A DNA stretch of 64,000 bases. It comes from Glutamicibacter ardleyensis (GTDB taxonomy: Bacteria; Actinomycetota; Actinomycetes; Actinomycetales; Micrococcaceae). The notes under the pieces were generated by a model that was not told the origin of the DNA, ran no database searches, and saw only the letters and a program-made list of their open reading frames with translations. Position 1 is the first letter of the stretch. Each line of letters starts with the position of its first letter. Of the stretch, positions 1 to 64,000 are shown one piece after another. The stretch covers positions 682,001 to 746,000 of the forward strand of contig NZ_BMKX01000001.1 in assembly GCF_014644555.1 (NCBI RefSeq), in the 5' to 3' direction. The position numbers were made by a program, and so were the translations under genes.

Positions 1-516
1 TGCCAACGCGTCGCCCAAGGAGACCATCAGGCCTTCGATTCTCTCTACACGGAGTTATCTCCGGTGGTTTATGGAATCTCGGTGCGGCTGATTCGCAATA
101 CCGCGCAAGCTTCCGAGGTCACTCAGGAGGTTATGCTCGAAATTTGGAACAACGCGCAGCAGTACTCGCAGAGCGCCGGATCCATCTACGCGTGGGCCTC
201 AACGATAGCCCGTCGCCGGGCCATAGACCGGATCCGTTCGGAGGAAGCGCGGACCGCGCGCGAGGACCGCAACTTCACCGTTGACCGGGAAGTCGCGCAA
301 ATCGATGACGAGCTGATGGCTCAAGTCGATTCGGAGCAGGTCCGCGACTGCCTGGCAACCTTGACGGTCAAGGAAAAGCAGACGGTCATTGACACCTACT
401 ACGGTGGCAGCACCTACGCACAAGTGGCCGAACGCCGGCAGATGCCTTTGGCCACGGTTAAATCAAGAATCCGTAGCGCCTTGCAGCGCTTGAAAACATG
501 TTTGGAGGTGGCATAA
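1..516 (+). CDS. sigK: SigK-type ECF sigma factor (5' end outside window)
   Basis: ECF-family RNA polymerase sigma factor. The reading frame is open from base 1, so the first visible residues (CQRVAQGDHQAFDSLY) belong to region 2 and the true start lies upstream. Visible are 171 residues: the end of region 2 (WASTIARRRAIDRIRS) and a region 4 helix-turn-helix (TYAQVAERRQMPLATVKSRI). The stop codon touches the GTG of the next gene with no gap, the usual arrangement for a sigma factor and its anti-sigma partner. In mycobacteria SigK is held at the membrane by RskA and controls a small redox-related set; the same pairing is inferred here from the neighbour. Whether it is strictly SigK or another ECF factor paired with an RskA-like protein cannot be settled from this part. 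Confidence 0.85.
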   Translation, partial: CQRVAQGDHQAFDSLYTELSPVVYGISVRLIRNTAQASEVTQEVMLEIWNNAQQYSQSAGSIYAWASTIARRRAIDRIRSEEARTAREDRNFTVDREVAQIDDELMAQVDSEQVRDCLATLTVKEKQTVIDTYYGGSTYAQVAERRQMPLATVKSRIRSALQRLKTCLEVA

Positions 517-1260
517 GTGGATCGCCAGAATCATGACGGCTCATTGAGCACCGAAGACCATGAACTGTTGACCGGGCTGGCTTTAGAAGCCTTTGATTCA
601 CCCGAGGAGCGCGAACGCGCCGAGAAACTGGTCAGCTCCAACGAACAGGCCGCCCAATGGTTGCGTGGATACCGCGAGACCCTGGCACGCCTCGACCGGG
701 CTACGGCTATGGAGCCCCCAGCTGACTTGCGTGAGAAGATCTTCGCCGAGCTTCCGGAGCAAGCATCCCCAGCGCCAATTTCGCTGAGCGAACGCCGCGA
801 ACAGAAGCGCCGCTCCATGCCTCGCTACGGTTGGCTTGCGGCCGCCGCCGCGGCAGTGGTCTTAGCCGCTGTGCCGAGCGCTATCGCAGTCAACCAGCAT
901 CAGCGTGCGATCACCGCGGAATCCGAAAACAACGAGTTGCTTTCAGTGCTCGACGGCCAGCAGGTGAAGGTGGTCAACGCACAGATGCCGGACGGCAATG
1001 GCGCAATGACCCTGCTTGCCTCCTCCAAGGGCACGGTGGTGCTCGGCCACGATCTGCCGGCCATGGATCAGGAACACGACTACCAGCTGTGGACCATCGC
1101 TGCAGGCGGAACGCCGGTTCCCTCCGATGTAGTTCCCCACGGCGACTGGAGCGCACAATTGCCCGCCTTGCCGGAGGGCACAACGATCGCTTTGACCGTG
1201 GAACCGGCAGGTGGATCCCAGGCTCCGACCACCGATCCGGTGATGGCACTGGTCGGCTGA
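517..1260 (+). CDS. rskA: Anti-sigma-K factor RskA-like membrane protein
   Basis: Membrane anti-sigma factor, 247 residues. The N-terminal 100 residues form the soluble sigma-binding part (LLTGLALEAF, then a helical stretch). One transmembrane helix lies at about residues 105-124 (YGWLAAAAAAVVLAAVPSA), followed by an extracytoplasmic RskA domain of about 120 residues with the family pattern YQLWTIAAGG and a C-terminal MALVG. No HxxxCxxC zinc motif is present, as is usual for RskA. It starts with GTG directly after the sigma factor stop, with the ribosome-binding GGAGG inside the upstream gene, so the two are co-translated. Role inferred: it sequesters the sigma factor until regulated proteolysis releases it. 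Confidence 0.88.
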   Translation: MDRQNHDGSLSTEDHELLTGLALEAFDSPEERERAEKLVSSNEQAAQWLRGYRETLARLDRATAMEPPADLREKIFAELPEQASPAPISLSERREQKRRSMPRYGWLAAAAAAVVLAAVPSAIAVNQHQRAITAESENNELLSVLDGQQVKVVNAQMPDGNGAMTLLASSKGTVVLGHDLPAMDQEHDYQLWTIAAGGTPVPSDVVPHGDWSAQLPALPEGTTIALTVEPAGGSQAPTTDPVMALVG

Positions 1261-1282
1261 GCGGGGTATGACGACAGGTGGA

Positions 1283-1307
1283 TTTAGCTAGCTAGGCTAA
1301 ATACATT
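1283..1307 (+). promoter_or_regulatory. Near-palindrome and -10 element upstream of photolyase
   Basis: A 19-base near-perfect inverted repeat (TTTAGCTAGCTAGGCTAAA, 1283-1301) is followed at once by TACATT (1302-1307), which resembles an actinobacterial -10 element. The GTG start at 1313 lies five bases after it with no Shine-Dalgarno sequence, which suggests a leaderless transcript whose promoter is covered by a repressor or activator site. The repeat shares the GCTAGGCTAA core with the iron box at 48624 but has a different symmetry, so the regulator is not identified. Confidence 0.4.
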
Positions 1308-1312
1308 AGTCT

Positions 1313-2722
1313 GTGGCTATGAGGCAAGACTCCCTGACCCAGCCACCGCAACCCCTCCAGCTGGTGTTGTTCCGCGATGACCTGCGCACGCTGGACCACC
1401 CGGCCCTGTTAGCCGCACGGGAAGCCGGACCCACCGTGGCGGTCTTCGTTTTCGATGAGCAGTCCGAGGGCATCAGACCGTTGGGGGCGGCGGCCCGCTG
1501 GTGGCTACACCATGCGTTAGCCAGTCTCCGGGATTCCCTGCACGAACTGGGCATCCCCTTAATATTGCGTCGTGGGGCCACCGCGGAGATCGTGGCAGAA
1601 CTGAGCAGGGAATGCTCGCCGCAGGCTATCAGGTGGAATCGCCGGTATGGCCAAGCCGAACGCGCGGTGGACGCGCAGCTTAAAGCCGCGCTCCACGGCG
1701 CGGGAATCGATGCCCACAGCTACGCGGGGTTCTTGCTTCACGAGCCATGGGAACTGCTGACCAAGAACCAGACCGGGTTCAAGGTCTTCACGCCTTTTTA
1801 CAATGCGCTGCGAAACGCTGAAATACGGCCACCCCTGCCCAGGCCAAGCGCCCAAGACCCGCTCGACGCTTCAGGGGTGCGCAGCGATCGGCTGGAGAGT
1901 TGGAACTTACTGCCCACTTCACCGGATTGGTCCGGCGGCCTGCGAGACACCTGGACTCCGGGCGAGCCCGCGGCCCGCCAACGCCTAGCCGACGTCCTTG
2001 AATCAATCGCCGGGCACTACGTGGATCACCATGACCGACCGGACCTCGACGGCACCTCGGCACTGTCCCCGTCGCTACGCTGGGGACACCTGAGCGCTCA
2101 CCAAGTATGGGATGAATTGAGCCGGCACGCGGCGCATTCTCCGGCCGCCGCCGAGGGCGCCACCGCGCTACGCCGCCAAATCGCTTGGCGGGACTTTTGC
2201 TGGCACCTTTACTACCACCACCCACAGCTACCCACGCAGAACCTGCGTCCAGAATTTGATGATTTTAATTGGTCCGGGCCAACCGATTCACCCGAAGCCG
2301 CGGACCTAGTGGGCGGCTGGCAGCGCGGCCGCACCGGCTTCGCACTGGTCGATGCGGGAATGGCGCAGCTATGGCAGACCGGTTGGATGCACAATCGGGT
2401 GCGCATGGTCACCGCGAGCCTGCTAGTGAAGAACCTCGCGATCCACTGGAGGGTGGGCGAGCAATGGTTCTGGGACACGCTGGTTGACGCCGATATTGCC
2501 AGCAACACTGCCAACTGGCAATGGGTGGCTGGGTGCGGAGCGGATGCCGCGCCCTACTTCCGCATATTTAATCCCGAATTGCAGGCCAAAAAATTCGATC
2601 CGCAGGGCTCCTACGTGGCCCGATACGCACCATTGGCCATTGAGCCACTGGTAGATCTCAGACAATCACGAATACAAGCTCTAGAATCTTACAACCACAT
2701 GAAATCGCGGCAGCATTCGTGA
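1313..2722 (+). CDS. phr: Deoxyribodipyrimidine photolyase (class I CPD photolyase)
   Basis: Light-driven repair of cyclobutane pyrimidine dimers, cytoplasmic, 469 residues, which is normal for class I bacterial photolyases. The N-terminal alpha/beta antenna-binding domain starts at LQLVLFRDDLRTLDHPAL; the C-terminal FAD domain carries the family signatures WRDFCWHLYYHHP, GWMHNRVRMVTASLLVKN and NTANWQWVAGCGADAAPYFR. GTG at 1313 is used because a -10-like TACATT sits just upstream and no ribosome-binding site is visible; an ATG two codons later (1319) is the alternative. It is a stand-alone gene between rskA and the molybdenum enzyme. The DNA-binding and FAD motifs match CPD photolyase better than a cryptochrome, but cryptochrome-like activity cannot be excluded by eye. 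Confidence 0.92.
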   Translation: MAMRQDSLTQPPQPLQLVLFRDDLRTLDHPALLAAREAGPTVAVFVFDEQSEGIRPLGAAARWWLHHALASLRDSLHELGIPLILRRGATAEIVAELSRECSPQAIRWNRRYGQAERAVDAQLKAALHGAGIDAHSYAGFLLHEPWELLTKNQTGFKVFTPFYNALRNAEIRPPLPRPSAQDPLDASGVRSDRLESWNLLPTSPDWSGGLRDTWTPGEPAARQRLADVLESIAGHYVDHHDRPDLDGTSALSPSLRWGHLSAHQVWDELSRHAAHSPAAAEGATALRRQIAWRDFCWHLYYHHPQLPTQNLRPEFDDFNWSGPTDSPEAADLVGGWQRGRTGFALVDAGMAQLWQTGWMHNRVRMVTASLLVKNLAIHWRVGEQWFWDTLVDADIASNTANWQWVAGCGADAAPYFRIFNPELQAKKFDPQGSYVARYAPLAIEPLVDLRQSRIQALESYNHMKSRQHS

Positions 2723-2837
2723 GTTCAAAAAATTTGCGAATCCTCCAATCCAAGAGCGCCACGGTGACGAATAACCTGTAGGAGCTCCCAGAGCCCAGTC
2801 GCAGGCACGTGAATAACAACGTATGAGGTGGTCAAAG

Positions 2838-4403
2838 ATGGATCAGGCAATCAGATCCAAGCGTTTTGAGCTATTTGCCTTCGGGCTCGCCGGATTCATC
2901 TCCGCCGCGGTCCTGTTTGCCGTCGCGCAATTGGTCTCGGTATTTTTTGCGACCTCCTCGGCCCCCTTCGTCGCACTGGGCTCAACATTCATTGACTTCA
3001 CGCCGCCGTGGCTGAAGGATTTTGCCATCGCGACCTTCGGGACCAATGACAAACTCGCACTCTTCGTCTCCTTGGGCATCGTTGCCGCCATCCTCGCGGC
3101 CCTGGTAGGGCTGCTGGCGCGCCGCAACTTCGTCGCAGCGGCGATCGCCATCCTCATTCTGTCCGCGGTGATCGGCACTTCGGTCATCACCCGTTCGGCT
3201 ACCGACTCCATGGACTTGGTGCCGGTCATCATCGGCACCTTATTCGGCCTGGGCACGCTTAAATGGTTGACCGGACTAGCTTCCACCGGCCGTTCGCCGA
3301 GGCACGAGGAAGAACCGTCCGCGGGACCGTCCCGCCGTAAATTCCTGGTGGCTTCCTCGCTTTCTCTGCTCGGAGCGGCCATCGCCGCCGGCGTGGGCAC
3401 CTCGATTGCAGCGACACGAAATGCGGCTGAAGCCGCACGCCTTGCTCTGGGATTACCTGCGCCTAAAGCCAAGGCAGCAAAGATTCCCACGGGCGCGCAA
3501 GTTGATGTCAAGGGAATGCCCAAGTTCGTCACGCCCAACGAAGATTTCTACCGTATCGACACGGCGCTTTCCGTACCACGCATAGACCCGGCCGAATGGT
3601 CGCTTCGCGTCCATGGCATGGTCGACAACGAATTCACCATGAGTTTTAACGACCTCTTGGGTGAAGAACTCGTCGAAAGCTACCTGACGCTCACCTGTGT
3701 CTCCAACCCGGTGGGTGGAGACTTGGTAGGCAACGCCAAATGGCTGGGCTACCCCTTGCGGAAATTACTGGAACGGGCAGGTCCGCAAGCCGGTGCCGAC
3801 ATGGTGCTCTCTACCTCCATCGATGGATTCAGCGCCTCCACACCGCTGGAAATACTCACCGATGACCGCATGGCCCTCTTGGCTCTCGGAATGAATGATG
3901 AACCGCTGCCGCTGGAACATGGGTTCCCCGTGCGCATGGTGGTGCCAGGACTCTACGGCTACGTGTCCGCCACCAAGTGGGTCGTTGATCTTGAAGTGAC
4001 GCGATTTGGCGAAAAAGATGCTTACTGGACCACGCGTGGATGGTCCGAGCGCGGCCCTATCAAGATGTCTTCGAGAGTAGATGTGCCGCGCTCCTTCACG
4101 AAGCTCCCGCCGGGAGAAGTGGTTATAGGTGGCACCGCGTGGGCACAGACCATCGGCATTTCCAAGGTCGAGGTCAAGGTCGATGATGAGCCGTGGCAAA
4201 AGGCCGAGCTAGCAGAAGAAGCCACACTAGATACGTGGCGCCAGTGGCGTTACGTCTGGAAGGGCGGAAGTTCTGGCAACCACTCGGTCACCGTGCGCGC
4301 CTACAATGCCGATGGTGAAATGCAGACCAGTGACCGTGCGGATCCGGTACCCAACGGTGCCAGCGGTTGGCAGCGAGTGCAGTTCTCCATCGCGGACTCA
4401 TAG
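2838..4403 (+). CDS. Membrane-anchored molybdopterin oxidoreductase, sulfite oxidase family
   Basis: About 521 residues. The first 160 residues hold several transmembrane helices, then a twin-arginine-like SRRKFLVASSLSLLGAA segment forms a further helix, so the catalytic part is expected outside the membrane. The oxidoreductase molybdopterin-binding domain follows, with the molybdenum-ligand cysteine in LTLTCVSNPVGG (about residue 287) and family signatures FPVRMVVPGLYGY and KWVVDLEV. A C-terminal Mo-co dimerisation domain carries IGISKVEVKVDDEPW. ATG at 2838 is chosen over 2823 because GAGGTGG lies seven bases before it. The substrate is unknown: this actinobacterial subfamily is distant from true sulfite oxidases. 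No haem or cytochrome partner gene is adjacent. It ends at a strong bidirectional terminator. Confidence 0.85.
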   Translation: MDQAIRSKRFELFAFGLAGFISAAVLFAVAQLVSVFFATSSAPFVALGSTFIDFTPPWLKDFAIATFGTNDKLALFVSLGIVAAILAALVGLLARRNFVAAAIAILILSAVIGTSVITRSATDSMDLVPVIIGTLFGLGTLKWLTGLASTGRSPRHEEEPSAGPSRRKFLVASSLSLLGAAIAAGVGTSIAATRNAAEAARLALGLPAPKAKAAKIPTGAQVDVKGMPKFVTPNEDFYRIDTALSVPRIDPAEWSLRVHGMVDNEFTMSFNDLLGEELVESYLTLTCVSNPVGGDLVGNAKWLGYPLRKLLERAGPQAGADMVLSTSIDGFSASTPLEILTDDRMALLALGMNDEPLPLEHGFPVRMVVPGLYGYVSATKWVVDLEVTRFGEKDAYWTTRGWSERGPIKMSSRVDVPRSFTKLPPGEVVIGGTAWAQTIGISKVEVKVDDEPWQKAELAEEATLDTWRQWRYVWKGGSSGNHSVTVRAYNADGEMQTSDRADPVPNGASGWQRVQFSIADS

Positions 4404-4453
4404 AAACTGCCTGCTTCAACCGTGGTGCCTTTGAATGGGCCGCCGTCCAGGGC

Positions 4454-4493
4454 GTAAAAATTGACCGGCACAGCAGCGCCGGTCAATTTTTAC
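4454..4493. terminator. Bidirectional terminator
   Basis: Perfect 16-base stem (GTAAAAATTGACCGGC and its complement) with an 8-base loop, lying between two convergent genes. Each arm ends in an A/T run, so it can terminate transcripts from both the molybdenum enzyme and the MhuD-like gene. Confidence 0.85.
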
Positions 4494-4506
4494 GGGTCGT
4501 GAAATG

Positions 4507-4800
4507 CTAGAGCTCGACGATTTCAAATTCCATCAAGTCTGCACCCTGCGCGACTGGTTTCTTGTCGCTTCCCGCATGGGCTGCCTCTGAGCGCTGATCC
4601 CGCCAGTTTTCAAAATCTTCGCGGGTGGCCCACTGGGTGAAAACAAAGTATCGATCTTCGCCTGCTACTGGACGCAAAAGCTTAAATCCTTCAAATCCGG
4701 GCGAGCTGTCCACCGAGTTTTTGCGAGCGGCGAAACGCTTCTCCAGTTCGGGACCTGCCTCGGCCGGTACCTTCAACGCGTTGATGACAACAATCGACAT
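4507..4800 (-). CDS. mhuD: MhuD/IsdG-type haem-degrading monooxygenase
   Basis: Small ferredoxin-fold ABM-domain protein, 97 residues. Three residues known to matter in the haem-degrading members sit at the positions reported for mycobacterial MhuD: Asn7, Trp66 and His75. The segment VPAEAGPELEKRFAAR and the run PGFEGFKLLRP also match that family as I recall it. MhuD opens the haem ring to release iron, giving mycobilins, in the cytoplasm. The protein probably serves haem-iron use or haem turnover; the window's siderophore importer is 44 kb away, and no haem importer is adjacent. The start is preceded on its strand by a purine-rich AAGGGAGAAAC. A generic antibiotic-biosynthesis monooxygenase role is the alternative, but the conserved triad argues against it. 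Confidence 0.82.
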   Translation of the reverse strand: MSIVVINALKVPAEAGPELEKRFAARKNSVDSSPGFEGFKLLRPVAGEDRYFVFTQWATREDFENWRDQRSEAAHAGSDKKPVAQGADLMEFEIVEL

Positions 4801-4869
4801 GTTTCTCCCTTACTGCCCGGTAAATTCCGGGCCACCGATGATTCCTCATCTCAGCCTACCTCGCGGCTC

Positions 4870-5325
4870 TTAGGCCAACGCGTCTTGTTTCGTTTGTAGA
4901 CGCACCAGCTTGGATTGCCGGGAAATATGGTTTGAGTTGTTCACCGCGATGTACCACGAGGCACCAACAATGAGCAGGATCAAAGACATCCCAAGAGCGC
5001 TGGCTAGATCAGGGGCAAACATTATTGGGTTGATGATGGAAACAACCACCACAACCACGCCAACCCATTGAGCAATCTTGGTGAACCCCGGCCGAGCACG
5101 GCCAATCAAAAAGGTCAGGAAACCTAGAATCAAGAACGGCAACGCGATGAAACGAACGACATGAATGAAATCCACATTCTGGAACATTCCACCGGTGAAT
5201 TTCATGGACGCGCCAGCAGCTTCACTAACTAAGAGCACAAAAACGCTCATGACCACCGCACCAAAGGTAGCGATAATCACTTGAACGTAGTTGAAAGGCA
5301 TTTTGTACTTCATTTCAGCACCCAT
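4870..5325 (-). CDS. Four-helix membrane protein of unknown function
   Basis: About 151 residues with four predicted transmembrane helices (VIIATFGAVVMSVFVLLVS; FIALPFLILGFLTFLIG; IAQWVGVVVVVVSIINPIM; ALGMSLILLIVGASWYIAV). The cytoplasmic tail ends RQSKLVRLQTKQDALA. ATG at 5325 is chosen over the upstream ATG at 5376 because GAGGAGA lies about eight bases before it, and the extra 17 residues do not look conserved. I do not recognise a family. It stands between the haem enzyme gene (same strand, 69-base gap) and divergent arfB. Confidence 0.65.
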   Translation of the reverse strand: MGAEMKYKMPFNYVQVIIATFGAVVMSVFVLLVSEAAGASMKFTGGMFQNVDFIHVVRFIALPFLILGFLTFLIGRARPGFTKIAQWVGVVVVVVSIINPIMFAPDLASALGMSLILLIVGASWYIAVNNSNHISRQSKLVRLQTKQDALA

Positions 5326-5449
5326 GGCTGAACATCTCCTCGGCAACTCGAAAATGGAGAACCCATCCAATTTCAATGTACTCCCGTTTGGCTGCCTTGA
5401 ACCTAAGAGATTTTATTCGCTCATGCGGGAGACATGGGAAGCTTGAAAT

Positions 5450-5872
5450 ATGGATTTAGAGATCACCCGTGCACTGAGCATTCCGGAATCGGAACTCAAG
5501 TGGAGGTTCTCGCGTTCTTCTGGCCCAGGCGGTCAACACGTAAACACCTCCGATTCCCGTGTTGAGCTGTCTTGGTCGGTCCCTGGCTCACGGGTAATCA
5601 GCGATCACCAGCGCGAACGTTTACTGGACCGCTTGGAATCAAAGCTCATTGCGGGAGTCATTACGGTCACCGCTTCGGAACAACGCTCACAATTGCGCAA
5701 CCGCGAAATCGCTTTGCAAAAATTAGCCCAGAAAGTTGCTGCCGCCCTAGTACCGGATGGTCCGAGTCGCCGTGCAACCAAGCCGACGAAGGGTTCCAAA
5801 CGACGTCGGCTCGCGGCGAAGTCGCGGCGTTCGGAAACCAAGGCACAGCGCAAACGTCCGTCTGCTGACTAA
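5450..5872 (+). CDS. arfB: Alternative ribosome-rescue factor ArfB (peptidyl-tRNA hydrolase, YaeJ/ICT1 type)
   Basis: 140 residues. A release-factor-like domain carries the catalytic GGQ motif in SSGPGGQHVNTSDSRVELSW (near residue 27), followed by the usual ISDHQRERL. The C-terminal tail from about residue 105 is strongly basic (KGSKRRRLAAKSRRSETK), the part that in this family enters the empty mRNA channel of a stalled ribosome. The protein hydrolyses peptidyl-tRNA on non-stop complexes, a backup to trans-translation. GGGAAG about nine bases before ATG 5450 supports the start. It is a single-gene unit; downstream is a 600-base stretch without a convincing gene. Confidence 0.93.
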   Translation: MDLEITRALSIPESELKWRFSRSSGPGGQHVNTSDSRVELSWSVPGSRVISDHQRERLLDRLESKLIAGVITVTASEQRSQLRNREIALQKLAQKVAAALVPDGPSRRATKPTKGSKRRRLAAKSRRSETKAQRKRPSAD

Positions 5873-6478
5873 ACTGCCGATCCATTCGTAAATATTTTCT
5901 GCAGTACTCCAGTTCCTATAAATAGTGCCGCGAAATCGCTGTTTTCGGCATTTCACACACGGTACGTTTTCTAGCGTCGGCACTTGTCAACAAACTCGTT
6001 ACCGGCATGCGGAGCCTGCAGGCTATGACAGGAACAACTCGCCTCTCGAGAAACCAAAAATCTGTAGAAATTGGATGTTCAGGTTCCCGAAACCGGAAGC
6101 ATGCTCAAGATCATCGTTGGTGGAAATACCCGGGATGCTCTGACATTTGGAGCGCATGGACTTCAAAGACCTAGACGTACCGACGCGGTTTTGGCAGGTA
6201 TTTCTCTCACCACGACGTGTTCATGGAGGCGAGGGTTCTCACCGAAGTAACAATCTGAATACGAGTCCGCGAAGTGGAACCAGTCAGTTCGGTCCATTGC
6301 CAACGGCAAAGCTCGGGGTGACCCCGAGTCCGAGGACTAACGCCGAGCCAGCCAAAATGCACGTGGTCTTGGTCAGGGTATTTGGTGTGCCAAAACGAGA
6401 AATCTTCTTCATCGAAATTCCGTACTCCTACCTACGGGGGTCTATCTTTATCTCGTCGCGTCTAGTGATTTCAGATGA
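5873..6478. other. Gene-poor stretch with a possible Usp relic
   Basis: About 600 bases with no convincing gene. Longer open frames here have no ribosome-binding sites and no recognisable protein pattern. One short frame (6101-6250, plus strand, 49 codons) begins MLKIIVGGNTRDALTFGAHG, which resembles the first strand and helix of a universal stress protein (KIVVGxDGSxxSRDALxxGA), but it then loses all similarity. It may be the start of a decayed Usp gene or chance. Confidence 0.35.
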
Positions 6479-6973
6479 TCAACTGCCGATGAAGAAATAT
6501 CCCCCGTTCAGACCATCCACCATAATGCGGTAAGACTTACCATCTAGCTGAGCTTCCAGCACCCAGTTCGGTTTCCACACCTTGCCTACACTGCGCTGTT
6601 CACGCACGCCGCCCTTCCAAGCCAAACGGGCCCTGCGCAGAGCCGCAGTAGCAAGTAGTGCTTTCGCTTTCTGACGTGCAGAGTCAAAATCAATGGTGTT
6701 CCACTGCGGATCAAGCACCGGTTTGAAACCTATGCTGTCGCTCGGGTCTGCTGCCTGCCACGGGCCGCTAATAAATGCTTTGCCGGAGAAGTAATCCACC
6801 AATGTGTGAGTCCTGCCCACCCGTCCGGCAAGCTGGGGCACGTCGAAAACAAAACCGGCAAATGGGTGATGTCGCTGCGTGGCCGAGATGACCTTCATCC
6901 CCGGGGCCTTGGCCTGCAAGATCGACTCGGCATATTGCGCATCAACTATGGTGCGCAGCACTAGCTCATTCAT
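6479..6973 (-). CDS. Uncharacterised protein translationally coupled to the symporter
   Basis: About 164 residues, no signal peptide or transmembrane helix. ATG 6973 overlaps the end of the symporter gene by eight bases (ATGAATGA), a strong sign of translational coupling and a better start than the in-frame upstream ATG at 7012. Visible: an N-terminal helical part (NELVLRTIVDAQYAESILQA), a beta-rich middle with FVFDVPQLAGRVGRTHTLVD, and a Lys/Arg-rich C-terminal half ending VDGLNGGYFFIGS. The C-terminal part with alternating Trp, Leu and Lys could bind a nucleic acid or a membrane-protein tail, but I recognise no family. Its coupling suggests it assists, regulates or acts on the symporter or its substrate. 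Confidence 0.7.
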   Translation of the reverse strand: MNELVLRTIVDAQYAESILQAKAPGMKVISATQRHHPFAGFVFDVPQLAGRVGRTHTLVDYFSGKAFISGPWQAADPSDSIGFKPVLDPQWNTIDFDSARQKAKALLATAALRRARLAWKGGVREQRSVGKVWKPNWVLEAQLDGKSYRIMVDGLNGGYFFIGS

Positions 6974-8513
6974 CTCGGCCAGCCATTTCTGCCTGGCTTG
7001 CCAACATCGCATCCTGCCCCATGATCATCTTGGCCGGGATCGGACCGATCTTCGCCGTCTCGTCCAGCGCACGGACGATATGCTCTGGCACCGGATGTGT
7101 TTTCTGAGACGCTAGGCTGCCAATGATCATGGCTACGGTTGATGCCAAAATACCGGTAACCATCGGATCGATGCCCGTTGCATAGGGAGCCCCGGACACA
7201 GTCCAGAGCACCGAGACCAACGTTCCGGCGACCATTGAGGAGATAGCTCCCACGGTATTTGCTTTCTTCCACCACACGGCACAGACATAGGCCGGAACAA
7301 AAGCGCTACCAAGCACGGTGGTAGAGAAAATGACGATGGCGGCAACTGCAGGCGGTTCAAAAGCAGCAATGGCAAAACCAATAACTGCCAGGACTAGAAC
7401 GGTGATGCGTGAAACCCACACCATCTGCCTGTCGCTCATTTTCTTGTTGATGAATCGAGCGTAAATATCTTGGCTGGCAATCGTGCCTGCCTGCAGTAGC
7501 AAGGCATCTGCTGTAGACATGATTGCTGCCATGATTGCGGCCATCACAATGCCCACGGCAAACGTTGGAAGCACGGCATCTGCGACCTCAAAAATTGCCG
7601 TTTCCGGGTTGGCAAGGTTTGGCAGCAGAATCAGTGCGAACATACCCACCAGGTAGGGGCCGGGGATGAAAAGAAGGTTGAAGATCAACGAGTAGGCCCC
7701 GGCTGTACGTGCCACCGATGGTTTTTTCATTGCCATGTGGCTGACCACTACGTGTGGCCAACCCATGTAGCCGATGGAGAAAACTAATAGCGCGCCAATG
7801 ATGACGCCCCATTGCCCTTGATACCCAAGGTCGGCGCCCCACATGGTCAACATGTTCGGATTGATTGCGCCAATGGCCTCATTGCCCTTGGTAAAACCGC
7901 CGATAGCTATCAACGTTGCAATCAGAACCCAGACCATGCCGACTACCATGATGATCGCTTGAACGAAATCGGTATATGCCACTGCGAGGTATCCGCCGAG
8001 GAAGGTGTACAGCACGATCACACCGATGGCGATGGCCAGCGCCACAGGGAAGGAAACTCCGGTGACCATCTCCAACCCACGACCCCCAGCGATGAACTGC
8101 GCCAGTAGGTAGAAAAACATGCAGAATAGCGCGACCGGGGCTGCGATGAGCCGGATCCACTTTGAGGGGTAGCGGTGCTCTAAGTATTCGATGGAGGTGA
8201 TGGATCCCAGAATTTGGGACAGTTTACGCATCCTCCGGCCTAGCACCGATAGGTTCAGAATGCCGCCACCGAGGTCACCGAGCGCGTACCACATGCCAAA
8301 ATAGCCTTGGGTGTAACCCATGGAACCTGCACCCATGAACATGTAACCCGACATCGACGAACTTTGCAGGCGAAGAGCCGTCACTCCTGGACCTATGCTA
8401 CGACCACCGAGCAGAAAACCCTCGGAGTCGTTCTGTCCTTTCTTCATTGCCCAGACGCCTATGCCTGCCATCGCAATGAAGTAGATGATTAGAAAGAGAA
8501 TTTCGATGCTCAC
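6966..8513 (-). CDS. Sodium/solute symporter (SSS family)
   Basis: Membrane carrier of 515 residues with about 13 transmembrane helices, normal for the PutP/PanF-like SSS family. Family marks include an N-terminal GFLLGGRSIGP, SSSMSGYMFMGAGS in the second helix, and the conserved MAAIMSTADALLLQAGTIAS segment that forms the second sodium site. The start overlaps the end of a 42-codon gene (ATGA), and its end overlaps the uncharacterised downstream gene, so the three form one operon. A PucR-family regulator is transcribed divergently and is the likely controller. The substrate cannot be read from sequence; a purine derivative, amino acid or carboxylate is possible given the regulator. Confidence 0.9.
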   Translation of the reverse strand: MSIEILFLIIYFIAMAGIGVWAMKKGQNDSEGFLLGGRSIGPGVTALRLQSSSMSGYMFMGAGSMGYTQGYFGMWYALGDLGGGILNLSVLGRRMRKLSQILGSITSIEYLEHRYPSKWIRLIAAPVALFCMFFYLLAQFIAGGRGLEMVTGVSFPVALAIAIGVIVLYTFLGGYLAVAYTDFVQAIIMVVGMVWVLIATLIAIGGFTKGNEAIGAINPNMLTMWGADLGYQGQWGVIIGALLVFSIGYMGWPHVVVSHMAMKKPSVARTAGAYSLIFNLLFIPGPYLVGMFALILLPNLANPETAIFEVADAVLPTFAVGIVMAAIMAAIMSTADALLLQAGTIASQDIYARFINKKMSDRQMVWVSRITVLVLAVIGFAIAAFEPPAVAAIVIFSTTVLGSAFVPAYVCAVWWKKANTVGAISSMVAGTLVSVLWTVSGAPYATGIDPMVTGILASTVAMIIGSLASQKTHPVPEHIVRALDETAKIGPIPAKMIMGQDAMLASQAEMAGRDE

Positions 8514-8638
8514 GGGGTCTCCTCCACGTCTTCACGCTTCCACCCGCGGCTAAGCCACATGAATACGACCGTATAGATAATCCATAGGGTCGGAACACCC
8601 AGGATGACAACTGTTGTGAACGTCGGCAGACCAAACAT
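8510..8638 (-). CDS. Small single-helix partner of the symporter
   Basis: 42 residues: one transmembrane helix (TFTTVVILGVPTLWIIYTVVFMW) followed by a charged tail (SRGWKREDVEETP). ATG 8638 has AAGGAG nine bases upstream; a longer frame from 8713 has no such site. The stop overlaps the symporter start by ATGA. Short one-helix proteins are known beside several SSS carriers, so an accessory subunit role is inferred from position and shape. Easily missed by gene callers because of its length. Confidence 0.72.
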   Translation of the reverse strand: MFGLPTFTTVVILGVPTLWIIYTVVFMWLSRGWKREDVEETP

Positions 8639-8740
8639 CGACACAATCTCCTTTTCAAACCAAACACTCTGTATCGTGTGAACTGAATCACGAAAGAACC
8701 ATGTGATTGTCATCTTTACACAGTGGGAGGGCCACTAACA

Positions 8741-10339
8741 GTGACACTTGTCGGATTTAAGCTTCCTAATCGGACAGAGTGTCCGCCAACCGCAATCCTT
8801 ACGGTTGAACAGCTGCTTCAGCTGCCTTGCGTGCTCGTCGGAAGTCCCCAAGTAATCGCCGACGCGGCGTCATTGAAGCGTCATATTGGCTGGGCCCACG
8901 TATTGGAAAATTTGAATCCTGGCTCTTATCTGCGCGGCCAAGAATTGGTCCTGACTACTGGTATCGGATGGGCATTGGATGCCAACTTTGAGCAGTTCAC
9001 CGCAGAGTTAGCCGAGCTTCACGCCGCCGGATTGGTGCTGGAGCTGGGCGCTCCTTGTCCGTCAGTACCTCCCGCTCTCGTTCAGGCTTGCAGAAAGCGG
9101 GGCTTACCCTTGATCGTGCTGCATGAACCCGTTGCTTTCGTAGAAATCACCGAAACCCTGCATCAAATGTTGTTTTCCAGCCAGACCCGGCAGATCGAGG
9201 CCGGTGGCGAAGTGACCGAACATTTCACTCAGCTCATGCAACAAGGTGCCCCGGCGGAAACCATTTTGCTCGATTGTGCTCGTATGCTGGGCGAGCCCGT
9301 GGTTCTCGAAGATACCGGATATAACTTGTTGCGTTATGCCAGTGCCGTCAAACTTCCGAGCAACTTTTTCGACCAATGGCAGGACCGCTCACGGGTCATG
9401 CACAGGGCAGGAAACATCGAACGGCAGGCAATCCCGGTTCGTATCCACGGGAAGGATTTTGGGTCTCTCATCGCTCCGAAGACGGCGGCTCACCCAGCAG
9501 GTCCGCTACATGTGCTGACTATGGCTGCCATTGCACTCGGCGCCGAGTTATTGCGGAAACGAAGAGCCCAATTATGGAAGATTGATACTGCCTGCGAACT
9601 ATTAGACGATCTGCTTAATCACCGAGAAGCAGATACGAATCTTTTACACGGCAAATTTGATGCGGCAGGTTTCCCGATGAGAAACAAAGCCCTGCGCGGA
9701 TTCGCCATCAACCTCGCCCCACCAATCGAGCCTAGAGAAGCCGCCCGGGCAATCGAGAAAGCCGCTGGATCAAAAGCGAGCGTAGTGATCGGCGCGCTTC
9801 ATTCGCCAAAGCCCAAGCTCTTCGGCATCCTTTCAATCAACGACTCAGACACAGATAAAGTTCTTGCTAAAAACCTGCAACGGATTACTCAGTCTGACCT
9901 TTTCATCGGGCCGCTGTACCTAGGTGAAATAGTTTCAGGCTTGGCGTCCGCGCAGTTCACGATCAGCCAAGCTATCGATGGGTGCGAACTAGGTCTTGAA
10001 GCAGAGAAAACTATTGTGCACGCTGGGACTTACCCGCTGGCTCTACTAACTCATGAGTTGCGTGATGAGCCGGCGATGCAGCGCTTACCACAGCATGCAT
10101 TTGCCGCAATACTTACACTCGACGATAAACATCGCAGCGAGCACCTCCGCGTCTTGGAGGCCTACCTTTCCTCACCGACTAATCGCTCACAGGCAGCAAC
10201 CCGCTGCCACCTTTCGCGCACGGTCTTTTACCAACGATTAGCAGCGCTAGAAACAATCCTTGGTATGGATCTTAATGATGCAAAGACGCTTACTCTACTC
10301 ACCTTGGCGCTGACGGTGTATAGACAAAGCCAAATGTGA
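8741..10339 (+). CDS. PucR-family transcriptional regulator
   Basis: About 532 residues. The N-terminal PucR ligand domain spans roughly residues 15-150 (TVEQLLQLPCVLVG; GQELVLTTGIGW; CRKRGLPLIVLHEPVAFVEI). A middle GGDEF-like degenerate domain is followed by a C-terminal PucR helix-turn-helix (NRSQAATRCHLSRTVFYQRL). Members are activators of purine-catabolic and other uptake genes. GTG at 8741 is preferred because GGGAGG lies ten bases upstream; the in-frame GTG at 8723 sits before that site. It is divergent from the symporter operon with a roughly 100-base control region, so it probably regulates it. The allantoin genes of this window lie 30 kb away and could also be targets, but nothing in the sequence proves it. 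Confidence 0.87.
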   Translation: MTLVGFKLPNRTECPPTAILTVEQLLQLPCVLVGSPQVIADAASLKRHIGWAHVLENLNPGSYLRGQELVLTTGIGWALDANFEQFTAELAELHAAGLVLELGAPCPSVPPALVQACRKRGLPLIVLHEPVAFVEITETLHQMLFSSQTRQIEAGGEVTEHFTQLMQQGAPAETILLDCARMLGEPVVLEDTGYNLLRYASAVKLPSNFFDQWQDRSRVMHRAGNIERQAIPVRIHGKDFGSLIAPKTAAHPAGPLHVLTMAAIALGAELLRKRRAQLWKIDTACELLDDLLNHREADTNLLHGKFDAAGFPMRNKALRGFAINLAPPIEPREAARAIEKAAGSKASVVIGALHSPKPKLFGILSINDSDTDKVLAKNLQRITQSDLFIGPLYLGEIVSGLASAQFTISQAIDGCELGLEAEKTIVHAGTYPLALLTHELRDEPAMQRLPQHAFAAILTLDDKHRSEHLRVLEAYLSSPTNRSQAATRCHLSRTVFYQRLAALETILGMDLNDAKTLTLLTLALTVYRQSQM

Positions 10340-10407
10340 GAAGCATGAACGATAGCCAGCAACTACAGATTTTCTTTAATCAAATTTTGAGATGCGCTCT
10401 CCACCTA

Positions 10408-12672
10408 TCATCGAATTGAGAACTCAAACCGCGCCGCTGGATCATTTGGATCGGAGAAGCTGACGGTTAGAGCTCCGGAGCCCGGAAACAACGTGAGAGC
10501 AACTGTCGCCGGCATTTCAGTCGGACTTGGACAATGAACATTCATGGTTCTCAGTGAAGTCGGCGTCGCATTACAACCTGCTCCAACGTTGACCCAGCCC
10601 CACAGATAGTTGTCTATTTCGACATCGAAGACGAACTGTTTGTCATGCAACGATTCTGTGGGTGCCACGGTGAATTCGTAACGAGGAAAAAGTCCGCCGG
10701 ACAGTTTTTTCATCGAGACGTCGAAGCTCGCGGGAGATTGGCTTTCTTCCAAATCCGTCGGCCCCAGAGTCGGCTCGACGGAAGGTTCCGGTGTCGACTC
10801 ACCCGTGGGTTCCGGCGTTGGCTCGACCGAAGGTTCCACAGAAGGTTCCGGTGTCGACTCACCCGTGGGTTCCGGCGTTGGCTCGACCGTAGGTTCCACG
10901 GAAGGCTCCAGCGTCGACTCACCCGTGGGTTCCGGCGTTGGCTCGACCGTAGGTTCCACGGAAGGCTCCAGCGTCGACTCACCCGTGGGTTCCGGTGTTG
11001 GCTGGACCGTAGGTTCCACGGAAGGTTCCGGCGTCGGATCGACGGAAGGCTCCAGCGTCGGCTGACCCGTGGGTTCCGGCGTCGGCTCGACCGAAGGTTC
11101 CGGCGTCGGCTCCACCGAAGGTTCCGGCGTAGGCTCGACAGAAGGTTCCGGCGTCGGCTCGACAGAAGGTTCCGACGTTGGCTCCACCGAAGGTTCCACA
11201 GAAGGTTCCGGCGTTGGCTGGACCGTAGGTTCCACGGAAGGTTCCGGCGTCGGCTCCACCGAAGGTTCCGATGTCGGCTCGACCGAAGGTTCCGGCGTCG
11301 GCTCCACCGAAGGTTCCGATGTCGGCTCCACCGAAGGTTCTGCAGCCGCTTCGTCTGTCGGCTCCGGCGTTGCCCTACCCGATGATTCGGCGGTGGATTG
11401 AACGGTAGGTTCAACCGATGGTTCCACCATTGGCTCGGCCATAGGCAGCTGTATCGGCTCAAGATTCGGCTGCAGACTTGGCGTCATCGTTGGCGCTGAG
11501 TTCATTTTATTATCAGACGAATCGAGTACGCCGGCGTCGGATAGTATATGAAACGAGATAGAGTCCCTGAAGAAATTTCTGGCCTGGCTCTGAGTTTCAA
11601 TATTCTCTGTGTCGATGATTTTCTGGTTCAAGACCCGTTCGCGACTATCACCGGCCTCCGGTTCGCCTTGCCTCTCTCCGAGCAACGGCGGCAAAATCCC
11701 GGCTGCGGAGGCAACCACAGCAAATGCTGTCAGCCCGGTTCCAACGCTCACCACGACTGCCGTGGCACTCACCGTCCCGGTTGCGACGGCTGCGGCGCTT
11801 GAGCCGGCCGCTACTGCGCCTGTGGAAGCTCCGCCAGCAAGAGCCCCCACGCCAGCACCAAGTTGTGCCACACCTCCAGTTGCCGATAAGCCGAGCACCG
11901 TGGTTCCGCCAACCACGAGCGGAAGCACCACACTTCTCATCGCTCCGCCGATATGTTGCAGTTCGCCGTAAACCAAGGTGCACGCCGGGCAGCTTTTTAA
12001 GTGCGTCTTGAGTGAGCGTTCTGCCCTAGCGGTGAGGTTCTTGCGGATTGACGCGGGCATCTGATTACGCGCGGATTCACAACTTGCAGGTAGGTTCGGC
12101 TGTTCGCTCAGGTGTGCGGATAGGTAGGACTCACGCAGTCCTTCACGCGCTCTAACCGCCAACGCAGATACCGCGTTGGGGGCGATGCCCAAGATCGTGG
12201 CGATTTCGCGTGGTGGCAACCCATCAACTTCGTTATGCCACAACACCGCACGCCACCGTTCTGGCAACGACTTAAAAGCTCGGATTACGATTCGCGATTC
12301 TGTGCGCTGCATGATTTCATCGGCTTGAGGATCACCACACTCAAATTCTGCGATTTCATCGGTGGCGAATTCTCGTTTGGCAGCGTTGTTCCTGCCGAAG
12401 GCTTCCCGAGAGACCGTGGTCAACAGATAAGCGCGGAAGAACTCGGACGGACCCGTTCCACGTGCTATGCAAGAGAACACTCGTAAGAATGCATCAGAAA
12501 CAATATCTTCTGCCTCGGAAGGATTGTCCGTATGCCGATTGGCAACCGCCAGCGCCACCTGCTTATGCCGTTGGTAAAGGCTTTCTTGGCAACCATTCGT
12601 GCCGGCTCGTACTCCCCGAATTAAATCCGAATCGCTTGACCGGGCGAAATCGGTTCCTGGATCTATTGCCAT
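10408..12672 (-). CDS. ECF-like sigma factor fused to zinc-type anti-sigma motif, hydrophobic region and Pro/Thr repeat
   Basis: 754 residues, one continuous frame. Residues 15-95 are sigma region 2 ([24 protein letters not shown]) and 125-185 region 4 ([20 protein letters not shown]; a helix-turn-helix with [20 protein letters not shown]). Next comes a zinc-binding anti-sigma pattern, His224-x3-Cys228-x2-Cys231, with Cys198 upstream. Residues 246-331 are Ala/Gly-rich and hydrophobic, able to cross the membrane. Residues about 412-636 are repeats of [10 protein letters not shown] and [10 protein letters not shown] type, and about 115 C-terminal residues form a beta-rich domain with two cysteines. 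Inferred: a self-contained sensor in which the sigma part is tethered to the membrane and the repeat holds a sensing domain outside the cell. No separate anti-sigma gene is adjacent. Sigma factors with C-terminal zinc or membrane extensions are known in actinobacteria; this architecture in full I do not recall. Confidence 0.85.
10770..11440 (-). repeat. In-frame Pro-Glu-Thr/Ser-Val coding repeat with 60-bp tandem units
   Basis: Minisatellite inside the sigma-fusion gene. The basic step is 15-18 bases (five or six codons, [12 protein letters not shown]). A higher-order 60-base unit (20 residues, mixing EPTGES, LEPSVEP and TVEPTP) is repeated: the copies at 10861-10920 and 10921-10980 are identical, and those beginning at 10801 and 10981 are diverged. 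The period is a multiple of three, so copy-number change keeps the frame. Long open frames on the opposite strand and in other phases are products of this repetitive composition. Confidence 0.9.
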
Positions 12673-13148
12673 AAAGTCCCCAAACTTAAAAAATCAATGC
12701 ATCTAGCGTTAGACATGCGCAATGAGTTAGTTCCCCAAGACTTCAAAATTGCACAGCCAATATTCGTCGACTTTATCGACTATACCGACTTATTAAAGTG
12801 TTTTAGTTCCTTCTTTCCCTGTTCACGGAACCTTTTCGGCTCCTGCTCAGCAATCTTCATTTTTATCGCTATAGCGGCCGAATGAGCTCACCCCCAAAAC
12901 TAGCAACCCAATCAGCCGCCACGGCGGCAGGTAAGCATTCAAGCCCCCAAGACCCGAATCACCACCTATGAACGTTAAGAGTCCGCGAACCCGGAATCGT
13001 GACGCTGTTATGCTAAAAGTTTTAAAAATCTCATCCCGGTTCTACTACCAGCGGGAAATCTGCAGCTCAGGGATTCTAAAACTTCCACAACAAATGATGC
13101 CTTCAATTCGATAATTCCCTTGAGGTCACTCATCTGCCGAAAGCAAAA
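12673..13148. other. Intergenic region upstream of the sigma-fusion gene
   Basis: About 475 AT-richer bases. It must contain the promoter of the minus-strand sigma-fusion gene. A 62-codon open frame (12697-12885) has no ribosome-binding site and no recognisable pattern, so it is not called. I see no other structure. Confidence 0.5.
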
Positions 13149-13196
13149 GAAAGCCCGTCATCTTCTCCATAACCGTGAAGAAGATGACGGGCTTTC
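13149..13196 (-). terminator. Terminator downstream of purU
   Basis: Perfect 18-base stem (GAAAGCCCGTCATCTTCT and its complement) with a 12-base loop. On the minus strand it is followed by a T-rich run (TTTTGCTTT), 66 bases after the purU stop. Confidence 0.85.
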
Positions 13197-13262
13197 GACA
13201 CGAAAGATACCGACGCAATTCGCATTGCGCTTTTTTATTGACCTCGTTTTACAGAGCGCTGA

Positions 13263-14135
13263 CTATCGCAACACCACAGTCCGCGAACCGTTGAGAAATA
13301 CGCGGTCTTCACAGTGCCAGCGCACCGCGTCGGAGAGCGCCTTGCATTCGGTATCTCGGCCCGCGGCTACGAGATTCTCCGGCCCGTAACTGTGGTCTAC
13401 TTCTTGGACCTGCTGAGCAATGATCGGCCCCTCGTCTAGTTCGCTATTCACGTAGTGCGCCGTCGCACCCACGGTTTTCACACCGCGTTCGAATGCTTGG
13501 TGGTAGGGCTTAGCTCCCTTGAAGGAGGGGAGGAATGAATGGTGAATGTTAATTGCCCTGCCCGTGAGCTTCCGGGTCAAGTCGTCGGAGAGGACCTGCA
13601 TGTAACGGGCGAGGACCACCAAGTCGATATCGAAGCGGTCTACCAGTTCCATCAGCTTGGTTTCTGCCTCGGGCTTTGTTTCCGCGGTGACCGGAATGTG
13701 GAAGAAGGGTATGCCATTCCATTCAACCTGCTGTCGATGGTCTGGATGATTGGAGACCACCGCAGCAATCTCCACTGGCAGTTCACCCATTCTGGCGCGG
13801 AACAATAGATCATGCAGGCAGTGGCCGAATTTCGAGACCATGACAACCACGCGCTTCTTCTTTCCCGCGGCACGCATTCCCCACTGGGCCTGGTATTCCT
13901 GCGCAAGCTCCTCGAGGCTTGCTTCAAGTTCGGCAATGTCTTGAGAGGTATCGGGCTGATTACAGATTTCGAATTCAATTCTCATAAACAAAGTGCCTGA
14001 ACGCTGGTCATCATGTTGCTTGAGTTCGCGGATGTCTCCCTGATGCTTCAGTAGCAACCCGGTGACAGCATGGACGATTCCTGAACGCTCGGCGCAGGTG
14101 AAAGTCAGGATGTAGATGTTGTTTGGTTCGGTCAT
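13263..14135 (-). CDS. purU: Formyltetrahydrofolate deformylase
   Basis: Hydrolyses 10-formyl-tetrahydrofolate to formate and tetrahydrofolate. 290 residues, the usual length. An N-terminal ACT domain (YILTFTCAERSGIVHAVTGL) spans about 1-85; the formyltransferase-fold catalytic domain follows, with the Asn-His-Asp catalytic set in AINIHHSFLPSFKGA and ELDEGPIIAQQV. ATG 14135 is chosen over 14210 because AAGGAGCGG precedes it. In Arthrobacter betaine/sarcosine clusters PurU regenerates free tetrahydrofolate after demethylation, which fits dimethylglycine oxidase, folD and fchA in this window. An ACTGATATATCA palindrome about 240 bases upstream links it to the same control. It is transcribed alone and ends at a strong terminator. 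Confidence 0.94.
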   Translation of the reverse strand: MTEPNNIYILTFTCAERSGIVHAVTGLLLKHQGDIRELKQHDDQRSGTLFMRIEFEICNQPDTSQDIAELEASLEELAQEYQAQWGMRAAGKKKRVVVMVSKFGHCLHDLLFRARMGELPVEIAAVVSNHPDHRQQVEWNGIPFFHIPVTAETKPEAETKLMELVDRFDIDLVVLARYMQVLSDDLTRKLTGRAINIHHSFLPSFKGAKPYHQAFERGVKTVGATAHYVNSELDEGPIIAQQVQEVDHSYGPENLVAAGRDTECKALSDAVRWHCEDRVFLNGSRTVVLR

Positions 14136-14362
14136 TGTGCCGCTCCTTAATAGTTCACCGAGCTGACGGAGACGTCCGCCATAAGTCGTGTTTGAGTGAA
14201 GACGAGCCAAGATACTTCATTGAGCCTGCTACGCAGAGCGGCTTCCTTCATCGGTAGAAACACCAGATTGGAGAGGATAACTCCGTGGAAGCAGCTTCTC
14301 CCTAGACCTGGCTTGAGCTTGGTGATGACCACCAGCAAACCCAAAATAAACCAATGTAAATT

Positions 14363-14388
14363 CCTGATATAAAACTACTGATATATCA
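14363..14388. promoter_or_regulatory. Candidate GntR operator(s) upstream of purU
   Basis: ACTGATATATCA at 14377-14388, containing the perfect palindrome TGATATATCA, with a second half-matching copy (CCTGATATAAAA, 14363-14374) beside it. The same 12-base word, with at most one or two changes, occurs upstream of gntR, fdhA and fchA-folD in this window. Spacing and sharing across one pathway make a GntR-family operator the best reading. Lies about 230 bases before purU. Confidence 0.5.
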
Positions 14389-14585
14389 ATGTTTGATCAC
14401 AAGCATAGGCGTGCGTCTATCCATCGTCAATAGGTATTTCGATCGTTTTTCATTGGGCCCTCGCAGCATGGACCAACGCCGGATTTACGCTCGAAAGAAA
14501 ACGCGCTGGATCACCACGCGGCAAGAGTGACTAACCGTCGAGATGACCAGAAGCGCTTCTGCGAGATACTCTTTGCTTATAGGCA

Positions 14586-14597
14586 ACTGATATTTCA
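14586..14597. promoter_or_regulatory. Candidate GntR autoregulatory operator
   Basis: ACTGATATTTCA ends three bases before the GTG start of the GntR gene. The identical 12-base word occurs in reverse orientation just upstream of fdhA. Position over the start region fits autorepression. Confidence 0.5.
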
Positions 14598-14600
14598 CAA

Positions 14601-15278
14601 GTGAATGAGAGCAACGTTCTGATGCCAGCTACGCCCACGCAAGCAACCACCAGCTCGATGGCCGATCGCGCTTACGACCTGCTGAGAGATCGTCTTGTGC
14701 TATTGGAAATCGCGCCTACGCATCCCATTCATGAGCCTGCTTTGGCCGAGGAACTCAACGTGGGGCGTACTCCCATTCGCGAAGCGCTGAAGCGTCTTGA
14801 AACTGACCATTTAGTCGTCTCCTATCCACGTCGCGGGACATTTGCCACCGCCGTAGACTTTCACGAACTGAACCAAATTTCTGAGATCCGCCAGGTACTC
14901 GAACCAATGGCCGCGCATAATGCCGCGGCAAATAAGGATCCCGAGATTCGTGCCGAGCTAGCCGAATATCTGAAAAAAATTGACTCCTTAGATGAGTCCA
15001 TGGATCAGCGCTCTTTACTGCTCCTAGACGTGCACATTCACCGGTTGATTTACCGTGCAAGCGCCAATAAGCACCTTGAAGAAACGCTAGTACGCCTCGA
15101 TAATCTAGTCACCCGTATTTGGTGTTTAGTTATCGATCAAATGCCACCCATAGCCGAACATATTATTGAGCACTCAGCCCTTCTGAGAGCCATTCTGGAT
15201 GGCGACGGAACCAAAGCAGCACAGCTTGTCTCCGCTCACGTAGCCCACTTCGAGCAAGCTTTGCGCAAAGCACCCTAA
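14601..15278 (+). CDS. GntR/FadR-type (FCD) transcriptional regulator
   Basis: 225 residues. N-terminal winged helix with the GntR signature (ALAEELNVGRTPIREALKRL) at about residues 47-66, then an all-helical FCD ligand domain (residues 90-220) with metal-ligand candidates Asp/His in LLLDVHIHRLIYRAS and a later His pair (EHIIEHSALLRAILDGD). It lies between purU and the betaine transporter. The repeated palindrome ACTGATATwTCA, found upstream of itself, purU, fdhA and fchA-folD, is its probable operator, making it the one-carbon regulator of the cluster. GTG 14601 has no clear ribosome-binding site and abuts the operator; ATG 14622 is an alternative start. A strong terminator follows. Confidence 0.87.
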   Translation: MNESNVLMPATPTQATTSSMADRAYDLLRDRLVLLEIAPTHPIHEPALAEELNVGRTPIREALKRLETDHLVVSYPRRGTFATAVDFHELNQISEIRQVLEPMAAHNAAANKDPEIRAELAEYLKKIDSLDESMDQRSLLLLDVHIHRLIYRASANKHLEETLVRLDNLVTRIWCLVIDQMPPIAEHIIEHSALLRAILDGDGTKAAQLVSAHVAHFEQALRKAP

Positions 15279-15296
15279 GCTCCAATGACACCTCGC

Positions 15297-15357
15297 GATG
15301 CTCGGCTGCAAACAATTGGTTTTCACCGCGGGTTTGCTGCCGAGCATCCGAGTTTTT
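15297..15357. terminator. Terminator between convergent gntR and BCCT genes
   Basis: A 17-base stem with one mismatch (GATGCTCGGCTGCAAAC at 15297-15313, right arm 15332-15348) followed by CGAGTTTTTT on the plus strand. It lies 18 bases after the GntR stop and probably serves both genes. Confidence 0.82.
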
Positions 15358-15359
15358 TA

Positions 15360-17228
15360 TTATCTACCGGCCGGTTCGGGTTCCGGTTGCGGGTCCAGAT
15401 CTTCATCGGTTTCAGCAGTATCGCTCGCTGACCGGAGAGGAGTTTCCTCTAATCTGACGACGGGATTTGCCTTGACTGTGACTATTGAGTTTTCTCTAGT
15501 CATCAAGCTGAATTGTTCACCGTCATGTCGTTCAAGACCATCATCAACTGCCTGTTCAAGTACCTCTAGTGCTACCTTGCCGCGTAGAACCAGCGGATCA
15601 CGACTCAGGTCTTTCCAGATAGCCACGCAGAGCAGCAACATCACCAGAACAAATGGCAGTGCGGCGACAATGGTGATGTTCTTTAGACCGTTCAGTGCTG
15701 CCGCCGGATGATCTCCACCGGCCAACAGCATCACCGCAGCCACGGCACCCACCGAGACACCCCAGAAGATCACGGATTTCTTGCTCGGATCCTCGGCGCC
15801 TCGTTCGCTGAGCGCACCCATCACAATCGAGGCGGAATCCGCTCCGGTGACGAAGAAGATCGCGATGAGCACGACCGTGAGTACCATCAACACCGTCGCG
15901 AACCAGGCCGGGAAGGGTAGCTTGTCCAACAGGTCGAAGAGCACCGAATCAAATACGATGTCCGGGGCACCATCAACCATTTGTGCCATGGCTTGGCCCA
16001 TGTCGCCGCTTCGTTCGGCACGTTCCTGCAGTCCGATGGCTCCGCCGCCAAAGATGGAGAACCAGATCAATGTGACGGTTGAGGGTACGAGTAAGACTCC
16101 TGTGACGAACTGACGAATGCTTCGACCCCGCGAAATACGAGCAATGAACAACCCCACAAATGGCGTCCATGAAACCCACCATGCCCAGTAGAAGATGGTC
16201 CATGACGATAGCCAGGTCGCCATGGTCTCATCACCCGAGGAAGCGGTGCGCGAAGCCATTTGTGGCAGATCGCTAATAAAGGATCCCACAGCGTTGGGGA
16301 TGACATTCAGGATAAATAGTGTTGGGCCACCAATGAAGACCACCAAAGCCAGTATGACTGCAAGCACCATATTAATGTTTGAAAGCCACTGAATACCGCG
16401 TTCAATTCCAGAGACTGCCGAGGCCACAAACATGGCCGTCAGAATCGCAATAATCAGCACCAACATGCCCGAGCCGACCTTATCCAGCATGCCGGCGGAT
16501 TGCATACCGCCACCGATCTGCAACGCGCCGAGGCCAAGCGAGCAGGCTGAACCAAAGAGAGTTGCCAGAATCGCCAAAATGTTAATCGTCTTACCGCCGG
16601 CGCTGTGAACTACCCGTTCGCCAAAAACCGAGCTGAACATCGAGGAGAACAATTGCGGACGTCCTAGACGGAAGCTTCCATAGGCCATCCCCAAGCCAAC
16701 AATCGCGTACATGGCCCATGGGAAAAGTGTCCAGTGAAAGAGCGTGGTGCCCATCGCCGTACCCACCGCGGCCGAGGTCTGACCGTCAACGGTTCCCGGC
16801 GGTGGTGACATGTAGAAGAACAATGGTTCGCCCACACCGTAAAAGACCAACCCGATGCCCATGCCGGTTGCAAACATCATGGAGATCCATGAGACCGTGC
16901 TGAACTGCGGCTTCTCCCCATCCTTACCTAACGGGATCCTGCCAAAACTCTTGGCGGCCACAACAAGCACAAAAACCGTGAACACCGACGCAGCGATGAC
17001 AAAGACCCAGCCGGTATTCGTAATCACCCAGTCCAGGGCGGTACTTGCCGCGCTACCCAGACCGGTGGGGGAAGAAAATCCCCAGACGATAAAGGCCAAC
17101 GTCAAGATTCCTGCTATTCCAAAGACCCAATAGTCTGTGCCCGCGGCAAGATATCTCTTCGGCTTTCGTCTGCGCGCGGAATGAAGCTCGCTCACCAGAT
17201 CTTGGACGGGTTGCTCGTTATTTTTCAT
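15360..17228 (-). CDS. BCCT-family betaine/choline/carnitine transporter
   Basis: Sodium- or proton-coupled uptake carrier in the cytoplasmic membrane, 622 residues with 12 helices. The glycine-rich unwound segment of BetP-type carriers is seen in MFATGMGIGLVFYGVGEPLF, and the tryptophan motif in FYWAWWVSWTPFVGLFIARI. A charged N-terminal region (about 40 residues) and a long cytoplasmic C-terminal tail ending in an acidic run (ETDEDLDPQPEPEPAG) are present. In BetP, terminal domains sense osmotic stress; here the acidic tail is unlike BetP's basic one. ATG 17228 is chosen because AAAGGAAAG precedes it. With gbcAB and dimethylglycine oxidase close by, glycine betaine as catabolic substrate is the likely cargo. 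Confidence 0.92.
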   Translation of the reverse strand: MKNNEQPVQDLVSELHSARRRKPKRYLAAGTDYWVFGIAGILTLAFIVWGFSSPTGLGSAASTALDWVITNTGWVFVIAASVFTVFVLVVAAKSFGRIPLGKDGEKPQFSTVSWISMMFATGMGIGLVFYGVGEPLFFYMSPPPGTVDGQTSAAVGTAMGTTLFHWTLFPWAMYAIVGLGMAYGSFRLGRPQLFSSMFSSVFGERVVHSAGGKTINILAILATLFGSACSLGLGALQIGGGMQSAGMLDKVGSGMLVLIIAILTAMFVASAVSGIERGIQWLSNINMVLAVILALVVFIGGPTLFILNVIPNAVGSFISDLPQMASRTASSGDETMATWLSSWTIFYWAWWVSWTPFVGLFIARISRGRSIRQFVTGVLLVPSTVTLIWFSIFGGGAIGLQERAERSGDMGQAMAQMVDGAPDIVFDSVLFDLLDKLPFPAWFATVLMVLTVVLIAIFFVTGADSASIVMGALSERGAEDPSKKSVIFWGVSVGAVAAVMLLAGGDHPAAALNGLKNITIVAALPFVLVMLLLCVAIWKDLSRDPLVLRGKVALEVLEQAVDDGLERHDGEQFSLMTRENSIVTVKANPVVRLEETPLRSASDTAETDEDLDPQPEPEPAGR

Positions 17229-17476
17229 GGCTTTCCTTTGTTGGCGGAACTTCTCAACCGACACTCACTGAAGATTTTTTTGCGTCAGTAGTTTTCGTCT
17301 CAGTGGTGAATGCATCTGCCCGCCGAGACGACGTTCCGTAGCCTGATGTCTTGATGTCCGCCAGTGTGGTGGATATGTGGTGAACCGGTGACCCATTTTT
17401 GGGCGCAACAAGTTCGGGCATGGACATCTTGGGATAATTCCGCCCCGCGAGATGCGAGTCTCTTGGGGTTAGATAA
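17229..17476. other. Control region upstream of the BCCT gene
   Basis: About 250 bases between the BCCT start and the fdhA terminator, no gene visible. A weak variant of the GntR word (GTGGATATGTGG near 17369) occurs here but differs at several positions, so it is not called as a site. Confidence 0.4.
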
Positions 17477-17512
17477 CGGGCACGAACAGATCTAAAAACC
17501 TGCTCGTGCCCG
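17477..17512 (-). terminator. Hairpin downstream of fdhA
   Basis: Thirteen-base stem with one mismatch (CGGGCACGAACAG; right arm 17500-17512), 17 bases after the fdhA stop. No clear T-run follows on the minus strand, so termination may be incomplete. Confidence 0.5.
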
Positions 17513-17528
17513 GCAAAATAATGCGGGT

Positions 17529-18743
17529 TTAAGCGCGGATCATATTGTGTGGATCAAGTACAAACTTCTGCGCAGCGCCCTCGTCAAAGGCCGCGTAGCC
17601 TTGGGGCGCATCCTTCAACGCGATAGCGGTCGCATTAACGTTTTTAGCGATGCTCACCTTGTCGGAGAGGATTGCCTGCATCAGCCCGCGGTGGTACTTC
17701 ATTACCGGGCATTGGCCGGTAACAAAGGTGTGTGATTTAGCGAATCCCAAGCCAAAGCGCATGGACAGCGAACCCTGCTTGGCCGCTTCATCAGTCGCGC
17801 CTGGGTCACCGGTGACGTAGAGTCCCGGAATACCCAATGCACCACCGGCACGGGTGATTTCCATCAGCGAGTTCAAGACGGTGGCAGGTTGCTCGGTCTT
17901 GGCATTTTGGCCGTGTCCGCGAGCTTCAAAGCCCACGGCGTCAATTCCGCAATCCACCTCTGGAACGCCGAGGATTTGAGCAATCTGCTCGCCTGGGTCC
18001 CCCAGCGAAACGTCGACCGTCTCGCAGCCAAAGCTCCGAGCTTGGGCTAGCCTGTCCGCGTTAAGATCACCGACGATGACCGTGGCAGCACCCAAAAGTT
18101 GGGCCGAGGTAGCAGCGGCCAGACCAACCGGCCCGGCACCGGCGACGTACACCGTGGAGCCAACGGTCACCCCGGCGCCGATGGCGCCGTGGTATCCGGT
18201 GGGGAAAATATCGGAGAGCATGGTCAGGTCCAAGATTTTTTCCATGGCCTGATCCCGGTCAGGGAATTTCAGCGCGTTCCAATCCGCATACGGAACCAGC
18301 ACGTACTCGGCCTGTCCACCGACCCAGCCACCCATATCCACGTACCCGTAAGCCGAGCCCGGGCGGTCTGGATTGACGTTCAAGCAGATGCCGGTTTGTC
18401 CGACCTTGCAGTTTCGACAACGCCCACAGGAGATATTGAAAGGTACCGAAACAACGTCTCCCACCTTCAAGAACTCCACGTCACGGCCGATTTCAACCAC
18501 CTCGCCGGTGATTTCATGGCCGAGCACTAGACCCTCTGGGGCGGTGGTGCGTCCGCGCACCATGTGTTGGTCGGATCCGCAGATGTTAGTGGCGATGGTT
18601 TTCAAGATGACACCGTGGTGCACCTGGCGCCCAATGTTGGCCGGGTGAACTCCCGGACCGTCCTTCAGTTCAAAATCTGGGTACGGGGTGTCGATGAGTT
18701 CGACCTTGCCTGCACCGGCGTAGCTGACTGCCAAGTTGCCCAT
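17529..18743 (-). CDS. fdhA: Glutathione-independent formaldehyde dehydrogenase
   Basis: Zinc- and NAD-dependent medium-chain dehydrogenase, 404 residues, of the Pseudomonas putida FdhA type, oxidising formaldehyde to formate without a thiol cofactor. Catalytic zinc ligands appear in ATNICGSDQHMVRG and GLVLGHEITGEVVEIG; the structural zinc cysteines are in NISCGRCRNCKVGQTGIC; the NAD-binding Rossmann loop is VYVAGAGPVGLAAATSAQ. Members of this type carry the inserted VDMGGWVGGQAEYVLVPYAD seen here. AAAGGTCACC precedes ATG 18743. It removes formaldehyde produced by GbcAB demethylation of betaine. A copy of the GntR word lies 16 bases before the start, and a LysR gene is 130 bases upstream on the same strand. 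Confidence 0.93.
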   Translation of the reverse strand: MGNLAVSYAGAGKVELIDTPYPDFELKDGPGVHPANIGRQVHHGVILKTIATNICGSDQHMVRGRTTAPEGLVLGHEITGEVVEIGRDVEFLKVGDVVSVPFNISCGRCRNCKVGQTGICLNVNPDRPGSAYGYVDMGGWVGGQAEYVLVPYADWNALKFPDRDQAMEKILDLTMLSDIFPTGYHGAIGAGVTVGSTVYVAGAGPVGLAAATSAQLLGAATVIVGDLNADRLAQARSFGCETVDVSLGDPGEQIAQILGVPEVDCGIDAVGFEARGHGQNAKTEQPATVLNSLMEITRAGGALGIPGLYVTGDPGATDEAAKQGSLSMRFGLGFAKSHTFVTGQCPVMKYHRGLMQAILSDKVSIAKNVNATAIALKDAPQGYAAFDEGAAQKFVLDPHNMIRA

Positions 18744-18758
18744 GGGTGACCTTTCACA

Positions 18759-18770
18759 TGAAATATCAGT
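18759..18770. promoter_or_regulatory. Candidate GntR operator upstream of fdhA
   Basis: On the minus strand this reads ACTGATATTTCA, identical over 12 bases to the site before gntR (14586-14597). It lies just upstream of the fdhA ribosome-binding site, a position suited to repression. Confidence 0.5.
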
Positions 18771-18872
18771 TGGATACTAATCGGACTTAGCCAAAGTCTG
18801 CTCATGAGTGTGATCTATGTCAATAGCCAATTGAAAAATAGTTCCTTGGCTCCCGGGTCCTTGAGACCTGGC

Positions 18873-19826
18873 CTAACCGTCCAATTCCTCGGTCAATCGC
18901 TGGGAAATAATTGATTCCGCGGTGCGTTGCAAAAAAGTTAAAGATTCTTCGATGAGCGGGGAACCCCGCCCGCCCTTGCGGGTCACGGCAACAATGCGCC
19001 GTGAAGGCTTGGCAGTTCCGGAGATGCGTCGGCGCACCACAGTTTCCACGCTTCCCAACGTGGCCAACCGTGGCAGCAACCCCACTCCCAGGCCGGCTCC
19101 GATAAAGGCAATCATGGTTTCCCACTCGATCGCCTCGTGCGCAATGTGCGGCGTGACCCCTAGCGAGGTGAAGGCCGAGACGAATAACGAGCGATACACC
19201 GACTGTTCGTTTTCCGTAATCCATGGATCTTCCGCCAGCTCTTCCAGCGAAACGGTTTGGTTCAACGCAAGCCGGTGTCCTGCGGGCAGCACCACGTCCA
19301 ACGGGTCATCGAGCAGTACCGTCTGCTCAAATCTGGCACCCGCATCGATTGACCCGTGAGCCTGCGAAGCCACAATCACCGCCAGGTCGATTCGTTCGGC
19401 GAGTAAAAGATCCAAGCAACGCTGCGGATGAGCTTCCATCAGTTGCACCTGCACGTGCGGGCGGACGGTGTGCAGCTCCTCCGCCAGGGGTGCGAGCAAT
19501 TGCGCCGCGGCAGTGGAGAATCCGCCCAAACCGAAGCTCGCCTGCAGCTGCCCCTCACTGGCCAACGCCGAGGCCCGCAGCTGCTCCCATTGCGTCACAA
19601 TGTCGTCAAGTCCCGCCACAAAATGCCTGCCGGCAACCGTCAATTGGATGCCGCGTCCATCCTTGATCAGCAGCTTAATCCCTAGAGAGCGCTGTAGTTC
19701 ACGCAGCTGCGCAGACACCGCGGAGGGCGAGTACCCGGTTAGCTCCGCGGTTCGCGCCACGGTGCCCACCGAGGAGAAAACTCTCAGGGTTATCAGACGA
19801 GGATCAATCATGCACCTATTGTGCAT
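18873..19826 (-). CDS. LysR-family transcriptional regulator
   Basis: About 317 residues: an N-terminal helix-turn-helix (LRVFSSVGTVARTAELTGYS; SPSAVSAQLRELQRSLGIKL) and a LysR substrate-binding domain (residues 95-300). ATG 19826 (MHNRCMIDPRL) has GGAGA five bases upstream; ATG 19811 is an alternative that gives the more usual family N-terminus. It is divergent from gbcAB with a 137-base control region and upstream of fdhA, so it is the likely activator of betaine demethylation. In Pseudomonas the gbc genes use an AraC-family activator (GbdR), so control here would differ. Inducer not visible. Confidence 0.88.
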   Translation of the reverse strand: MHNRCMIDPRLITLRVFSSVGTVARTAELTGYSPSAVSAQLRELQRSLGIKLLIKDGRGIQLTVAGRHFVAGLDDIVTQWEQLRASALASEGQLQASFGLGGFSTAAAQLLAPLAEELHTVRPHVQVQLMEAHPQRCLDLLLAERIDLAVIVASQAHGSIDAGARFEQTVLLDDPLDVVLPAGHRLALNQTVSLEELAEDPWITENEQSVYRSLFVSAFTSLGVTPHIAHEAIEWETMIAFIGAGLGVGLLPRLATLGSVETVVRRRISGTAKPSRRIVAVTRKGGRGSPLIEESLTFLQRTAESIISQRLTEELDG

Positions 19827-19963
19827 GATCTTCTCCACTTTCTTGCGCTTTTCATGCGACTCTTCAGACTTTAGTCTCGACATATACGGTGATTCACTTC
19901 ACAAATTCCTGCAGTGCATCCACCCCCATGACCACACTTGGTTTCTGGCTTCTAGGAGTAAAA

Positions 19964-21268
19964 ATGACAGCTTCGGTAAGCGCCCCGCAACCCACGCGAG
20001 GCAAGTTGGCTTCTTCGGTGAGCGCCGAACAACTCACCGAAATTACCGAGCTCTTCCAAAATCGGCGCCTAGGGTATTCGCTCGATTCCCCGTTCTACAC
20101 GGACCCGGCGGTTTTTGCGTTGGACATGCAGGCGATCTTCGGAACCCACTGGCTCTTCGCCACGAGTGTCGCCGAGATCCCCGAACCCGGAGACTATGTC
20201 ACCGTCGACTACGGCCCATATTCGTTGATCATCTTGCGCACCGATGACGGCGGGGTCAACGTCCTGCACAATGTTTGTCGTCACCGCGGCGCCCGAGTGC
20301 TGACCGAAGCTTCGGGAAGCACCGGAAACCTGGTCTGCGGATACCACTCGTGGACCTACTCCCCCGAAGGGGAGCTGATCCACGCCTCTACTCCGGGGGA
20401 AACAAAGTTCGACAAGAACTGCTTTGCCCTCAAGCGAGCCCATGGACAGATTCGCGCGGGACTCATTTTTGTCTGCCTCGCCCAAGAACCACCCACGGAC
20501 TTTGATCAGGTCGCCGAAATCTTTGAACCCTACCTGGCGCCGCACGATATTTCTCGCACCAAGGTGGCCTACCAGCAGAACATTATCGAAGAAGCCAATT
20601 GGAAACTGGTGATGGAGAACAACCGCGAGTGCTACCACTGCGACGGCCACCCGGAACTTGCCTGCTCGCTGTTCCCCACCTGGGGGCTGAGCGACGAGAG
20701 CGTCCCCACTCATCTTGAAGAAGTGTGGAAACGTAATAAGCAGGCTCAGGCAAGCCTCGAAGAACGTTGCAGGCGCTACGGCATCCCATTCAAAGTAGTC
20801 GAAGAACTCGATACCCGCATCGCCGGAATTCGTATCTCCCGTGAATCCTTGGACGGCGACGGTGAATCCTTCTCCCCCGACGGCCACCGACTATCCAAAA
20901 AACTACTGGGCGACCTACGCGACTTCCGTCTTGGACGTTGCTCCATGCACTTGCAGCCCAATAGCTGGTTCCACTTCCAAAGTGATCACATCATTACCTT
21001 CGCAGTCTTCCCTATTAACGAGCACCAAACCCTGGTGCGCACCACCTGGCTGGTAGCCGATGATGCGTTGGAAGGCGAAGATTATGATCTGGAGACACTG
21101 ACTCACACCTGGAAGCAGACAAACCTGCAGGACAAGGCGTTTGTGGAGCTTTGCCAAAAGGGAGCGGCCAGCCCAGTGTACGAGCCAGGCCCTTACATGT
21201 TGAGCGAATACCAGGTTGAGGCCTTCCTTAACTGGTACACCCAGCGCGTTTTGGAGCACCTGGCATGA
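19964..21268 (+). CDS. gbcA: Glycine betaine monooxygenase, Rieske oxygenase subunit
   Basis: 434 residues. An N-terminal Rieske [2Fe-2S] domain with Cys-x-His (NVCRHRGARVL) and Cys-x2-His (LVCGYHSWTYSPEG), and a C-terminal mononuclear iron domain with ENNRECYHCDGHPEL, which supplies the Asp/His ligands and the bridging acid. It demethylates glycine betaine to dimethylglycine with release of formaldehyde, using electrons from the next gene's product. ATG 19964 has TAGGAG nine bases upstream; the longer frame from 19889 is not supported. The stop overlaps gbcB by ATGA. Stachydrine demethylase is a related alternative, but the adjacent dimethylglycine oxidase favours betaine. Confidence 0.92.
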   Translation: MTASVSAPQPTRGKLASSVSAEQLTEITELFQNRRLGYSLDSPFYTDPAVFALDMQAIFGTHWLFATSVAEIPEPGDYVTVDYGPYSLIILRTDDGGVNVLHNVCRHRGARVLTEASGSTGNLVCGYHSWTYSPEGELIHASTPGETKFDKNCFALKRAHGQIRAGLIFVCLAQEPPTDFDQVAEIFEPYLAPHDISRTKVAYQQNIIEEANWKLVMENNRECYHCDGHPELACSLFPTWGLSDESVPTHLEEVWKRNKQAQASLEERCRRYGIPFKVVEELDTRIAGIRISRESLDGDGESFSPDGHRLSKKLLGDLRDFRLGRCSMHLQPNSWFHFQSDHIITFAVFPINEHQTLVRTTWLVADDALEGEDYDLETLTHTWKQTNLQDKAFVELCQKGAASPVYEPGPYMLSEYQVEAFLNWYTQRVLEHLA

Positions 21269-22656
21269 CCGAACCCGTCACCCGTACCGGCATCCCGGAA
21301 GCCCAACGTATCCGCGGGCTGGAAATGCCATGGAACCGGGTACTTAGTGGACAAGACGGACCGGCCAGCGCCGCCCGCGCGCTGGGACCGTGGCACCCGC
21401 AAGAGTTCATGGCCGAATGTGTGCAAACCATCGCCGAGGCCGGCGGATTGATGACCTTCGTCTTTCGCCGCCTGGATGGTGCACCATTGGCTTTCCGTGC
21501 CGGACAATATCTGAACATTGCCTTCCCGGTGCATGGTGAAGACCAAGACTCGGTGGACCGAAGCTATTCAATATCTAGCGCGCCCACCGTGCCGTGGACC
21601 TTTAACATCAGCATCAAAAGGGATTCCAACGGGCTCGTCTCCAACTGGGCGCATCAAAACCTTCGCCCCGGAATGGTCTTGGACATGCTCGGTCCGGTCG
21701 GTGCATTCCACCTAGGAGACTCCGACCGGCGAGCGCGCTACCTGTTCTTATCTGCCGGTGCGGGAATCACCCCGATCATGTCCATGGTGCGCACCATTCA
21801 TTCGCTGCCCGGGTTAGCGGATGTGGTGGTGCTCTGCCATGGCACGGTGCCCGGGGACTTCGCGTTCTGGCCCGAACTGGAATACATCACCCAGGTTGAT
21901 TCGCGGATCAAGGTCTCTTACTCCTTGGGCAACCGCGAAAAGCCCGCAAGTTGGGACGGATTCAGTGGTCGGCTCACCGCACAGATGATTGAAGCGGTGG
22001 CACCGGACGCTAATGGGCGCAAGGTGTTCGCGTGCGGTCCCGAAGGCTACCTGAATCTGGCCACCAAACTCTTGCGCGAGGTGGGAGTAGATGACACCTC
22101 GGTGTTCATGGAGTTCTTCTCCGGTGACCATAAGACAGTGTTGGAATACCAGCAGGAAATTACCTTAGCCGAAGGTATCGCCGAGGAAGTCGCCGAGTCG
22201 GTGGATCAGTTCTACGAAAGCCAGCCCCCTGAGCTGGTCATGTATGAACCGGAGTATGACGCGGAAGGAACCATCGAAGCCACGGGACAGAAATTAGAAG
22301 TCGTCGACTCCAATATTTCTTTGCCGCCGGCTAAACCGTTGGTGGAACCGGCTGGGCCGGTTAATTCCTCGGCTTTCCCCACCGTTGGCAGCGGGACGCT
22401 GACGATGACCTTTGTGCGCAGCGCCTTGAACGTAAAGATCAATGGCGACGAGCACATTCTGGGAGTCGCGCAACGTGCCGGAGTTCGCATCGGTGCGAAC
22501 TGCCAAGAAGGTATGTGCGGTTCATGCAAGGTGGTCAAGCTCGATGGTGAGGTCCAAATGAACCATCAAGGTGGGATCCGTGCCAGAGAAATCTCGGCCG
22601 GCAAGTTCCTCCCGTGTTGTTCCACCGCGAGCACCGATCTGGTCATCGACGCCTGA
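21265..22656 (+). CDS. gbcB: Glycine betaine monooxygenase, ferredoxin/reductase subunit
   Basis: 463 residues, an electron-transfer hybrid. FAD-binding ferredoxin-reductase domain (RAGQYLNIAFPV; VDRSYSISSAPT), NAD-binding domain (YLFLSAGAGITPIMSMVRTI; VFACGPEGYL), an acidic linker of about 100 residues rich in Glu, then a C-terminal plant-type [2Fe-2S] domain with CQEGMCGSCKVVKLDGE and the fourth cysteine in KFLPCCS. It passes electrons from NAD(P)H to GbcA. The start lies in the ATGA overlap. The linker is longer than in the Pseudomonas protein as I recall it (roughly 370 residues in total there), which is the main oddity. Confidence 0.91.
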   Translation: MTEPVTRTGIPEAQRIRGLEMPWNRVLSGQDGPASAARALGPWHPQEFMAECVQTIAEAGGLMTFVFRRLDGAPLAFRAGQYLNIAFPVHGEDQDSVDRSYSISSAPTVPWTFNISIKRDSNGLVSNWAHQNLRPGMVLDMLGPVGAFHLGDSDRRARYLFLSAGAGITPIMSMVRTIHSLPGLADVVVLCHGTVPGDFAFWPELEYITQVDSRIKVSYSLGNREKPASWDGFSGRLTAQMIEAVAPDANGRKVFACGPEGYLNLATKLLREVGVDDTSVFMEFFSGDHKTVLEYQQEITLAEGIAEEVAESVDQFYESQPPELVMYEPEYDAEGTIEATGQKLEVVDSNISLPPAKPLVEPAGPVNSSAFPTVGSGTLTMTFVRSALNVKINGDEHILGVAQRAGVRIGANCQEGMCGSCKVVKLDGEVQMNHQGGIRAREISAGKFLPCCSTASTDLVIDA

Positions 22657-22718
22657 GCTTGCCGGACCTTCTCGAAATACTCGCAGCATCTCAATTCTCC
22701 ACACCACACAAGTTTTAG

Positions 22719-25247
<2,529 letters not shown>

Positions 25248-25276
25248 ATACTGCACCTTACCCATAGAAGAAGTGC

Positions 25277-25321
25277 AGGTTGTGCCCCGGAACCGCATTG
25301 TTCCGGGGCGCAACCTTTTTC
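25277..25321 (+). terminator. Terminator of the gbcAB-dmg operon
   Basis: Seventeen-base stem with one wobble (AGGTTGTGCCCCGGAAC; right arm ends at 25316), then TTTTT. It lies 29 bases after the dimethylglycine oxidase stop. Confidence 0.88.
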
Positions 25322-25362
25322 TCAGCCAGCCACAGCGCGGCTATGCGCGGAGAAATAATGAA

Positions 25363-25710
25363 TTAGTGGGTTCCCACGTTGTGCTCAACCCACGAGCGTA
25401 GCTGCTTCAGTGGTTGCGCTGCACCGAGTCCGAGCTGGGTCAGTTCATACTCCACCCGCGCCGGCACTTCGGGGTAAATGGTACGGATGAGAAGGCCGTG
25501 GTCTTCCAGCTTTTTAAGCGTCTGCGAGAGGACTTTTGTACTGATTCCTTCTAGCCGGCGTTTGAGTTCCCCGGTGCGTTGCGGTCCATCTTCTAATGCG
25601 CCGATAGCCAGGGCGCTCCACTTGTTCGCGAGCAAATCGAGCATGTCGCGGCAAGGACACATGGCTGCGTACACATCATTACGCTGGTAATCCTCACTCA
25701 GTTCAGTCAT
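25363..25710 (-). CDS. HxlR-family regulator (QorR-like)
   Basis: 115-residue winged helix-turn-helix protein of the HxlR/DUF24 family. The family cysteine is present with a second one beside it (AAMCPCRDMLDLLANKW, Cys18 and Cys20), then recognition helix GISTKVLSQTLKKLEDHGLL and wing VEYELTQLG. Members such as YodB and QorR sense quinones and oxidants through that N-terminal cysteine and repress a divergent oxidoreductase. It is divergent from the quinone-reductase-like gene with a 71-base intergenic space, the same arrangement as qorR-qor2 in Corynebacterium glutamicum. The intergenic direct repeat ACTAAGTGCCC / AACTAGTGCCC is a possible operator. Confidence 0.87.
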   Translation of the reverse strand: MTELSEDYQRNDVYAAMCPCRDMLDLLANKWSALAIGALEDGPQRTGELKRRLEGISTKVLSQTLKKLEDHGLLIRTIYPEVPARVEYELTQLGLGAAQPLKQLRSWVEHNVGTH

Positions 25711-25781
25711 AGACTGATGCTATCAAATAGATACTAAGTGCCCTTGCGGGTAACTAGTGCCCACGGGAGAGGATGGTTTAC

Positions 25782-26789
25782 ATGAAAACTACGACAGCCA
25801 TTGGCTACACACAAAACCTGCCAGCTACTGACCCTAAATCACTGATTTCTCAAGAAATTGAACTACCTGAACTGGGCCCGCATGACCTGCTCGTTGCGGT
25901 CGAGGCAGTTTCGGTGAACCCGGTGGATATGAAAGTGCGTTTAGGCACCCCCGCCGACGGCTTTAAGGTGCTCGGCTTTGACGCCGCAGGTACCGTTCAA
26001 GAAGTCGGCTCGGCCGTGACGCTATTCGCCCCGGGTGACGAGGTGTACTACGCCGGCAGCATTGACCGGCCAGGCACCAATCAGCGCCTGCACCTTGTTG
26101 ACGAGCGGATCACCGGACGCAAACCTGCGACACTGAGCTTCGCCGAGGCTGCCGCGCTCCCGCTGACCGCGATCACCGCTTGGGAGACCTTGTTTGACCG
26201 GCTGCAGTTGACCGAGCAATCCACCGGAACACTATTGGTAGTCGGCGCAACCGGCGGTGTCGGATCGATCATGCTCGCGCTGGCCGAAGTTCTTTTGCCT
26301 AAGGTCACCGTGATCGCCACGGCTTCCGATGATGAGCGAGCCGCCTGGGCTCGGGATCTCGGAGCAGAGAACACCGTGAACCACCACGAGGATCTGGCCG
26401 CCCAGGTGCTTACACTCGCGCCCCACGGGGTGGACTGGCTGTTCACCGCACACTCGGAAGGACAGCTGGAAACCTACGCGCAGATTGTCCACCCCTTCGG
26501 CCAGGTGGTGGCGATTGACGATGGTTCGCGCGATGTCTCGCCGTTGAAGAGCAAGTCCATCAGCTGGCATTGGGAGCTGATGTTCACTCGCGCGCTGTAT
26601 CAAACCGCCGACATGATCGAGCAGCACCGGTTGCTCAATAAAGTGGCTGATCTAGTGGATCAGGGCCAGATACGCACCACGGTCACCAGCACGCTCACGC
26701 CCATCTCAGCCAAGAACCTGCGCCACGCACACGAGCTGATCGAGAGCGGACGGACGTTGGGCAAGCTGGTTCTCACCGGCTGGGAGTAA
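25782..26789 (+). CDS. NADPH:quinone reductase-like dehydrogenase (Qor2/zinc-type ADH-like)
   Basis: 335 residues, medium-chain dehydrogenase fold without catalytic zinc ligands. Visible: GroES-like N-terminal domain (VEAVSVNPVDMKVRLG), KVLGFDAAGTVQEVG, and the nucleotide loop TGTLLVVGATGGVGSIMLAL. It reduces quinones or alkenals with NAD(P)H in the cytoplasm. ATG 25782 has GGAGAGG nine bases upstream; ATG 25773 falls against that site. It pairs with the divergent HxlR regulator, so induction by electrophiles is inferred. A remnant of a TetR gene follows immediately. Confidence 0.87.
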   Translation: MKTTTAIGYTQNLPATDPKSLISQEIELPELGPHDLLVAVEAVSVNPVDMKVRLGTPADGFKVLGFDAAGTVQEVGSAVTLFAPGDEVYYAGSIDRPGTNQRLHLVDERITGRKPATLSFAEAAALPLTAITAWETLFDRLQLTEQSTGTLLVVGATGGVGSIMLALAEVLLPKVTVIATASDDERAAWARDLGAENTVNHHEDLAAQVLTLAPHGVDWLFTAHSEGQLETYAQIVHPFGQVVAIDDGSRDVSPLKSKSISWHWELMFTRALYQTADMIEQHRLLNKVADLVDQGQIRTTVTSTLTPISAKNLRHAHELIESGRTLGKLVLTGWE

Positions 26790-26791
26790 GG

Positions 26792-26932
26792 CATTCTGCT
26801 CAGGCGTTGCCCCGCCAGCTGATGATGTTTCGTGATGGCGCCATGGTGAACGGGTACCTGGGAGATCCAGAATCACTGCCAGCGTCCTTGAGGGCCGCAT
26901 TTGATGCGGTGCTTATGACTGCGGTTGCCTGA
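26792..26932 (+). pseudogene. C-terminal remnant of a TetR-family regulator
   Basis: A short frame directly after the quinone reductase reads QALPRQLMMFRDGAMVNGYL, then DPESLPASLRAAFDAVLMT and a stop. This is the typical last helix pair of a TetR-family ligand domain (QLMxLYDGAxVxGYLxGDP...LRxAFDALL). No start codon, ribosome-binding site or DNA-binding domain precedes it: the frame runs back into the reductase gene in another phase. Read as the tail of a regulator whose first three quarters have been deleted. Confidence 0.55.
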
Positions 26933-27192
26933 TGAGTCTTTCCTGAAGCCCCGGCTTGAGATTCTTTAATTTAACACAACACACAACACACAACACCGCC
27001 GCACCATCGACCTTCCTCGGGATGATGCGGCGGCGAACATCCGACGCAGTGACGGCCAGCGATTCCACCAAGGATCTTGGCCCGTGCGTGATGTCAGCTA
27101 TGGGTCCACCAGGTAATTGCAGTTACCGCGTTCCTTTGATGAGCCTGCGGGCTGGATTGCCCAACAAGCACGCCAAGTTGGCGGCCTGACAA
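26933..27192. other. Region between the TetR remnant and folD
   Basis: 260 bases with a short CACAACA-type run (about 26973-26996) and a 77-codon open frame of unconvincing composition. No hairpin terminator for folD was found. Nothing else is seen. Confidence 0.4.
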
Positions 27193-28080
27193 CTACCGGC
27201 CTACGCTCATCTGGCACTCCCCTCGACGACTACGTTCAAGGAAATTGACGGCCGCTTGAACCGTGTGCAAAAGCAGCAAGGCAGTGGTCACGGTGCCCAC
27301 TCCCCCAGGCACAGGACTTAACGCCGAGACCAGTGGTTGCACCGAGTCAGCCTGCACATCCCCGGTGAGCCCACCGGATTCGGTCACGTGAGTTCCTACG
27401 TCTATCACCACCGAGTGTGCTGCCACCTCATTAGCCGTCAGTAGGTGAGGTTGCCCAGCGGCTACTACGCACACCTCGGCCCGACTGGTATGTTCAGCCA
27501 AATTGACGGTGCGCGAATGGCAGATGGTGACCGTCGCATCGAGTTGCAACAGTAGTTGCGCTAAGGGCTTGCCAACCACTGTGGAACGACCTATCACCGC
27601 CACATGTTTGCCGGCCAGCGGGATCCGATAGTGTTCAAGGATTTCTATCACCGACCGCGCAGTAGCTGGGGCGAAAGCCTCTTGTCCAACGCTGAGCTGG
27701 CCAAGACTAACTGGGTTGGCCCCATCAATATCTTTGGCCGGATCTATCAGCTTGACCAGTGACGATGCGTCGATTCCTTGCGGAAGCGGGGTTTGCAAGA
27801 TGATGCCATGAATTTGTTCATCGGCATTCAGTGTCTTGATTGTTTCGGCGAGAGTCTCTGCGGTAGCTTCTCCGAGGTCAAGTACTTCGCAGGCCACCGC
27901 AAGCTTTGTTGCAGCCCGAGCGATCGAGCTGACGTACCAATTGGTGGCTTGATTATCCGTAGCTACGATGACAGCGAGTTTGGGAGTGACGTGCTCAGTG
28001 GCTAGTTGTGTAACGAGGTCACCGATACGCTGACGAACTTTTTCGGCTACCGGTTCACCGAGTAATAAGCGCGCGCTCAT
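27193..28080 (-). CDS. folD: FolD-type methylenetetrahydrofolate dehydrogenase lacking the cyclohydrolase lysine
   Basis: 295 residues, normal FolD length. Nucleotide-binding part has VIGRSTVVGKPLAQLLLQL and the family end motif SPVPGGVGTVTTALLL; the substrate site has GIILQTPLPQGID and KDIDGANPVSLG, keeping the conserved Gln and Asp. However the Tyr-x3-Lys motif is changed: Tyr49 is followed by VSSI, so the catalytic lysine (Lys54/56 in other enzymes) is Ile53. That lysine is needed for cyclohydrolase activity, so this protein is probably a dehydrogenase only. Its ATG overlaps the stop of fchA, whose product can perform the missing step. It oxidises methylene-tetrahydrofolate made by dimethylglycine oxidase. 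Confidence 0.9.
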   Translation of the reverse strand: MSARLLLGEPVAEKVRQRIGDLVTQLATEHVTPKLAVIVATDNQATNWYVSSIARAATKLAVACEVLDLGEATAETLAETIKTLNADEQIHGIILQTPLPQGIDASSLVKLIDPAKDIDGANPVSLGQLSVGQEAFAPATARSVIEILEHYRIPLAGKHVAVIGRSTVVGKPLAQLLLQLDATVTICHSRTVNLAEHTSRAEVCVVAAGQPHLLTANEVAAHSVVIDVGTHVTESGGLTGDVQADSVQPLVSALSPVPGGVGTVTTALLLLHTVQAAVNFLERSRRGECQMSVGR

Positions 28081-28691
28081 ACGGTGACCGCCGCGCGAAC
28101 CTGATCGCTGAGTAGTTCTGCTTCGGCGATGGTTGCCATTGCTTGATTGACGGTGTCGCTCAGTCTTTCGCGATGCTTTTGATCGTTGAGCGCAGCGATA
28201 TTCATTTGGAGGGTTACTACCGCGGTACGTGTTGCGGCGCGGGCGGCTTCTGCCGCGGCTGCTACGTCACTGAGCACCGACGGGTTACCTATAACTAATA
28301 AACGTTGGGCGAGTGTTACGACGACAGCCGAGATTTCCACGGTGCTGACCAAAGGTTCACTGGCGACCACGGTAGCTTCTTGAATCGCTGCCGAACGTTG
28401 CACGGTTTGATCTTTTGGTATTCGATAAGCGTTGCTCAGTTGCCCGAAACAGCGTTCGTCTTCTTGCGCGGCATACAGTGCAGAGCGCATCAGAATGCGA
28501 GCACGCTTGGCGATTTGCTCAGCTTCTGCTTCAACGTCGCGAAAACGTGGGCCGGCGGTAAATTCGGCCACCATAGACACCAAGGCCGCACCTTGAGCAA
28601 CCTGCATGGCCGCGGCCGCACCACCTCCCGGGGTCGGCGCCTTAGAGGCCAGCCGTTCGAGGTAGCTGGTGACTGTTTCGCTGGAAATCAA
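28077..28691 (-). CDS. fchA: FchA-type methenyltetrahydrofolate cyclohydrolase (cyclodeaminase family)
   Basis: About 204 residues, all-helical formiminotransferase-cyclodeaminase C-terminal family. Signatures: SKAPTPGGGAAAAMQVAQGA, EDERCFGQLSNAYRIPK, and IGNPSVLSDVAAAAEAARAA. In one-carbon pathways FchA hydrolyses methenyl- to 10-formyl-tetrahydrofolate. TTG 28691 (ISSETVTSYLERL) is chosen: AAGGGG lies seven bases upstream and the length fits; the frame is open to 28805. ATGA overlap with folD shows co-translation. Two copies of the ACTGATAT-type word lie upstream, placing fchA-folD with purU, gntR and fdhA under common control. Confidence 0.86.
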   Translation of the reverse strand: MISSETVTSYLERLASKAPTPGGGAAAAMQVAQGAALVSMVAEFTAGPRFRDVEAEAEQIAKRARILMRSALYAAQEDERCFGQLSNAYRIPKDQTVQRSAAIQEATVVASEPLVSTVEISAVVVTLAQRLLVIGNPSVLSDVAAAAEAARAATRTAVVTLQMNIAALNDQKHRERLSDTVNQAMATIAEAELLSDQVRAAVTV

Positions 28692-28737
28692 TGAGGTCCC
28701 CTTCGGGCCGGATGAAGCACAGATGCTGATTCGGGTT

Positions 28738-28838
28738 ACTGATATGTCGTGGCAACGCGGGCGCAGATACTCTATAACGAGATCCGAAGTGCCGGCCCAG
28801 ACCACCTTAAGTTCTATTAATATCCGACTGGTATATCA
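28738..28838. promoter_or_regulatory. Candidate GntR operators upstream of fchA-folD
   Basis: ACTGATATGTCG at 28738-28749 and ACTGGTATATCA at 28827-28838 (the latter extends to the near-palindrome CTGGTATATCAG). Both match the 12-base word found before purU, gntR and fdhA with one or two changes. The upstream copy lies in an AT-rich, promoter-like stretch. Confidence 0.42.
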
Positions 28839-28986
28839 GAATACTTTGAAGCCTAAAACAGATACCAATGACAGGTCAAGGGTTTTTAACTTCGGACATC
28901 CTCTCCGGCTGTCCGGGAAACTAGGACACCACCTAATGACACCACCAGAGACAGATGCTTGAATGGAGAGAACGAAAGGGGACAAC

Positions 28987-29205
28987 ATGACGCACGCGCT
29001 TTCGAAAGGTGATCACGTCTCGTGGAATTCCGAGGCAGGCAGGGTATCCGGCAAGATCATCACGGTGCATACTTCCGACTTTGACTACAAAGGTCATACT
29101 CATCGGGCGTCAAAAGATGACCCGCAATATGAAATCAAAAGTGACAAGACTGATCACGTCGCCGCACATAAGGCCGACGCGCTGAAGCTGCTCAAAGATC
29201 AATGA
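28987..29205 (+). CDS. DUF2945 / hypervirulence-associated TUDOR-domain protein
   Basis: 72 residues. A small SH3/TUDOR-like fold is indicated by GDHVSWNSEAGRVSGKIITV followed by HRASKDDPQYEIKSDKT and a C-terminal helix KADALKLLKDQ, matching the DUF2945 (HVA1) family: a short basic protein of unknown function common in soil bacteria. ATG 28987 has AAAGGGG six bases upstream; the in-frame upstream ATG at 28963 lacks one. Its stop overlaps the DUF488 gene (ATGA), so the two are co-translated. Role unknown; these genes often accompany DNA-repair or stress genes. Confidence 0.82.
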   Translation: MTHALSKGDHVSWNSEAGRVSGKIITVHTSDFDYKGHTHRASKDDPQYEIKSDKTDHVAAHKADALKLLKDQ

Positions 29206-29750
29206 GCGGCGTGACCACACCACGCATCTGGACCATCGGGCACTCGAACCGGGCACTGGAAGAATTCACGGACCTGCTGAAAGAAAATTCAATCAAACAG
29301 GTTCTGGATGTTCGGAAGCTGGCAGGCTCAGATAAATTCCCACATTTTAATTCAGATGTCCTGACCGAATCCTTGGACGCAATGGGCATCAAGCTGTGGA
29401 AACTCGAACCACTGGATGGCCGGCGCACAGTAAGCAAGGAAATTCCCTTTGAGGTCAACGCATGGTGGGAGAACCGAAGTTTTCATAATTACGCGGATCA
29501 CGCGTTATCCCAAGAATTCACCGAGGCCCTAACCGAGTTGCGCGACGCAGGATCCTCGCAGCGCACAGCGGTGATGTGTTCCGAAGCAGTATGGTGGCGC
29601 TGTCACCGCAGAATCATCTCAGATCATTTGCTAGCTCATCACGTTCACGTGCTACACATTATGGGTCCAGGCAAAACCGTGAACGCCCAGCTCAGCGCCG
29701 GCGCTGTCCTTGATGAAAACACCGCAGTTCGGTACCCGAAACACGACTAG
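29202..29750 (+). CDS. DUF488 family protein
   Basis: 182 residues. DUF488 marks: WTIGHSNRALEEFTDLLKEN at the start, VLDVRKLAGSDKFPHFN, and a cysteine-containing loop AVMCSEAVWWRCHRRIIS near residues 125-142. The family is of unknown biochemical function and has a conserved cysteine/arginine pocket that suggests nucleotide or nucleic-acid handling. It is coupled to the DUF2945 gene by an ATGA overlap and converges on a LysR gene with a 13-base gap and no room for a terminator. Confidence 0.84.
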   Translation: MSGVTTPRIWTIGHSNRALEEFTDLLKENSIKQVLDVRKLAGSDKFPHFNSDVLTESLDAMGIKLWKLEPLDGRRTVSKEIPFEVNAWWENRSFHNYADHALSQEFTEALTELRDAGSSQRTAVMCSEAVWWRCHRRIISDHLLAHHVHVLHIMGPGKTVNAQLSAGAVLDENTAVRYPKHD

Positions 29751-29763
29751 CCCGCCGGCGAAC

Positions 29764-30669
29764 CTAGCGAATCCAGGTTTGAGCCATTTCGACCAGCAAC
29801 GACTGGAACGCGTTCTCCGCTGGCGCCCGAACTCGGTCCCGGCGCTGAGCCAGAACCACACTGCGCGGCGCGGCAGCTTCACCCAGTGACAGAATCTTGA
29901 CCCCGGGATGGTTATTCATCACCGCGGATTTCGGCGCCAAGGCAATACCCAAACCCACGGAGACCATTGCTTGTGCTTCCTGATAATCATTTGCTTGAAA
30001 TGAAATCTTCGGAGAGAACCCGGCAGTGTTACATGTACGCTCTAGAAGTTCGGCCACCGGATGCTCGTTCGCGCGCACGATCCACTGTTCATGGGCCGTA
30101 TCGACCATGTCAATCTCATCGAGCTGCGCAAAAGGATGCTCAACGCCAACCACAAGTACCGTCGGCTCCGTGAACAGAGTCGTCAGCTCAAAGTCTGCAC
30201 GGTTCAACTTGTGCCACTCATATTCCCAGAGTAATCCCAAGGAGATCTCCCCCTTGGAAAGCAGCGACATAAGCTCCTGCAATCTAGTACTTCGCACATC
30301 AAGATTAACCGAAGGGTACAACTTGCGGAATCGGCTAATCACCAACGGCATGAACGAACTCCCGAGAGTAGGGAAAGTCCCTAAGCTCAAGCTTCCGCTT
30401 TTGAGTCCCGCCAACTGATCCAGGTCTGCAATCGCGGCATCCATCTGTTGCAAGATACGCCTCGCATGTGATGCAAGAACATGACCTGCGTCGGTGGGCG
30501 TCATGCCTCGCGCGTGGCGCTGAAGTAGGGGTTGGCCAACCTCTTCTTCGAGTTTTCGCAGCTGCTGGGAAACTCCCGACGGAGTATAAAAAAGTTCATC
30601 CGCAGCCGAGGTGACGGAACCACCCTCGACTACTGCGAGCAATATTTGCAATCTCTTTACGTCGAGCAT
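29764..30669 (-). CDS. LysR-family regulator divergent from the PrpF-TctC operon
   Basis: 301 residues. Helix-turn-helix at residues 15-60 (LAVVEGGSVTSAADELFYTP; SGVSQQLRKLEEEVGQPLLQ), then a substrate-binding domain with SLGTFPTLGSSFMPLVIS. ATG 30669 has GGAGG six bases upstream; the longer frame to 30777 is not supported. It is divergent from the tricarboxylate-transport operon with a 272-base control region, so it probably controls that operon in response to the transported carboxylate. The region carries a direct repeat (CTAATGCATTTTTTGTAA and CTAATACATTCATCTTTAA) that could be a LysR binding site. Confidence 0.88.
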   Translation of the reverse strand: MLDVKRLQILLAVVEGGSVTSAADELFYTPSGVSQQLRKLEEEVGQPLLQRHARGMTPTDAGHVLASHARRILQQMDAAIADLDQLAGLKSGSLSLGTFPTLGSSFMPLVISRFRKLYPSVNLDVRSTRLQELMSLLSKGEISLGLLWEYEWHKLNRADFELTTLFTEPTVLVVGVEHPFAQLDEIDMVDTAHEQWIVRANEHPVAELLERTCNTAGFSPKISFQANDYQEAQAMVSVGLGIALAPKSAVMNNHPGVKILSLGEAAAPRSVVLAQRRDRVRAPAENAFQSLLVEMAQTWIR

Positions 30670-30941
30670 GTCGCCTCCATGTAGCAATACTTCAATATAC
30701 TCCAGAATCACAACATTCACTGGATTCACTTCTAAACTTTCAAGCACTTCTACATCTTCATCGCGCTTATGTGGCAATTCTTGCCCTCGGCATCCCCTAA
30801 GAAGTCTAGAAATTCAGCAATGCTTCAATCTAATGCATTTTTTGTAACTACTAATACATTCATCTTTAACGGATCATCAATACATAACGAACGTGCGGCA
30901 CGTCACAAACGGCGCTCGGCGCGATGATCTCGATAGATTAG
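30670..30941. promoter_or_regulatory. Divergent control region, LysR / PrpF-TctC
   Basis: AT-rich 272-base space between two divergent genes. The tandem pair CTAATGCAT and CTAATACAT (about 30831-30862), 22 bases apart, is the most notable repeat. The PrpF-TctC gene has no clear ribosome-binding site: a TAG stop directly precedes GTG 30942, so the start is forced. Confidence 0.45.
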
Positions 30942-33263
30942 GTGAGTCCAATTAAGCGATTAGTTAAGGCTACGTGGATGCGTGGGGGGACCAGCAAATG
31001 CTGGGTGTTCGAGCGAAGTGCGCTCCAAATCCCAGGCTTTACCGTTGATGAGGTCCTCTTGCGCCTCTTCGGCTCCCCAGACCCGCGCCAGATCGACGGT
31101 GTTGGCGGCGGAAGCTCCACTACCAGCAAAGCCGTCATCCTCAGCCCCAGCAGCGAACCCGGAATCGACGTCGATTACACCTTCGCGCAGGTTGGCATCG
31201 AGCAGGCAGTGGTTGATTGGGGCAGCAACTGCGGAAACTGCTCAGCGGTCATCGCTCCCTACGCAGTGGAACAGGGCTGGGTCAACGCCGTTGCTGGTGA
31301 AGTTTCGGTACGTATCCGTAATACCAACACCGGCCAGGTGCTGCACGAACGCATTGCCGCCCCGGCCGCCGAAGAGCCGGCCGGCACCTACATCCCAGGC
31401 GTACCTTTTCCTGGCGAAGCGGTAGAAATCGGCTTTGTGAATCCCGCTGGAGGAACCACCGGAAAGCGGCTTCCCAGCGGTGAAGCTCGCACCGTGCTGG
31501 ACATACCAACGGTTGACGGTGGCGCATACGAGAATCTCGAAGCTACCCTGATCGACGCTGGAGCCCCGGTGATCATCATCAGTGCTCAGGACGCCGCACT
31601 TGGCGAGGTAGATTTTTCTCTCTGGATCACGCAGTCAACCAGTGAACTAGCGCGCTTGGACCGGATCCGGCGCGCTGGAGCTGTGGCCATGGGCCTCGCC
31701 GTGGACATCGCGTCCGCGCAACGTGCGATTCCCAAGCTCGCAATCGTGGACGCTCCCGGCACCGAGTCGGGATGCGACTTTAAAGTCATGATGCTTTCAA
31801 TGGGTGCACCGCATCCGGCGCTGGCCATCACCGGCAGCGTGGGACTCACCCTGGCCGCCAGAACCCCGGGGACAATCATCGCTTCACTGCTGAGTGGTGA
31901 AGCGGAGGAAAGGCTGCGCCTGCACACTCCCGCCGGCGTCATCGAAACGTGGTACCGAAACATCGACGGGTCCGAGGTCGTGGGAACCACGCGCACTGCG
32001 CGTCTTCTCGCCGAGGCGACCTTGAGCTTCGACCCGGTCATGAGCCCAGCAGACGGCCCGGCGCAGATCCACCTTGCCTCCGAGCTCGTCGAAATCGACG
32101 AACCGTTGATTCCCGATTTCGAGGACACGCATCTGGTTGATCCCCCACCGCATAAGCGCCGCACGGTCTTCGCCTCGGTCGCAGTGTTCGCCGCGCTTGG
32201 CCTTGGCACGACGCTGATCGCCGGAGGGCTGCTCAACCCGCCGGCAACCACCACCGACGGCGATTATGCCGGAGAAACTCTGGAACTGGTTATCCCCTTG
32301 GCAGAAGGCGGCGGCACCGACACCTGGGCTCGCTTCATCGGCCAGGAACTGATCCACCAGATCCCCGGAGTCCCCGGGTTCGCACCGATCAACGAATCCG
32401 GCGGTGAAGGCATCACCGGTAGCAACCGTTTTGCGAGTTCCGCGGATGAGAACGGCACCGAGCTTCTGGTCAGCACCGCCACCACGGTAGTGCCCTGGGT
32501 CTTGGGTCGTGACGTAGTGCGCTACTCCTTCGACAAACTGGAACCGATCATGGTCAACGGCACCGGCGGGGTGATCTACGGACGCACCGAGGCCGGAATT
32601 AGCGACGTCAGCGACTTAGTTGATCGAGACAAGCCACTGGTCTTCGGCGGCATCGCCGCCACCGGGCTGGATCTGACCACTCTGGTGGCCTTTGACCTGC
32701 TGGGAGCCGATATCTCCTCAACCTTCGGCTTCGAAGGCCGCGGACCGGTGAATCTTGCCCTGCAGCGCGGCGAAGTGGATATCGACTACACCACCACATC
32801 CTCCTACGATTCGGCCGTTCGTCCCATCGCCGAAGATGGTTCGGCGAAAGTTCTGATGTCCTTCGGCCAGCTTGATGAAAACGGAAAGGTGGTCCGGGAT
32901 CCAAACTTCCCCAAGGTGCCAACCGTGGTGGAAGCCTACGAGGAAATCCATGGCGAAGCGCCCTCCGGCCCTAAGCTCGAGGCCTACCGGACCCTGCTCG
33001 GCTTGACCTACACCTACCAGAAGGGTTTATGGGCTCCGCACGATGCACCGCCGGAAGCAGTTGAACTGCTGCGCGAGTCGGCGCATAAGCTCTCGGAAAA
33101 CGACGAGTTCAACGACCGCGCCGAAGACATCCTCGGCGGCTACCCGATCGTTGCAGATGACCAGCTTGCCGAGCGAGTCAAGGAAGCCTACACCGTCAGC
33201 GAGGAGACCAAGAGCTACGTCACCAGTCTGCTCAAGGACTCCTACCAAATAGAAATTCACTAA
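30942..33263 (+). CDS. PrpF-family isomerase fused by a transmembrane helix to a TctC solute-binding protein
   Basis: 773 residues in one frame. Residues 1-390 are a full PrpF-family domain (methylaconitate or oxalomesaconate isomerase type): TWMRGGTSKC, RQIDGVGGGSSTTSKAVIL with the candidate catalytic lysine, WGSNCGNCSAVIAPYAVEQG, and MLSMGAPHPALAITGSVGLT. After a basic PPPHKRR comes one helix (about 408-431), then a complete TctC-type binding domain (446-773: LELVIPLAEGGGTDTWARF; LVFGGIAATGLDLTTLVAF; GLWAPHDAPPEAVELL). The positive-inside rule puts the isomerase in the cytoplasm and the binding domain outside. No separate signal peptide or lipobox for TctC. TctA-TctB follows 10 bases later. 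Inferred: substrate capture and cytosolic isomerisation are tied in one protein. A lost stop between two genes is less likely because both domains and the anchor are intact. Confidence 0.88.
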   Translation: MSPIKRLVKATWMRGGTSKCWVFERSALQIPGFTVDEVLLRLFGSPDPRQIDGVGGGSSTTSKAVILSPSSEPGIDVDYTFAQVGIEQAVVDWGSNCGNCSAVIAPYAVEQGWVNAVAGEVSVRIRNTNTGQVLHERIAAPAAEEPAGTYIPGVPFPGEAVEIGFVNPAGGTTGKRLPSGEARTVLDIPTVDGGAYENLEATLIDAGAPVIIISAQDAALGEVDFSLWITQSTSELARLDRIRRAGAVAMGLAVDIASAQRAIPKLAIVDAPGTESGCDFKVMMLSMGAPHPALAITGSVGLTLAARTPGTIIASLLSGEAEERLRLHTPAGVIETWYRNIDGSEVVGTTRTARLLAEATLSFDPVMSPADGPAQIHLASELVEIDEPLIPDFEDTHLVDPPPHKRRTVFASVAVFAALGLGTTLIAGGLLNPPATTTDGDYAGETLELVIPLAEGGGTDTWARFIGQELIHQIPGVPGFAPINESGGEGITGSNRFASSADENGTELLVSTATTVVPWVLGRDVVRYSFDKLEPIMVNGTGGVIYGRTEAGISDVSDLVDRDKPLVFGGIAATGLDLTTLVAFDLLGADISSTFGFEGRGPVNLALQRGEVDIDYTTTSSYDSAVRPIAEDGSAKVLMSFGQLDENGKVVRDPNFPKVPTVVEAYEEIHGEAPSGPKLEAYRTLLGLTYTYQKGLWAPHDAPPEAVELLRESAHKLSENDEFNDRAEDILGGYPIVADDQLAERVKEAYTVSEETKSYVTSLLKDSYQIEIH

Positions 33264-33273
33264 GGAGCGAACA

Positions 33274-35442
33274 ATGCTTGATTCTGCAATGTCCGCATTG
33301 GCTTCGCTGACGGACCCCGCCTTGCTGCTGATGCTGCTGGTCGGCGTGATCGCCGGCTTAGTCATGGGACTCATCCCAGGCCTAGGCGGCACTGCCGCCG
33401 TGGCCATCTTGCTGCCGATTACCTTCGGCATGGAGCCAGCCCCCGCGTTGGCAATGCTCATCGGCGCCCTTGCCGTAGTCCACACCTCCGACACCGTCTC
33501 GGCGGTGCTGCTCGGAGCCCCCGGCTCCGCCTCGGCATCGGTCACGATGCTCGATGGTTATTCCATGGCTAAAAAGGGGCAGGCTAAACGGGCGCTCAGC
33601 CTGGCCTTCCTCTCCTCCATGGCAGGCGGCGTCATAGGCGCCATCGGGCTGACCCTGGCCATCCCGCTGGCTAAACCACTGGTGCTCTCCTTCGCCAGCC
33701 CGGAGCTGTTCATGCTCACGGTGCTCGGCGTGGCGCTGGCCGCCGTGCTTTCCCGCGGAAACGTCATCAAGGGCCTCACCGCAGGTGCCCTCGGACTCAT
33801 GGTCGGCATGATCGGCACCTCGCCGACCACCGCCGAGGAACGCTTCACCTTCGGTTCGCTCTTCCTGGGCGACGGGCTGTCGCTGGTCGCGGTGGCCCTG
33901 GGCGTCTTCGGCCTGGCAGAAATCGCTTCGCGTGCAAGCCAGCGCCGTGGAGACAGCACACAGGTCAAGGTTGATGGCGGCTGGGGCTCGGGCATCCGAG
34001 AATGGCTGACCCACTGGAGCCAGGTACTGAGAGGCGGCCTCATCGGCATCTGGGCAGGCATTCTTCCCGGCGTCGGCGCAACCGCCGGCACCTGGCTGGC
34101 CTACGGCCAAGCGGTAGCAACCGCCAAGGACAAGACCCAGTTCGGCAAGGGCGATCCCCGCGGCATCGTCGGCCCGGAAAGCGCCAACAACTCGGTGGAA
34201 GCCGGCGACCTGATCCCGACCTTCCTATTCGGCATCCCAGGCGGGGTTCCCTCGGCAATGCTGCTGGGAATGCTGCTGACCTACGGCATCCAGCCCGGCC
34301 CGAGCATCATCAACGAGCACCTCGATCTGATGTACTTGATCATCTGGTCCTTCGCGATTGCCTCGGTTCTGGGAGCCCTGCTCTGCTTCCTGACGGTACG
34401 CCCACTGTCCTCGCTGACCAAGGTCCCCTTCGCCATCTTGGCCGCCGGCCTGGTAGTCATCATGCTGCTCGGCTCCTTCCAGGAAAGCGGCCAGATCGGT
34501 GACCTGTGGATCATGCTGCTGCTCGGTGTTGCTGGCTGGCTGCTGAAGTCAACCGGTTTCCCACGCGCTCCATTCCTCATCGGTTTTGTGCTGGCTATTC
34601 CGCTGGAGCGCTACTACTTCCTGACCGACAGCCTCTACGAAGGTTTTGATTGGATGCTGCGTCCGGGCACCATGGTGTTCATCGCAATCCTTGTCCTTCC
34701 AATTCTCTGGAATGCCTTCAAATGGTTCCGCGCCCGCCGCAAGCTCAACGCCGATGATGATTCACTGGCCGAAAGCGCCCCGGATGCCGAAGCTCCGCTG
34801 AAGAACTCGATCTGGTCACTGGTGACCTCCGCAGTACTGCTGGTAGTTTTCTCCGGTTCACTGGTGCTCTCCGCGGGCTATTCCCCAGATGCACGGCTCG
34901 TTCCACAACTGATCGGCTGGCTCGGGGTCATCATGGCCTTGGTGCTTGTGCTTCAGGAGCTGCGCTCACGTAAACGCGTGCTCGCCTCGATGCGCAAGGT
35001 CTCGGTGAGCACCGCGCTTTATGCGACCGCTCCAAACGGGGTCGAACAGCTCGCCACGGGAACCACGGCACTGCGTCCAGGGGGCCATCAGGCGGTGGGC
35101 GACACGATCACCACCACCGGCGGCCCTTCAACCGGTTCGTCAGATCCTCAGCACCGGGCAGTTGATAACGTCGGCAAATTTGGCTGGGGTGCCCGCTGGA
35201 CACAGGATGCCTCCTTCGCCTTCCGCACCTTCGTTTGGATGGGAGGGTTCCTCCTGCTGGCTGGTCTGATTGGCTACCTTGCGGCCATCTCGATCTTCAT
35301 CCCCGCGTTCTTGCTTCTGGTGGCCAGAGCACGAATCAAGACAACGATTATCTACACCATCGTGTTCTTCGTCCTCATGCTTGCGCTGCCTTCTCTGCTA
35401 CCAATCGATCTCCCGCAGGGACTTCTGACCTCATGGCTGTAA
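33274..35442 (+). CDS. Tripartite tricarboxylate transporter, TctA-TctB fusion
   Basis: 722 residues. Residues 1-490 are TctA (about 12 helices; family marks GLVMGLIPGLGGTAAVAILL, GILPGVGATAGTWLAYGQA, GIVGPESANNSVEAGDLIPT and LFGIPGGVPSAMLLGMLLTYG). From about residue 508 a TctB region of four helices follows, interrupted by a flexible Gly/Thr/Ser-rich linker (about 585-640). In most bacteria TctA and TctB are separate proteins. With TctC in the preceding gene the entire uptake system is made from two polypeptides. Start ATG with AAGGAG seven bases before it. Substrate probably a di- or tricarboxylate or its unsaturated analogue, suggested by the PrpF domain. Confidence 0.92.
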   Translation: MLDSAMSALASLTDPALLLMLLVGVIAGLVMGLIPGLGGTAAVAILLPITFGMEPAPALAMLIGALAVVHTSDTVSAVLLGAPGSASASVTMLDGYSMAKKGQAKRALSLAFLSSMAGGVIGAIGLTLAIPLAKPLVLSFASPELFMLTVLGVALAAVLSRGNVIKGLTAGALGLMVGMIGTSPTTAEERFTFGSLFLGDGLSLVAVALGVFGLAEIASRASQRRGDSTQVKVDGGWGSGIREWLTHWSQVLRGGLIGIWAGILPGVGATAGTWLAYGQAVATAKDKTQFGKGDPRGIVGPESANNSVEAGDLIPTFLFGIPGGVPSAMLLGMLLTYGIQPGPSIINEHLDLMYLIIWSFAIASVLGALLCFLTVRPLSSLTKVPFAILAAGLVVIMLLGSFQESGQIGDLWIMLLLGVAGWLLKSTGFPRAPFLIGFVLAIPLERYYFLTDSLYEGFDWMLRPGTMVFIAILVLPILWNAFKWFRARRKLNADDDSLAESAPDAEAPLKNSIWSLVTSAVLLVVFSGSLVLSAGYSPDARLVPQLIGWLGVIMALVLVLQELRSRKRVLASMRKVSVSTALYATAPNGVEQLATGTTALRPGGHQAVGDTITTTGGPSTGSSDPQHRAVDNVGKFGWGARWTQDASFAFRTFVWMGGFLLLAGLIGYLAAISIFIPAFLLLVARARIKTTIIYTIVFFVLMLALPSLLPIDLPQGLLTSWL

Positions 35443-35469
35443 CAGCCCGTTTTCGAAAAGGAGAAACTC

Positions 35470-35844
35470 ATGGCCATTTTGGCTTGCTATAGCGACACCG
35501 ATGCGGGACGCGCGGCCATACGCCGCGGATTCGCCGAAGCTCACAAGGCTCAAGATTCTTTGCTCGTAGCCAATCTTGAAAAAGATCCGGTCACCGAAGA
35601 TCAGCTGGGCATTGATCTGAACACCCTGGCAGACTTTGGTGTTCCGGTAAGAATCTTGCCGCCCACCGCGACCGTGCATGATGGTGCAGACTTCGTGCTC
35701 CAGGCCGAACAGGAACACGACGTTTCGATGATCGTATTAGGCCTTCGCAAACGCTCACGAGTGGGGAAACTTCTTATGGGGAGCATTGCCCAGCGCATAT
35801 TGATCGAGGCTGACTGCCCGGTGCTGGCGGTCAAAGCAAAATAA
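35470..35844 (+). CDS. Universal stress protein
   Basis: 124 residues, UspA fold: ILACYSDTDAGRAAIRRGFA at the N-terminus and a C-terminal nucleotide-binding motif in MIVLGLRKRSRVGKLLMGSI, then ADCPVLAVKAK. ATG 35470 with AAAAGGAG seven bases upstream, 27 bases after the transporter gene and in the same operon. Short Usp genes are often found at the end of TctCBA operons in actinobacteria; the role there is unknown. The GxGxxGxxxxG ATP motif is changed (LRKRSRVGKLLMGS keeps G-x2-M-G-S). Confidence 0.88.
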   Translation: MAILACYSDTDAGRAAIRRGFAEAHKAQDSLLVANLEKDPVTEDQLGIDLNTLADFGVPVRILPPTATVHDGADFVLQAEQEHDVSMIVLGLRKRSRVGKLLMGSIAQRILIEADCPVLAVKAK

Positions 35845-35889
35845 CTCGGTGTCCGACAAACACAATTCTAGAAAATAACCGCGTTAACT

Positions 35890-35934
35890 AAGTGGTGCCC
35901 GGGTCCCCCCAAGGGAATCCGGGCACCACTTTTT
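35890..35934. terminator. Bidirectional terminator
   Basis: Thirteen-base perfect stem (AAGTGGTGCCCGG; right arm 35919-35931) with a 16-base loop and TTTTT. It lies 45 bases after usp and just past the end of the convergent cell-wall protein remnant. Confidence 0.88.
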
Positions 35935-35952
35935 CATCACCTCAACAGCTGA

Positions 35953-36855
35953 TTAGCTGTGGCGGCCGCGAGTGCGGCGGGCCAAAACTACACCTGCTGC
36001 TGCCAGGAGCAGACCGAGAACCAGCAGCGACATGGCCGTAAAACCAGTGTCAGCCAGGTTGTCCTCTTCCTTGGGCTTCTGCGTCTGCTTTGGTTCCTCA
36101 GAACCATCAACGGACTGCGAAGCCGAAGGCTGATCAGACGTCTCGGGAGGAGTTGGATCCTGTGAAGGATCTTCGCTCTTCTCCGGCGACTGCGTCGGAT
36201 CTTCCGAAGGGTTCTCGGTTGATTCCGTTGGAGTCGACTCACTTGGAGTTGGCTCCGTCGGATCTTCCGAAGGCTCCTCAGTTGGATCCGTAGGAGTCGA
36301 CTCGCTCGGAGTCGGCTCAGGAACTTCGTCTAGGTAGAAGCCGAAGTCGAGGGTTCCGTCGTGATCTCCATCTTCGTTCAGGCCTTCAGACTTGGCCTCC
36401 CAAGTTGAAGAGTCCTCATCTCGATCGGAACCATTTTCCTTGGTCGGCAGGTAGCCGTCCAAAGCATCGGCGGATTCGTCCCGGTCAATAACTACCGTGT
36501 ACGACTGACTATCCTTCAGGACCGGCAGGTCCTTGAAGTTGTAGAAGCCGTTCTCATCGGTGGTTACCGGGCCGACAGGATTGCCGTTGATATCAACGAC
36601 TTCCTTACCGTCCGGACCGATCAGTTTCAGAACGACGCCTTCAATTGGGTCTTCATCGTCATCCTGAATTCCGTTGCGGTCCTTGTCAACCCAAACGTAG
36701 TCACCCAAGGAAACCGAAGGTTTCTCAGTTGGTTCCGTAGGTGCCACAGTCGGCTCAGTCGGCTCAACAGTAGGTTCCGTAGGCTCCACAGTCGGTTCAG
36801 TCGGCTGCGTTGGTTCCACAGTCGGCTCAGTCGGCTCAACAGTAGGTTCCGTCCG
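35953..36855 (-). pseudogene. 5'-truncated cell-wall protein (SdrD B-like domain, LAxTG anchor)
   Basis: About 300 residues remain. From the N-terminal side: EPTVEPTEP repeats, one SdrD B-type domain (LGDYVWVDKDRNGIQDDDE; TTDENGFYNFKDLPV), a Pro/Ser/Thr/Glu linker, then a sorting signal LADTG with a hydrophobic helix and basic tail (RRTRGRHS). LAxTG fits class E sortases of actinobacteria. No signal peptide is present: the frame begins within the repeats at the joint with the LuxR-type gene, and its only start (GTG 36864) is in foreign sequence without a ribosome-binding site. The N-terminal secretion signal and any upstream domains are gone, so the remnant cannot reach the wall. Could be an assembly join instead of a true deletion. 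Confidence 0.7.
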
Positions 36856-38533
36856 ATACAACACGCTGCCGGCTCATCTGGTGGACCAGTTTGCCCGCCG
36901 TTGCAGGCAGGGCCAGGATGAATTTCTCCGCGGCGAGCAAATAGGCGTGCACCGGCCAGAATTCATCCATGTCTGGAGTTCGGGAAAGTTTTGACAGCTC
37001 GCTTCGCGCCAGTTCCGCGTCAAGCATCCGCAGAGCAAGGCAGGTACGCGCCAGGATTGCGTCACGTTCCACCATGTCCTGTCCCCAGCCGACCCGGGAG
37101 ATGTGCTGTTCGTGTTCGCTCAGGTAATCCCTGGCGGTATCTGCGTGGCCTTCCAGCGCATGAAGCAAGGCCAATTTCCCGGCCGGATCCGCAGGCAGGA
37201 ACGCATTGCCGGTCCTGCGCGCAGAGTCCAACGACAGTTCGTAGGACTGTTGCGCTTCCGCGCCTCGCCCCGCCAGGAATAAGCTGCTTCCTGCTTGGGC
37301 ATGGACCAGCGCTGCGAGTGAAGGATTCCCAGTGCTTGCATCGGACGCTTTATGGAGCGCACTGCGCATCCGCAGGGCTGATTCCCCGGCTTCCGCGTAC
37401 ATGCCGTTCATTCTCAGATAGAGCATTTCCATCAGGCCGATGGTGACTGCCTGGGGATCAGGATTCAGGTACAACCGATCCGTTTCATGCCTCAGTGCCT
37501 GGGCCAGCGGGTTATTTGCGTAATCCATCGCCAGGCGAGGAGCCTGGAGCCCGGAGTCATTGCGCATGAACTCGCCCAAGATCCGCAGACCCAGTCCGAA
37601 GTAGGTATTCCTTCCGGTGATGGCCGGCGGAATCCGGGAAGCGAGCTTCATGAACTTCTGCAGATCCAGCAAGAGCAGCTCATCCCACTTCTCAGTCACC
37701 AACCGATTCAGCACACTCCACCGCCGCTGCTCAAGCGCGGCTTCTGCCGTTGCCAGCACCCCGTGCACGCTGGTAGCAGCCTCAAGAGCGGCTGCTTCGA
37801 GAAGCTCCATCCGTTGAGCCCCCGCCAGCTGGACTCGCTCCAGCAGAAGCTCCCGCACCATCGATGGCATCATCCAGTCTTGCTCCGCGTTCTCCTGCAA
37901 AAGCCCGCAGTGGACCAGATCATTCACGGTGTGCGGATCGGCGTGCAAATGGCTGTAGAAGATCTCCACGGTGGCGTCGTCGAAGACCGGCAGGATTGCC
38001 GCTTCCGACAATTCCTTGCCCGGATCACTGTGCGCCAACCACATCGACAATGCGCCACGCAGGGTTTGGCGTGCTGGCTCAACGGAATGCAGGTCGCGTA
38101 CCAGCAGCTTGACCGCTCCAAGCCAGCCCCCGCATTTGCCGTAGATTTCGAGGGCTTCCTCCTCCGATCCAGCGATGCCTCCAAGCATCGCGGAAATTTC
38201 GCCGGCGTTCAGGAGCAGGTCACGTTGCTGGGCAAAAAGAATCTTGGCAGTCAGCGCCAAATGCCAGACCGTATGCTCCGGCGAAAGCACGACTGCTGCG
38301 TAAAGCTCAGGGTCCTGGGAAAGCTTCCGGGAAATCGCTTCAAGTTCCGCGAGTCCTTCGAATTCCCTCGAAGAAAAGTCGTGAACGGTACCCCGCCGGT
38401 CACCGATCCAGGATTTTGCGAACCAGGTCCGCCCAGTGCCTGACGCTGCCCGCACGAGCAAAAGGCGTGATTGGGGATCGGCCCAGCCGGTAAAGCGTCG
38501 CAATGCTGGAGGCATCTGGGTTTCTTCAGTCAC
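36836..38533 (-). pseudogene. 3'-truncated LuxR/MalT-type (LAL-like) regulator
   Basis: About 565 residues. An N-terminal ATPase-like domain has a degenerate P-loop (LLLVRAASGTGRTWFAKSW) and is followed by a tetratricopeptide-like helical region (ALVHAQAGSSLFLAGRGAEA). Proteins of this type normally run to about 850-900 residues and end in a LuxR helix-turn-helix, which is absent. The frame leaves its own sequence after LVHQMSRQRVVSDG and stops three codons into the repeat DNA of the neighbouring cell-wall gene. GTG 38533 with GGAGG upstream is preferred over TTG 38572. Without the DNA-binding domain it cannot regulate. Confidence 0.7.
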
Positions 38534-38652
38534 CCGTATACCTCCAGGCAGTCGTCGCGTGGGTTGAGTCAAATGCAGTCCAGCTTAAAGCTTGAGATTA
38601 TCAATCCCCTGTTTGACTTACCACTATCTTGCCACTTGTCACCAAGCCGTCC

Positions 38653-38955
38653 TCACTTCCGCTCCTCGAAGCTGTGCTTCATAGCTCCTGGTCGGCGTAG
38701 ATCTCCGAGCACCGACAGCACGTCGATGCGTGGCGCAAGTTCTCCAGACTGCACCTTGGGAGGAGTTGCTGCAGCGGATTCAGCACGCTCCTTAACCTCG
38801 GGCTGACGGCGCCAATGGAGATAGGTTTTGATCCCGAAAGCCAGCAGCACGGCCAAGACAATGAGACCGAGGATCAAGGATGCTTGAACGGCCTCACCCA
38901 GAGCCAGGTCGTCGATATCCTTGGTCAGCATCGAGGCAGCAGTATTCGCGATCAT
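38653..38955 (-). CDS. Small single-helix membrane protein
   Basis: 100 residues: a short N-terminal part, one transmembrane helix (QASLILGLIVLAVLLAFGIKT), then a basic cytoplasmic tail (YLHWRRQPEVKERAESAAAT) ending in VLGDLRRPGAMKHSFEERK. ATG 38955 is preceded by AGGAATTG; TTG 38961 is an alternative. No family recognised. It lies upstream of the truncated LuxR-type gene on the same strand and may have been part of its original locus. Confidence 0.55.
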   Translation of the reverse strand: MIANTAASMLTKDIDDLALGEAVQASLILGLIVLAVLLAFGIKTYLHWRRQPEVKERAESAAATPPKVQSGELAPRIDVLSVLGDLRRPGAMKHSFEERK

Positions 38956-39181
38956 ATCCAATTCCTGTATTCAGAGTTACGACTGCTTCATCCCCATGTG
39001 GCTGCCAGTCTATGGGCTGCACGACGGAATAATCCGGCGTGCCGGAGAATCGATATGCCTTTGTTATGTATTCTCCGTACGCCCGGCGACCAATCAATAA
39101 ATGCCCTGCAATCCGCGGGACAGAAAACCCCAACTCAGCGGTGTTCTACGCAGAGTAATGTGGGTTAGGCGCGCAGGCATT

Positions 39182-39234
39182 AAAAAGCTCCCCAGATGTT
39201 GGTTTCTGATTTCTCAGTTCAACTTCAGGGGAGC
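39182..39234 (-). terminator. Terminator downstream of allB
   Basis: Stem GCTCCCC/GGGGAGC enclosing an inner CTGAGAAATCAG hairpin; on the minus strand it is followed by TTTTTA. It lies 38 bases beyond the allantoinase stop. Confidence 0.6.
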
Positions 39235-39271
39235 AGTTCATGACAGGACGGGAGTCTCTGCCGGTGGAGTC

Positions 39272-40654
39272 CTAGCCTTCGCGGGTGATCAGTTTCCCCT
39301 TGGGCGTCTTGAAATCAACGTCTGCACCGGCAACTAGAGTCGATCGCACTACGCCGGCCAAGCTTTTGCCCTGGTACGGAGAGATCGGGTTCTTGTGGTG
39401 CAGCTTCGCTACGTCCACTTCGAAGGTTTCTTCCGGAGCAAAGAGCGCAAAGTCTGCGTCGTTGCCCACCGCGATAGCACCCTTGTGGCTCAGCCCGGCT
39501 AGCGCCGATGGCTTAGCCGACATCCACGCGATGACCTGCTCCAGTGCGATACCGCGCTTTTTGGCTTCGGTCCAGATCAGCGGCAGGCCAAGCTGCAGCG
39601 ACGCGACGCCGCCCCAAGCCACGCCGAAGTCCCCGTTTTCCACGTCCTTGAGGTCAACGGTTGAAGGTGAATGGTCCGAAACGATGCAATCGATGACGCC
39701 ATCTTGCAGTCCCTGCCATAGCAATTCGCGGTTAGCGGACTCGCGGATCGGTGGGCAGCATTTGAAGGCGGTCGCGCCGTCCGGAATATCCTCGGCCAGC
39801 AATGTCAGGTAGTGCGGGCAGGTTTCCACGGTGAGTTTCACACCCTCCGCCTTGGCTTCCTTGATCATCTCCAACGCATCCGAGCTGGACAGGTGAAGCA
39901 CGTGGGCGCGTACTCCGGTCTTGCGAGCGCGCTCGATGACCTGCGCAATGGCAGTATTTTCTGCATCGCGTGGTCGTGATTCCAGGAATCCCGAGTATTT
40001 GCCGCCGCTGGCGTCCGGGGCATGGTCAATGATGTCCGAGTCCTCGGCGTGCACAATCATCAATGAATCGAAGGACTTGAGCACCTCCATATCTTCTTCC
40101 ATCTCATCAACGCTCAACGAGGGGAATTCATCAACACCGGAGTGCAGCAAGAAACATTTGAACCCGAATACCCCAGCCTCATGTAGATCTTTCAGGTCTT
40201 CTTTATTGCCCGGTATCGCTCCACCCCAGAAGCCAACATTAACGTAGGCCTTGGTGCTGGCAGCTTGGCGCTTGATGTTCAGTGCTTCGAGGTTCACCGT
40301 TGGCGGGATGGAGTTTAGTGGCATGTCCACAATCGTGGTGACGCCACCGGCGGCAGCTGCCTTGGTGGCAGATTCGAAGCCTTCCCATTCGGTACGCCCC
40401 GGCTCGTTGACGTGCACATGCGTGTCGACCAGCCCAGGTAACAGCACCTCGTCGGCGGCCACCTCGATCACGCGACTGCCTTCCAGCGCGACTCCCAGCG
40501 CTTCGATGGCGACGATCTTTCCGTCGCGAACTCCGATCTCCCGAGGAGCAATACCTTCGGCGGTCAGCACCTGCTGGCCGCACAGCACCAAATCGTAGGT
40601 GTTATCGGTGGTGGCTTCGGACGATGCGCGTCCAACAGCTTCGTTGATGCTCAT
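39272..40654 (-). CDS. allB: Allantoinase
   Basis: Hydrolyses allantoin to allantoate, 460 residues, amidohydrolase fold. Metal ligands: His-x-His in LVDTHVHVNEPGRTEWEGFE, the carboxylated lysine in FGFKCFLLHSG, His in IVHAEDSD and VLHLSSSDAL, and Asp in CIVSDHSPST. These, with the NEPGRTEWEGF signature, separate it from dihydropyrimidinases and hydantoinases. ATG 40654 has AGGAACG upstream. It is the last gene of the hyi-glxR-gcl-allB run. Allantoate amidohydrolase and ureidoglycolate enzymes are not in the window, so the path from allantoate to glyoxylate must be encoded elsewhere. Confidence 0.94.
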   Translation of the reverse strand: MSINEAVGRASSEATTDNTYDLVLCGQQVLTAEGIAPREIGVRDGKIVAIEALGVALEGSRVIEVAADEVLLPGLVDTHVHVNEPGRTEWEGFESATKAAAAGGVTTIVDMPLNSIPPTVNLEALNIKRQAASTKAYVNVGFWGGAIPGNKEDLKDLHEAGVFGFKCFLLHSGVDEFPSLSVDEMEEDMEVLKSFDSLMIVHAEDSDIIDHAPDASGGKYSGFLESRPRDAENTAIAQVIERARKTGVRAHVLHLSSSDALEMIKEAKAEGVKLTVETCPHYLTLLAEDIPDGATAFKCCPPIRESANRELLWQGLQDGVIDCIVSDHSPSTVDLKDVENGDFGVAWGGVASLQLGLPLIWTEAKKRGIALEQVIAWMSAKPSALAGLSHKGAIAVGNDADFALFAPEETFEVDVAKLHHKNPISPYQGKSLAGVVRSTLVAGADVDFKTPKGKLITREG

Positions 40655-40725
40655 GAGGCGTTCCTACTCGTTGATAGCTCAGGTTTTTGATGCTCGGCAG
40701 CTCTATGCCAAGTCTAGATTGCTGT

Positions 40726-40767
40726 GGCGCGGGGCACATCCATATTGGTGAACCGGTGTCCCGCGCC
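40726..40767 (-). terminator. Hairpin between gcl and allB
   Basis: Twelve-base stem with one wobble (GGCGCGGGGCAC; right arm 40756-40767) and an 18-base loop, 35 bases after the gcl stop. There is no T-run, so it may attenuate or stabilise the gcl message. Confidence 0.4.
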
Positions 40768-40802
40768 GAACTTTGCAGGTGGCAGGTCAGCGACGACCGA
40801 GA

Positions 40803-42596
40803 TCAGGCACTTACCCTGGTGCCAGAAGTCATGGGCACCAACGCCGAAGGCGCATCCCCGACTTCCAAGGCAAGATCTTCAAACTCGTTGATCCCATCCA
40901 ATTGCGCGCCCATAGAAATATTCGTGACCTTTTCCAGGATCACCTCCACCACGACCGGGACCTGATGCTCCTCGGCCAGTCGGTTGGCCTCGGCAAAGCC
41001 TTCGGCAAGTTTCGCCGGGTCGGTGACTCGTACGGCCTTGCAGCCAAGCCCCTCGGCGACCTTGACGTGGTCCACCCCGTATCCGTTGGTCTCCGGGGAA
41101 TTGATGTTATCGAAGCCCAAGGAGACGTGATAATCCATTTCAAAGGGACGCTGGGACTGGCGAATCAAACCAAGGTAGGAGTTGTTGACTACTACGTGTA
41201 CGTACGGCAGTTTGAACTGCGCGCCCACAGCCAACTCCTCGATCATGAATTGGAAGTCGTAGTCACCAGATAACGCGACCACCTTTTCGCCCGGCTTACC
41301 CCGCACCACGCCCAAGGCAGCAGGTCCGGTCCACCCCAACGGGCCTGCCTGCCCGGCGTTGATCCACCTGCGTGGACCGTAGACGTGCAGCATTTGCGCG
41401 CCGGCAATCTGACTGAGCCCAATAGTGGACACATAGGTGGTGTCCTGGCCGAAAGCCGCGTTCATTTCCTGGTACACGCGCTGCGGTTTGATCGGGATAT
41501 TATCAAAGTTCGTCTTGCGGTGATTCGTAGCCTTGCGGGCAGTACACTCATTTGCCCAGTGCGAATAGTCCGGGATGGTGCCCGCACTCTTGCGCTCGCG
41601 GACAATCTCCAAGATCGCATCCAATGCTGCCGAAGCGTCCGAGGTGATTCCCAAATCTGGGGAGAACACCCGGCCTATCTGGGTCGGCTCGATATCCACG
41701 TGAATGAACTTGCGTCCTGCGCGGTAGGTGTCCAAACCACCGGTATGACGATTAGCCCAGCGATTGCCGATGCCCAGAACGACGTCCGAAGCCAGGAAGG
41801 TTTCGTTACCGTACTTGGTGTGCGTCTGAATTCCCACCATGCCTGACTGCAACCGGTGATCATCGGGAATGATGCCCCAACCCATCAGGGTTGGAGAGAC
41901 CGGAATGTTCAGCTCTTCGGCTAGCAGCACCAGCTTGTCGCTGGCATTCGCGTTGATTACACCGCCGCCGGCAATGATGATGGGACGCTTGCCACTGAGC
42001 AACAGATCCACGATTTTCTCAGCTTGGCCGCGAGTAGCTCGCGGTTTGGTGGGTTCCAATGGCTCATAGGCGTCGATATCAAAATCGATCTCTGCCAGCT
42101 GCACGTTAATTGGCAGGTCAATCAGTGCCGGGCCGGGGCGACCCGAACGCATGATCTGGAAGGCCTTGGCAAGAGTACCTGGAACCAGGCCCGGTTCGAG
42201 CACGGTGGTGGTGTACTTGGTGACGGGCTTGGCGATGGATTCGATATCTACCGCTTGGAAATCTTCCTTATGCAAAACATTGGTGGGCGCCTGGCCGGTG
42301 ATGCACAACATCGGGATCGAATCCGCGATGGCCGCATACAGACCGGTGATCATGTCGGTGCCGGCCGGACCGGAAGTACCCAGGCACAATCCGATCTTGC
42401 CGCTGGCCCGCGAGTATCCGTCTGCCGCGTGGCTGGCACCTTCGACGTGGCGGTGCAGGGTGTGGCGAATTCCGCCGTGCTGCCTCATGGCCGAGTACAG
42501 CGGATTGATTGCTGCGCCGGGTAAGCCGAACGCTTCGGTGGCGTCTTCCTTTTCCAGGATCAGCACGATGGCATCTACTGCGCGCATCATAGGCAT
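40803..42596 (-). CDS. gcl: Glyoxylate carboligase (tartronate-semialdehyde synthase)
   Basis: Thiamine-diphosphate enzyme joining two glyoxylates to tartronate semialdehyde and CO2, 597 residues. The usual catalytic glutamate of this superfamily is replaced by Val51 ([20 protein letters not shown]), the mark of glyoxylate carboligase. Other landmarks: [40 protein letters not shown], and the ThDP motif [12 protein letters not shown] with [13 protein letters not shown]. Weak ribosome-binding site before ATG 42596. It lies 256 bases after glxR; the gap contains a stub of a divergent regulator gene. Confidence 0.95.
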
Positions 42597-42752
42597 TTAA
42601 ATCACACATCCATATCGATGGTTCGGCTCCGAACGGAGCGGTAAAAAAGAAGAATGGGGTAGACCTGTGGCGGGCCGACAAATTGATTCGTCGTCACACA
42701 CCACCCCGAGCACCGGAGGCCGGACCCGAACTGGAACGAAGGACACCACCTG

Positions 42753-42830
42753 ATGGCGAAGAAAAAAATTCACCAGCGGGTGGGCCGGCCACCGAAGGTA
42801 GGCGTAGAACCCGCCACAGGAAGTATTTGC
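42753..42830 (+). pseudogene. Possible N-terminal stub of an IclR-type regulator (AllR-like)
   Basis: A frame with ATG and GAAGGA upstream begins MAKKKIHQRVGRPPKVGVEP and continues ATGSI. This is the usual disordered lead-in of an IclR-family protein, which would go on to SVxRALxxLE, but after about 25 codons the similarity ends and the frame runs into the glxR 3' end. Regulators of glyoxylate operons are commonly IclR-family proteins (AllR) encoded divergently from gcl, exactly this position. Read as the first 25 codons of a regulator gene lost by deletion. The evidence is short, so chance is possible. Confidence 0.35.
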
Positions 42831-42852
42831 GAGCAGAGAATGGGTAAGGGTC

Positions 42853-43737
42853 TTACTCGCTCTGGCCCGAAAGGCGTTGTACGCCGCGGAAGAGTCCGGA
42901 ATGGTCTAGCGCCCCGTCACCACTGGCCACGGTGGAGCCGACCAGCTGAGCTACAAGTGCTCCTAGGGGCAGCACCACCCCGGCTTCGCGTGCCGCAGAA
43001 GTCACGATGCCCATGTCCTTGTGGTGCAAGGCAAGTCGGAAGCCTGGCGCAAATTCACGATCTAGGATCTTTTGACCCTTCTGGTCGAGGACCTTGGAAC
43101 CGGCAAGACCTCCGCCGAGGACCTTCAACGCCGAGTCGGTGTCCACTCCATAGGCTTCGAGGAAGACTACCGCTTCGCTCAACGCCTGGATATTCGCCGC
43201 CACGATTAGCTGGTTAGCCGCCTTGACCGTCTGACCGGAGCCGGAGGGGCCCACCAAGACGATGGTTTTTCCCACGGCTTCGAGTACCGGTTGAGCTTCG
43301 GCGAAGTCTGCGGGTTCGCCACCGACCATGATGGATAGCGCGCCGTCAATCGCACCTTGCTCGCCACCGGATACCGGTGCGTCCAGTGGTCGAAGCCCAG
43401 CCTCGCGGGCTCGCTTAGCCAGACTCACGGAGACGTCGGGACGTATCGAGGAATTATCAACCCAGATTGCACCGGGTTTGGCGTGTGCGAACAATCCCTC
43501 GGCTCCGGTGGTCACCGATTCGACGTCCGGGGAATCGGGCACCATCGTGATGATGACGTCCGCATCCTTGACGGCCTCGGCGATAGATTCGGCCCCTTGC
43601 CCACCTGCGGCAATAAGTTCCTTAGTGGCCTTATCGCTGCGGTTGAATCCGGTGACGTGAAAACCGGCGGTAATCAGGTTCTTAGCCATGGGCAGTCCCA
43701 TGATTCCCAAGCCAATAAAGGCAACGTTCTGCGACAT
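42853..43737 (-). CDS. glxR: Tartronate-semialdehyde (2-hydroxy-3-oxopropionate) reductase
   Basis: Beta-hydroxyacid dehydrogenase, 294 residues, the normal length. NAD-binding FIGLGIMGLPMAKNLITAGF; substrate-binding DAPVSGGEQGAIDGALSIMV; catalytic lysine in GSGQTVKAANQLIVAANIQA. It reduces tartronate semialdehyde from Gcl to glycerate. ATG 43737 has TTTGGAG seven bases upstream and is preferred over 43773. It lies 50 bases after hyi in the same transcription direction. Confidence 0.93.
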   Translation of the reverse strand: MSQNVAFIGLGIMGLPMAKNLITAGFHVTGFNRSDKATKELIAAGGQGAESIAEAVKDADVIITMVPDSPDVESVTTGAEGLFAHAKPGAIWVDNSSIRPDVSVSLAKRAREAGLRPLDAPVSGGEQGAIDGALSIMVGGEPADFAEAQPVLEAVGKTIVLVGPSGSGQTVKAANQLIVAANIQALSEAVVFLEAYGVDTDSALKVLGGGLAGSKVLDQKGQKILDREFAPGFRLALHHKDMGIVTSAAREAGVVLPLGALVAQLVGSTVASGDGALDHSGLFRGVQRLSGQSE

Positions 43738-43787
43738 TTGATGCTCCAAAGTTTGTTGGCGGTGAGCGCTCAAGGCGCAGAGATTGA

Positions 43788-44588
43788 TTAGGAAGCTTCG
43801 ACTTCTGCGGTGCGCAGCCAGTCGAAGGCTGTCTGCGCACTCTGCTTATATTCCAAGGCAACGAGACCGGCGTAGCCCAGCTCTCGCGAACGTGTAATCC
43901 AATCCAACAACGGCAGGTCACCGGTTCCCGGTGCACCGCGTCCTGGCGCATCGGCTATTTGGATGTGGGCGAAGTCCTTGGCATGCTTTTTAATCACTGC
44001 CGCTACGTCATCGCCGTTAACTGCTAGGTGGTAGAAGTCGGCGAGCAGGCCAATATTTTCGCCACCCGACTGCTTGACCTTTTGTACCACCGCTAGCGCG
44101 TCGTCCGCGGTTTTTAACGGATAGGCTTCGGTGCCGGATACCGGCTCAATCAATACGGTTCCACCGATGCGTGCAACACCGGCGGTGGCGATCAAAAGGT
44201 TCTCGACGGCTAGCTCATCCTGAGCCCGGGCAGAAGATTCCTTGTGGCGATTTCCGTAGAGCGCGTTGAAGGATTTGCAACCGGTGGCCTCCCCGATGGC
44301 GCTGACAACATCTACGTTCTCGCGGAATTCTGCGCCGCGCCCAACCCACGAGACGAGGCCGCGGTCCCCCGCTGGCATATCACCGGCGAAGAAGTTTAGT
44401 CCGTCTAGCTGCACTCCGGCGTTCTTGATTGAGCCGAGGAACTCATCTACCTGCTTGTCCGTTGGCACGGCCACATCAAAAGGCCACCAGAATTCGACAC
44501 TGTCGAAGCCCGCCTGCTTGGCGGCATCGGCACGCTGGTTGATAGGTAGTTCGGTGAGCAGAATCGAGCAGTTCAGAGTATAAGACAC
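43788..44588 (-). CDS. hyi: Hydroxypyruvate isomerase
   Basis: 266 residues, TIM-barrel of the AP-endonuclease-2 family. Marks: YTLNCSILLTELPINQRADA, SVEFWWPFDVAVPTDKQVDE, FNALYGNRH, LIEPVSGTEAYPLKTADDAL, LADFYHLAVNG and the metal-site HIQIADAPGRGAPGTGDL. It interconverts hydroxypyruvate and tartronate semialdehyde. GTG 44588 with GAAGGG upstream is chosen; the frame is open to 44840 but the extra 84 residues have no relation to the family. First gene of the glyoxylate run, with a 10-base-arm palindrome 25 bases upstream. Confidence 0.92.
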   Translation of the reverse strand: MSYTLNCSILLTELPINQRADAAKQAGFDSVEFWWPFDVAVPTDKQVDEFLGSIKNAGVQLDGLNFFAGDMPAGDRGLVSWVGRGAEFRENVDVVSAIGEATGCKSFNALYGNRHKESSARAQDELAVENLLIATAGVARIGGTVLIEPVSGTEAYPLKTADDALAVVQKVKQSGGENIGLLADFYHLAVNGDDVAAVIKKHAKDFAHIQIADAPGRGAPGTGDLPLLDWITRSRELGYAGLVALEYKQSAQTAFDWLRTAEVEAS

Positions 44589-44613
44589 TGGATTTCCCTT
44601 CGAAACCTTTTTT

Positions 44614-44638
44614 AAAGATTCCACTTCATGGAATCTTT
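44614..44638. promoter_or_regulatory. IclR-type operator candidate upstream of hyi
   Basis: Perfect inverted repeat AAAGATTCCA-N5-TGGAATCTTT. The TTCCA-N5-TGGAA core resembles IclR/AllR-type operators. It lies 25 bases before the hyi start, in a position to block the glyoxylate operon. No intact IclR gene is in the window; the stub at 42753 may be what remains of the local one. Confidence 0.55.
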
Positions 44639-45025
44639 GTCTTGCTTTATGAAAACTGTAGATCTGAATTTGAGTTACTGTCAACCCCCATGCAGCATGC
44701 ATTACACGCACATCAAGGCCTCCCGATGGACGACTCCGCGAACGCCCCCAGGGGGGAGGGGCCTGCTCTAAGTGGCGCCACGGCACACAAAAAGTGCAGA
44801 CGACGCTAGCGACTTCTTGACGGCCACGCTTCGCGCCCACGGGCGGGTGCGCCGACGCGCTTTCTCGAATTTCGTTTCCAAAACACTAGTCAACATGGTT
44901 TCAATATAATTCCACACAGTGAGATTAGGATTCTCTATTGCGGTAATGTGACGTACCGCATACAGTGGATAAACAATTGATGTGGCACACATCTCGGAGT
45001 GTATTTCACTTACTCAGGAGCAGCC

Positions 45026-45151
45026 ATGAGCAAACAACTCATTGGGATTCACGCAGAAAAGCCAGCATGGCGTCTGCAGCACGAAGCTCAGCCCGTGGTG
45101 GGCACGCCAACCGAGTTCTATCTGAACTTCGGCCAGCCTATTTACCCGTAA
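45026..45151 (+). CDS. Possible 41-residue protein upstream of the NCS1 permease
   Basis: ATG with CAGGAG six bases upstream, then 41 codons (MSKQLIGIHAEKPAWRLQHE, later VVGTPTEFYLNFGQPIYP) and TAA. The composition is that of a real protein. I recognise no family. It could be a small gene, a leader peptide of the allantoin permease operon (the permease starts 168 bases later), or the preserved N-terminus of a lost enzyme. The rest of 44639-45318 shows no convincing gene. Confidence 0.4.
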   Translation: MSKQLIGIHAEKPAWRLQHEAQPVVGTPTEFYLNFGQPIYP

Positions 45152-45318
45152 CGCGTCCGCATCTCCCCTGCTCTGGGGCACGAACACAGTTACCCCGCAA
45201 GGCAAATACAGGCACGTTTCATTCCTGCGCGCTGTCGATAGCTAAGTTACTCCCGGTCGGTCCTCGTCCGCCGAAAAAGCCTTGAGCTACAGCACGCTCC
45301 TAAGAATAGGACACCACC

Positions 45319-46848
45319 ATGGCGCACCAATTACCGGAGACCACCTCCGCGCCGACGCTCTTCACCCATTCGCATCCCCAAGGAATCGATCCCAGTAACC
45401 CGCATGAGCTCAGCGCTTCGCTGTACAACGAAGATCTGGCACCCACCACTCGCAAGGGGCGCACCTGGAATTCCTATAGCATCTTCACCCTCTGGGCCAA
45501 CGATGTGCACTCACTGGGCAACTACGCATTCGCCATCGGCCTGTTCGCACTAGGCATGAGTGGGTGGCAGATCCTTGCCGCACTTGGCATCGGCGCGATC
45601 TTGCTTTTCGCGCTATTAAACCTGTCCGGGTTCATGGGCGAAAAGACCGGTGTCCCGTTCCCCGTCATGAGCCGAATCGCTTTTGGAATCAACGGCGCAC
45701 AGATTCCGGCGCTACTTCGCGGGGCCGTGGCCATTGCCTGGTTCGGCATTCAAACCTTCCTCGCCTCCCAGGTACTCAGCGTCATGGTGATCGCCTTGGC
45801 GCCGGGCGCGGCCAGCTTGCAGCAGACCAGCTTCCTTGGCCTAGACACCCTCGGCTGGATTTGCTTCGTCACCCTGTGGGCCCTCCAACTGGTGATTGTC
45901 AGCTACGGCATGGAAATGATTCGCAAGTACGAGGCCTTTGCAGGTCCGGTCATTTTGGTGACCTTCTTAGCACTAGCCATTTGGATGCTTTTTGAATCGG
46001 GCTTCAACGTCTCGATGACCACCGGTGAATCGCGCTCCGGCCTAGACATGTGGGTGGGCATCTTTGGTGCCGCCGCCCTATGGGTCTCCATCTATGGAAC
46101 ATTTGTTTTGAACTTCTGCGACTTCACACGCGGGGCTTCTTCAAAGAAGGCCATTGTGCGCGGCAACTTCTTCGGCATTCCGTTGAACATGCTGTTCTTC
46201 GGTGCGATTGTTGTCGTGTTGACCGGCACCCAGTTCTCCATCAACGGCGCGGTCATCAGCTCACCGTCAGATGTTGTCGAAGCGATCCCCAATACATTGT
46301 TGCTGGTCTTAGCTTCCGGGGCGCTTCTGATTCTCACCATTGCGGTAAACCTGATGGCCAACTTCGTGGCTCCGACCTACGCGCTGACTAACCTGTTCCC
46401 GAAGAAGCTGAATTTCCGCACCGCCGCCTTGATTTCAGGCGTCATCGGCTTGGTGATCCTTCCTTGGAACTTGTACAACTCTCCGGAAATTATCAATTAC
46501 TTCCTCGGCGGACTCGGCGCCCTGCTCGGCCCACTATTCGGCATCATCATGGCCGACTACTGGATCGTTCGCCGGGCACGGATCAACGTTATGGACCTGT
46601 ACCGCACCAATCCGGAGGGCACTTACTACTTCACCCGCGGAGTAAATTTCCGCGCGGTGGCCGCCTTGGTGATCAGTTCCGTCGTCGCGCTGCTGCTGGC
46701 TTTTGTTCCTGCACTGCATGTTGTGGGGCCATTCGCCTGGTTCCTGGGCTCGGGTGCCGGCGCCATCGTCTACCTGCTCATGGCTAAGCGCCGCATCGAC
46801 CTGGCCGACATCGACGGCGAAGCTATCGCAGTCACCCCGAAGCACTGA
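45319..46848 (+). CDS. NCS1-family nucleobase/allantoin/hydantoin permease
   Basis: 509 residues, 12 helices, cation-coupled carrier in the cytoplasmic membrane. NCS1 signatures: TWNSYSIFTLWANDVHSLGN, GVPFPVMSRIAFGINGAQIP, RGAVAIAWFGIQTFLASQVL and LGALLGPLFGIIMADYWIVR. The Mhp1 hydantoin carrier belongs to the same group. AGGACACCACC precedes the ATG. Divergent from hyi-glxR-gcl-allB and 15 bases before a racemase-family gene, so allantoin or a hydantoin is the probable cargo. Confidence 0.92.
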   Translation: MAHQLPETTSAPTLFTHSHPQGIDPSNPHELSASLYNEDLAPTTRKGRTWNSYSIFTLWANDVHSLGNYAFAIGLFALGMSGWQILAALGIGAILLFALLNLSGFMGEKTGVPFPVMSRIAFGINGAQIPALLRGAVAIAWFGIQTFLASQVLSVMVIALAPGAASLQQTSFLGLDTLGWICFVTLWALQLVIVSYGMEMIRKYEAFAGPVILVTFLALAIWMLFESGFNVSMTTGESRSGLDMWVGIFGAAALWVSIYGTFVLNFCDFTRGASSKKAIVRGNFFGIPLNMLFFGAIVVVLTGTQFSINGAVISSPSDVVEAIPNTLLLVLASGALLILTIAVNLMANFVAPTYALTNLFPKKLNFRTAALISGVIGLVILPWNLYNSPEIINYFLGGLGALLGPLFGIIMADYWIVRRARINVMDLYRTNPEGTYYFTRGVNFRAVAALVISSVVALLLAFVPALHVVGPFAWFLGSGAGAIVYLLMAKRRIDLADIDGEAIAVTPKH

Positions 46849-46863
46849 TCCAAAGGAATCCAA

Positions 46864-47607
46864 ATGCGCATTCTTGTTGTTAATGTGAATACCACCGCGT
46901 CGATGACTCACGCGATCGGTGAATCGGCCCGCAAGGTCGCCGCTCCGGGCACCGAAATCATCGAATTGACCCCCGACTTTGGGGCCGACTCCTGCGAGGG
47001 AAATTTTGAAAGCTACCTTGCCGCCATCGCCGTGATGGACAAGGTTCTGAATTACCCCGGCGAGTACGACGCGGTCATCCAGGCAGGTTATGGCGAGCAT
47101 GGCCGCGAGGGCCTGCAGGAACTACTCGACGTTCCAGTCGTTGACATCACCGAGGCGGCGGCATCAACCGCCCAGTTCTTGGGGCACAAGTACTCGGTGG
47201 TGACCACCTTGGACCGCACGGTTCCGCTAATTGAGGACCGTCTGAAGCTTGCGGGTCTGACCGATCGGCTCGCCTCGGTGCGAGCCAGCGGGTTGGGAGT
47301 CTTAGAACTTGAATCGGATCCCGAACGGGCAGTTGCCGCAATTGTGGAGCAGTCACGCCAGGCCGTAGAAAACGACAAGGCCGAGGTCATCTGCCTCGGC
47401 TGCGGAGGCATGGCAGAGCTTGAAGCCCGGGTCAGCGAAGCGACCGGTGTGCCGATCGTGGATGGAGTTCGGGCCGCGGTGACGATCGCCGAGTCGCTGG
47501 TGCGGATGGGACTGAGCACCTCCAAGGTGCGCACCTACGCCACACCGCGGCCTAAGACGATTACCGGCTGGCCCATTTCCCAGGCCACCCGGACCGTGCA
47601 CGCCTAA
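46864..47607 (+). CDS. Asp/Glu/hydantoin racemase-family protein (allantoin racemase candidate)
   Basis: 247 residues. Start MRILVVNVNTTASMTHAIGE is typical of hydantoin and allantoin racemases. In those enzymes two cysteines act on opposite faces of the substrate. Here the second region is kept (EVICLGCGGMAEL, Cys177 and Cys180), but the first is AGYGEHGREG with Gly75 where the cysteine is expected. Thus true racemase activity is uncertain; a one-base decarboxylase-like or altered specificity is possible. AAAGGAATCC before the ATG, 15 bases after the permease. Context (allantoin permease, allantoinase) suggests it acts on allantoin or a hydantoin. Confidence 0.82.
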   Translation: MRILVVNVNTTASMTHAIGESARKVAAPGTEIIELTPDFGADSCEGNFESYLAAIAVMDKVLNYPGEYDAVIQAGYGEHGREGLQELLDVPVVDITEAAASTAQFLGHKYSVVTTLDRTVPLIEDRLKLAGLTDRLASVRASGLGVLELESDPERAVAAIVEQSRQAVENDKAEVICLGCGGMAELEARVSEATGVPIVDGVRAAVTIAESLVRMGLSTSKVRTYATPRPKTITGWPISQATRTVHA

Positions 47608-47712
47608 ACCATCCAAGGCAAAGATGTAGCCAAAGCCAAGGTCTGACTCAGAGTTTTCTCAGAGTAAGTCCTTAGAGTCGTAAGTACCTCTTGAAGGTGC
47701 GAGTGATGACAA

Positions 47713-47745
47713 GAAGCCCCTAACGCAATCTGCGTTGGGGGCTTC
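47713..47745. terminator. Bidirectional terminator
   Basis: Fifteen-base stem with one G-T pair (GAAGCCCCTAACGCA; right arm 47731-47745) and a 3-base loop, between the racemase gene and the convergent GNAT gene. Confidence 0.8.
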
Positions 47746-47752
47746 GCTCATG

Positions 47753-48364
47753 CTAGAGAAGCGTTTGATCCCGTTCGCTGCGTGCGAGCCATTCATCGGC
47801 CAGTATCGCGTAGCTCATCGAGTCAAGCCATTGGCCCTCACGATGCAAACCACTTTGCACCCCGTAGCCTTCACGGCGCATTCCAATGCGCTCCATGAGC
47901 CGCCACGATGGTTCATTATCCGCAAAGCATTCTGCCACGACCCGGCGCAACCCTAACGGGCCAAAGCATAGGTCCAACACACAGCTCACGGCCTCGCTGG
48001 CGTAGCCTTGGCCGCCATCAACCGGATTAAAGCTCCAGCCTATTTCCGCTTCGACGCCGCGCGCCGTTGCGGCAATTTCGCTTTGCCCCCAGCCGTCTTG
48101 CACCTTGACCATCACGGTTCCGATCAGTCGCGGCTGACCGTTTGCGTCGGTTAGTTCAACCGCCACATCATAGGCGTAGCGTTTTGCGGCCATGAATTGG
48201 CCTAGATATTCTTCGAAGTTCGCTGCGCCAGAGGTAATCCAGCGTTGGACTTCGGGCAGCTTGCGATACTCCCACGTTGCTTGGGCGTCGCCAGCTTCCA
48301 GCCGGCGCAAGACCAATCGTGGGGTGCGTATCGGCCAGCTGACCTTGTCCAGAGAATCGCTCAT
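47753..48364 (-). CDS. GNAT-family N-acetyltransferase (RimJ/RimL type)
   Basis: 203 residues. Acetyltransferase_3 pattern: IRTPRLVLRRLEAGDAQATW at the start, RLIGTVMVKVQ, AEIGWSFNPVDGGQGYASEA (the acetyl-CoA binding loop), LRRVVAECFADNEPSWRLME and RIGMRREGYGVQ. Proteins of this group acetylate N-termini of ribosomal proteins, aminoglycosides or small amines; the target cannot be predicted. Single gene next to a terminator, no functional link to its neighbours. Confidence 0.88.
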   Translation of the reverse strand: MSDSLDKVSWPIRTPRLVLRRLEAGDAQATWEYRKLPEVQRWITSGAANFEEYLGQFMAAKRYAYDVAVELTDANGQPRLIGTVMVKVQDGWGQSEIAATARGVEAEIGWSFNPVDGGQGYASEAVSCVLDLCFGPLGLRRVVAECFADNEPSWRLMERIGMRREGYGVQSGLHREGQWLDSMSYAILADEWLARSERDQTLL

Positions 48365-48623
48365 TCTCGCATTTTATCGTCCAGGCCAGTGGCCCAAAAC
48401 GTCAGCGTGCGAACTCGTGACCTTAAATGACGCGAGCTGACCACTCTTTCTTCGGAAAAACAAAATAATTTGATTACGCTTCAGTGCACTATATAGCCCG
48501 GCTCCCTAGCTTGGCTCACCTAACTAAACGCGGAATTTCGCGGTAAAATCCGAATTTTACGCACCACAACCTTCCGTTAGTGAGCTACATAACAGTACTC
48601 TGGCTTATTCGATTTAGGTCAGC

Positions 48624-48642
48624 TTAGGCTAGGCTAATTACC
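48624..48642 (+). promoter_or_regulatory. DtxR/IdeR-like iron box upstream of the siderophore importer
   Basis: TTAGGCTAGGCTAATTACC matches the known consensus TTAGGTTAGGCTAACCTAA at 13 of the first 14 positions and decays in the last five. A further TTAGGTCAGC lies nine bases upstream. Located 52 bases before the binding-protein start. Iron-dependent repression of the importer is inferred. Confidence 0.65.
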
Positions 48643-48693
48643 AGATCACTTACTTGTGCGGCCAACGACGGTCGCCCTTTCCTGAAGGATGAC

Positions 48694-49677
48694 ATGGCTT
48701 CCATGAAACTTCGCGCCGCAGCTCTGCTTGGCGTCGCAGCAATGACCTTAACCGCCTGCGGTTCGAACACCGCAGCCCCGGCAGAGTCCGCACCGGCAAG
48801 CACCTCCACCGTGACGTTCACCGATAACAACGGCGAACACACCATCAATACCCCTGCGAAGTCTGTAGTCGCTACCGACAACCGCACCTTTGAAACCCTG
48901 GAATCCTGGGACATCAAGCTGACCGCCGGCGCAGTTGCGCTGATGCCAGACACCATCAGCTACGCCAAGGACAAAAACGTCGTTGACCTTGGAAGCCACC
49001 GCGAGCCAAACCTCGAAGCCATCGTTGAGGTCGCTCCGGACCTAATCATCAACGGACAGCGCTTCACCCAGCACGCCGAGAAGATCTCCAAGCTGGCTCC
49101 CGAGGCCACCATTGTGAACCTTGATCCACGCGAAGGCGAGCCTTTCGACAAAGAGCTCAAGCGTCAGACCACCGTACTGGGAGAAATTTTCGGCAAGCAG
49201 GCCGAAGCCAAGGCACTGACCGATGAGTTCGACAAGTCGGTAGCGCGCGCCAAGGCAGCCTACAACAAGGATGAGAAGGTCATGGGCCTGATCACCTCGG
49301 GCGGCGAGATCAACTACTCGGCACCGGGCAGCGGACGTAGCGTTGGCCCAGCCTTCGACATTCTGGGCCTGACCCCGGCACTGGTTGTTGAGGATTCCTC
49401 CACCGACCACGAGGGTGATGACATTTCCGTGGAAGCTATCGCAGGCTCGAACCCAGACTGGATGCTAGTCCTTGACCGTGACGGCGCAGTCGCAGCGGAT
49501 GAGTCCGGCTACACCCCGGCCGCCGACCTGCTCAAGAAGTCCGAAGCGCTGGCAAATGTCACTGCTTCAAAGGAAGGCAACATCGTTGTCATGCCGGCCG
49601 ATACCTACACCAACGAAGGTATCCAGACTTACACCGAGTTCTTCAATGACTTTGCAGATGCGCTGGAATCCAAGTAA
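48694..49677 (+). CDS. Iron-siderophore ABC transporter substrate-binding lipoprotein
   Basis: 327 residues. Lipoprotein signal peptide with lipobox LTAC (cysteine about residue 26), then a class III periplasmic-binding fold: KSVVATDNRTFETLESWDIK, EPNLEAIVEVAPDLIINGQR, and the C-terminal TYTNEGIQTYTEFFNDFADA. It resembles FatB/YclQ-type proteins for catecholate or petrobactin-like siderophores. GAAGGA lies before ATG 48694 (ATG 48703 is possible). First gene of a four-gene import operon under an iron box; a strong hairpin separates it from the permease genes and may keep its expression higher. Confidence 0.93.
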   Translation: MASMKLRAAALLGVAAMTLTACGSNTAAPAESAPASTSTVTFTDNNGEHTINTPAKSVVATDNRTFETLESWDIKLTAGAVALMPDTISYAKDKNVVDLGSHREPNLEAIVEVAPDLIINGQRFTQHAEKISKLAPEATIVNLDPREGEPFDKELKRQTTVLGEIFGKQAEAKALTDEFDKSVARAKAAYNKDEKVMGLITSGGEINYSAPGSGRSVGPAFDILGLTPALVVEDSSTDHEGDDISVEAIAGSNPDWMLVLDRDGAVAADESGYTPAADLLKKSEALANVTASKEGNIVVMPADTYTNEGIQTYTEFFNDFADALESK

Positions 49678-49696
49678 TTCCAACGCTAACTAGCGT

Positions 49697-49733
49697 CTAC
49701 GTGGCGCAGTCGATTACCGGCTGCGCCACGTAG
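49697..49733 (+). other. Intercistronic hairpin in the iron importer operon
   Basis: Perfect 13-base stem (CTACGTGGCGCAG; right arm 49721-49733) with an 11-base loop, 20 bases after the binding-protein stop. No T-run follows, so it is more likely a message-stabilising or attenuating element than a full terminator, favouring more binding protein than permease. Confidence 0.7.
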
Positions 49734-49768
49734 TCGTATCCACCACACACCACATATATGGCGGCATC

Positions 49769-50749
49769 ATGACGACTACGACCCCCGCGGTCAAACCCAA
49801 AGGCAGGCTCCTAGAGCCCAAGCTACTGCTTGGAATTCTCGGTGTCCTAGTGCTCTTGGGTTTTTCCCTGTTCACCGGTGTTTATGACATCTTCGGCACC
49901 GATGACGGAACAGCGATGTTCGCCATTACCCGCATTCCGCGCACCATCGCGTTGGTCCTCGCCGGGGCTGCGATGGCAATGAGCGGATTGGTCATGCAAC
50001 TGCTGACGCAGAACCGCTTCGTAGAACCCACCACTACCGGAACCACAGAGTGGGCCGGGCTGGGCTTGTTGACCGTGCTGATCATCAACCCGGAGGCCTC
50101 GCTGCTGGCGAAGATGACCGTGGCGATTATCTTCGCGTTCATCGGCACCATGGTGTTTTTCCTCTTCTTACAGCGCGTCTCACTGAAGGCTTCGCTGACC
50201 GTGCCGATTGTGGGAATTATGCTTGGCGCCGTGGTGGGCGCCTTCTCCTCATTTATTGCGCTGCAGACCGACATGCTGCAGTCCTTGGGTATCTGGTTTG
50301 CAGGCTCCTTCACCTCGGTGATTCGCGGGCAGTACGAGGTGCTGTGGATCGTGGCTATCGTGGCCATCGCGATCTTCATCGTGGCGGACCGCTTCACCGT
50401 GGCGGGCCTAGGTGAAGAGATTGCCACCAACGTGGGGTTGAACTACCGCCAGGTGATGCTATTGGGTACCGGCTTGATCGCAATCGCTACCGGCGTGGTC
50501 ACCGTGGTCATCGGTAACCTTCCGTTCTTAGGATTAATCGTGCCCAACATCGTCTCAATGTTCCGTGGTGATGATCTGCGTAGCAACCTGCCGTGGGTCT
50601 GCCTGTTGGGCATTGCTATCACCACCGTCTGTGACCTGATTGGCCGAACCATCATCATGCCTTTTGAGGTTCCGGTCTCGTTGATCCTAGGCGTACTTGG
50701 CGCGGTAGTCTTTATTACCCTGCTACTAAGGCAGCGCAAACTTGGCTAA
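49769..50749 (+). CDS. FecCD-family iron-siderophore permease (first subunit)
   Basis: 326 residues with nine or ten transmembrane helices. FecCD marks: RIPRTIALVLAGAAMAMSGL, LTQNRFVEPTTTGTTEWAGL, GLGEEIATNVGLNYRQVMLL and GNLPFLGLIVPNIVSMFRGD. It is one half of the membrane channel that moves the siderophore from the lipoprotein to the cytoplasm. Resembles YclN of Bacillus petrobactin importers. The end touches the next permease gene. Confidence 0.93.
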   Translation: MTTTTPAVKPKGRLLEPKLLLGILGVLVLLGFSLFTGVYDIFGTDDGTAMFAITRIPRTIALVLAGAAMAMSGLVMQLLTQNRFVEPTTTGTTEWAGLGLLTVLIINPEASLLAKMTVAIIFAFIGTMVFFLFLQRVSLKASLTVPIVGIMLGAVVGAFSSFIALQTDMLQSLGIWFAGSFTSVIRGQYEVLWIVAIVAIAIFIVADRFTVAGLGEEIATNVGLNYRQVMLLGTGLIAIATGVVTVVIGNLPFLGLIVPNIVSMFRGDDLRSNLPWVCLLGIAITTVCDLIGRTIIMPFEVPVSLILGVLGAVVFITLLLRQRKLG

Positions 50750-50753
50750 TCTC

Positions 50754-51803
50754 ATGGCACCCCCACGCACCACACCTAAGCTTCCCGGTAAGTCGCTGTT
50801 TAATCGCGCGTCGGGAGCATTACCCACCAAGAAGACCCGCACCCGCTACTGGGTAGTCTTCTCCCTCATGTTGGCCCTAGCGCTCAGCTTTTCCTTTGGG
50901 TTGCTGGCTTGGGATAACCCGATGCCAGTTGGCTCGGACGGATTCTGGCTGATCGCCCAGATGCGCGGCAGCAGCATTTTGACCATGGCTATCGTCGCGT
51001 TCTGCCAGGCGGTCGCGACGGTGTCCTTCCAGACGGTGACAAATAACCGCATCATCACCCCCTCGATTATGGGCTTTGAATCCCTCTATATCGCGGTACA
51101 AACCGCCTCGGTATTTTTCATGGGTGCCGCCGGTGTAGTGGCATTGCAGGGGATCTGGCAGTTCACCTTGCAGGTGGCCATCATGGTAGTTCTCGCCTGC
51201 CTGCTCTATGGCTGGCTATTGTCCGGAAAACTGGGCAATATCCAGATCATGTTGCTCGTTGGCATCATTCTGGGTGCAGGCCTCGGCTCAATATCTACGT
51301 TTATGCAGCGCATGCTGAGCCCCAGCGAGTTCGACATTCTCACCGCGAAGCTGTTTGGTTCCATGAACAACGCCGATATGAGCTACATGCCGGTAGCTAT
51401 CCCGTTGATCCTCATTGCCGGGTTCTTCCTGATTTCAAATTCTCGGAAGATGAATATCGTGGCCTTGGGACGCGATACCACCATGAACCTTGGTATCAAT
51501 CACCGCACCGAGGTGATGCGCACCTTGTTCTTTGTGTCCATCTTGATGGCCGTATCGACGGCCTTGGTTGGTCCGATGACTTTCCTCGGCTTCTTGGTAG
51601 CGACCCTTGCCTACCAGCTGGCAGATACCTACGACCATCGTTTTGTCTTCCCCATCGCTTTCCTCACCGGTTTTGTGGTGCTCTCCGGTGCGTACTTTGT
51701 CATGAAAAACATCTTCTACGCCCAGGGTGCGGTGAGCATCATCATTGAAGCCGTGGGCGGCATAACCTTCTTGATCTTCATCCTACGAAAGGGCCGGCTG
51801 TGA
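50754..51803 (+). CDS. FecCD-family iron-siderophore permease (second subunit)
   Basis: 349 residues, about nine transmembrane helices, YclO-like. Signatures: RGSSILTMAIVAFCQAVATV, TNNRIITPSIMGFESLYIAV, GRDTTMNLGINHRTEVMRTL and LVGPMTFLGFLVATLAYQL. ATG 50754 is used; TTG 50742, overlapping the previous stop by eight bases, is an alternative. Its stop overlaps the ATPase gene start (GTGA). Confidence 0.93.
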   Translation: MAPPRTTPKLPGKSLFNRASGALPTKKTRTRYWVVFSLMLALALSFSFGLLAWDNPMPVGSDGFWLIAQMRGSSILTMAIVAFCQAVATVSFQTVTNNRIITPSIMGFESLYIAVQTASVFFMGAAGVVALQGIWQFTLQVAIMVVLACLLYGWLLSGKLGNIQIMLLVGIILGAGLGSISTFMQRMLSPSEFDILTAKLFGSMNNADMSYMPVAIPLILIAGFFLISNSRKMNIVALGRDTTMNLGINHRTEVMRTLFFVSILMAVSTALVGPMTFLGFLVATLAYQLADTYDHRFVFPIAFLTGFVVLSGAYFVMKNIFYAQGAVSIIIEAVGGITFLIFILRKGRL

Positions 51804-52555
51804 TTACCCTCACAGAAGTGCACAAAAAATACAGCTCGGAGGTGACCATTGGGCCGGTCACCCTCGAAATCCCTACCGGCGGCATCACCGCACTGGTGGG
51901 TCCCAATGGCGCAGGCAAGTCCACCATGCTCACCATGGTTGGCCGCCTACTAGGGATCGATTCGGGCACCATTGAAGTCGCCGGCTACGACGTCACCTCG
52001 ACCGCGTCGAAGGACCTAGCAAAGATCGTCTCGATCCTGCGCCAGGAAAACCACTTCGTCACCCGGCTCACGGTACGTCAGCTCGTAGCCTTTGGCCGCT
52101 TCCCACATTCCAAGGGACGCTTGACGACGACGGATGAAGAGATCATTTCGCGGTCTATCGATTTCTTGGATCTGGCAGAGCTCGAAGGCCGTTACCTCGA
52201 CCAGCTTTCCGGCGGTCAGCGTCAGCGCGCCTATGTGGCGATGGTGCTGGCGCAGGATACCGAGACGGTATTGCTCGATGAGCCGTTGAACAACCTGGAC
52301 ATGAAGCACTCGGTGCTGATGATGCAGCACCTCAAGCGTGCGGCACAGGAGCTAAACCGGACCATCGTGATCGTGTTGCACGACATTAACTTCGCCGGTC
52401 ACTACTCCGACTACATTTGCGCGATGAAGCACGGCAAGGTCGTCCAGTTCGGCACCCCGGAACGGATCATGAACGACGAGATCCTCAGCGAAGTTTTCGA
52501 GACCCCGGTGCAGGTGATCGACGGACCGAACGGTCCCCTAGCGGTGTACTACTAA
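51800..52555 (+). CDS. Iron-siderophore ABC transporter ATP-binding protein
   Basis: 251 residues, FecE type. Walker A ALVGPNGAGKSTMLTMVGRL, signature LSGGQRQRAYVAMVLAQDTE, Walker B TVLLDEPLNNLDMKHSV, and H-loop IVLHDINFAGHYSDYI. It powers import through the two FecCD permeases. GTG start in a four-base overlap with the upstream gene. It closes the operon; downstream GCAGGC/GGCCTGC (52556-52590) could form a weak hairpin but lacks a T-run. Confidence 0.95.
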   Translation: MITLTEVHKKYSSEVTIGPVTLEIPTGGITALVGPNGAGKSTMLTMVGRLLGIDSGTIEVAGYDVTSTASKDLAKIVSILRQENHFVTRLTVRQLVAFGRFPHSKGRLTTTDEEIISRSIDFLDLAELEGRYLDQLSGGQRQRAYVAMVLAQDTETVLLDEPLNNLDMKHSVLMMQHLKRAAQELNRTIVIVLHDINFAGHYSDYICAMKHGKVVQFGTPERIMNDEILSEVFETPVQVIDGPNGPLAVYY

Positions 52556-53709
52556 GCAGGCGCCGGCTGCCTAGTGATCTAGGGGCCTGCGGTGGCACGC
52601 GTTGGAACTGCGGTGCGGTGAATATGCGATGCCTTTGACGATGAGCGAGGACCACACTTCCTACCGCCGCATCGTGATTCACCGCCATGGCGTTCACGTG
52701 TTCTACTTCTGACGCAGCCGTCCGCCCTCACCGGCCGGAAATAATCTCGAATCCAGCCGAACCCTGCAGCTGGTTCGAGAGCACACGTTTCATTTATCAC
52801 GGGCCATGCGCGAGTCGAAGGGGCAATGCCAGCATCGCGGCCAGCCAATACTCCGAGCATAATTCCGGCTCCCGAATGCTACGCGCTCGGATCTGGTTCC
52901 TTCTTTCACCTTCATACAGACCCCGCACTTTCGAGGCCTGCTCAATTCGAACGTGAAACAAAGCCAACCAAGGCTTTCTGCGATGCTGGCCAACCGACAC
53001 CCAGTCTCCGGGTCCAACCGAACCAGCCTCATCGTTCCAACCCAAAACCTGATTGCAGGCGTTCAGGCTCTTAAATATTCCCGTACCGCCTAGGATGCAC
53101 TGCCAGCAGGAACACTCGATGTGTGCAGAACCGGCGGTGGCCATCTCGGAAAACGGGGCCTGTCAACAGGCACCTAGCCCTCAAGCAGCAAATCTTGTTG
53201 GTCTATTCGACCGTCACTCATACACTTAGTCGTCCTAGTGCTCAGAGCCCGCGAGCTCCGTTTCTTGGCCCTGCAGCTGCCCAAAACGAGTCTCCTATCG
53301 ACCTGATTTGTATGCTCTATCAAAAAATCGCTTTGGCTTCGGCCACGGACTTCGACACGCGCAAGCCGGCGAGACAACCCCAATGTCTCGCACTGTGACA
53401 AATTTTTTTGCGTCGAAACCCAGAGGTAGGCATAAGCAGAGCTTCAATGAATTGTGTTTTTGGTTAATTCTCTAAAACCTCTGGTCGTGAGACTCGACAT
53501 TCGTCTGTAACTCATTCACCCAAGTGCTCAATTGCAACGTCATAGACCTGAATTCTAGGCAAATTAAGCAAATCTACATACCTCCTCTACTACGCGTACA
53601 TGGTCTTCATTTGTGATCTAGCTTATTGTTTTTTGGAAGCCGGATCATCAAAAATCCGGACCAAGTGACCGGGATTATGCACGCGGCACAACGAGATCTA
53701 GGAATGAAG
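52556..53709. other. 1.15-kb stretch without a convincing gene
   Basis: Several open frames of 60-115 codons exist on both strands, but none has a good ribosome-binding site, family pattern or supporting neighbour. The first 700 bases keep the GC content of coding DNA and may be an eroded gene; the last 300 bases are AT-rich and hold the promoter of the second PrpF gene. Confidence 0.5.
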
Positions 53710-54825
53710 ATGAACATACAAGCCGAATGGATGCGCGGAGGCACCAGCAAGTGCTGGGTCTTTGAAACCGATCACTTGGACTTGACTAGAATTAGCCTAG
53801 ACGAGCTGCTGCCGCGATTATTCGGCAGTCCCGATCAGCGGCAGATTGACGGTGTCGGCGGGGCAACCTCGACGACCAGCAAAGCCGTGATTCTCCACCA
53901 ATCCGCCGATCCGGATGTTGATGTGGAGTTCACCTTCGCCCAGGTTGGCATCGAAGAGGCCACCGTGGACTGGGGCAGCAACTGCGGAAATTGCTCTGCG
54001 GTCGTGGGGCTCTACGCAATCGAAAATGGGTGGGTGGCTCCTCAAGGAGACGTCACCCAGATCATCACCCGCAACACGAACACCAAGCAGATCATCGTTC
54101 AGCTGGTAGACACTCCCGAGGGTGCATTGCCCATCGTTCCGCAGGCTCACATGCCTGGTGTCGCATCTGCCGGATACAAGGTCGGACTCGGCTTTAAGGA
54201 TCCAGCGGGAATGACCACCGGAAGCCTGTTGCCCACCGGCAACGCCGCCGATTCGCTGAGCGTGGACGGTAGAAATTGGACCGTCTCCATGGTGGACGCG
54301 GGAGCGCCCGTCGTGGTTTTCCGCGCCGAAGACCTCGGCTTGGATGCCGGGCGGTATGGCACCTGGACCGGGGATGTCGAACGGCAACTGGACACGTTGG
54401 AAAAGATCCGCCGCGAGGCTGCCGTGCGGATGGGCCTAGCCCCTACCACCGCTCAAGCCGCCCGCGCCATTCCCAAGGTGGCAATCGCCGCCGCCCCGGC
54501 GGATGACCTAGAAAGCGATATCAACGTCATGATGCTCTCCATGGGCAAACCCCACCCCGCCTTGGCGATCACCGGCAGCATCGCGCTGAGCCTTGGCGCC
54601 CGGACCCCGGGCACGGTGCTGCACAGCATCACGGGCGAGATTCCGCGTGCCGCACTGCGACTGCGCACCCCCGCAGGCGTGATCGAAACTTGGAGCGAAA
54701 AACGCGACGGTTCGATGCTGGTCGGCGTGGACCGCACCGCCCGCAGCATCGCCAGCTCCATCATCCACCTCCCCGAGACCCTCGGCAGCGCCGCCGAGGG
54801 CTCACTAGCAAGCGCCAGTTACTGA
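53710..54825 (+). CDS. PrpF-family isomerase (stand-alone paralogue)
   Basis: 371 residues, the usual length for PrpF (2-methylaconitate isomerase / 4-oxalomesaconate tautomerase). It follows the N-terminal domain of the PrpF-TctC fusion motif by motif: AEWMRGGTSKCWVFETDHL, RQIDGVGGATSTTSKAVIL, VDWGSNCGNCSAVVGLYAIE and MLSMGKPHPALAITGSIALS. ATG 53710 has AGGA six bases upstream; the frame opens earlier at 53626 without support. It ends 11 bases before a MatC-like permease, so isomerase and carboxylate carrier are again paired, this time as two proteins. No prpB, prpC or prpD is nearby, so methylcitrate-cycle function is unlikely. Confidence 0.9.
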   Translation: MNIQAEWMRGGTSKCWVFETDHLDLTRISLDELLPRLFGSPDQRQIDGVGGATSTTSKAVILHQSADPDVDVEFTFAQVGIEEATVDWGSNCGNCSAVVGLYAIENGWVAPQGDVTQIITRNTNTKQIIVQLVDTPEGALPIVPQAHMPGVASAGYKVGLGFKDPAGMTTGSLLPTGNAADSLSVDGRNWTVSMVDAGAPVVVFRAEDLGLDAGRYGTWTGDVERQLDTLEKIRREAAVRMGLAPTTAQAARAIPKVAIAAAPADDLESDINVMMLSMGKPHPALAITGSIALSLGARTPGTVLHSITGEIPRAALRLRTPAGVIETWSEKRDGSMLVGVDRTARSIASSIIHLPETLGSAAEGSLASASY

Positions 54826-54836
54826 GGAGACGAACC

Positions 54837-56285
54837 ATGACTAAAACAGCTTTTGAGCCTGCTCCCCCGACCGAAAATGATGAGATTGTCGTTCGTACCG
54901 TGAAGCCGCGGCGCAACCGCCGCGCCACGTTGATCACCATAGTCACGATCGCGTTCCTCGGTCTGCTGGCCGCCGTCTTCGGTCCCGGCATCTTCACGCC
55001 TTCTACCGGCGCCGACCCCGCAACTTCGATGACCGCGGAGCAGATCATCCCGCTGGTGGTCCTCGTAATAATGTTCATCGTCGCCACCAAGTGGCCGGTG
55101 AATATCGGTGTCATGGGGCTGGTGGCCGCCTTCGGCATCGGTTACTTCATGCTCGGCATGAGCGATAAGGAAATCCTCGCGGATTTCCCCGCAAGCATCG
55201 TCTTGACCATCATCGGCGTCACCTACTTCTTCAGCATGGCCCAGCACAACGGGACCATCGACATCATCGTGCGCAACTGCGTGCTGCTGGTACGTGGCAA
55301 GACAATGCTGCTGCCGTGGGTGTTCTTCCTCGTCGCCGCTGCGCTGACCTCGCTGGGCACCTTCTCGCCAGCAGCGGTCGCGTTGCTGGCCCCGGCCGCT
55401 ATCGGCTTCGCCTACGAGTCGCGGATCAACCCGCTGCTCATGGGCGCCTTCATCATCAACGGCGCTCATGCCGGCGGCTTTTCGCCACTGTCTGTTTCCG
55501 GGGTTTTGGTGCACGATATTGCGCTGGAAAATGGGTTCCCCATCTCTCCTATCGCGCTCTTTGTCGCCAGCTTCGTCATCAACCTGATTCTCTCGGTATT
55601 AACCGTTGCGGTGTTCGCCTTGCTCGGCAAGATACGCGAAGGTGACGGCGTGGCGAATTCCGACCTTGACGATACCCGCAGCACTCGCCCACGTGGCCAG
55701 CAAATCTACACGTTGTTGTTGATTGGAGCGATGCTCGTATGCGCACTGGGCTTCGGATTGCCGATCGGCTTCGTCGCCCTGAGCGCCGGACTGCTGCTGG
55801 CACTGCTGAACATCAAGGATCAGCATAAATTCGTCGCCGGGATCTCTTGGTCAACCGTCCTGCTCGTAGCCGGCATGATCACCTATGTCTCGCTACTCAC
55901 GCACGTTGGCGTCATCGACACCCTGGCCCACAAGGCTTTGGCCTTGGGCGCACCGATACTGATCGCCCTGGTGCTGTGCTACGTCATTGGCGTTGGTTCG
56001 GCTTTCGCCTCCTCCACCGCCCTGTTGGCCGCTTTCATCCCACTCGCCGGACCGTTGCTATCGGTCAGTTCGCTCAGTGCCACCGGCACGGTCGCTGCCA
56101 TCGCCATCGCAGCAACCGTCGTGGATGTTTCGCCCTTCTCCACCGCCGGCGCTCTGGTCGTTGCAAACGTGAAGGAAATTCATCGCCAGCGTGTCTACCG
56201 ACAGCTGATGATGTACGCTGGCGCCGTGGTGCTGGTCGCGCCCGCACTGGCTTGGGCCTTGCTGGTGCCAACCGGTTTCATGTAA
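54837..56285 (+). CDS. MatC/SLC13-like dicarboxylate permease
   Basis: 482 residues, 11-12 helices. The N-terminal half matches the MatC_N pattern: KWPVNIGVMGLVAAFGIGYF, LGMSDKEILADFPASIVLTI and VTYFFSMAQHNGTIDIIVRN. The second half has two helix-loop repeats ending in VDVSPFSTAGALVVANV. MatC carries malonate in rhizobia; here the cargo is more likely an isomerisable unsaturated di- or tricarboxylate, given the PrpF partner. ATG 54837 has GAGGAG seven bases upstream; the longer frame to 54690 overlaps the PrpF gene and is rejected. It is followed by a strong terminator. Confidence 0.88.
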   Translation: MTKTAFEPAPPTENDEIVVRTVKPRRNRRATLITIVTIAFLGLLAAVFGPGIFTPSTGADPATSMTAEQIIPLVVLVIMFIVATKWPVNIGVMGLVAAFGIGYFMLGMSDKEILADFPASIVLTIIGVTYFFSMAQHNGTIDIIVRNCVLLVRGKTMLLPWVFFLVAAALTSLGTFSPAAVALLAPAAIGFAYESRINPLLMGAFIINGAHAGGFSPLSVSGVLVHDIALENGFPISPIALFVASFVINLILSVLTVAVFALLGKIREGDGVANSDLDDTRSTRPRGQQIYTLLLIGAMLVCALGFGLPIGFVALSAGLLLALLNIKDQHKFVAGISWSTVLLVAGMITYVSLLTHVGVIDTLAHKALALGAPILIALVLCYVIGVGSAFASSTALLAAFIPLAGPLLSVSSLSATGTVAAIAIAATVVDVSPFSTAGALVVANVKEIHRQRVYRQLMMYAGAVVLVAPALAWALLVPTGFM

Positions 56286-56306
56286 ACATGTAACCACTTT
56301 TCATCC

Positions 56307-56348
56307 AAGTGAAGGCAGGATCCCGTCAGCGGGATCCTGCCTTCACTT
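56307..56348. terminator. Bidirectional terminator after the MatC-like gene
   Basis: Perfect 19-base stem (AAGTGAAGGCAGGATCCCG and its complement) with a TCAG loop. It lies 21 bases after the permease stop. Confidence 0.9.
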
Positions 56349-56459
56349 GTTCTTCTAAGCCGTAAATTTGCGCGGCAATGTAATTGAGCGCGGTGCGCTC
56401 TGCTTGGAGAACGACGGCTAGACCGGGCCTTCGCCGGGGCCAGGAGCACTTCTCTAGAA

Positions 56460-57677
56460 CTACATCGGCTGGCGCGGCTCTTTCGCCCGCAGCACTGGTG
56501 AACATACCAAAACGATCACCCCGACAAGCGGGATCAGTAACAGCCCAGCTCGCAGACCCCAATTCTCAGCGATAAAGCCGACCAGCGGAGGAGACGCTAG
56601 AAAGCCGAGTCGCATCAGCCACGAAACCACACTCAGTCCAGTTCCAGGCGATAATCCCGGCAGTCTATCGGCATGCTCCATCGCCGCCGGCACCAAGGTG
56701 GCCACACCGAATCCAGCGGCAGCAAACCCGAGTAGACTTCCGGGAACCGAGGGGAACGCAAGCGCCAGACCCATGCCAAGCACTACACAAAGCGCACCAA
56801 TTTGCGCAACGAGTCGCTGACCGAGCCGGTCAACCATTCCATCGCCGAGGATTCGCCCTATAAATTGAGCGCCCACCAAAGAAATGTATCCGAGTGCCGC
56901 AAAGGCTGCTGGGGTTCCCAAAGAATCGGCAAGATACAACGTAGCCCATGAGTTCCCAGCATCTTCAACCATCACTCCGGCCGTAGAGATCAGCACCAGA
57001 GCGGCCATTACCCAGGCGGTATGGTTTCGACGTTTGGCCACGGATTCAGGAGCGCCAGTCAGCTCTTGCTTAGCTAGTACTTCTTCGGCCCCTGTTTTCT
57101 CTGTCCTATCCGTGAGACAGAATTTGAGCGCAATAAGCGCGACCGTAGCGAAGACGAGAAATGATATTCCAAAGTGCACACTCAACGAGATTTTTAGCGC
57201 CATGGCTCCTGCTGCCATTAACCCGCCAAGGACCGCACCCACCGACCAGAAGGCGTGAAAAGAGTTGAGAATGGAACGTCTATAACGCCGCTGCACCAAA
57301 AGCCCGTGCGAATTCTGCGCCACGTCGGTAATGGCATCCATGGCCCCACCAAGTAAGAAGGCCCCCGCCAGCAGGGCCAAACTCGGCGCATTTCCTGCTC
57401 CAAGCAAGGCCAGCCCGGTGAGCATAGTGCCCACAACGGCTACAAGTGCAGATCCAAAACGTCGAATAAGCCTGCCTGCGGCTAGCCCGGCAATCAGCGC
57501 ACCAATGGGCCATGCGGTGACTAAGAAGCCATAGCTGGCCTCCCCCAACGCAAATTCACTTTTCAGCTCGGGAAGTCGCGGCGCCATATTGGCGAAAAGT
57601 GCCCCGTTGGTGAGAAAGAGTGCGGCCACCGCCGCGCGTGCTCGGCGATTAATAGGCGATACCCGCTCAACGCTCAC
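56460..57677 (-). CDS. MFS transporter
   Basis: 405 residues, 12 helices, YbjJ/FucP-like shape. N-terminal helix AAVAALFLTNGALFANMAPR, motif A-like loop AAGRLIRRFGSALVAVVG, and a second-half VDRLGQRLVAQIG. GTG 57677 is chosen (GAGGTG upstream), TTG 57680 being the alternative. Divergent from the TetR-acc operon, with which it shares a 190-base control region, so it may export or import a related acyl compound; the cargo is unknown. Confidence 0.88.
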   Translation of the reverse strand: MSVERVSPINRRARAAVAALFLTNGALFANMAPRLPELKSEFALGEASYGFLVTAWPIGALIAGLAAGRLIRRFGSALVAVVGTMLTGLALLGAGNAPSLALLAGAFLLGGAMDAITDVAQNSHGLLVQRRYRRSILNSFHAFWSVGAVLGGLMAAGAMALKISLSVHFGISFLVFATVALIALKFCLTDRTEKTGAEEVLAKQELTGAPESVAKRRNHTAWVMAALVLISTAGVMVEDAGNSWATLYLADSLGTPAAFAALGYISLVGAQFIGRILGDGMVDRLGQRLVAQIGALCVVLGMGLALAFPSVPGSLLGFAAAGFGVATLVPAAMEHADRLPGLSPGTGLSVVSWLMRLGFLASPPLVGFIAENWGLRAGLLLIPLVGVIVLVCSPVLRAKEPRQPM

Positions 57678-57819
57678 CAAACACCTCAGTTCCGCAGAAT
57701 TTTATGGAAAGACTCCTAATTGACTCTCCCGTGGGAGTCTATCGAAGATCTAACCCGGACCTACCTAATTCAACTTAAGACATTGACACAGGTCACATTT
57801 ACGACTGTACTGGAAGTCA

Positions 57820-57833
57820 ATCAATCGATTGAT
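57820..57833. promoter_or_regulatory. Palindromic operator candidate for the TetR regulator
   Basis: ATCAATCGATTGAT is a perfect 14-base palindrome, extended with partial symmetry on both sides. It lies 33 bases before the TetR start and within the divergent control region. Such sites are typical of TetR regulators of acyl-CoA genes. A second imperfect palindrome (GACTCTCCCGTGGGAGTC, near 57722) sits closer to the MFS gene. Confidence 0.55.
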
Positions 57834-57865
57834 AGACGTAAGTTTTGAGGAAGTGGCACTGCCCG

Positions 57866-58519
57866 ATGGATATTGATCAGGTACAACGCGCGGCAGTCGC
57901 GCGCTTTGCCCAACAAGGCTTCGCAGCCACCGGTATCCGTGAACTTGGAACCGCAGCTGGCATCAATTCGGCAACTCTCTACCACTACGTTGGTAGCAAG
58001 CACGACCTCTTGGTCCGCATCATCAGCGAGTGCCTCAAAGCCATGATCACCGGCGGACGCGAGGCGCTGAGTGCCGCCCAAACCCCCACCCTCCAACTCG
58101 CCCAACTCATCGCCTTCCACGTCGCTTTCACTGCGACCAACCCACAGACCGCGCGGGTAGCCGAATACGAAATGCGTGCTCTAACCCCGGTGGCCCGTGA
58201 AGAAATGCAACGACTACGCGATGAGTATGAAGCACTTTTTACCAAGGTTCTGAACGAGGGCGACAAGACCGGCGAATTTAGCACCGCAGATCTCACCATG
58301 GCCAGACTCGCGGTCATGGAAATGGGTACCGGCGTAGCCCATTGGTACCGCCCCCACGGCCGGCTTTCCCTGGATCAAGTGCAGCAAAATTTTGTTGCCA
58401 TGGCCTATAGGATTCTGGCCGTCCCCGAAACGGCCAAACTACCGAACACCCCGCTACCGAGCGCACAACAGCTGCCGAGCGAGCCCACCGCGCAACCTGC
58501 CACGCAGACCGTCAACTAA
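57866..58519 (+). CDS. TetR-family regulator of the acyl-CoA carboxylase operon
   Basis: 217 residues. Helix-turn-helix at residues 10-50 (AVARFAQQGFAATGIRELGT; AAGINSATLYHYVGSKHDLL), a ligand domain of KstR2/FadR-like form (FTATNPQTARVAEYEMRALT) and a Pro/Gln/Ala-rich disordered tail (PLPSAQQLPSEPTAQPATQT). ATG 57866 is used; TTG 57845 is possible. It is nine bases before accD1 and so is co-transcribed and autoregulated, like Rv2506 in the mycobacterial cluster. The effector is likely an acyl-CoA of branched-chain breakdown. Confidence 0.88.
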   Translation: MDIDQVQRAAVARFAQQGFAATGIRELGTAAGINSATLYHYVGSKHDLLVRIISECLKAMITGGREALSAAQTPTLQLAQLIAFHVAFTATNPQTARVAEYEMRALTPVAREEMQRLRDEYEALFTKVLNEGDKTGEFSTADLTMARLAVMEMGTGVAHWYRPHGRLSLDQVQQNFVAMAYRILAVPETAKLPNTPLPSAQQLPSEPTAQPATQTVN

Positions 58520-58528
58520 GGAGCACCA

Positions 58529-60139
58529 GTGAAGACCCTGCCCTCACAGCTCGATACTTCCTCGGAAAAGTACCAGCAAAACGCGAAGCAACACGCCGCA
58601 CTGACTGAAGAACTCCATCAGCGGCTAGAGACCGCGGCGCGTGGCGGATCCGAAAAATCGCGCCAACGACATCTGGACCGCGGAAAGCTTCTGCCACGCG
58701 ACCGAGTGAATCAGCTGCTCGATGAGGGCTCGCCTTTCCTGGAAATCGCACCGCTGGCTGCGGAGGGCATGTATGACGGGGCCAGCCCCGGCGCTGGGGT
58801 AATCGCCGGAATTGGCATGGTTCACGGACGCCACGTACTGGTCATTGCCAATGATGCGACAGTCAAGGGCGGAACCTACTTCCCAATGACGGTCAAAAAG
58901 CATTTACGCGCGCAAGAAATTGCCCTAGAAAATTCTCTGCCCTGCGTTTACCTCGTCGACTCAGGCGGAGCGTTCTTGCCAATGCAAGATGAGGTCTTCC
59001 CCGACCGCGACCACTTCGGGCGAATCTTCTTCAACCAAGCGAACCTGTCAGCCAAAAAGATCCCTCAGCTCGCCGCGGTCTTAGGCTCTTGCACCGCCGG
59101 CGGCGCCTACGTTCCGGCGATGAGCGATGAAACGGTTATCGTTCGCAACCAGGGAACAATCTTCTTAGGCGGCCCACCGCTAGTGAAAGCAGCCATTGGT
59201 GAAATCGTTACGGCAGAGGAGCTCGGCGGCGGAGATCTGCACGCCAAAACCTCTGGCGTGGTGGATCATCTGGCAGAAAATGATGAACACGCGTTGATGA
59301 TCATCCGCGACATCATCTCAACTCTCCCTGCTAACCCAACCGCGGCCTGGGACATCGCCGAACAAGTGGCAGAACCGCTCTACTCAGCCAGTGAACTTCC
59401 AGGCATTGTGCCGGTAGACGTCAATGCGCCCTATGATGTCCGCGAGGTCATCACACGGCTAGTTGACGGCAGTGAATTCCACGAATTCAAGGCAGACTAC
59501 GGAACTACGTTGGTGACCGGTTTCGCACATGTCCATGGTCATCAGGTAGGAATCATCGCCAATAATGGCGTGCTGTTCTCCGAGTCAGCAATGAAGGGCG
59601 CGCACTTCATTGAGCTATGCGACCAGCGTGGCATCCCACTACTCTTCTTGCAGAACCTCGCCGGTTTTATGGTGGGCCGTGACTACGAAGCAGACGGCAT
59701 CGCCAAGCACGGTGCGAAGATGGTCACCGCAGTAGCCACCGCACGAGTCCCCAAGCTGACAGTGGTCATCGGTGGATCCTTCGGTGCCGGTAACTATTCA
59801 ATGTGCGGACGCGCTTACAGCCCTCGCTTCTTATGGATGTGGCCAGGTGCTCGCATCTCCGTGATGGGTGGCAACCAGGCTTCTTCGGTGCTTTCTACGG
59901 TGAAACGCGATGGTATCGAAGCCTCGGGCGGCACCTGGAGCACGGAGGAAGAGGAATCCTTTAAAGCCCCCATCCGAGAACAATATGAAAACCAAGGAAA
60001 CCCCTATTACTCCACCGCAAGACTTTGGGACGACGGCGTCATCGACCCAGCCGATACCCGCCGTGTACTGGGGCTTGCCCTTGAAGTATGCGCCCGCCAG
60101 CCATTGCCGGAGACTTCCTTCGGTCTATTCCGGATGTAA
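58529..60139 (+). CDS. accD1: Acyl-CoA carboxylase beta subunit (3-methylcrotonyl-CoA carboxylase, AccD1-like)
   Basis: Carboxyltransferase, 536 residues. N-terminal half: [73 protein letters not shown]-terminal half: [58 protein letters not shown]. It transfers carboxyl from biotin to 3-methylcrotonyl-CoA in leucine breakdown; the YMxxMCG-type landmarks match methylcrotonyl-CoA rather than acetyl/propionyl-CoA enzymes. GTG start with AAGGAG eight bases upstream. Sixteen bases before accA1. Confidence 0.92.
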
Positions 60140-60154
60140 TGCGAGGAGACAACC

Positions 60155-62215
60155 ATGAACACTAAACTTTTTGACACGGTGCTCGTCGCCAACCGCGGCG
60201 AAATTGCCGTGCGCATCATCCGTAGCTTACGAACCCTAGGCATCCGCTCAGTCGCCGTGTACTCGGACGCTGATGCCGGGGCACTGCACGTTAGCGAAGC
60301 GGACAAAGCGGTACGAATTGGTCCCGGTCCAGCCAACCAGAGCTACCTGAGCATCGACGCGATACTCAAAGCATGCAAGGACACCGGGGCTCAAGCGGTC
60401 CACCCGGGCTACGGTTTCCTCTCCGAGAACGTGGATTTTGCACGCGCATTGGAAGATGCCGGGATAAAGTTCATTGGTCCGTCGGTGAAATCGATTAATC
60501 TCATGGGCGATAAGATTCGTTCCAAAAACCATGTAGTCGCTCATCAGGTACCTGTGGTGCCCGGTATTGCCGAACCTGGGCTCAGCGATGAGCAGCTGTT
60601 GGCCGCGGCCGGACAAGTTGGTTATCCGCTGCTCATCAAACCCTCAGCAGGCGGTGGCGGTAAGGGGATGTTCGCCGTGGAAACACCAGAGCAGCTTCCC
60701 GAAGCCTTGGCTAGTGCTCGGCGTACCGCGCGTAGTGCCTTTGGTGATGACACCTTGTTCTTAGAACGCCTGGTGCGCAACCCACGGCATATCGAGGTGC
60801 AGGTTCTAGCAGATCAGTTCGGTCATACCGTGCATCTGGGCGAACGCGAATGCTCCTTGCAACGACGCCACCAAAAGGTCATCGAGGAAGCCCCAGCACC
60901 GCTGTTGGAAAATCTTGAACATGGGGCGCAAATCCGCGAACGTATCGGAGCAGCCGCGGTTGCCGCGGCCGCCTCGGTAGATTACGTCGGGGCCGGAACC
61001 GTTGAATTCTTGGTCAGTGATGAGAACCCTGACGAATTTTTCTTCATGGAAATGAACACCCGTCTTCAGGTGGAGCACCCGGTTACTGAGCAGGTAGTCC
61101 GCGTGGATGGTCAGAAGTTAGATCTAGTGGATTGGCAGGTTCGTATCGCTGCCGGCCAACCATTGGACTTCGAGCAGCACCAAGTATCTCTGCAGGGGCA
61201 TGCTATTGAAGCACGTCTTTACGCCGAAGACCCTTCGGCAGGGTTCCTCCCTTCAATAGGCACGGTACTCAAGGTCATCGAGCCAATCGGTGAGCATTTG
61301 CGAGTGGACAGTTCACTGCGCGATGGCTTAGAAGTCAGCGCTCATTACGATCCAATGCTGGCCAAACTCATTGCTTGGGGTGACGACCGCAGTGTAGCGC
61401 TTGGTCGCTTGGACCGGGCTCTGTCGCAAACCGTGGTGTTAGGCGTGCTGACTAACGTCGAATATCTTCGCCTACTTCTGGCGGACGTTGATGTGGCTGC
61501 GGGACGTTTAGACACAAATCTTATCGAGCGAAAAATGCAGGAGTTCGCCTTCCGCACGCCTAGCGCGCGCGAGCTCGCCCTGGCGGCTCACCTCGAAGTT
61601 AATCGCAGGCCAACATCCGGTTCCCCGTGGGGCCAAGGTGATGGATGGCGTCTAGGTTCTCGTTTAGCCACGCAACTGCACTTTGAGGTGAACGGTGAAC
61701 AGCTACAACCTTCCGTACAGCGCACCGGAGATCAGAGCACCGTAAATATATCCGGAGAAGAATATGTTGTTCAACCATTGGGCGACAACGGGCTTTCAAT
61801 CAACGGTGAACGATTTTCCTCCCACCATGCATTCGCCACTGACGGCACACTATGGCTCAACGAAGACGGCTGGAGCGGCTGGGTCCGTCGACTTACTCGT
61901 CAGGAAATCCTCGAAGCGAAGTTAGCCACCCTGGCTAAAGAGTCCGGAACTTTCTCTCCTCACATTGAATCCCCCATGCCCGGTACCGTGATCTCGGTTC
62001 AGGTCAGTGACGGCGAGCAGGTCAGCGCCGGTCAGTTGCTCCTGAGTATCGAAGCAATGAAGATGGAACATCAGTTGCTTTCACCGGCGGATGGCACCGT
62101 GCGTCTGACCGGATTGACCGTGGGAGATCTGGTGAAAGCCAAGCAGGTGGTCGCTACCGTGGAACCAGCAGAGGTTGAACACGAAACAACAATAAATCAG
62201 GAGCAAAACGCATGA
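60155..62215 (+). CDS. accA1: Acyl-CoA carboxylase alpha subunit, biotin carboxylase-BCCP (AccA1-like)
   Basis: 686 residues. Biotin carboxylase domain 1-450: VANRGEIAVRIIRSLRTLGI, the ATP-grasp glycine loop KPSAGGGGKGMFAVETPEQL, RHIEVQVLADQFGHTVHLGE, RDC-like ECSLQRRHQKVIEEAPAP, EMNTRLQVEHPVTEQV. A linker of about 140 residues precedes the C-terminal biotin-carrier domain with biotin lysine in SIEAMKMEHQLL (about Lys636). It carboxylates biotin with ATP and bicarbonate for AccD1. ATG with GAGGAG upstream. The stop overlaps the MaoC gene by four bases. Confidence 0.94.
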   Translation: MNTKLFDTVLVANRGEIAVRIIRSLRTLGIRSVAVYSDADAGALHVSEADKAVRIGPGPANQSYLSIDAILKACKDTGAQAVHPGYGFLSENVDFARALEDAGIKFIGPSVKSINLMGDKIRSKNHVVAHQVPVVPGIAEPGLSDEQLLAAAGQVGYPLLIKPSAGGGGKGMFAVETPEQLPEALASARRTARSAFGDDTLFLERLVRNPRHIEVQVLADQFGHTVHLGERECSLQRRHQKVIEEAPAPLLENLEHGAQIRERIGAAAVAAAASVDYVGAGTVEFLVSDENPDEFFFMEMNTRLQVEHPVTEQVVRVDGQKLDLVDWQVRIAAGQPLDFEQHQVSLQGHAIEARLYAEDPSAGFLPSIGTVLKVIEPIGEHLRVDSSLRDGLEVSAHYDPMLAKLIAWGDDRSVALGRLDRALSQTVVLGVLTNVEYLRLLLADVDVAAGRLDTNLIERKMQEFAFRTPSARELALAAHLEVNRRPTSGSPWGQGDGWRLGSRLATQLHFEVNGEQLQPSVQRTGDQSTVNISGEEYVVQPLGDNGLSINGERFSSHHAFATDGTLWLNEDGWSGWVRRLTRQEILEAKLATLAKESGTFSPHIESPMPGTVISVQVSDGEQVSAGQLLLSIEAMKMEHQLLSPADGTVRLTGLTVGDLVKAKQVVATVEPAEVEHETTINQEQNA

Positions 62216-62736
62216 GTGACCAAGGCCCAGAACTCATTGAACAGCGCGGACTTTATCTGGACGAACTGAAGGTAGACGCCATCTATGTTCATAAGCCCGG
62301 ACGCACTCTCACTGAAGCGGATAACGTTCAGTTCACCACGATGACCATGAACAATCAGGGATTGCATTTGGATGCGGCTTGGAATGCTACCCAACCGTTC
62401 GGAAAGCCACTGGTCAATTCTTTACTGACCTTGAGCACCATGATTGGACAGTCAGTGCCGCAGCTTACCGAAGGCACTATCATCGGCCAGTTGGGCATCA
62501 ATGATGTTAATTTTCCGCACCCAATGTTCCATGGCGATACGCTCTACACGCAAACCGAAATTACACAATTGCGTGAGTCGAAGTCCCGACCTGGACAGGG
62601 CATCGTCTCGATGAAACATACCGGACGCAACCAGAATGGAGTGGTCGTGGCTACCGCCACCCGAACCTGTCTCATGTGGAGCAAAGCTGCGCACCTAGCC
62701 TCGCTAGAAACTACTGAAGGTGGCACTCATGGCTAA
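62212..62736 (+). CDS. MaoC-like dehydratase (Rv2499c-type, itaconyl/methylglutaconyl-CoA hydratase candidate)
   Basis: 174 residues, single hot-dog domain. Marks: VHKPGRTLTEADNVQFTTMT, NNQGLHLDAAWNATQPFGKP with the His/Asp catalytic pair, and FPHPMFHGDTLYTQTEITQL. It hydrates an enoyl-CoA. In Mycobacterium tuberculosis the equivalent gene lies beside the CitE-like Rv2498c; hydration of itaconyl-CoA or methylglutaconyl-CoA is inferred from that pairing. Start codon in an ATGA overlap with accA1, end overlapping citE by eight bases, so four genes are tightly coupled. Confidence 0.88.
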   Translation: MSDQGPELIEQRGLYLDELKVDAIYVHKPGRTLTEADNVQFTTMTMNNQGLHLDAAWNATQPFGKPLVNSLLTLSTMIGQSVPQLTEGTIIGQLGINDVNFPHPMFHGDTLYTQTEITQLRESKSRPGQGIVSMKHTGRNQNGVVVATATRTCLMWSKAAHLASLETTEGGTHG

Positions 62737-63535
62737 TTTCCCCTTTGGCCCTGCGATCCTCTTTTGTCCAGCAGACCGCCCCGAACGCTATGAAAAAGCT
62801 GCCGATAGATCCGATGCTGTCATTATCGACTTAGAAGATGCGGTGGCTGCCGAGAACAAGGAAATGGCACGAACCGCGTTGTTATCCAGCACGTTGGATC
62901 CGCAGCGCACCATCGTACGGGTTAATCCGGTTGACTCCGAGTTTTTTGTTGCAGACATGGTGGCCTTGCAGCAAACAAGATACCGCACAGTGATGCTCCC
63001 TAAATGTGAGTCTGCCGCGGATCCGGCACAGCTTTCCGGTTATCAGGTGGTGGCCCTTTGCGAAACAGCCAAAGGGATCACCAACATTGCCGAGATTGCT
63101 GCGGCAGCAAACGTTATCGCGCTGATGTGGGGTGCCGAAGATCTGATCGCATCTCTGGGCGGAACCTCTTCGCGAACTTCCCAAGGAAAATACCGTGAGG
63201 TGGCAAGCTTCGCCAGATCCCAGACGCTGTTGCATTCGGTCGCGGCCGGTAAGGCAGCCATCGACTCGGTGTACCTTGATATCCCTGACACCGCAGGATT
63301 ACTGGAAGAATCCCGTGACGCGAAGGCCTCAGGTTTCAGCGCCAAGGCATCAATTCACCCCACTCAAATGCCAGTCATCCGGGAAGCCTTCCTGCCTACC
63401 GAAAAGGAAATCGAGCGGGCCAAACGGATTCTCGCTGCGGCGGAGAAAAACCTTGGTGTTTTCTCATTCGAGGGCCAGATGGTGGACGAGCCATTATTGC
63501 GGCAGGCGCAGGCTACGGTGCAAACACCTCGGTAG
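62729..63535 (+). CDS. citE: CitE-like beta-hydroxyacyl-CoA lyase (Rv2498c type)
   Basis: 268 residues, HpcH/HpaI aldolase fold. Marks: AILFCPADRPERYEKAADRS, VIIDLEDAVAAENKEMART (metal-site acid residues), TIVRVNPVDSEFF, MLPKCESAAD, VVALCETAKGI and LMWGAEDLIASLGG, KASIHPTQMPVI. No citD or citF is near, so it is not part of citrate lyase. The mycobacterial homologue is reported to cleave HMG-CoA and citramalyl-CoA, joining leucine and itaconate breakdown. ATG 62729 is preferred (GAAGG eight bases upstream); GTG 62720 lies in that site. Last gene of the operon; an acyl-CoA dehydrogenase (fadE19 in mycobacteria) is missing from the usual order. Confidence 0.9.
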   Translation: MANFPFGPAILFCPADRPERYEKAADRSDAVIIDLEDAVAAENKEMARTALLSSTLDPQRTIVRVNPVDSEFFVADMVALQQTRYRTVMLPKCESAADPAQLSGYQVVALCETAKGITNIAEIAAAANVIALMWGAEDLIASLGGTSSRTSQGKYREVASFARSQTLLHSVAAGKAAIDSVYLDIPDTAGLLEESRDAKASGFSAKASIHPTQMPVIREAFLPTEKEIERAKRILAAAEKNLGVFSFEGQMVDEPLLRQAQATVQTPR

Positions 63536-63543
63536 CGGACAGA

Positions 63544-63592
63544 CCGGATGCCTCTACGAAGCGCTCAGACAGAATTTTTGCGAGGCATCCGG
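63544..63592. terminator. Inverted repeat between convergent citE and MFS genes
   Basis: Perfect 11-base arms (CCGGATGCCTC at 63544-63554; complement at 63582-63592) with a 27-base loop containing TTTTT. The right arm lies in the last codons of the MFS gene. It may terminate the citE transcript, but the long loop makes this uncertain. Confidence 0.45.
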
Positions 63593-64000
63593 CCCGTGCG
63601 GTACAACCACATGATCAGCAATAGCGACAACGCCACGACCGCCGCTGACGTGAGGAACGCTTCACGCAAGGTCCACAGCGCCGCGATAGTTCCCAAGATC
63701 CACGCACCGAGCGCGGTACTGACATCGAGTGCGAAAAAGTATGTTGCACTTGCCCGACCCCGCGCCTCGGGACGAGCGCTCAGCACCGAAATTGAATTCA
63801 TTGACGGGCTCACCACACCGGTACTGAATCCAAACAAGGCACCTGCCACCAGCAGCAACCCAAGGCTGTCCGCAAAATAGATGCAGAGCATCGCGCCGAC
63901 ATTCAGCACTACTCCGCCCACCACTATGCCAGTTAGCGAAAGCACCTTACGCATGGTTCCGATCAGAAGCCGAGAGACCGCCAGCATTAGACCGCTCATC
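63565..64000 (-). CDS. MFS transporter, C-terminal part (5' end outside window)
   Basis: The last 145 residues of a carrier; the coding region continues beyond base 64000. Four to five transmembrane helices are visible (SLTGIVVGGVVLNVGAMLCI; LGLLLVAGALFGFSTGVVSP; FFALDVSTALGAWILGTIAA; FLTSAAVVALSLLLIMWLYR) with the pattern SPSMNSISVLSARPEARGRA typical of drug-efflux-type MFS proteins in the second half. ATG 63999 is internal, not the start. Specificity cannot be read. Confidence 0.82.
   Translation of the reverse strand, partial: MSGLMLAVSRLLIGTMRKVLSLTGIVVGGVVLNVGAMLCIYFADSLGLLLVAGALFGFSTGVVSPSMNSISVLSARPEARGRASATYFFALDVSTALGAWILGTIAALWTLREAFLTSAAVVALSLLLIMWLYRTGRMPRKNSV

Follow-up and report, generated by a model that had tools for sequence, protein, structure and literature searches.

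The locus described here raises the question of whether a PrpF-family isomerase and a TctC-like solute-binding protein are truly joined in one polypeptide chain and, if so, what such a protein would do. It lies in a 64,000-nucleotide stretch of Glutamicibacter ardleyensis DNA (hereafter the window), in which a single open frame on the forward strand runs from a GTG at 30942 to a stop codon ending at 33263 and encodes 773 amino acids with no internal stop codon. The reading that we consider on balance probable is that of a fusion of single origin encoding a membrane-tethered isomerase-receptor, part of a TctABC-type importer made of two polypeptides, with a trans-aconitate-type substrate. The transporter is of a kind already known; a receptor that is both anchored by a helix and fused to an enzyme is an unusual way of tying uptake to the start of metabolism.

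Domains of the fused frame and neighbouring genes

The N-terminal half belongs to the PrpF family: Pfam PF04303 matches residues 8-358 of the fusion with 262.1 bits (cut-off 27). The original prediction had placed a complete isomerase at residues 1-390; the domain is there, but it stops near residue 360. Lys63 and Cys97, which sit in TSK and NCGN motifs, correspond to the active-site residues Lys73 and Cys107 of the Shewanella enzyme SoPrpF (PMC5690661), and both are kept in nine of nine fused sequences examined, the genome with a broken PrpF half (L065) being left out. Two NCBIfam equivalog models, TIGR02334 for the methylaconitate isomerase PrpF (208.6 bits, cut-off 440.55) and NF033377 for 4-oxalomesaconate tautomerase (237.2 bits, cut-off 440), score well below their cut-offs, so that homology assigns no particular reaction to the PrpF half, and a substrate assignment through these models was rejected.

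On the whole protein, the Pfam TctC model gives no match passing an E-value of 0.001. On the C-terminal half alone, PF03401 reaches 21.9 bits (E 1.4e-4), short of its cut-off (27), and this half is therefore named TctC-like. A profile of its relatives matches TctC/Bug proteins in the PDB, BugD (2f5x) being the best (E 8.9e-9). The AlphaFold2 model of this half (mean pLDDT 93.9) has the two-lobe TctC/Bug fold; the first 17 PDB chains that match it are all of this type, with 6hke as the best (E 2.3e-15), although the label of 2dvz says no more than periplasmic transporter. The claim of a TctC domain at residues 446-773 thus holds for the fold, by profile and by model, and has to be qualified for the family, of which this domain is a divergent relative.

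The next gene, which adjoins the receptor gene as in TctABC transporters, matches Pfam TctA with 424.8 bits, and its C-terminal part matches TctB with 21.9 bits against a cut-off of 29.1; of the TctA-TctB fusion that had been proposed, the TctA part is confirmed and the C-terminal end is only TctB-like. With this proviso, uptake and the first metabolic step are encoded by two polypeptides, as had been supposed. This gene order is conserved: in 80 named loci, PrpF lies just upstream of TctC in 71 and TctA just downstream of it in 77. The genes of Sinorhizobium sojae, though separate, are arranged alike. The cluster of the LysR regulator is present in 37 of 52 loci and that of the Usp-family protein in 12 of 52. 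From where the family matches begin, the LysR regulator probably starts in truth at Met 37 of the frame.

Table 1. Positions in the window of the parts of the fusion gene and of its neighbours
Feature	Coordinates	Strand	Remarks
LysR-family regulator, divergent	29764..30777	-	frame as listed
Gap between LysR frame and fusion, presumed shared promoter region	30778..30941	.	position only
PrpF-family isomerase domain, residues 1-358	30942..32015	+	Pfam PF04303; PDB matches 2pvz/5k87/3g7k/6p3j
Catalytic Lys63	31128-31130	+	mapped onto SoPrpF K73
Catalytic Cys97	31230-31232	+	mapped onto SoPrpF C107
Linker, residues 359-405	32016..32156	+	length and sequence vary among relatives; low model confidence
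Arg406-Arg407 pair and the one hydrophobic helix, about 408-431	32157..32234	+	signal anchor of Tat-like type, no lipobox
TctC-like solute-binding domain, residues 446-773, plus stop codon	32277..33263	+	
TctA permease and C-terminal TctB-like part	33274..35442	+	Pfam TctA; TctB below cut-off
Small Usp-family protein, downstream	35470..35844	+	

Distribution and probable origin of the fusion

The fused frame was found in nine further genomes; one of these (L065) has a frameshift in PrpF but an intact TctC half. The ten fused-frame genomes are thus the window's own, L041, L042, L051-L056 and L065; in an eleventh genome (L063) the copy is frameshifted just past the helix, the linker and helix still being in frame with PrpF. 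Among 118 genomes searched by kinship (the window's own included), five others gave near full-length single-frame matches with 66-83% identity, whose starts and stops were checked. The TctC subfamily occurs in ten of 396 genomes of the order, fused in the window's own and in G034 and as separate frames in the other eight. In a 396-genome sample of the phylum, 19 genomes gave a match of some kind, but none except the window's own matched over the whole protein. The PrpF-TctC fusion occurs in a few related soil bacteria.

Several candidates for further fusions were rejected. The open frames of G054 (803 amino acids) and G037 (784 amino acids) correspond to loci that hold separate genes, three long PrpF frames (L046, L047 and L048) have no second domain by Pfam, and the strongest candidate for an independent fusion, a single tblastn piece from a Sinorhizobium sojae plasmid covering residues 3-772, consists of two adjacent same-frame genes with a stop codon between them.

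Separate genes in close relatives would have pointed to a stop codon lost by error in the window; in fact the close relatives are fused and it is the more distant ones that have separate genes. Between the window and L051, low dN relative to dS in the PrpF half (dN 0.156, dS 1.244) and in the TctC half (dN 0.050, dS 0.917) indicates purifying selection on both. An artefact, in which sequencing error removed a stop codon, or a gene decaying into a pseudogene is hardly credible, since the same fusion is intact in independent genomes and both halves are under selection, although frameshifts in L063 (in both the fusion and tctAB), in L052 (tctAB) and in the PrpF half of L065 would fit decay. The single intact frame of the original prediction is borne out; the gene is a real, inherited fusion, and sequencing error is ruled out.

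In trees built for each half on its own, the fused genes form one clade, with 11 rows including the frameshifted copy in the TctC tree (SH-aLRT 92) and with 10 rows, L065 left out and the frameshifted copy included, in the PrpF tree (SH-aLRT 98). In the sister clade, the two halves are adjacent separate genes in the order prpF-tctC-tctA. At 15 such loci, 65-108 bases separate the prpF stop codon from the best tctC start, and the two genes share a frame in nine. Because the sister halves are adjacent and so often in the same frame, the fusion likely arose through loss of the stop codon between prpF and tctC. The nearest separate binding proteins have an N-terminal anchor helix and no lipobox, which suggests that the fusion added an enzyme at the cytoplasmic end of a pre-existing anchor. 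No description of a PrpF-TctC or other receptor-isomerase fusion was found in the literature searched, which covered few subscription journals and is weak evidence of absence.

Anchor helix, linker and possible internal starts

The highest Kyte-Doolittle value of the whole protein in a 19-residue scan (2.11) lies at residues 409-427, and DSSP on the full-length AlphaFold2 model assigns a helix at 407-431; pLDDT is below 50 across nearly all of residues 368-434, so that, taken by itself, this model supports the helix only weakly. A Lys-Arg-Arg triplet precedes the helix and an acidic stretch follows it. The single positively flanked helix proposed earlier is thereby supported, and the positive-inside rule predicts the proposed topology, with PrpF in the cytoplasm and the TctC-like domain outside. 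Arg-Arg before the helix and the absence of a lipobox are common to all 25 rows compared (the window, L051-L062, L064-L074 and L099). A lipoprotein anchor was rejected, the fused clade having no lipobox; two Micrococcaceae proteins with a lipobox (L110 and L121) both fall outside the clade. No conserved A-x-A site was seen by eye in the alignment. A cleaved signal between the domains, which would have told against the original prediction, is in this way only partly addressed, its lipobox Cys being absent and a conserved A-x-A site unseen by eye.

As in Tat substrates, Arg-Arg stands before an uncharged hydrophobic helix, and the genome encodes TatC; the motif suggests Tat export of the fusion. 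Use of Tat is not general in the family, since 12 of 13 Nocardioides rows have no Arg-Arg. Membrane-anchored TAXI receptors, reportedly described by Roden and colleagues in 2023, are likewise tethered receptors of secondary transporters. Two further known systems show partial likenesses. An actinobacterial Rieske protein with an internal Tat signal also has Arg-Arg before a late helix and its domain outside, but there Sec-inserted helices come first, whereas here a soluble enzyme domain does and Tat is suggested by the motif alone (PMC5449189). In the TAXI-GltS fusion of a binding protein with its permease, the receptor of a secondary transporter is tethered as here, an arrangement that its authors suggest helps cells without a periplasm; the partner there is the permease, and here an enzyme that would act on the substrate after uptake (PMC12344293).

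The linker is 39-69 residues long among fused relatives, and apart from the part next to Arg-Arg its sequence is poorly conserved. Differences at its first, second and third codon positions number 16/9/31 (P 0.00057) and 11/6/23 (P 0.0014) in the two closest pairs, and a third-position excess is found between the window and L051. This coding signal is significant in three of eight comparisons (third P 0.0085) and non-significant in the other five (P 0.26, 0.15, 0.075, 0.28 and 0.26), which counts against the reading favoured here.

The fused frame might be largely incidental: translation starting within it, or proteolytic cleavage close to the anchor, would yield a free TctC that works as an ordinary anchored receptor, and the read-through product would be minor or tolerated. 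In five fused genes (L053, L054, L055, L056 and L065), an in-frame ATG or GTG is still present where tctC once started, and its ribosome site has a dG of -8.8 to -10.8 kcal/mol; among 1398 other in-frame start codons, just 12 are as strong as -8.8. The sub-clade with this strong site may also make free TctC. In keeping with an incidental frame are also the intact TctC half of L065 behind a frameshifted PrpF and the window's TTG at codon 361 (dG -5.9), which equals the strongest of the presumed tctC starts in the 15 sisters with separate genes (range -3.0 to -5.9). However, this TTG has no counterpart start in L051, and the window's own sub-clade (window, L051, L052, L041 and L042) has no conserved internal start, its candidates differing from gene to gene (dG +1.2 to -5.9). 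Seven different linker lengths occur in the ten fused genes with the frame always kept, an argument that is partly circular as being in frame defines the fused set; further points against are the linker and helix of L063, in frame with PrpF despite the frameshift, and the coding-type change of the linker in the closest pairs. We regard an incidental frame as rather unlikely. The relatives thus offer intermediate stages, namely separate genes, fused genes with the old ribosome site and fused genes without a conserved site, by which loss of a stop codon as a route to new transmembrane proteins becomes directly testable, and so does the gain from tethering an enzyme to a transporter.

Proposed substrate, related systems and possible coupling

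According to the reading favoured here, an uptake cassette of the type LysR / prpF-tctC-tctAB would once, in Micrococcaceae, have lost the stop codon that parted its neighbouring prpF and tctC genes. The product would be a single-pass membrane protein, in which a flexible linker joins a cytoplasmic PrpF to an anchor helix, Tat-like or inserted by Sec, with a TctC-like domain outside, and with the TctA protein and its TctB-like end it would make a tripartite tricarboxylate transporter from two polypeptides. The likeliest substrate would be trans-aconitate or a close unsaturated tricarboxylate, captured by the outer domain, imported by TctAB and isomerised by the tethered PrpF to cis-aconitate, which would enter the TCA cycle. 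The use of the fusion would mainly be tethering: it would replace a lipid anchor, provide one enzyme per receptor and hold the enzyme at the importer. This would be a natural and genetically simple case in which capture, import and the first metabolic step are tied into two polypeptides.

A functional parallel is the trans-aconitate tar operon of Bacillus velezensis, which the locus resembles: it consists of the LysR regulator TarR, the PrpF-superfamily aconitate isomerase TarA and the importer TarB, a cassette that feeds cis-aconitate to the TCA cycle (PMC11495376). A divergent LysR regulator and a PrpF-superfamily isomerase are also present in the window, where regulator, enzyme and importer likewise form a self-contained cassette. 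Unlike the window locus, with a TctA-type importer gene and an enzyme known from its sequence, the tar operon has an MFS importer and all its genes are separate (PMC11495376). The locus thus points to TctABC-type importers, in addition to the MFS type of Bacillus, as working together with PrpF-family isomerases; CitMHS/MatC-type importers pair with PrpF as well, which counts against our reading. The TctABC transporters reviewed by Rosa et al. (2018; PMC5812351), who mention TctA-TctB fusions as rare, share with the window a TctA-type permease, a TctB-like part and a TctC/Bug-fold receptor encoded together; the window differs in its TctC and TctB parts, which are below the Pfam cut-offs, and in its receptor, which is on a non-lipoprotein helix fused to a cytoplasmic enzyme. 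The Shewanella PrpF (2pvz, 2pw0 and 5k87) shares the fold and the two active-site residues, but it was solved as a homodimer of PrpF alone and serves the methylcitrate cycle, for which enzyme the window protein misses the equivalog cut-off (PMC5690661). The genome carries PrpD-family genes, so that PrpF is not obviously needed for that cycle.

The same architecture might serve another substrate, such as methylaconitate, methylitaconate-like acids or 4-oxalomesaconate, instead of trans-aconitate. The nearest solved structures are PrpF-fold enzymes with these activities (2pvz, 3g7k and 6p3j), the oxalomesaconate tautomerase model outscores the PrpF model, both far below cut-off, and the genome has one LigB-family gene. 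The LigB family is broad, however, and this gene lies elsewhere in the genome. Among 14 neighbour clusters, each present in at least 4 of 52 loci, no Pfam-nameable catabolic enzyme was found besides PrpF, and none of those pathways; at 4 of 52 loci two folate enzymes (FolD- and FTCD_C-type) are found repeatedly on the upstream side, which speaks against the reading favoured here. We regard another substrate as rather unlikely.

A tighter link is conceivable, in which the fusion would be a vectorial transport-metabolism unit, occupancy of the receptor or docking on TctAB controlling the isomerase on the same chain or passing substrate towards it; we find this quite unlikely, and if true it would be the first case of an uptake system with functional coupling between a receptor and an initial enzyme joined in one transmembrane protein. 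It is very doubtful that receptor occupancy or TctAB docking alters the activity or position of the isomerase, with substrate being sensed or channelled across the membrane. A linker of 39-69 poorly conserved residues with pLDDT below 50 argues for a tether and against a rigid signal path, unlike the rigid linkers of signalling proteins, and Pfam finds no signalling domain in the fusion protein. For such coupling speaks the placement of enzyme and receptor of one pathway on either side of one helix, in fixed ratio and retained throughout the descent of the fused clade; moreover, if the fusion dimerised as the homodimeric Shewanella PrpF does (PMC5690661), its dimer would pair two receptors.

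The fused frame and its distribution

The frame runs uninterrupted from a GTG start to its stop codon and encodes 773 residues. Pfam recognized PrpF at residues 8–358 (262.1 bits), while the C-terminal half by itself scored 21.9 bits for TctC, below the cut-off of 27. In a profile search against solved structures, this half matched BugD (2f5x, E 8.9e-9) and MatC (6hke, 1.9e-8); its AF2 model had a mean pLDDT of 93.9, and the first 17 PDB chains matching that model were TctC/Bug-type, each at E <1e-12, one of them (2dvz) being labelled only 'periplasmic transporter'. Based on these structure-profile matches and the predicted fold, the C-terminal half is assigned as a TctC-type receptor despite its sub-cut-off Pfam score, and the single open frame joining both halves, as first proposed, is confirmed. 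The joining helix of the original prediction agrees with hydropathy and conservation but appears in the AF2 model only at low confidence. In the full-length model (pLDDT 86.9, pTM 0.58), the PrpF and receptor parts are ordered, but residues 368–434 are nearly all at pLDDT <50 and include the assigned helix 407–431, so that the putative helix is supported mainly by hydropathy and conservation. PDB matches of this model cover both folds (PrpF 2pvz at E 5e-32, then further down the ranking 2dvz and BugD, E 1e-15 to 1e-14); because its pTM is low, it makes no prediction of the mutual placement of the two domains.

An artefact is ruled out by the same single frame in other genomes. Among 118 kinship-sampled genomes including its own, 38 had some match to the fusion, and five besides its own matched nearly the whole of it in one frame at 66–83% identity; in all six, the frame was verified to have both a start and a stop codon. 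The TctC half is present in six of 18 genomes of the genus, fused in five and frameshifted just past the helix in one (G010). Of 110 relatives of the TctC half in named genomes, the best 80 were kept, and seven of these carry the fusion: Arthrobacter sp. MYb213, Glutamicibacter nicotianae, Arthrobacter spp. VKM Ac-2550 and SF27, Micrococcaceae bacterium RIT 802, Paeniglutamicibacter psychrophenolicus and A. crystallopoietes BAB-32, in which the PrpF half is frameshifted. An eighth, Arthrobacter sp. S41 (L063), is a frameshifted copy. With genomes that coincide with named records counted once (G001, G015, G034 and G010), distinct fused genomes number ten: that of the window, G002, G016 and the seven named. 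Judged by its nearest relatives, the window most probably belongs to Glutamicibacter. The adjacent tctAB gene is also frameshifted in S41 and in G. nicotianae NBRC 14234 (L052); these frameshifts and that of the S41 fusion reflect either decay or sequencing errors.

Coordinates of the features described
Feature	Sequence	Position	Strand
PrpF-TctC fusion	window	30942–33263	+
Surface protein candidate	window	35953–36864	-
Second PrpF-importer pair	window	53626–56285	+
Kocuria rosea locus	L057	4560–7125	
Anaerolineales receptor frame	L125	2216–5524	-

Origin and translation of the junction

In the same best 80 of 110 relatives, PrpF lies directly 5′ of TctC in 71 loci and TctA directly 3′ in 77; upstream PrpF is lacking in nine, namely L113 (at a contig edge), L115, L118, L120, L124, L125, L126, L127 and L129. 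Sinorhizobium sojae has the same gene order and a divergent LysR gene, with PrpF and TctC as separate genes. Quick trees without bootstrap were built for both domains. The TctC tree comprised 69 rows (window, L041, L042 and L051–L121 minus L099, L113, L115, L118 and L120, which are fragments or distant; L122–L130 were unused) and united the fused genes and the frameshifted copy in one clade of 11 rows (SH-aLRT 92). The PrpF tree (71 rows), omitting the broken L065 and retaining the frameshifted copy, likewise placed them in one clade, of ten rows (SH-aLRT 98). The sister clade holds 15 separate-gene loci; prpF and tctC share a frame in nine of them, and 65–108 bases separate the prpF stop from the best tctC start. 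From such an arrangement, loss of the prpF stop codon can yield the fusion. The fusion is genuine, conserved and unusual, and its evolutionary origin is simple. In Kocuria rosea, TctC is sister to the fused clade and PrpF groups with carrier-linked paralogues, hinting at replacement of one half.

Five fused loci (L053, L054, L055, L056, L065) have an in-frame ATG or GTG about 25–30 codons past the PrpF end whose ribosome site has an energy between -8.8 and -10.8 kcal/mol; over the coding parts of 24 loci, -8.8 is reached by 12 of 1398 in-frame internal start codons. Since this strong site coincides with the old tctC start position, these loci probably produce free TctC alongside the fusion. 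For the window, L051, L052, L041 and L042, the best candidate is no stronger than -5.9, and its position varies from gene to gene. The presumed tctC starts of the 15 sisters have just -3.0 to -5.9; as the TTG at codon 361 of the window matches them at -5.9, it may serve as a weak internal start. Differences at the three codon positions of the linker were 16/9/31 between the window and L051 (P 0.00057), 11/6/23 between L041 and L042 (P 0.0014) and 8/8/19 in one pair of the other sub-clade (P 0.0085), the third-position excess being non-significant in the other five of eight comparisons. This excess in the two closest pairs and one more supports translation of the linker.

Anchor, substrate and putative function

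Outside a 50-row clade holding the fusion, most actinobacterial receptors have a leader ending in a lipobox (LAGC, AAGC and similar; GAAC in L104 and L105 was uncounted by the pattern used). Within it, a Pro-rich/acidic tail precedes a hydrophobic helix with no lipobox at its end, except in the fragment L063, in L082, whose leader is out of frame as read, and in L083, where the pattern fires inside the helix. From this helix without lipobox, the separate receptors of the clade are already predicted to have a cytoplasmic N-terminus. Arg-Arg precedes the helix in all 25 Micrococcaceae rows near the fusion (window, L051–L062, L064–L074, L099) and is absent in 12 of 13 Nocardioides rows; L110 and L121, Micrococcaceae rows outside the clade, have a lipobox. 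The pre-helix motif is H-(K/S/R/A)-R-R-(T/S)-V, which resembles the Tat signal consensus. TatC is encoded in the window's genome, and the motif raises the suggestion that the anchor uses Tat. Actinobacterial Rieske proteins are a described case of internal Tat signals (PMC5449189).

The catalytic Lys and Cys of Shewanella PrpF (SoPrpF) are conserved in all nine fused sequences examined. SoPrpF is a homodimer that converts trans-aconitate to cis-aconitate; variants at C107 and K73 did not support growth on propionate alone (PMC5690661). Across 52 loci, the commonest neighbour is LysR (37), with a Usp protein at 12 and a CitMHS/MatC-type carrier at nine. Clusters found in at least four loci numbered 14, including the cassette's own two, and representatives of all were Pfam-scanned; further named clusters were an MFS protein, an ABC ATPase and FolD-type and FTCD_C-type folate enzymes (four loci each), and five had no Pfam name, at least some being antisense frames. 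No recurring catabolic enzyme besides PrpF was found among the Pfam-nameable clusters. A self-contained set of LysR, PrpF enzyme and importer fits a substrate that is isomerised to a central metabolite. PMC11495376 describes a like arrangement, the Bacillus velezensis tar operon, which handles trans-aconitate via such a cassette, again with a central metabolite as the isomer. Among the references that this paper gives for the plant-beneficial species of its trans-aconitate-using isolates is a Glutamicibacter arilaitensis study, which suggests, without proving, that a Glutamicibacter isolate was one of them. The window's genome carries two PrpD-family genes. Its PrpF genes number exactly two, and both fall within the window. 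The second PrpF, 51% identical to the PrpF half of the fusion, adjoins a MatC_N/CitMHS-type carrier and is another PrpF-importer pair with a different importer family.

The TctC domain would capture substrate outside the cell, TctAB would import it and the tethered PrpF would isomerise it. Because SoPrpF is homodimeric, the fused protein may likewise dimerise in the membrane and carry two receptors. Being variable and modelled with low confidence, the linker points to a tether rather than an allosteric rod. Possible benefits are anchoring without lipoprotein processing, a fixed ratio and local isomerisation. The system is a novel form of the tripartite tricarboxylate system, with functional coupling hypothetical.

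Another multidomain receptor frame, of 1102 aa in an Anaerolineales locus, has an NMT1-like domain (Pfam) followed by two tandem TctC-like domains, detected by a custom TctC profile where Pfam TctC did not pass. Near the fusion, an opposite-strand frame likely encodes a cell-wall surface protein: it has an EPTVEPT repeat tract, an SdrD B-like domain (64.1 bits) and, ahead of a hydrophobic tail, an LADTG-like sorting end.
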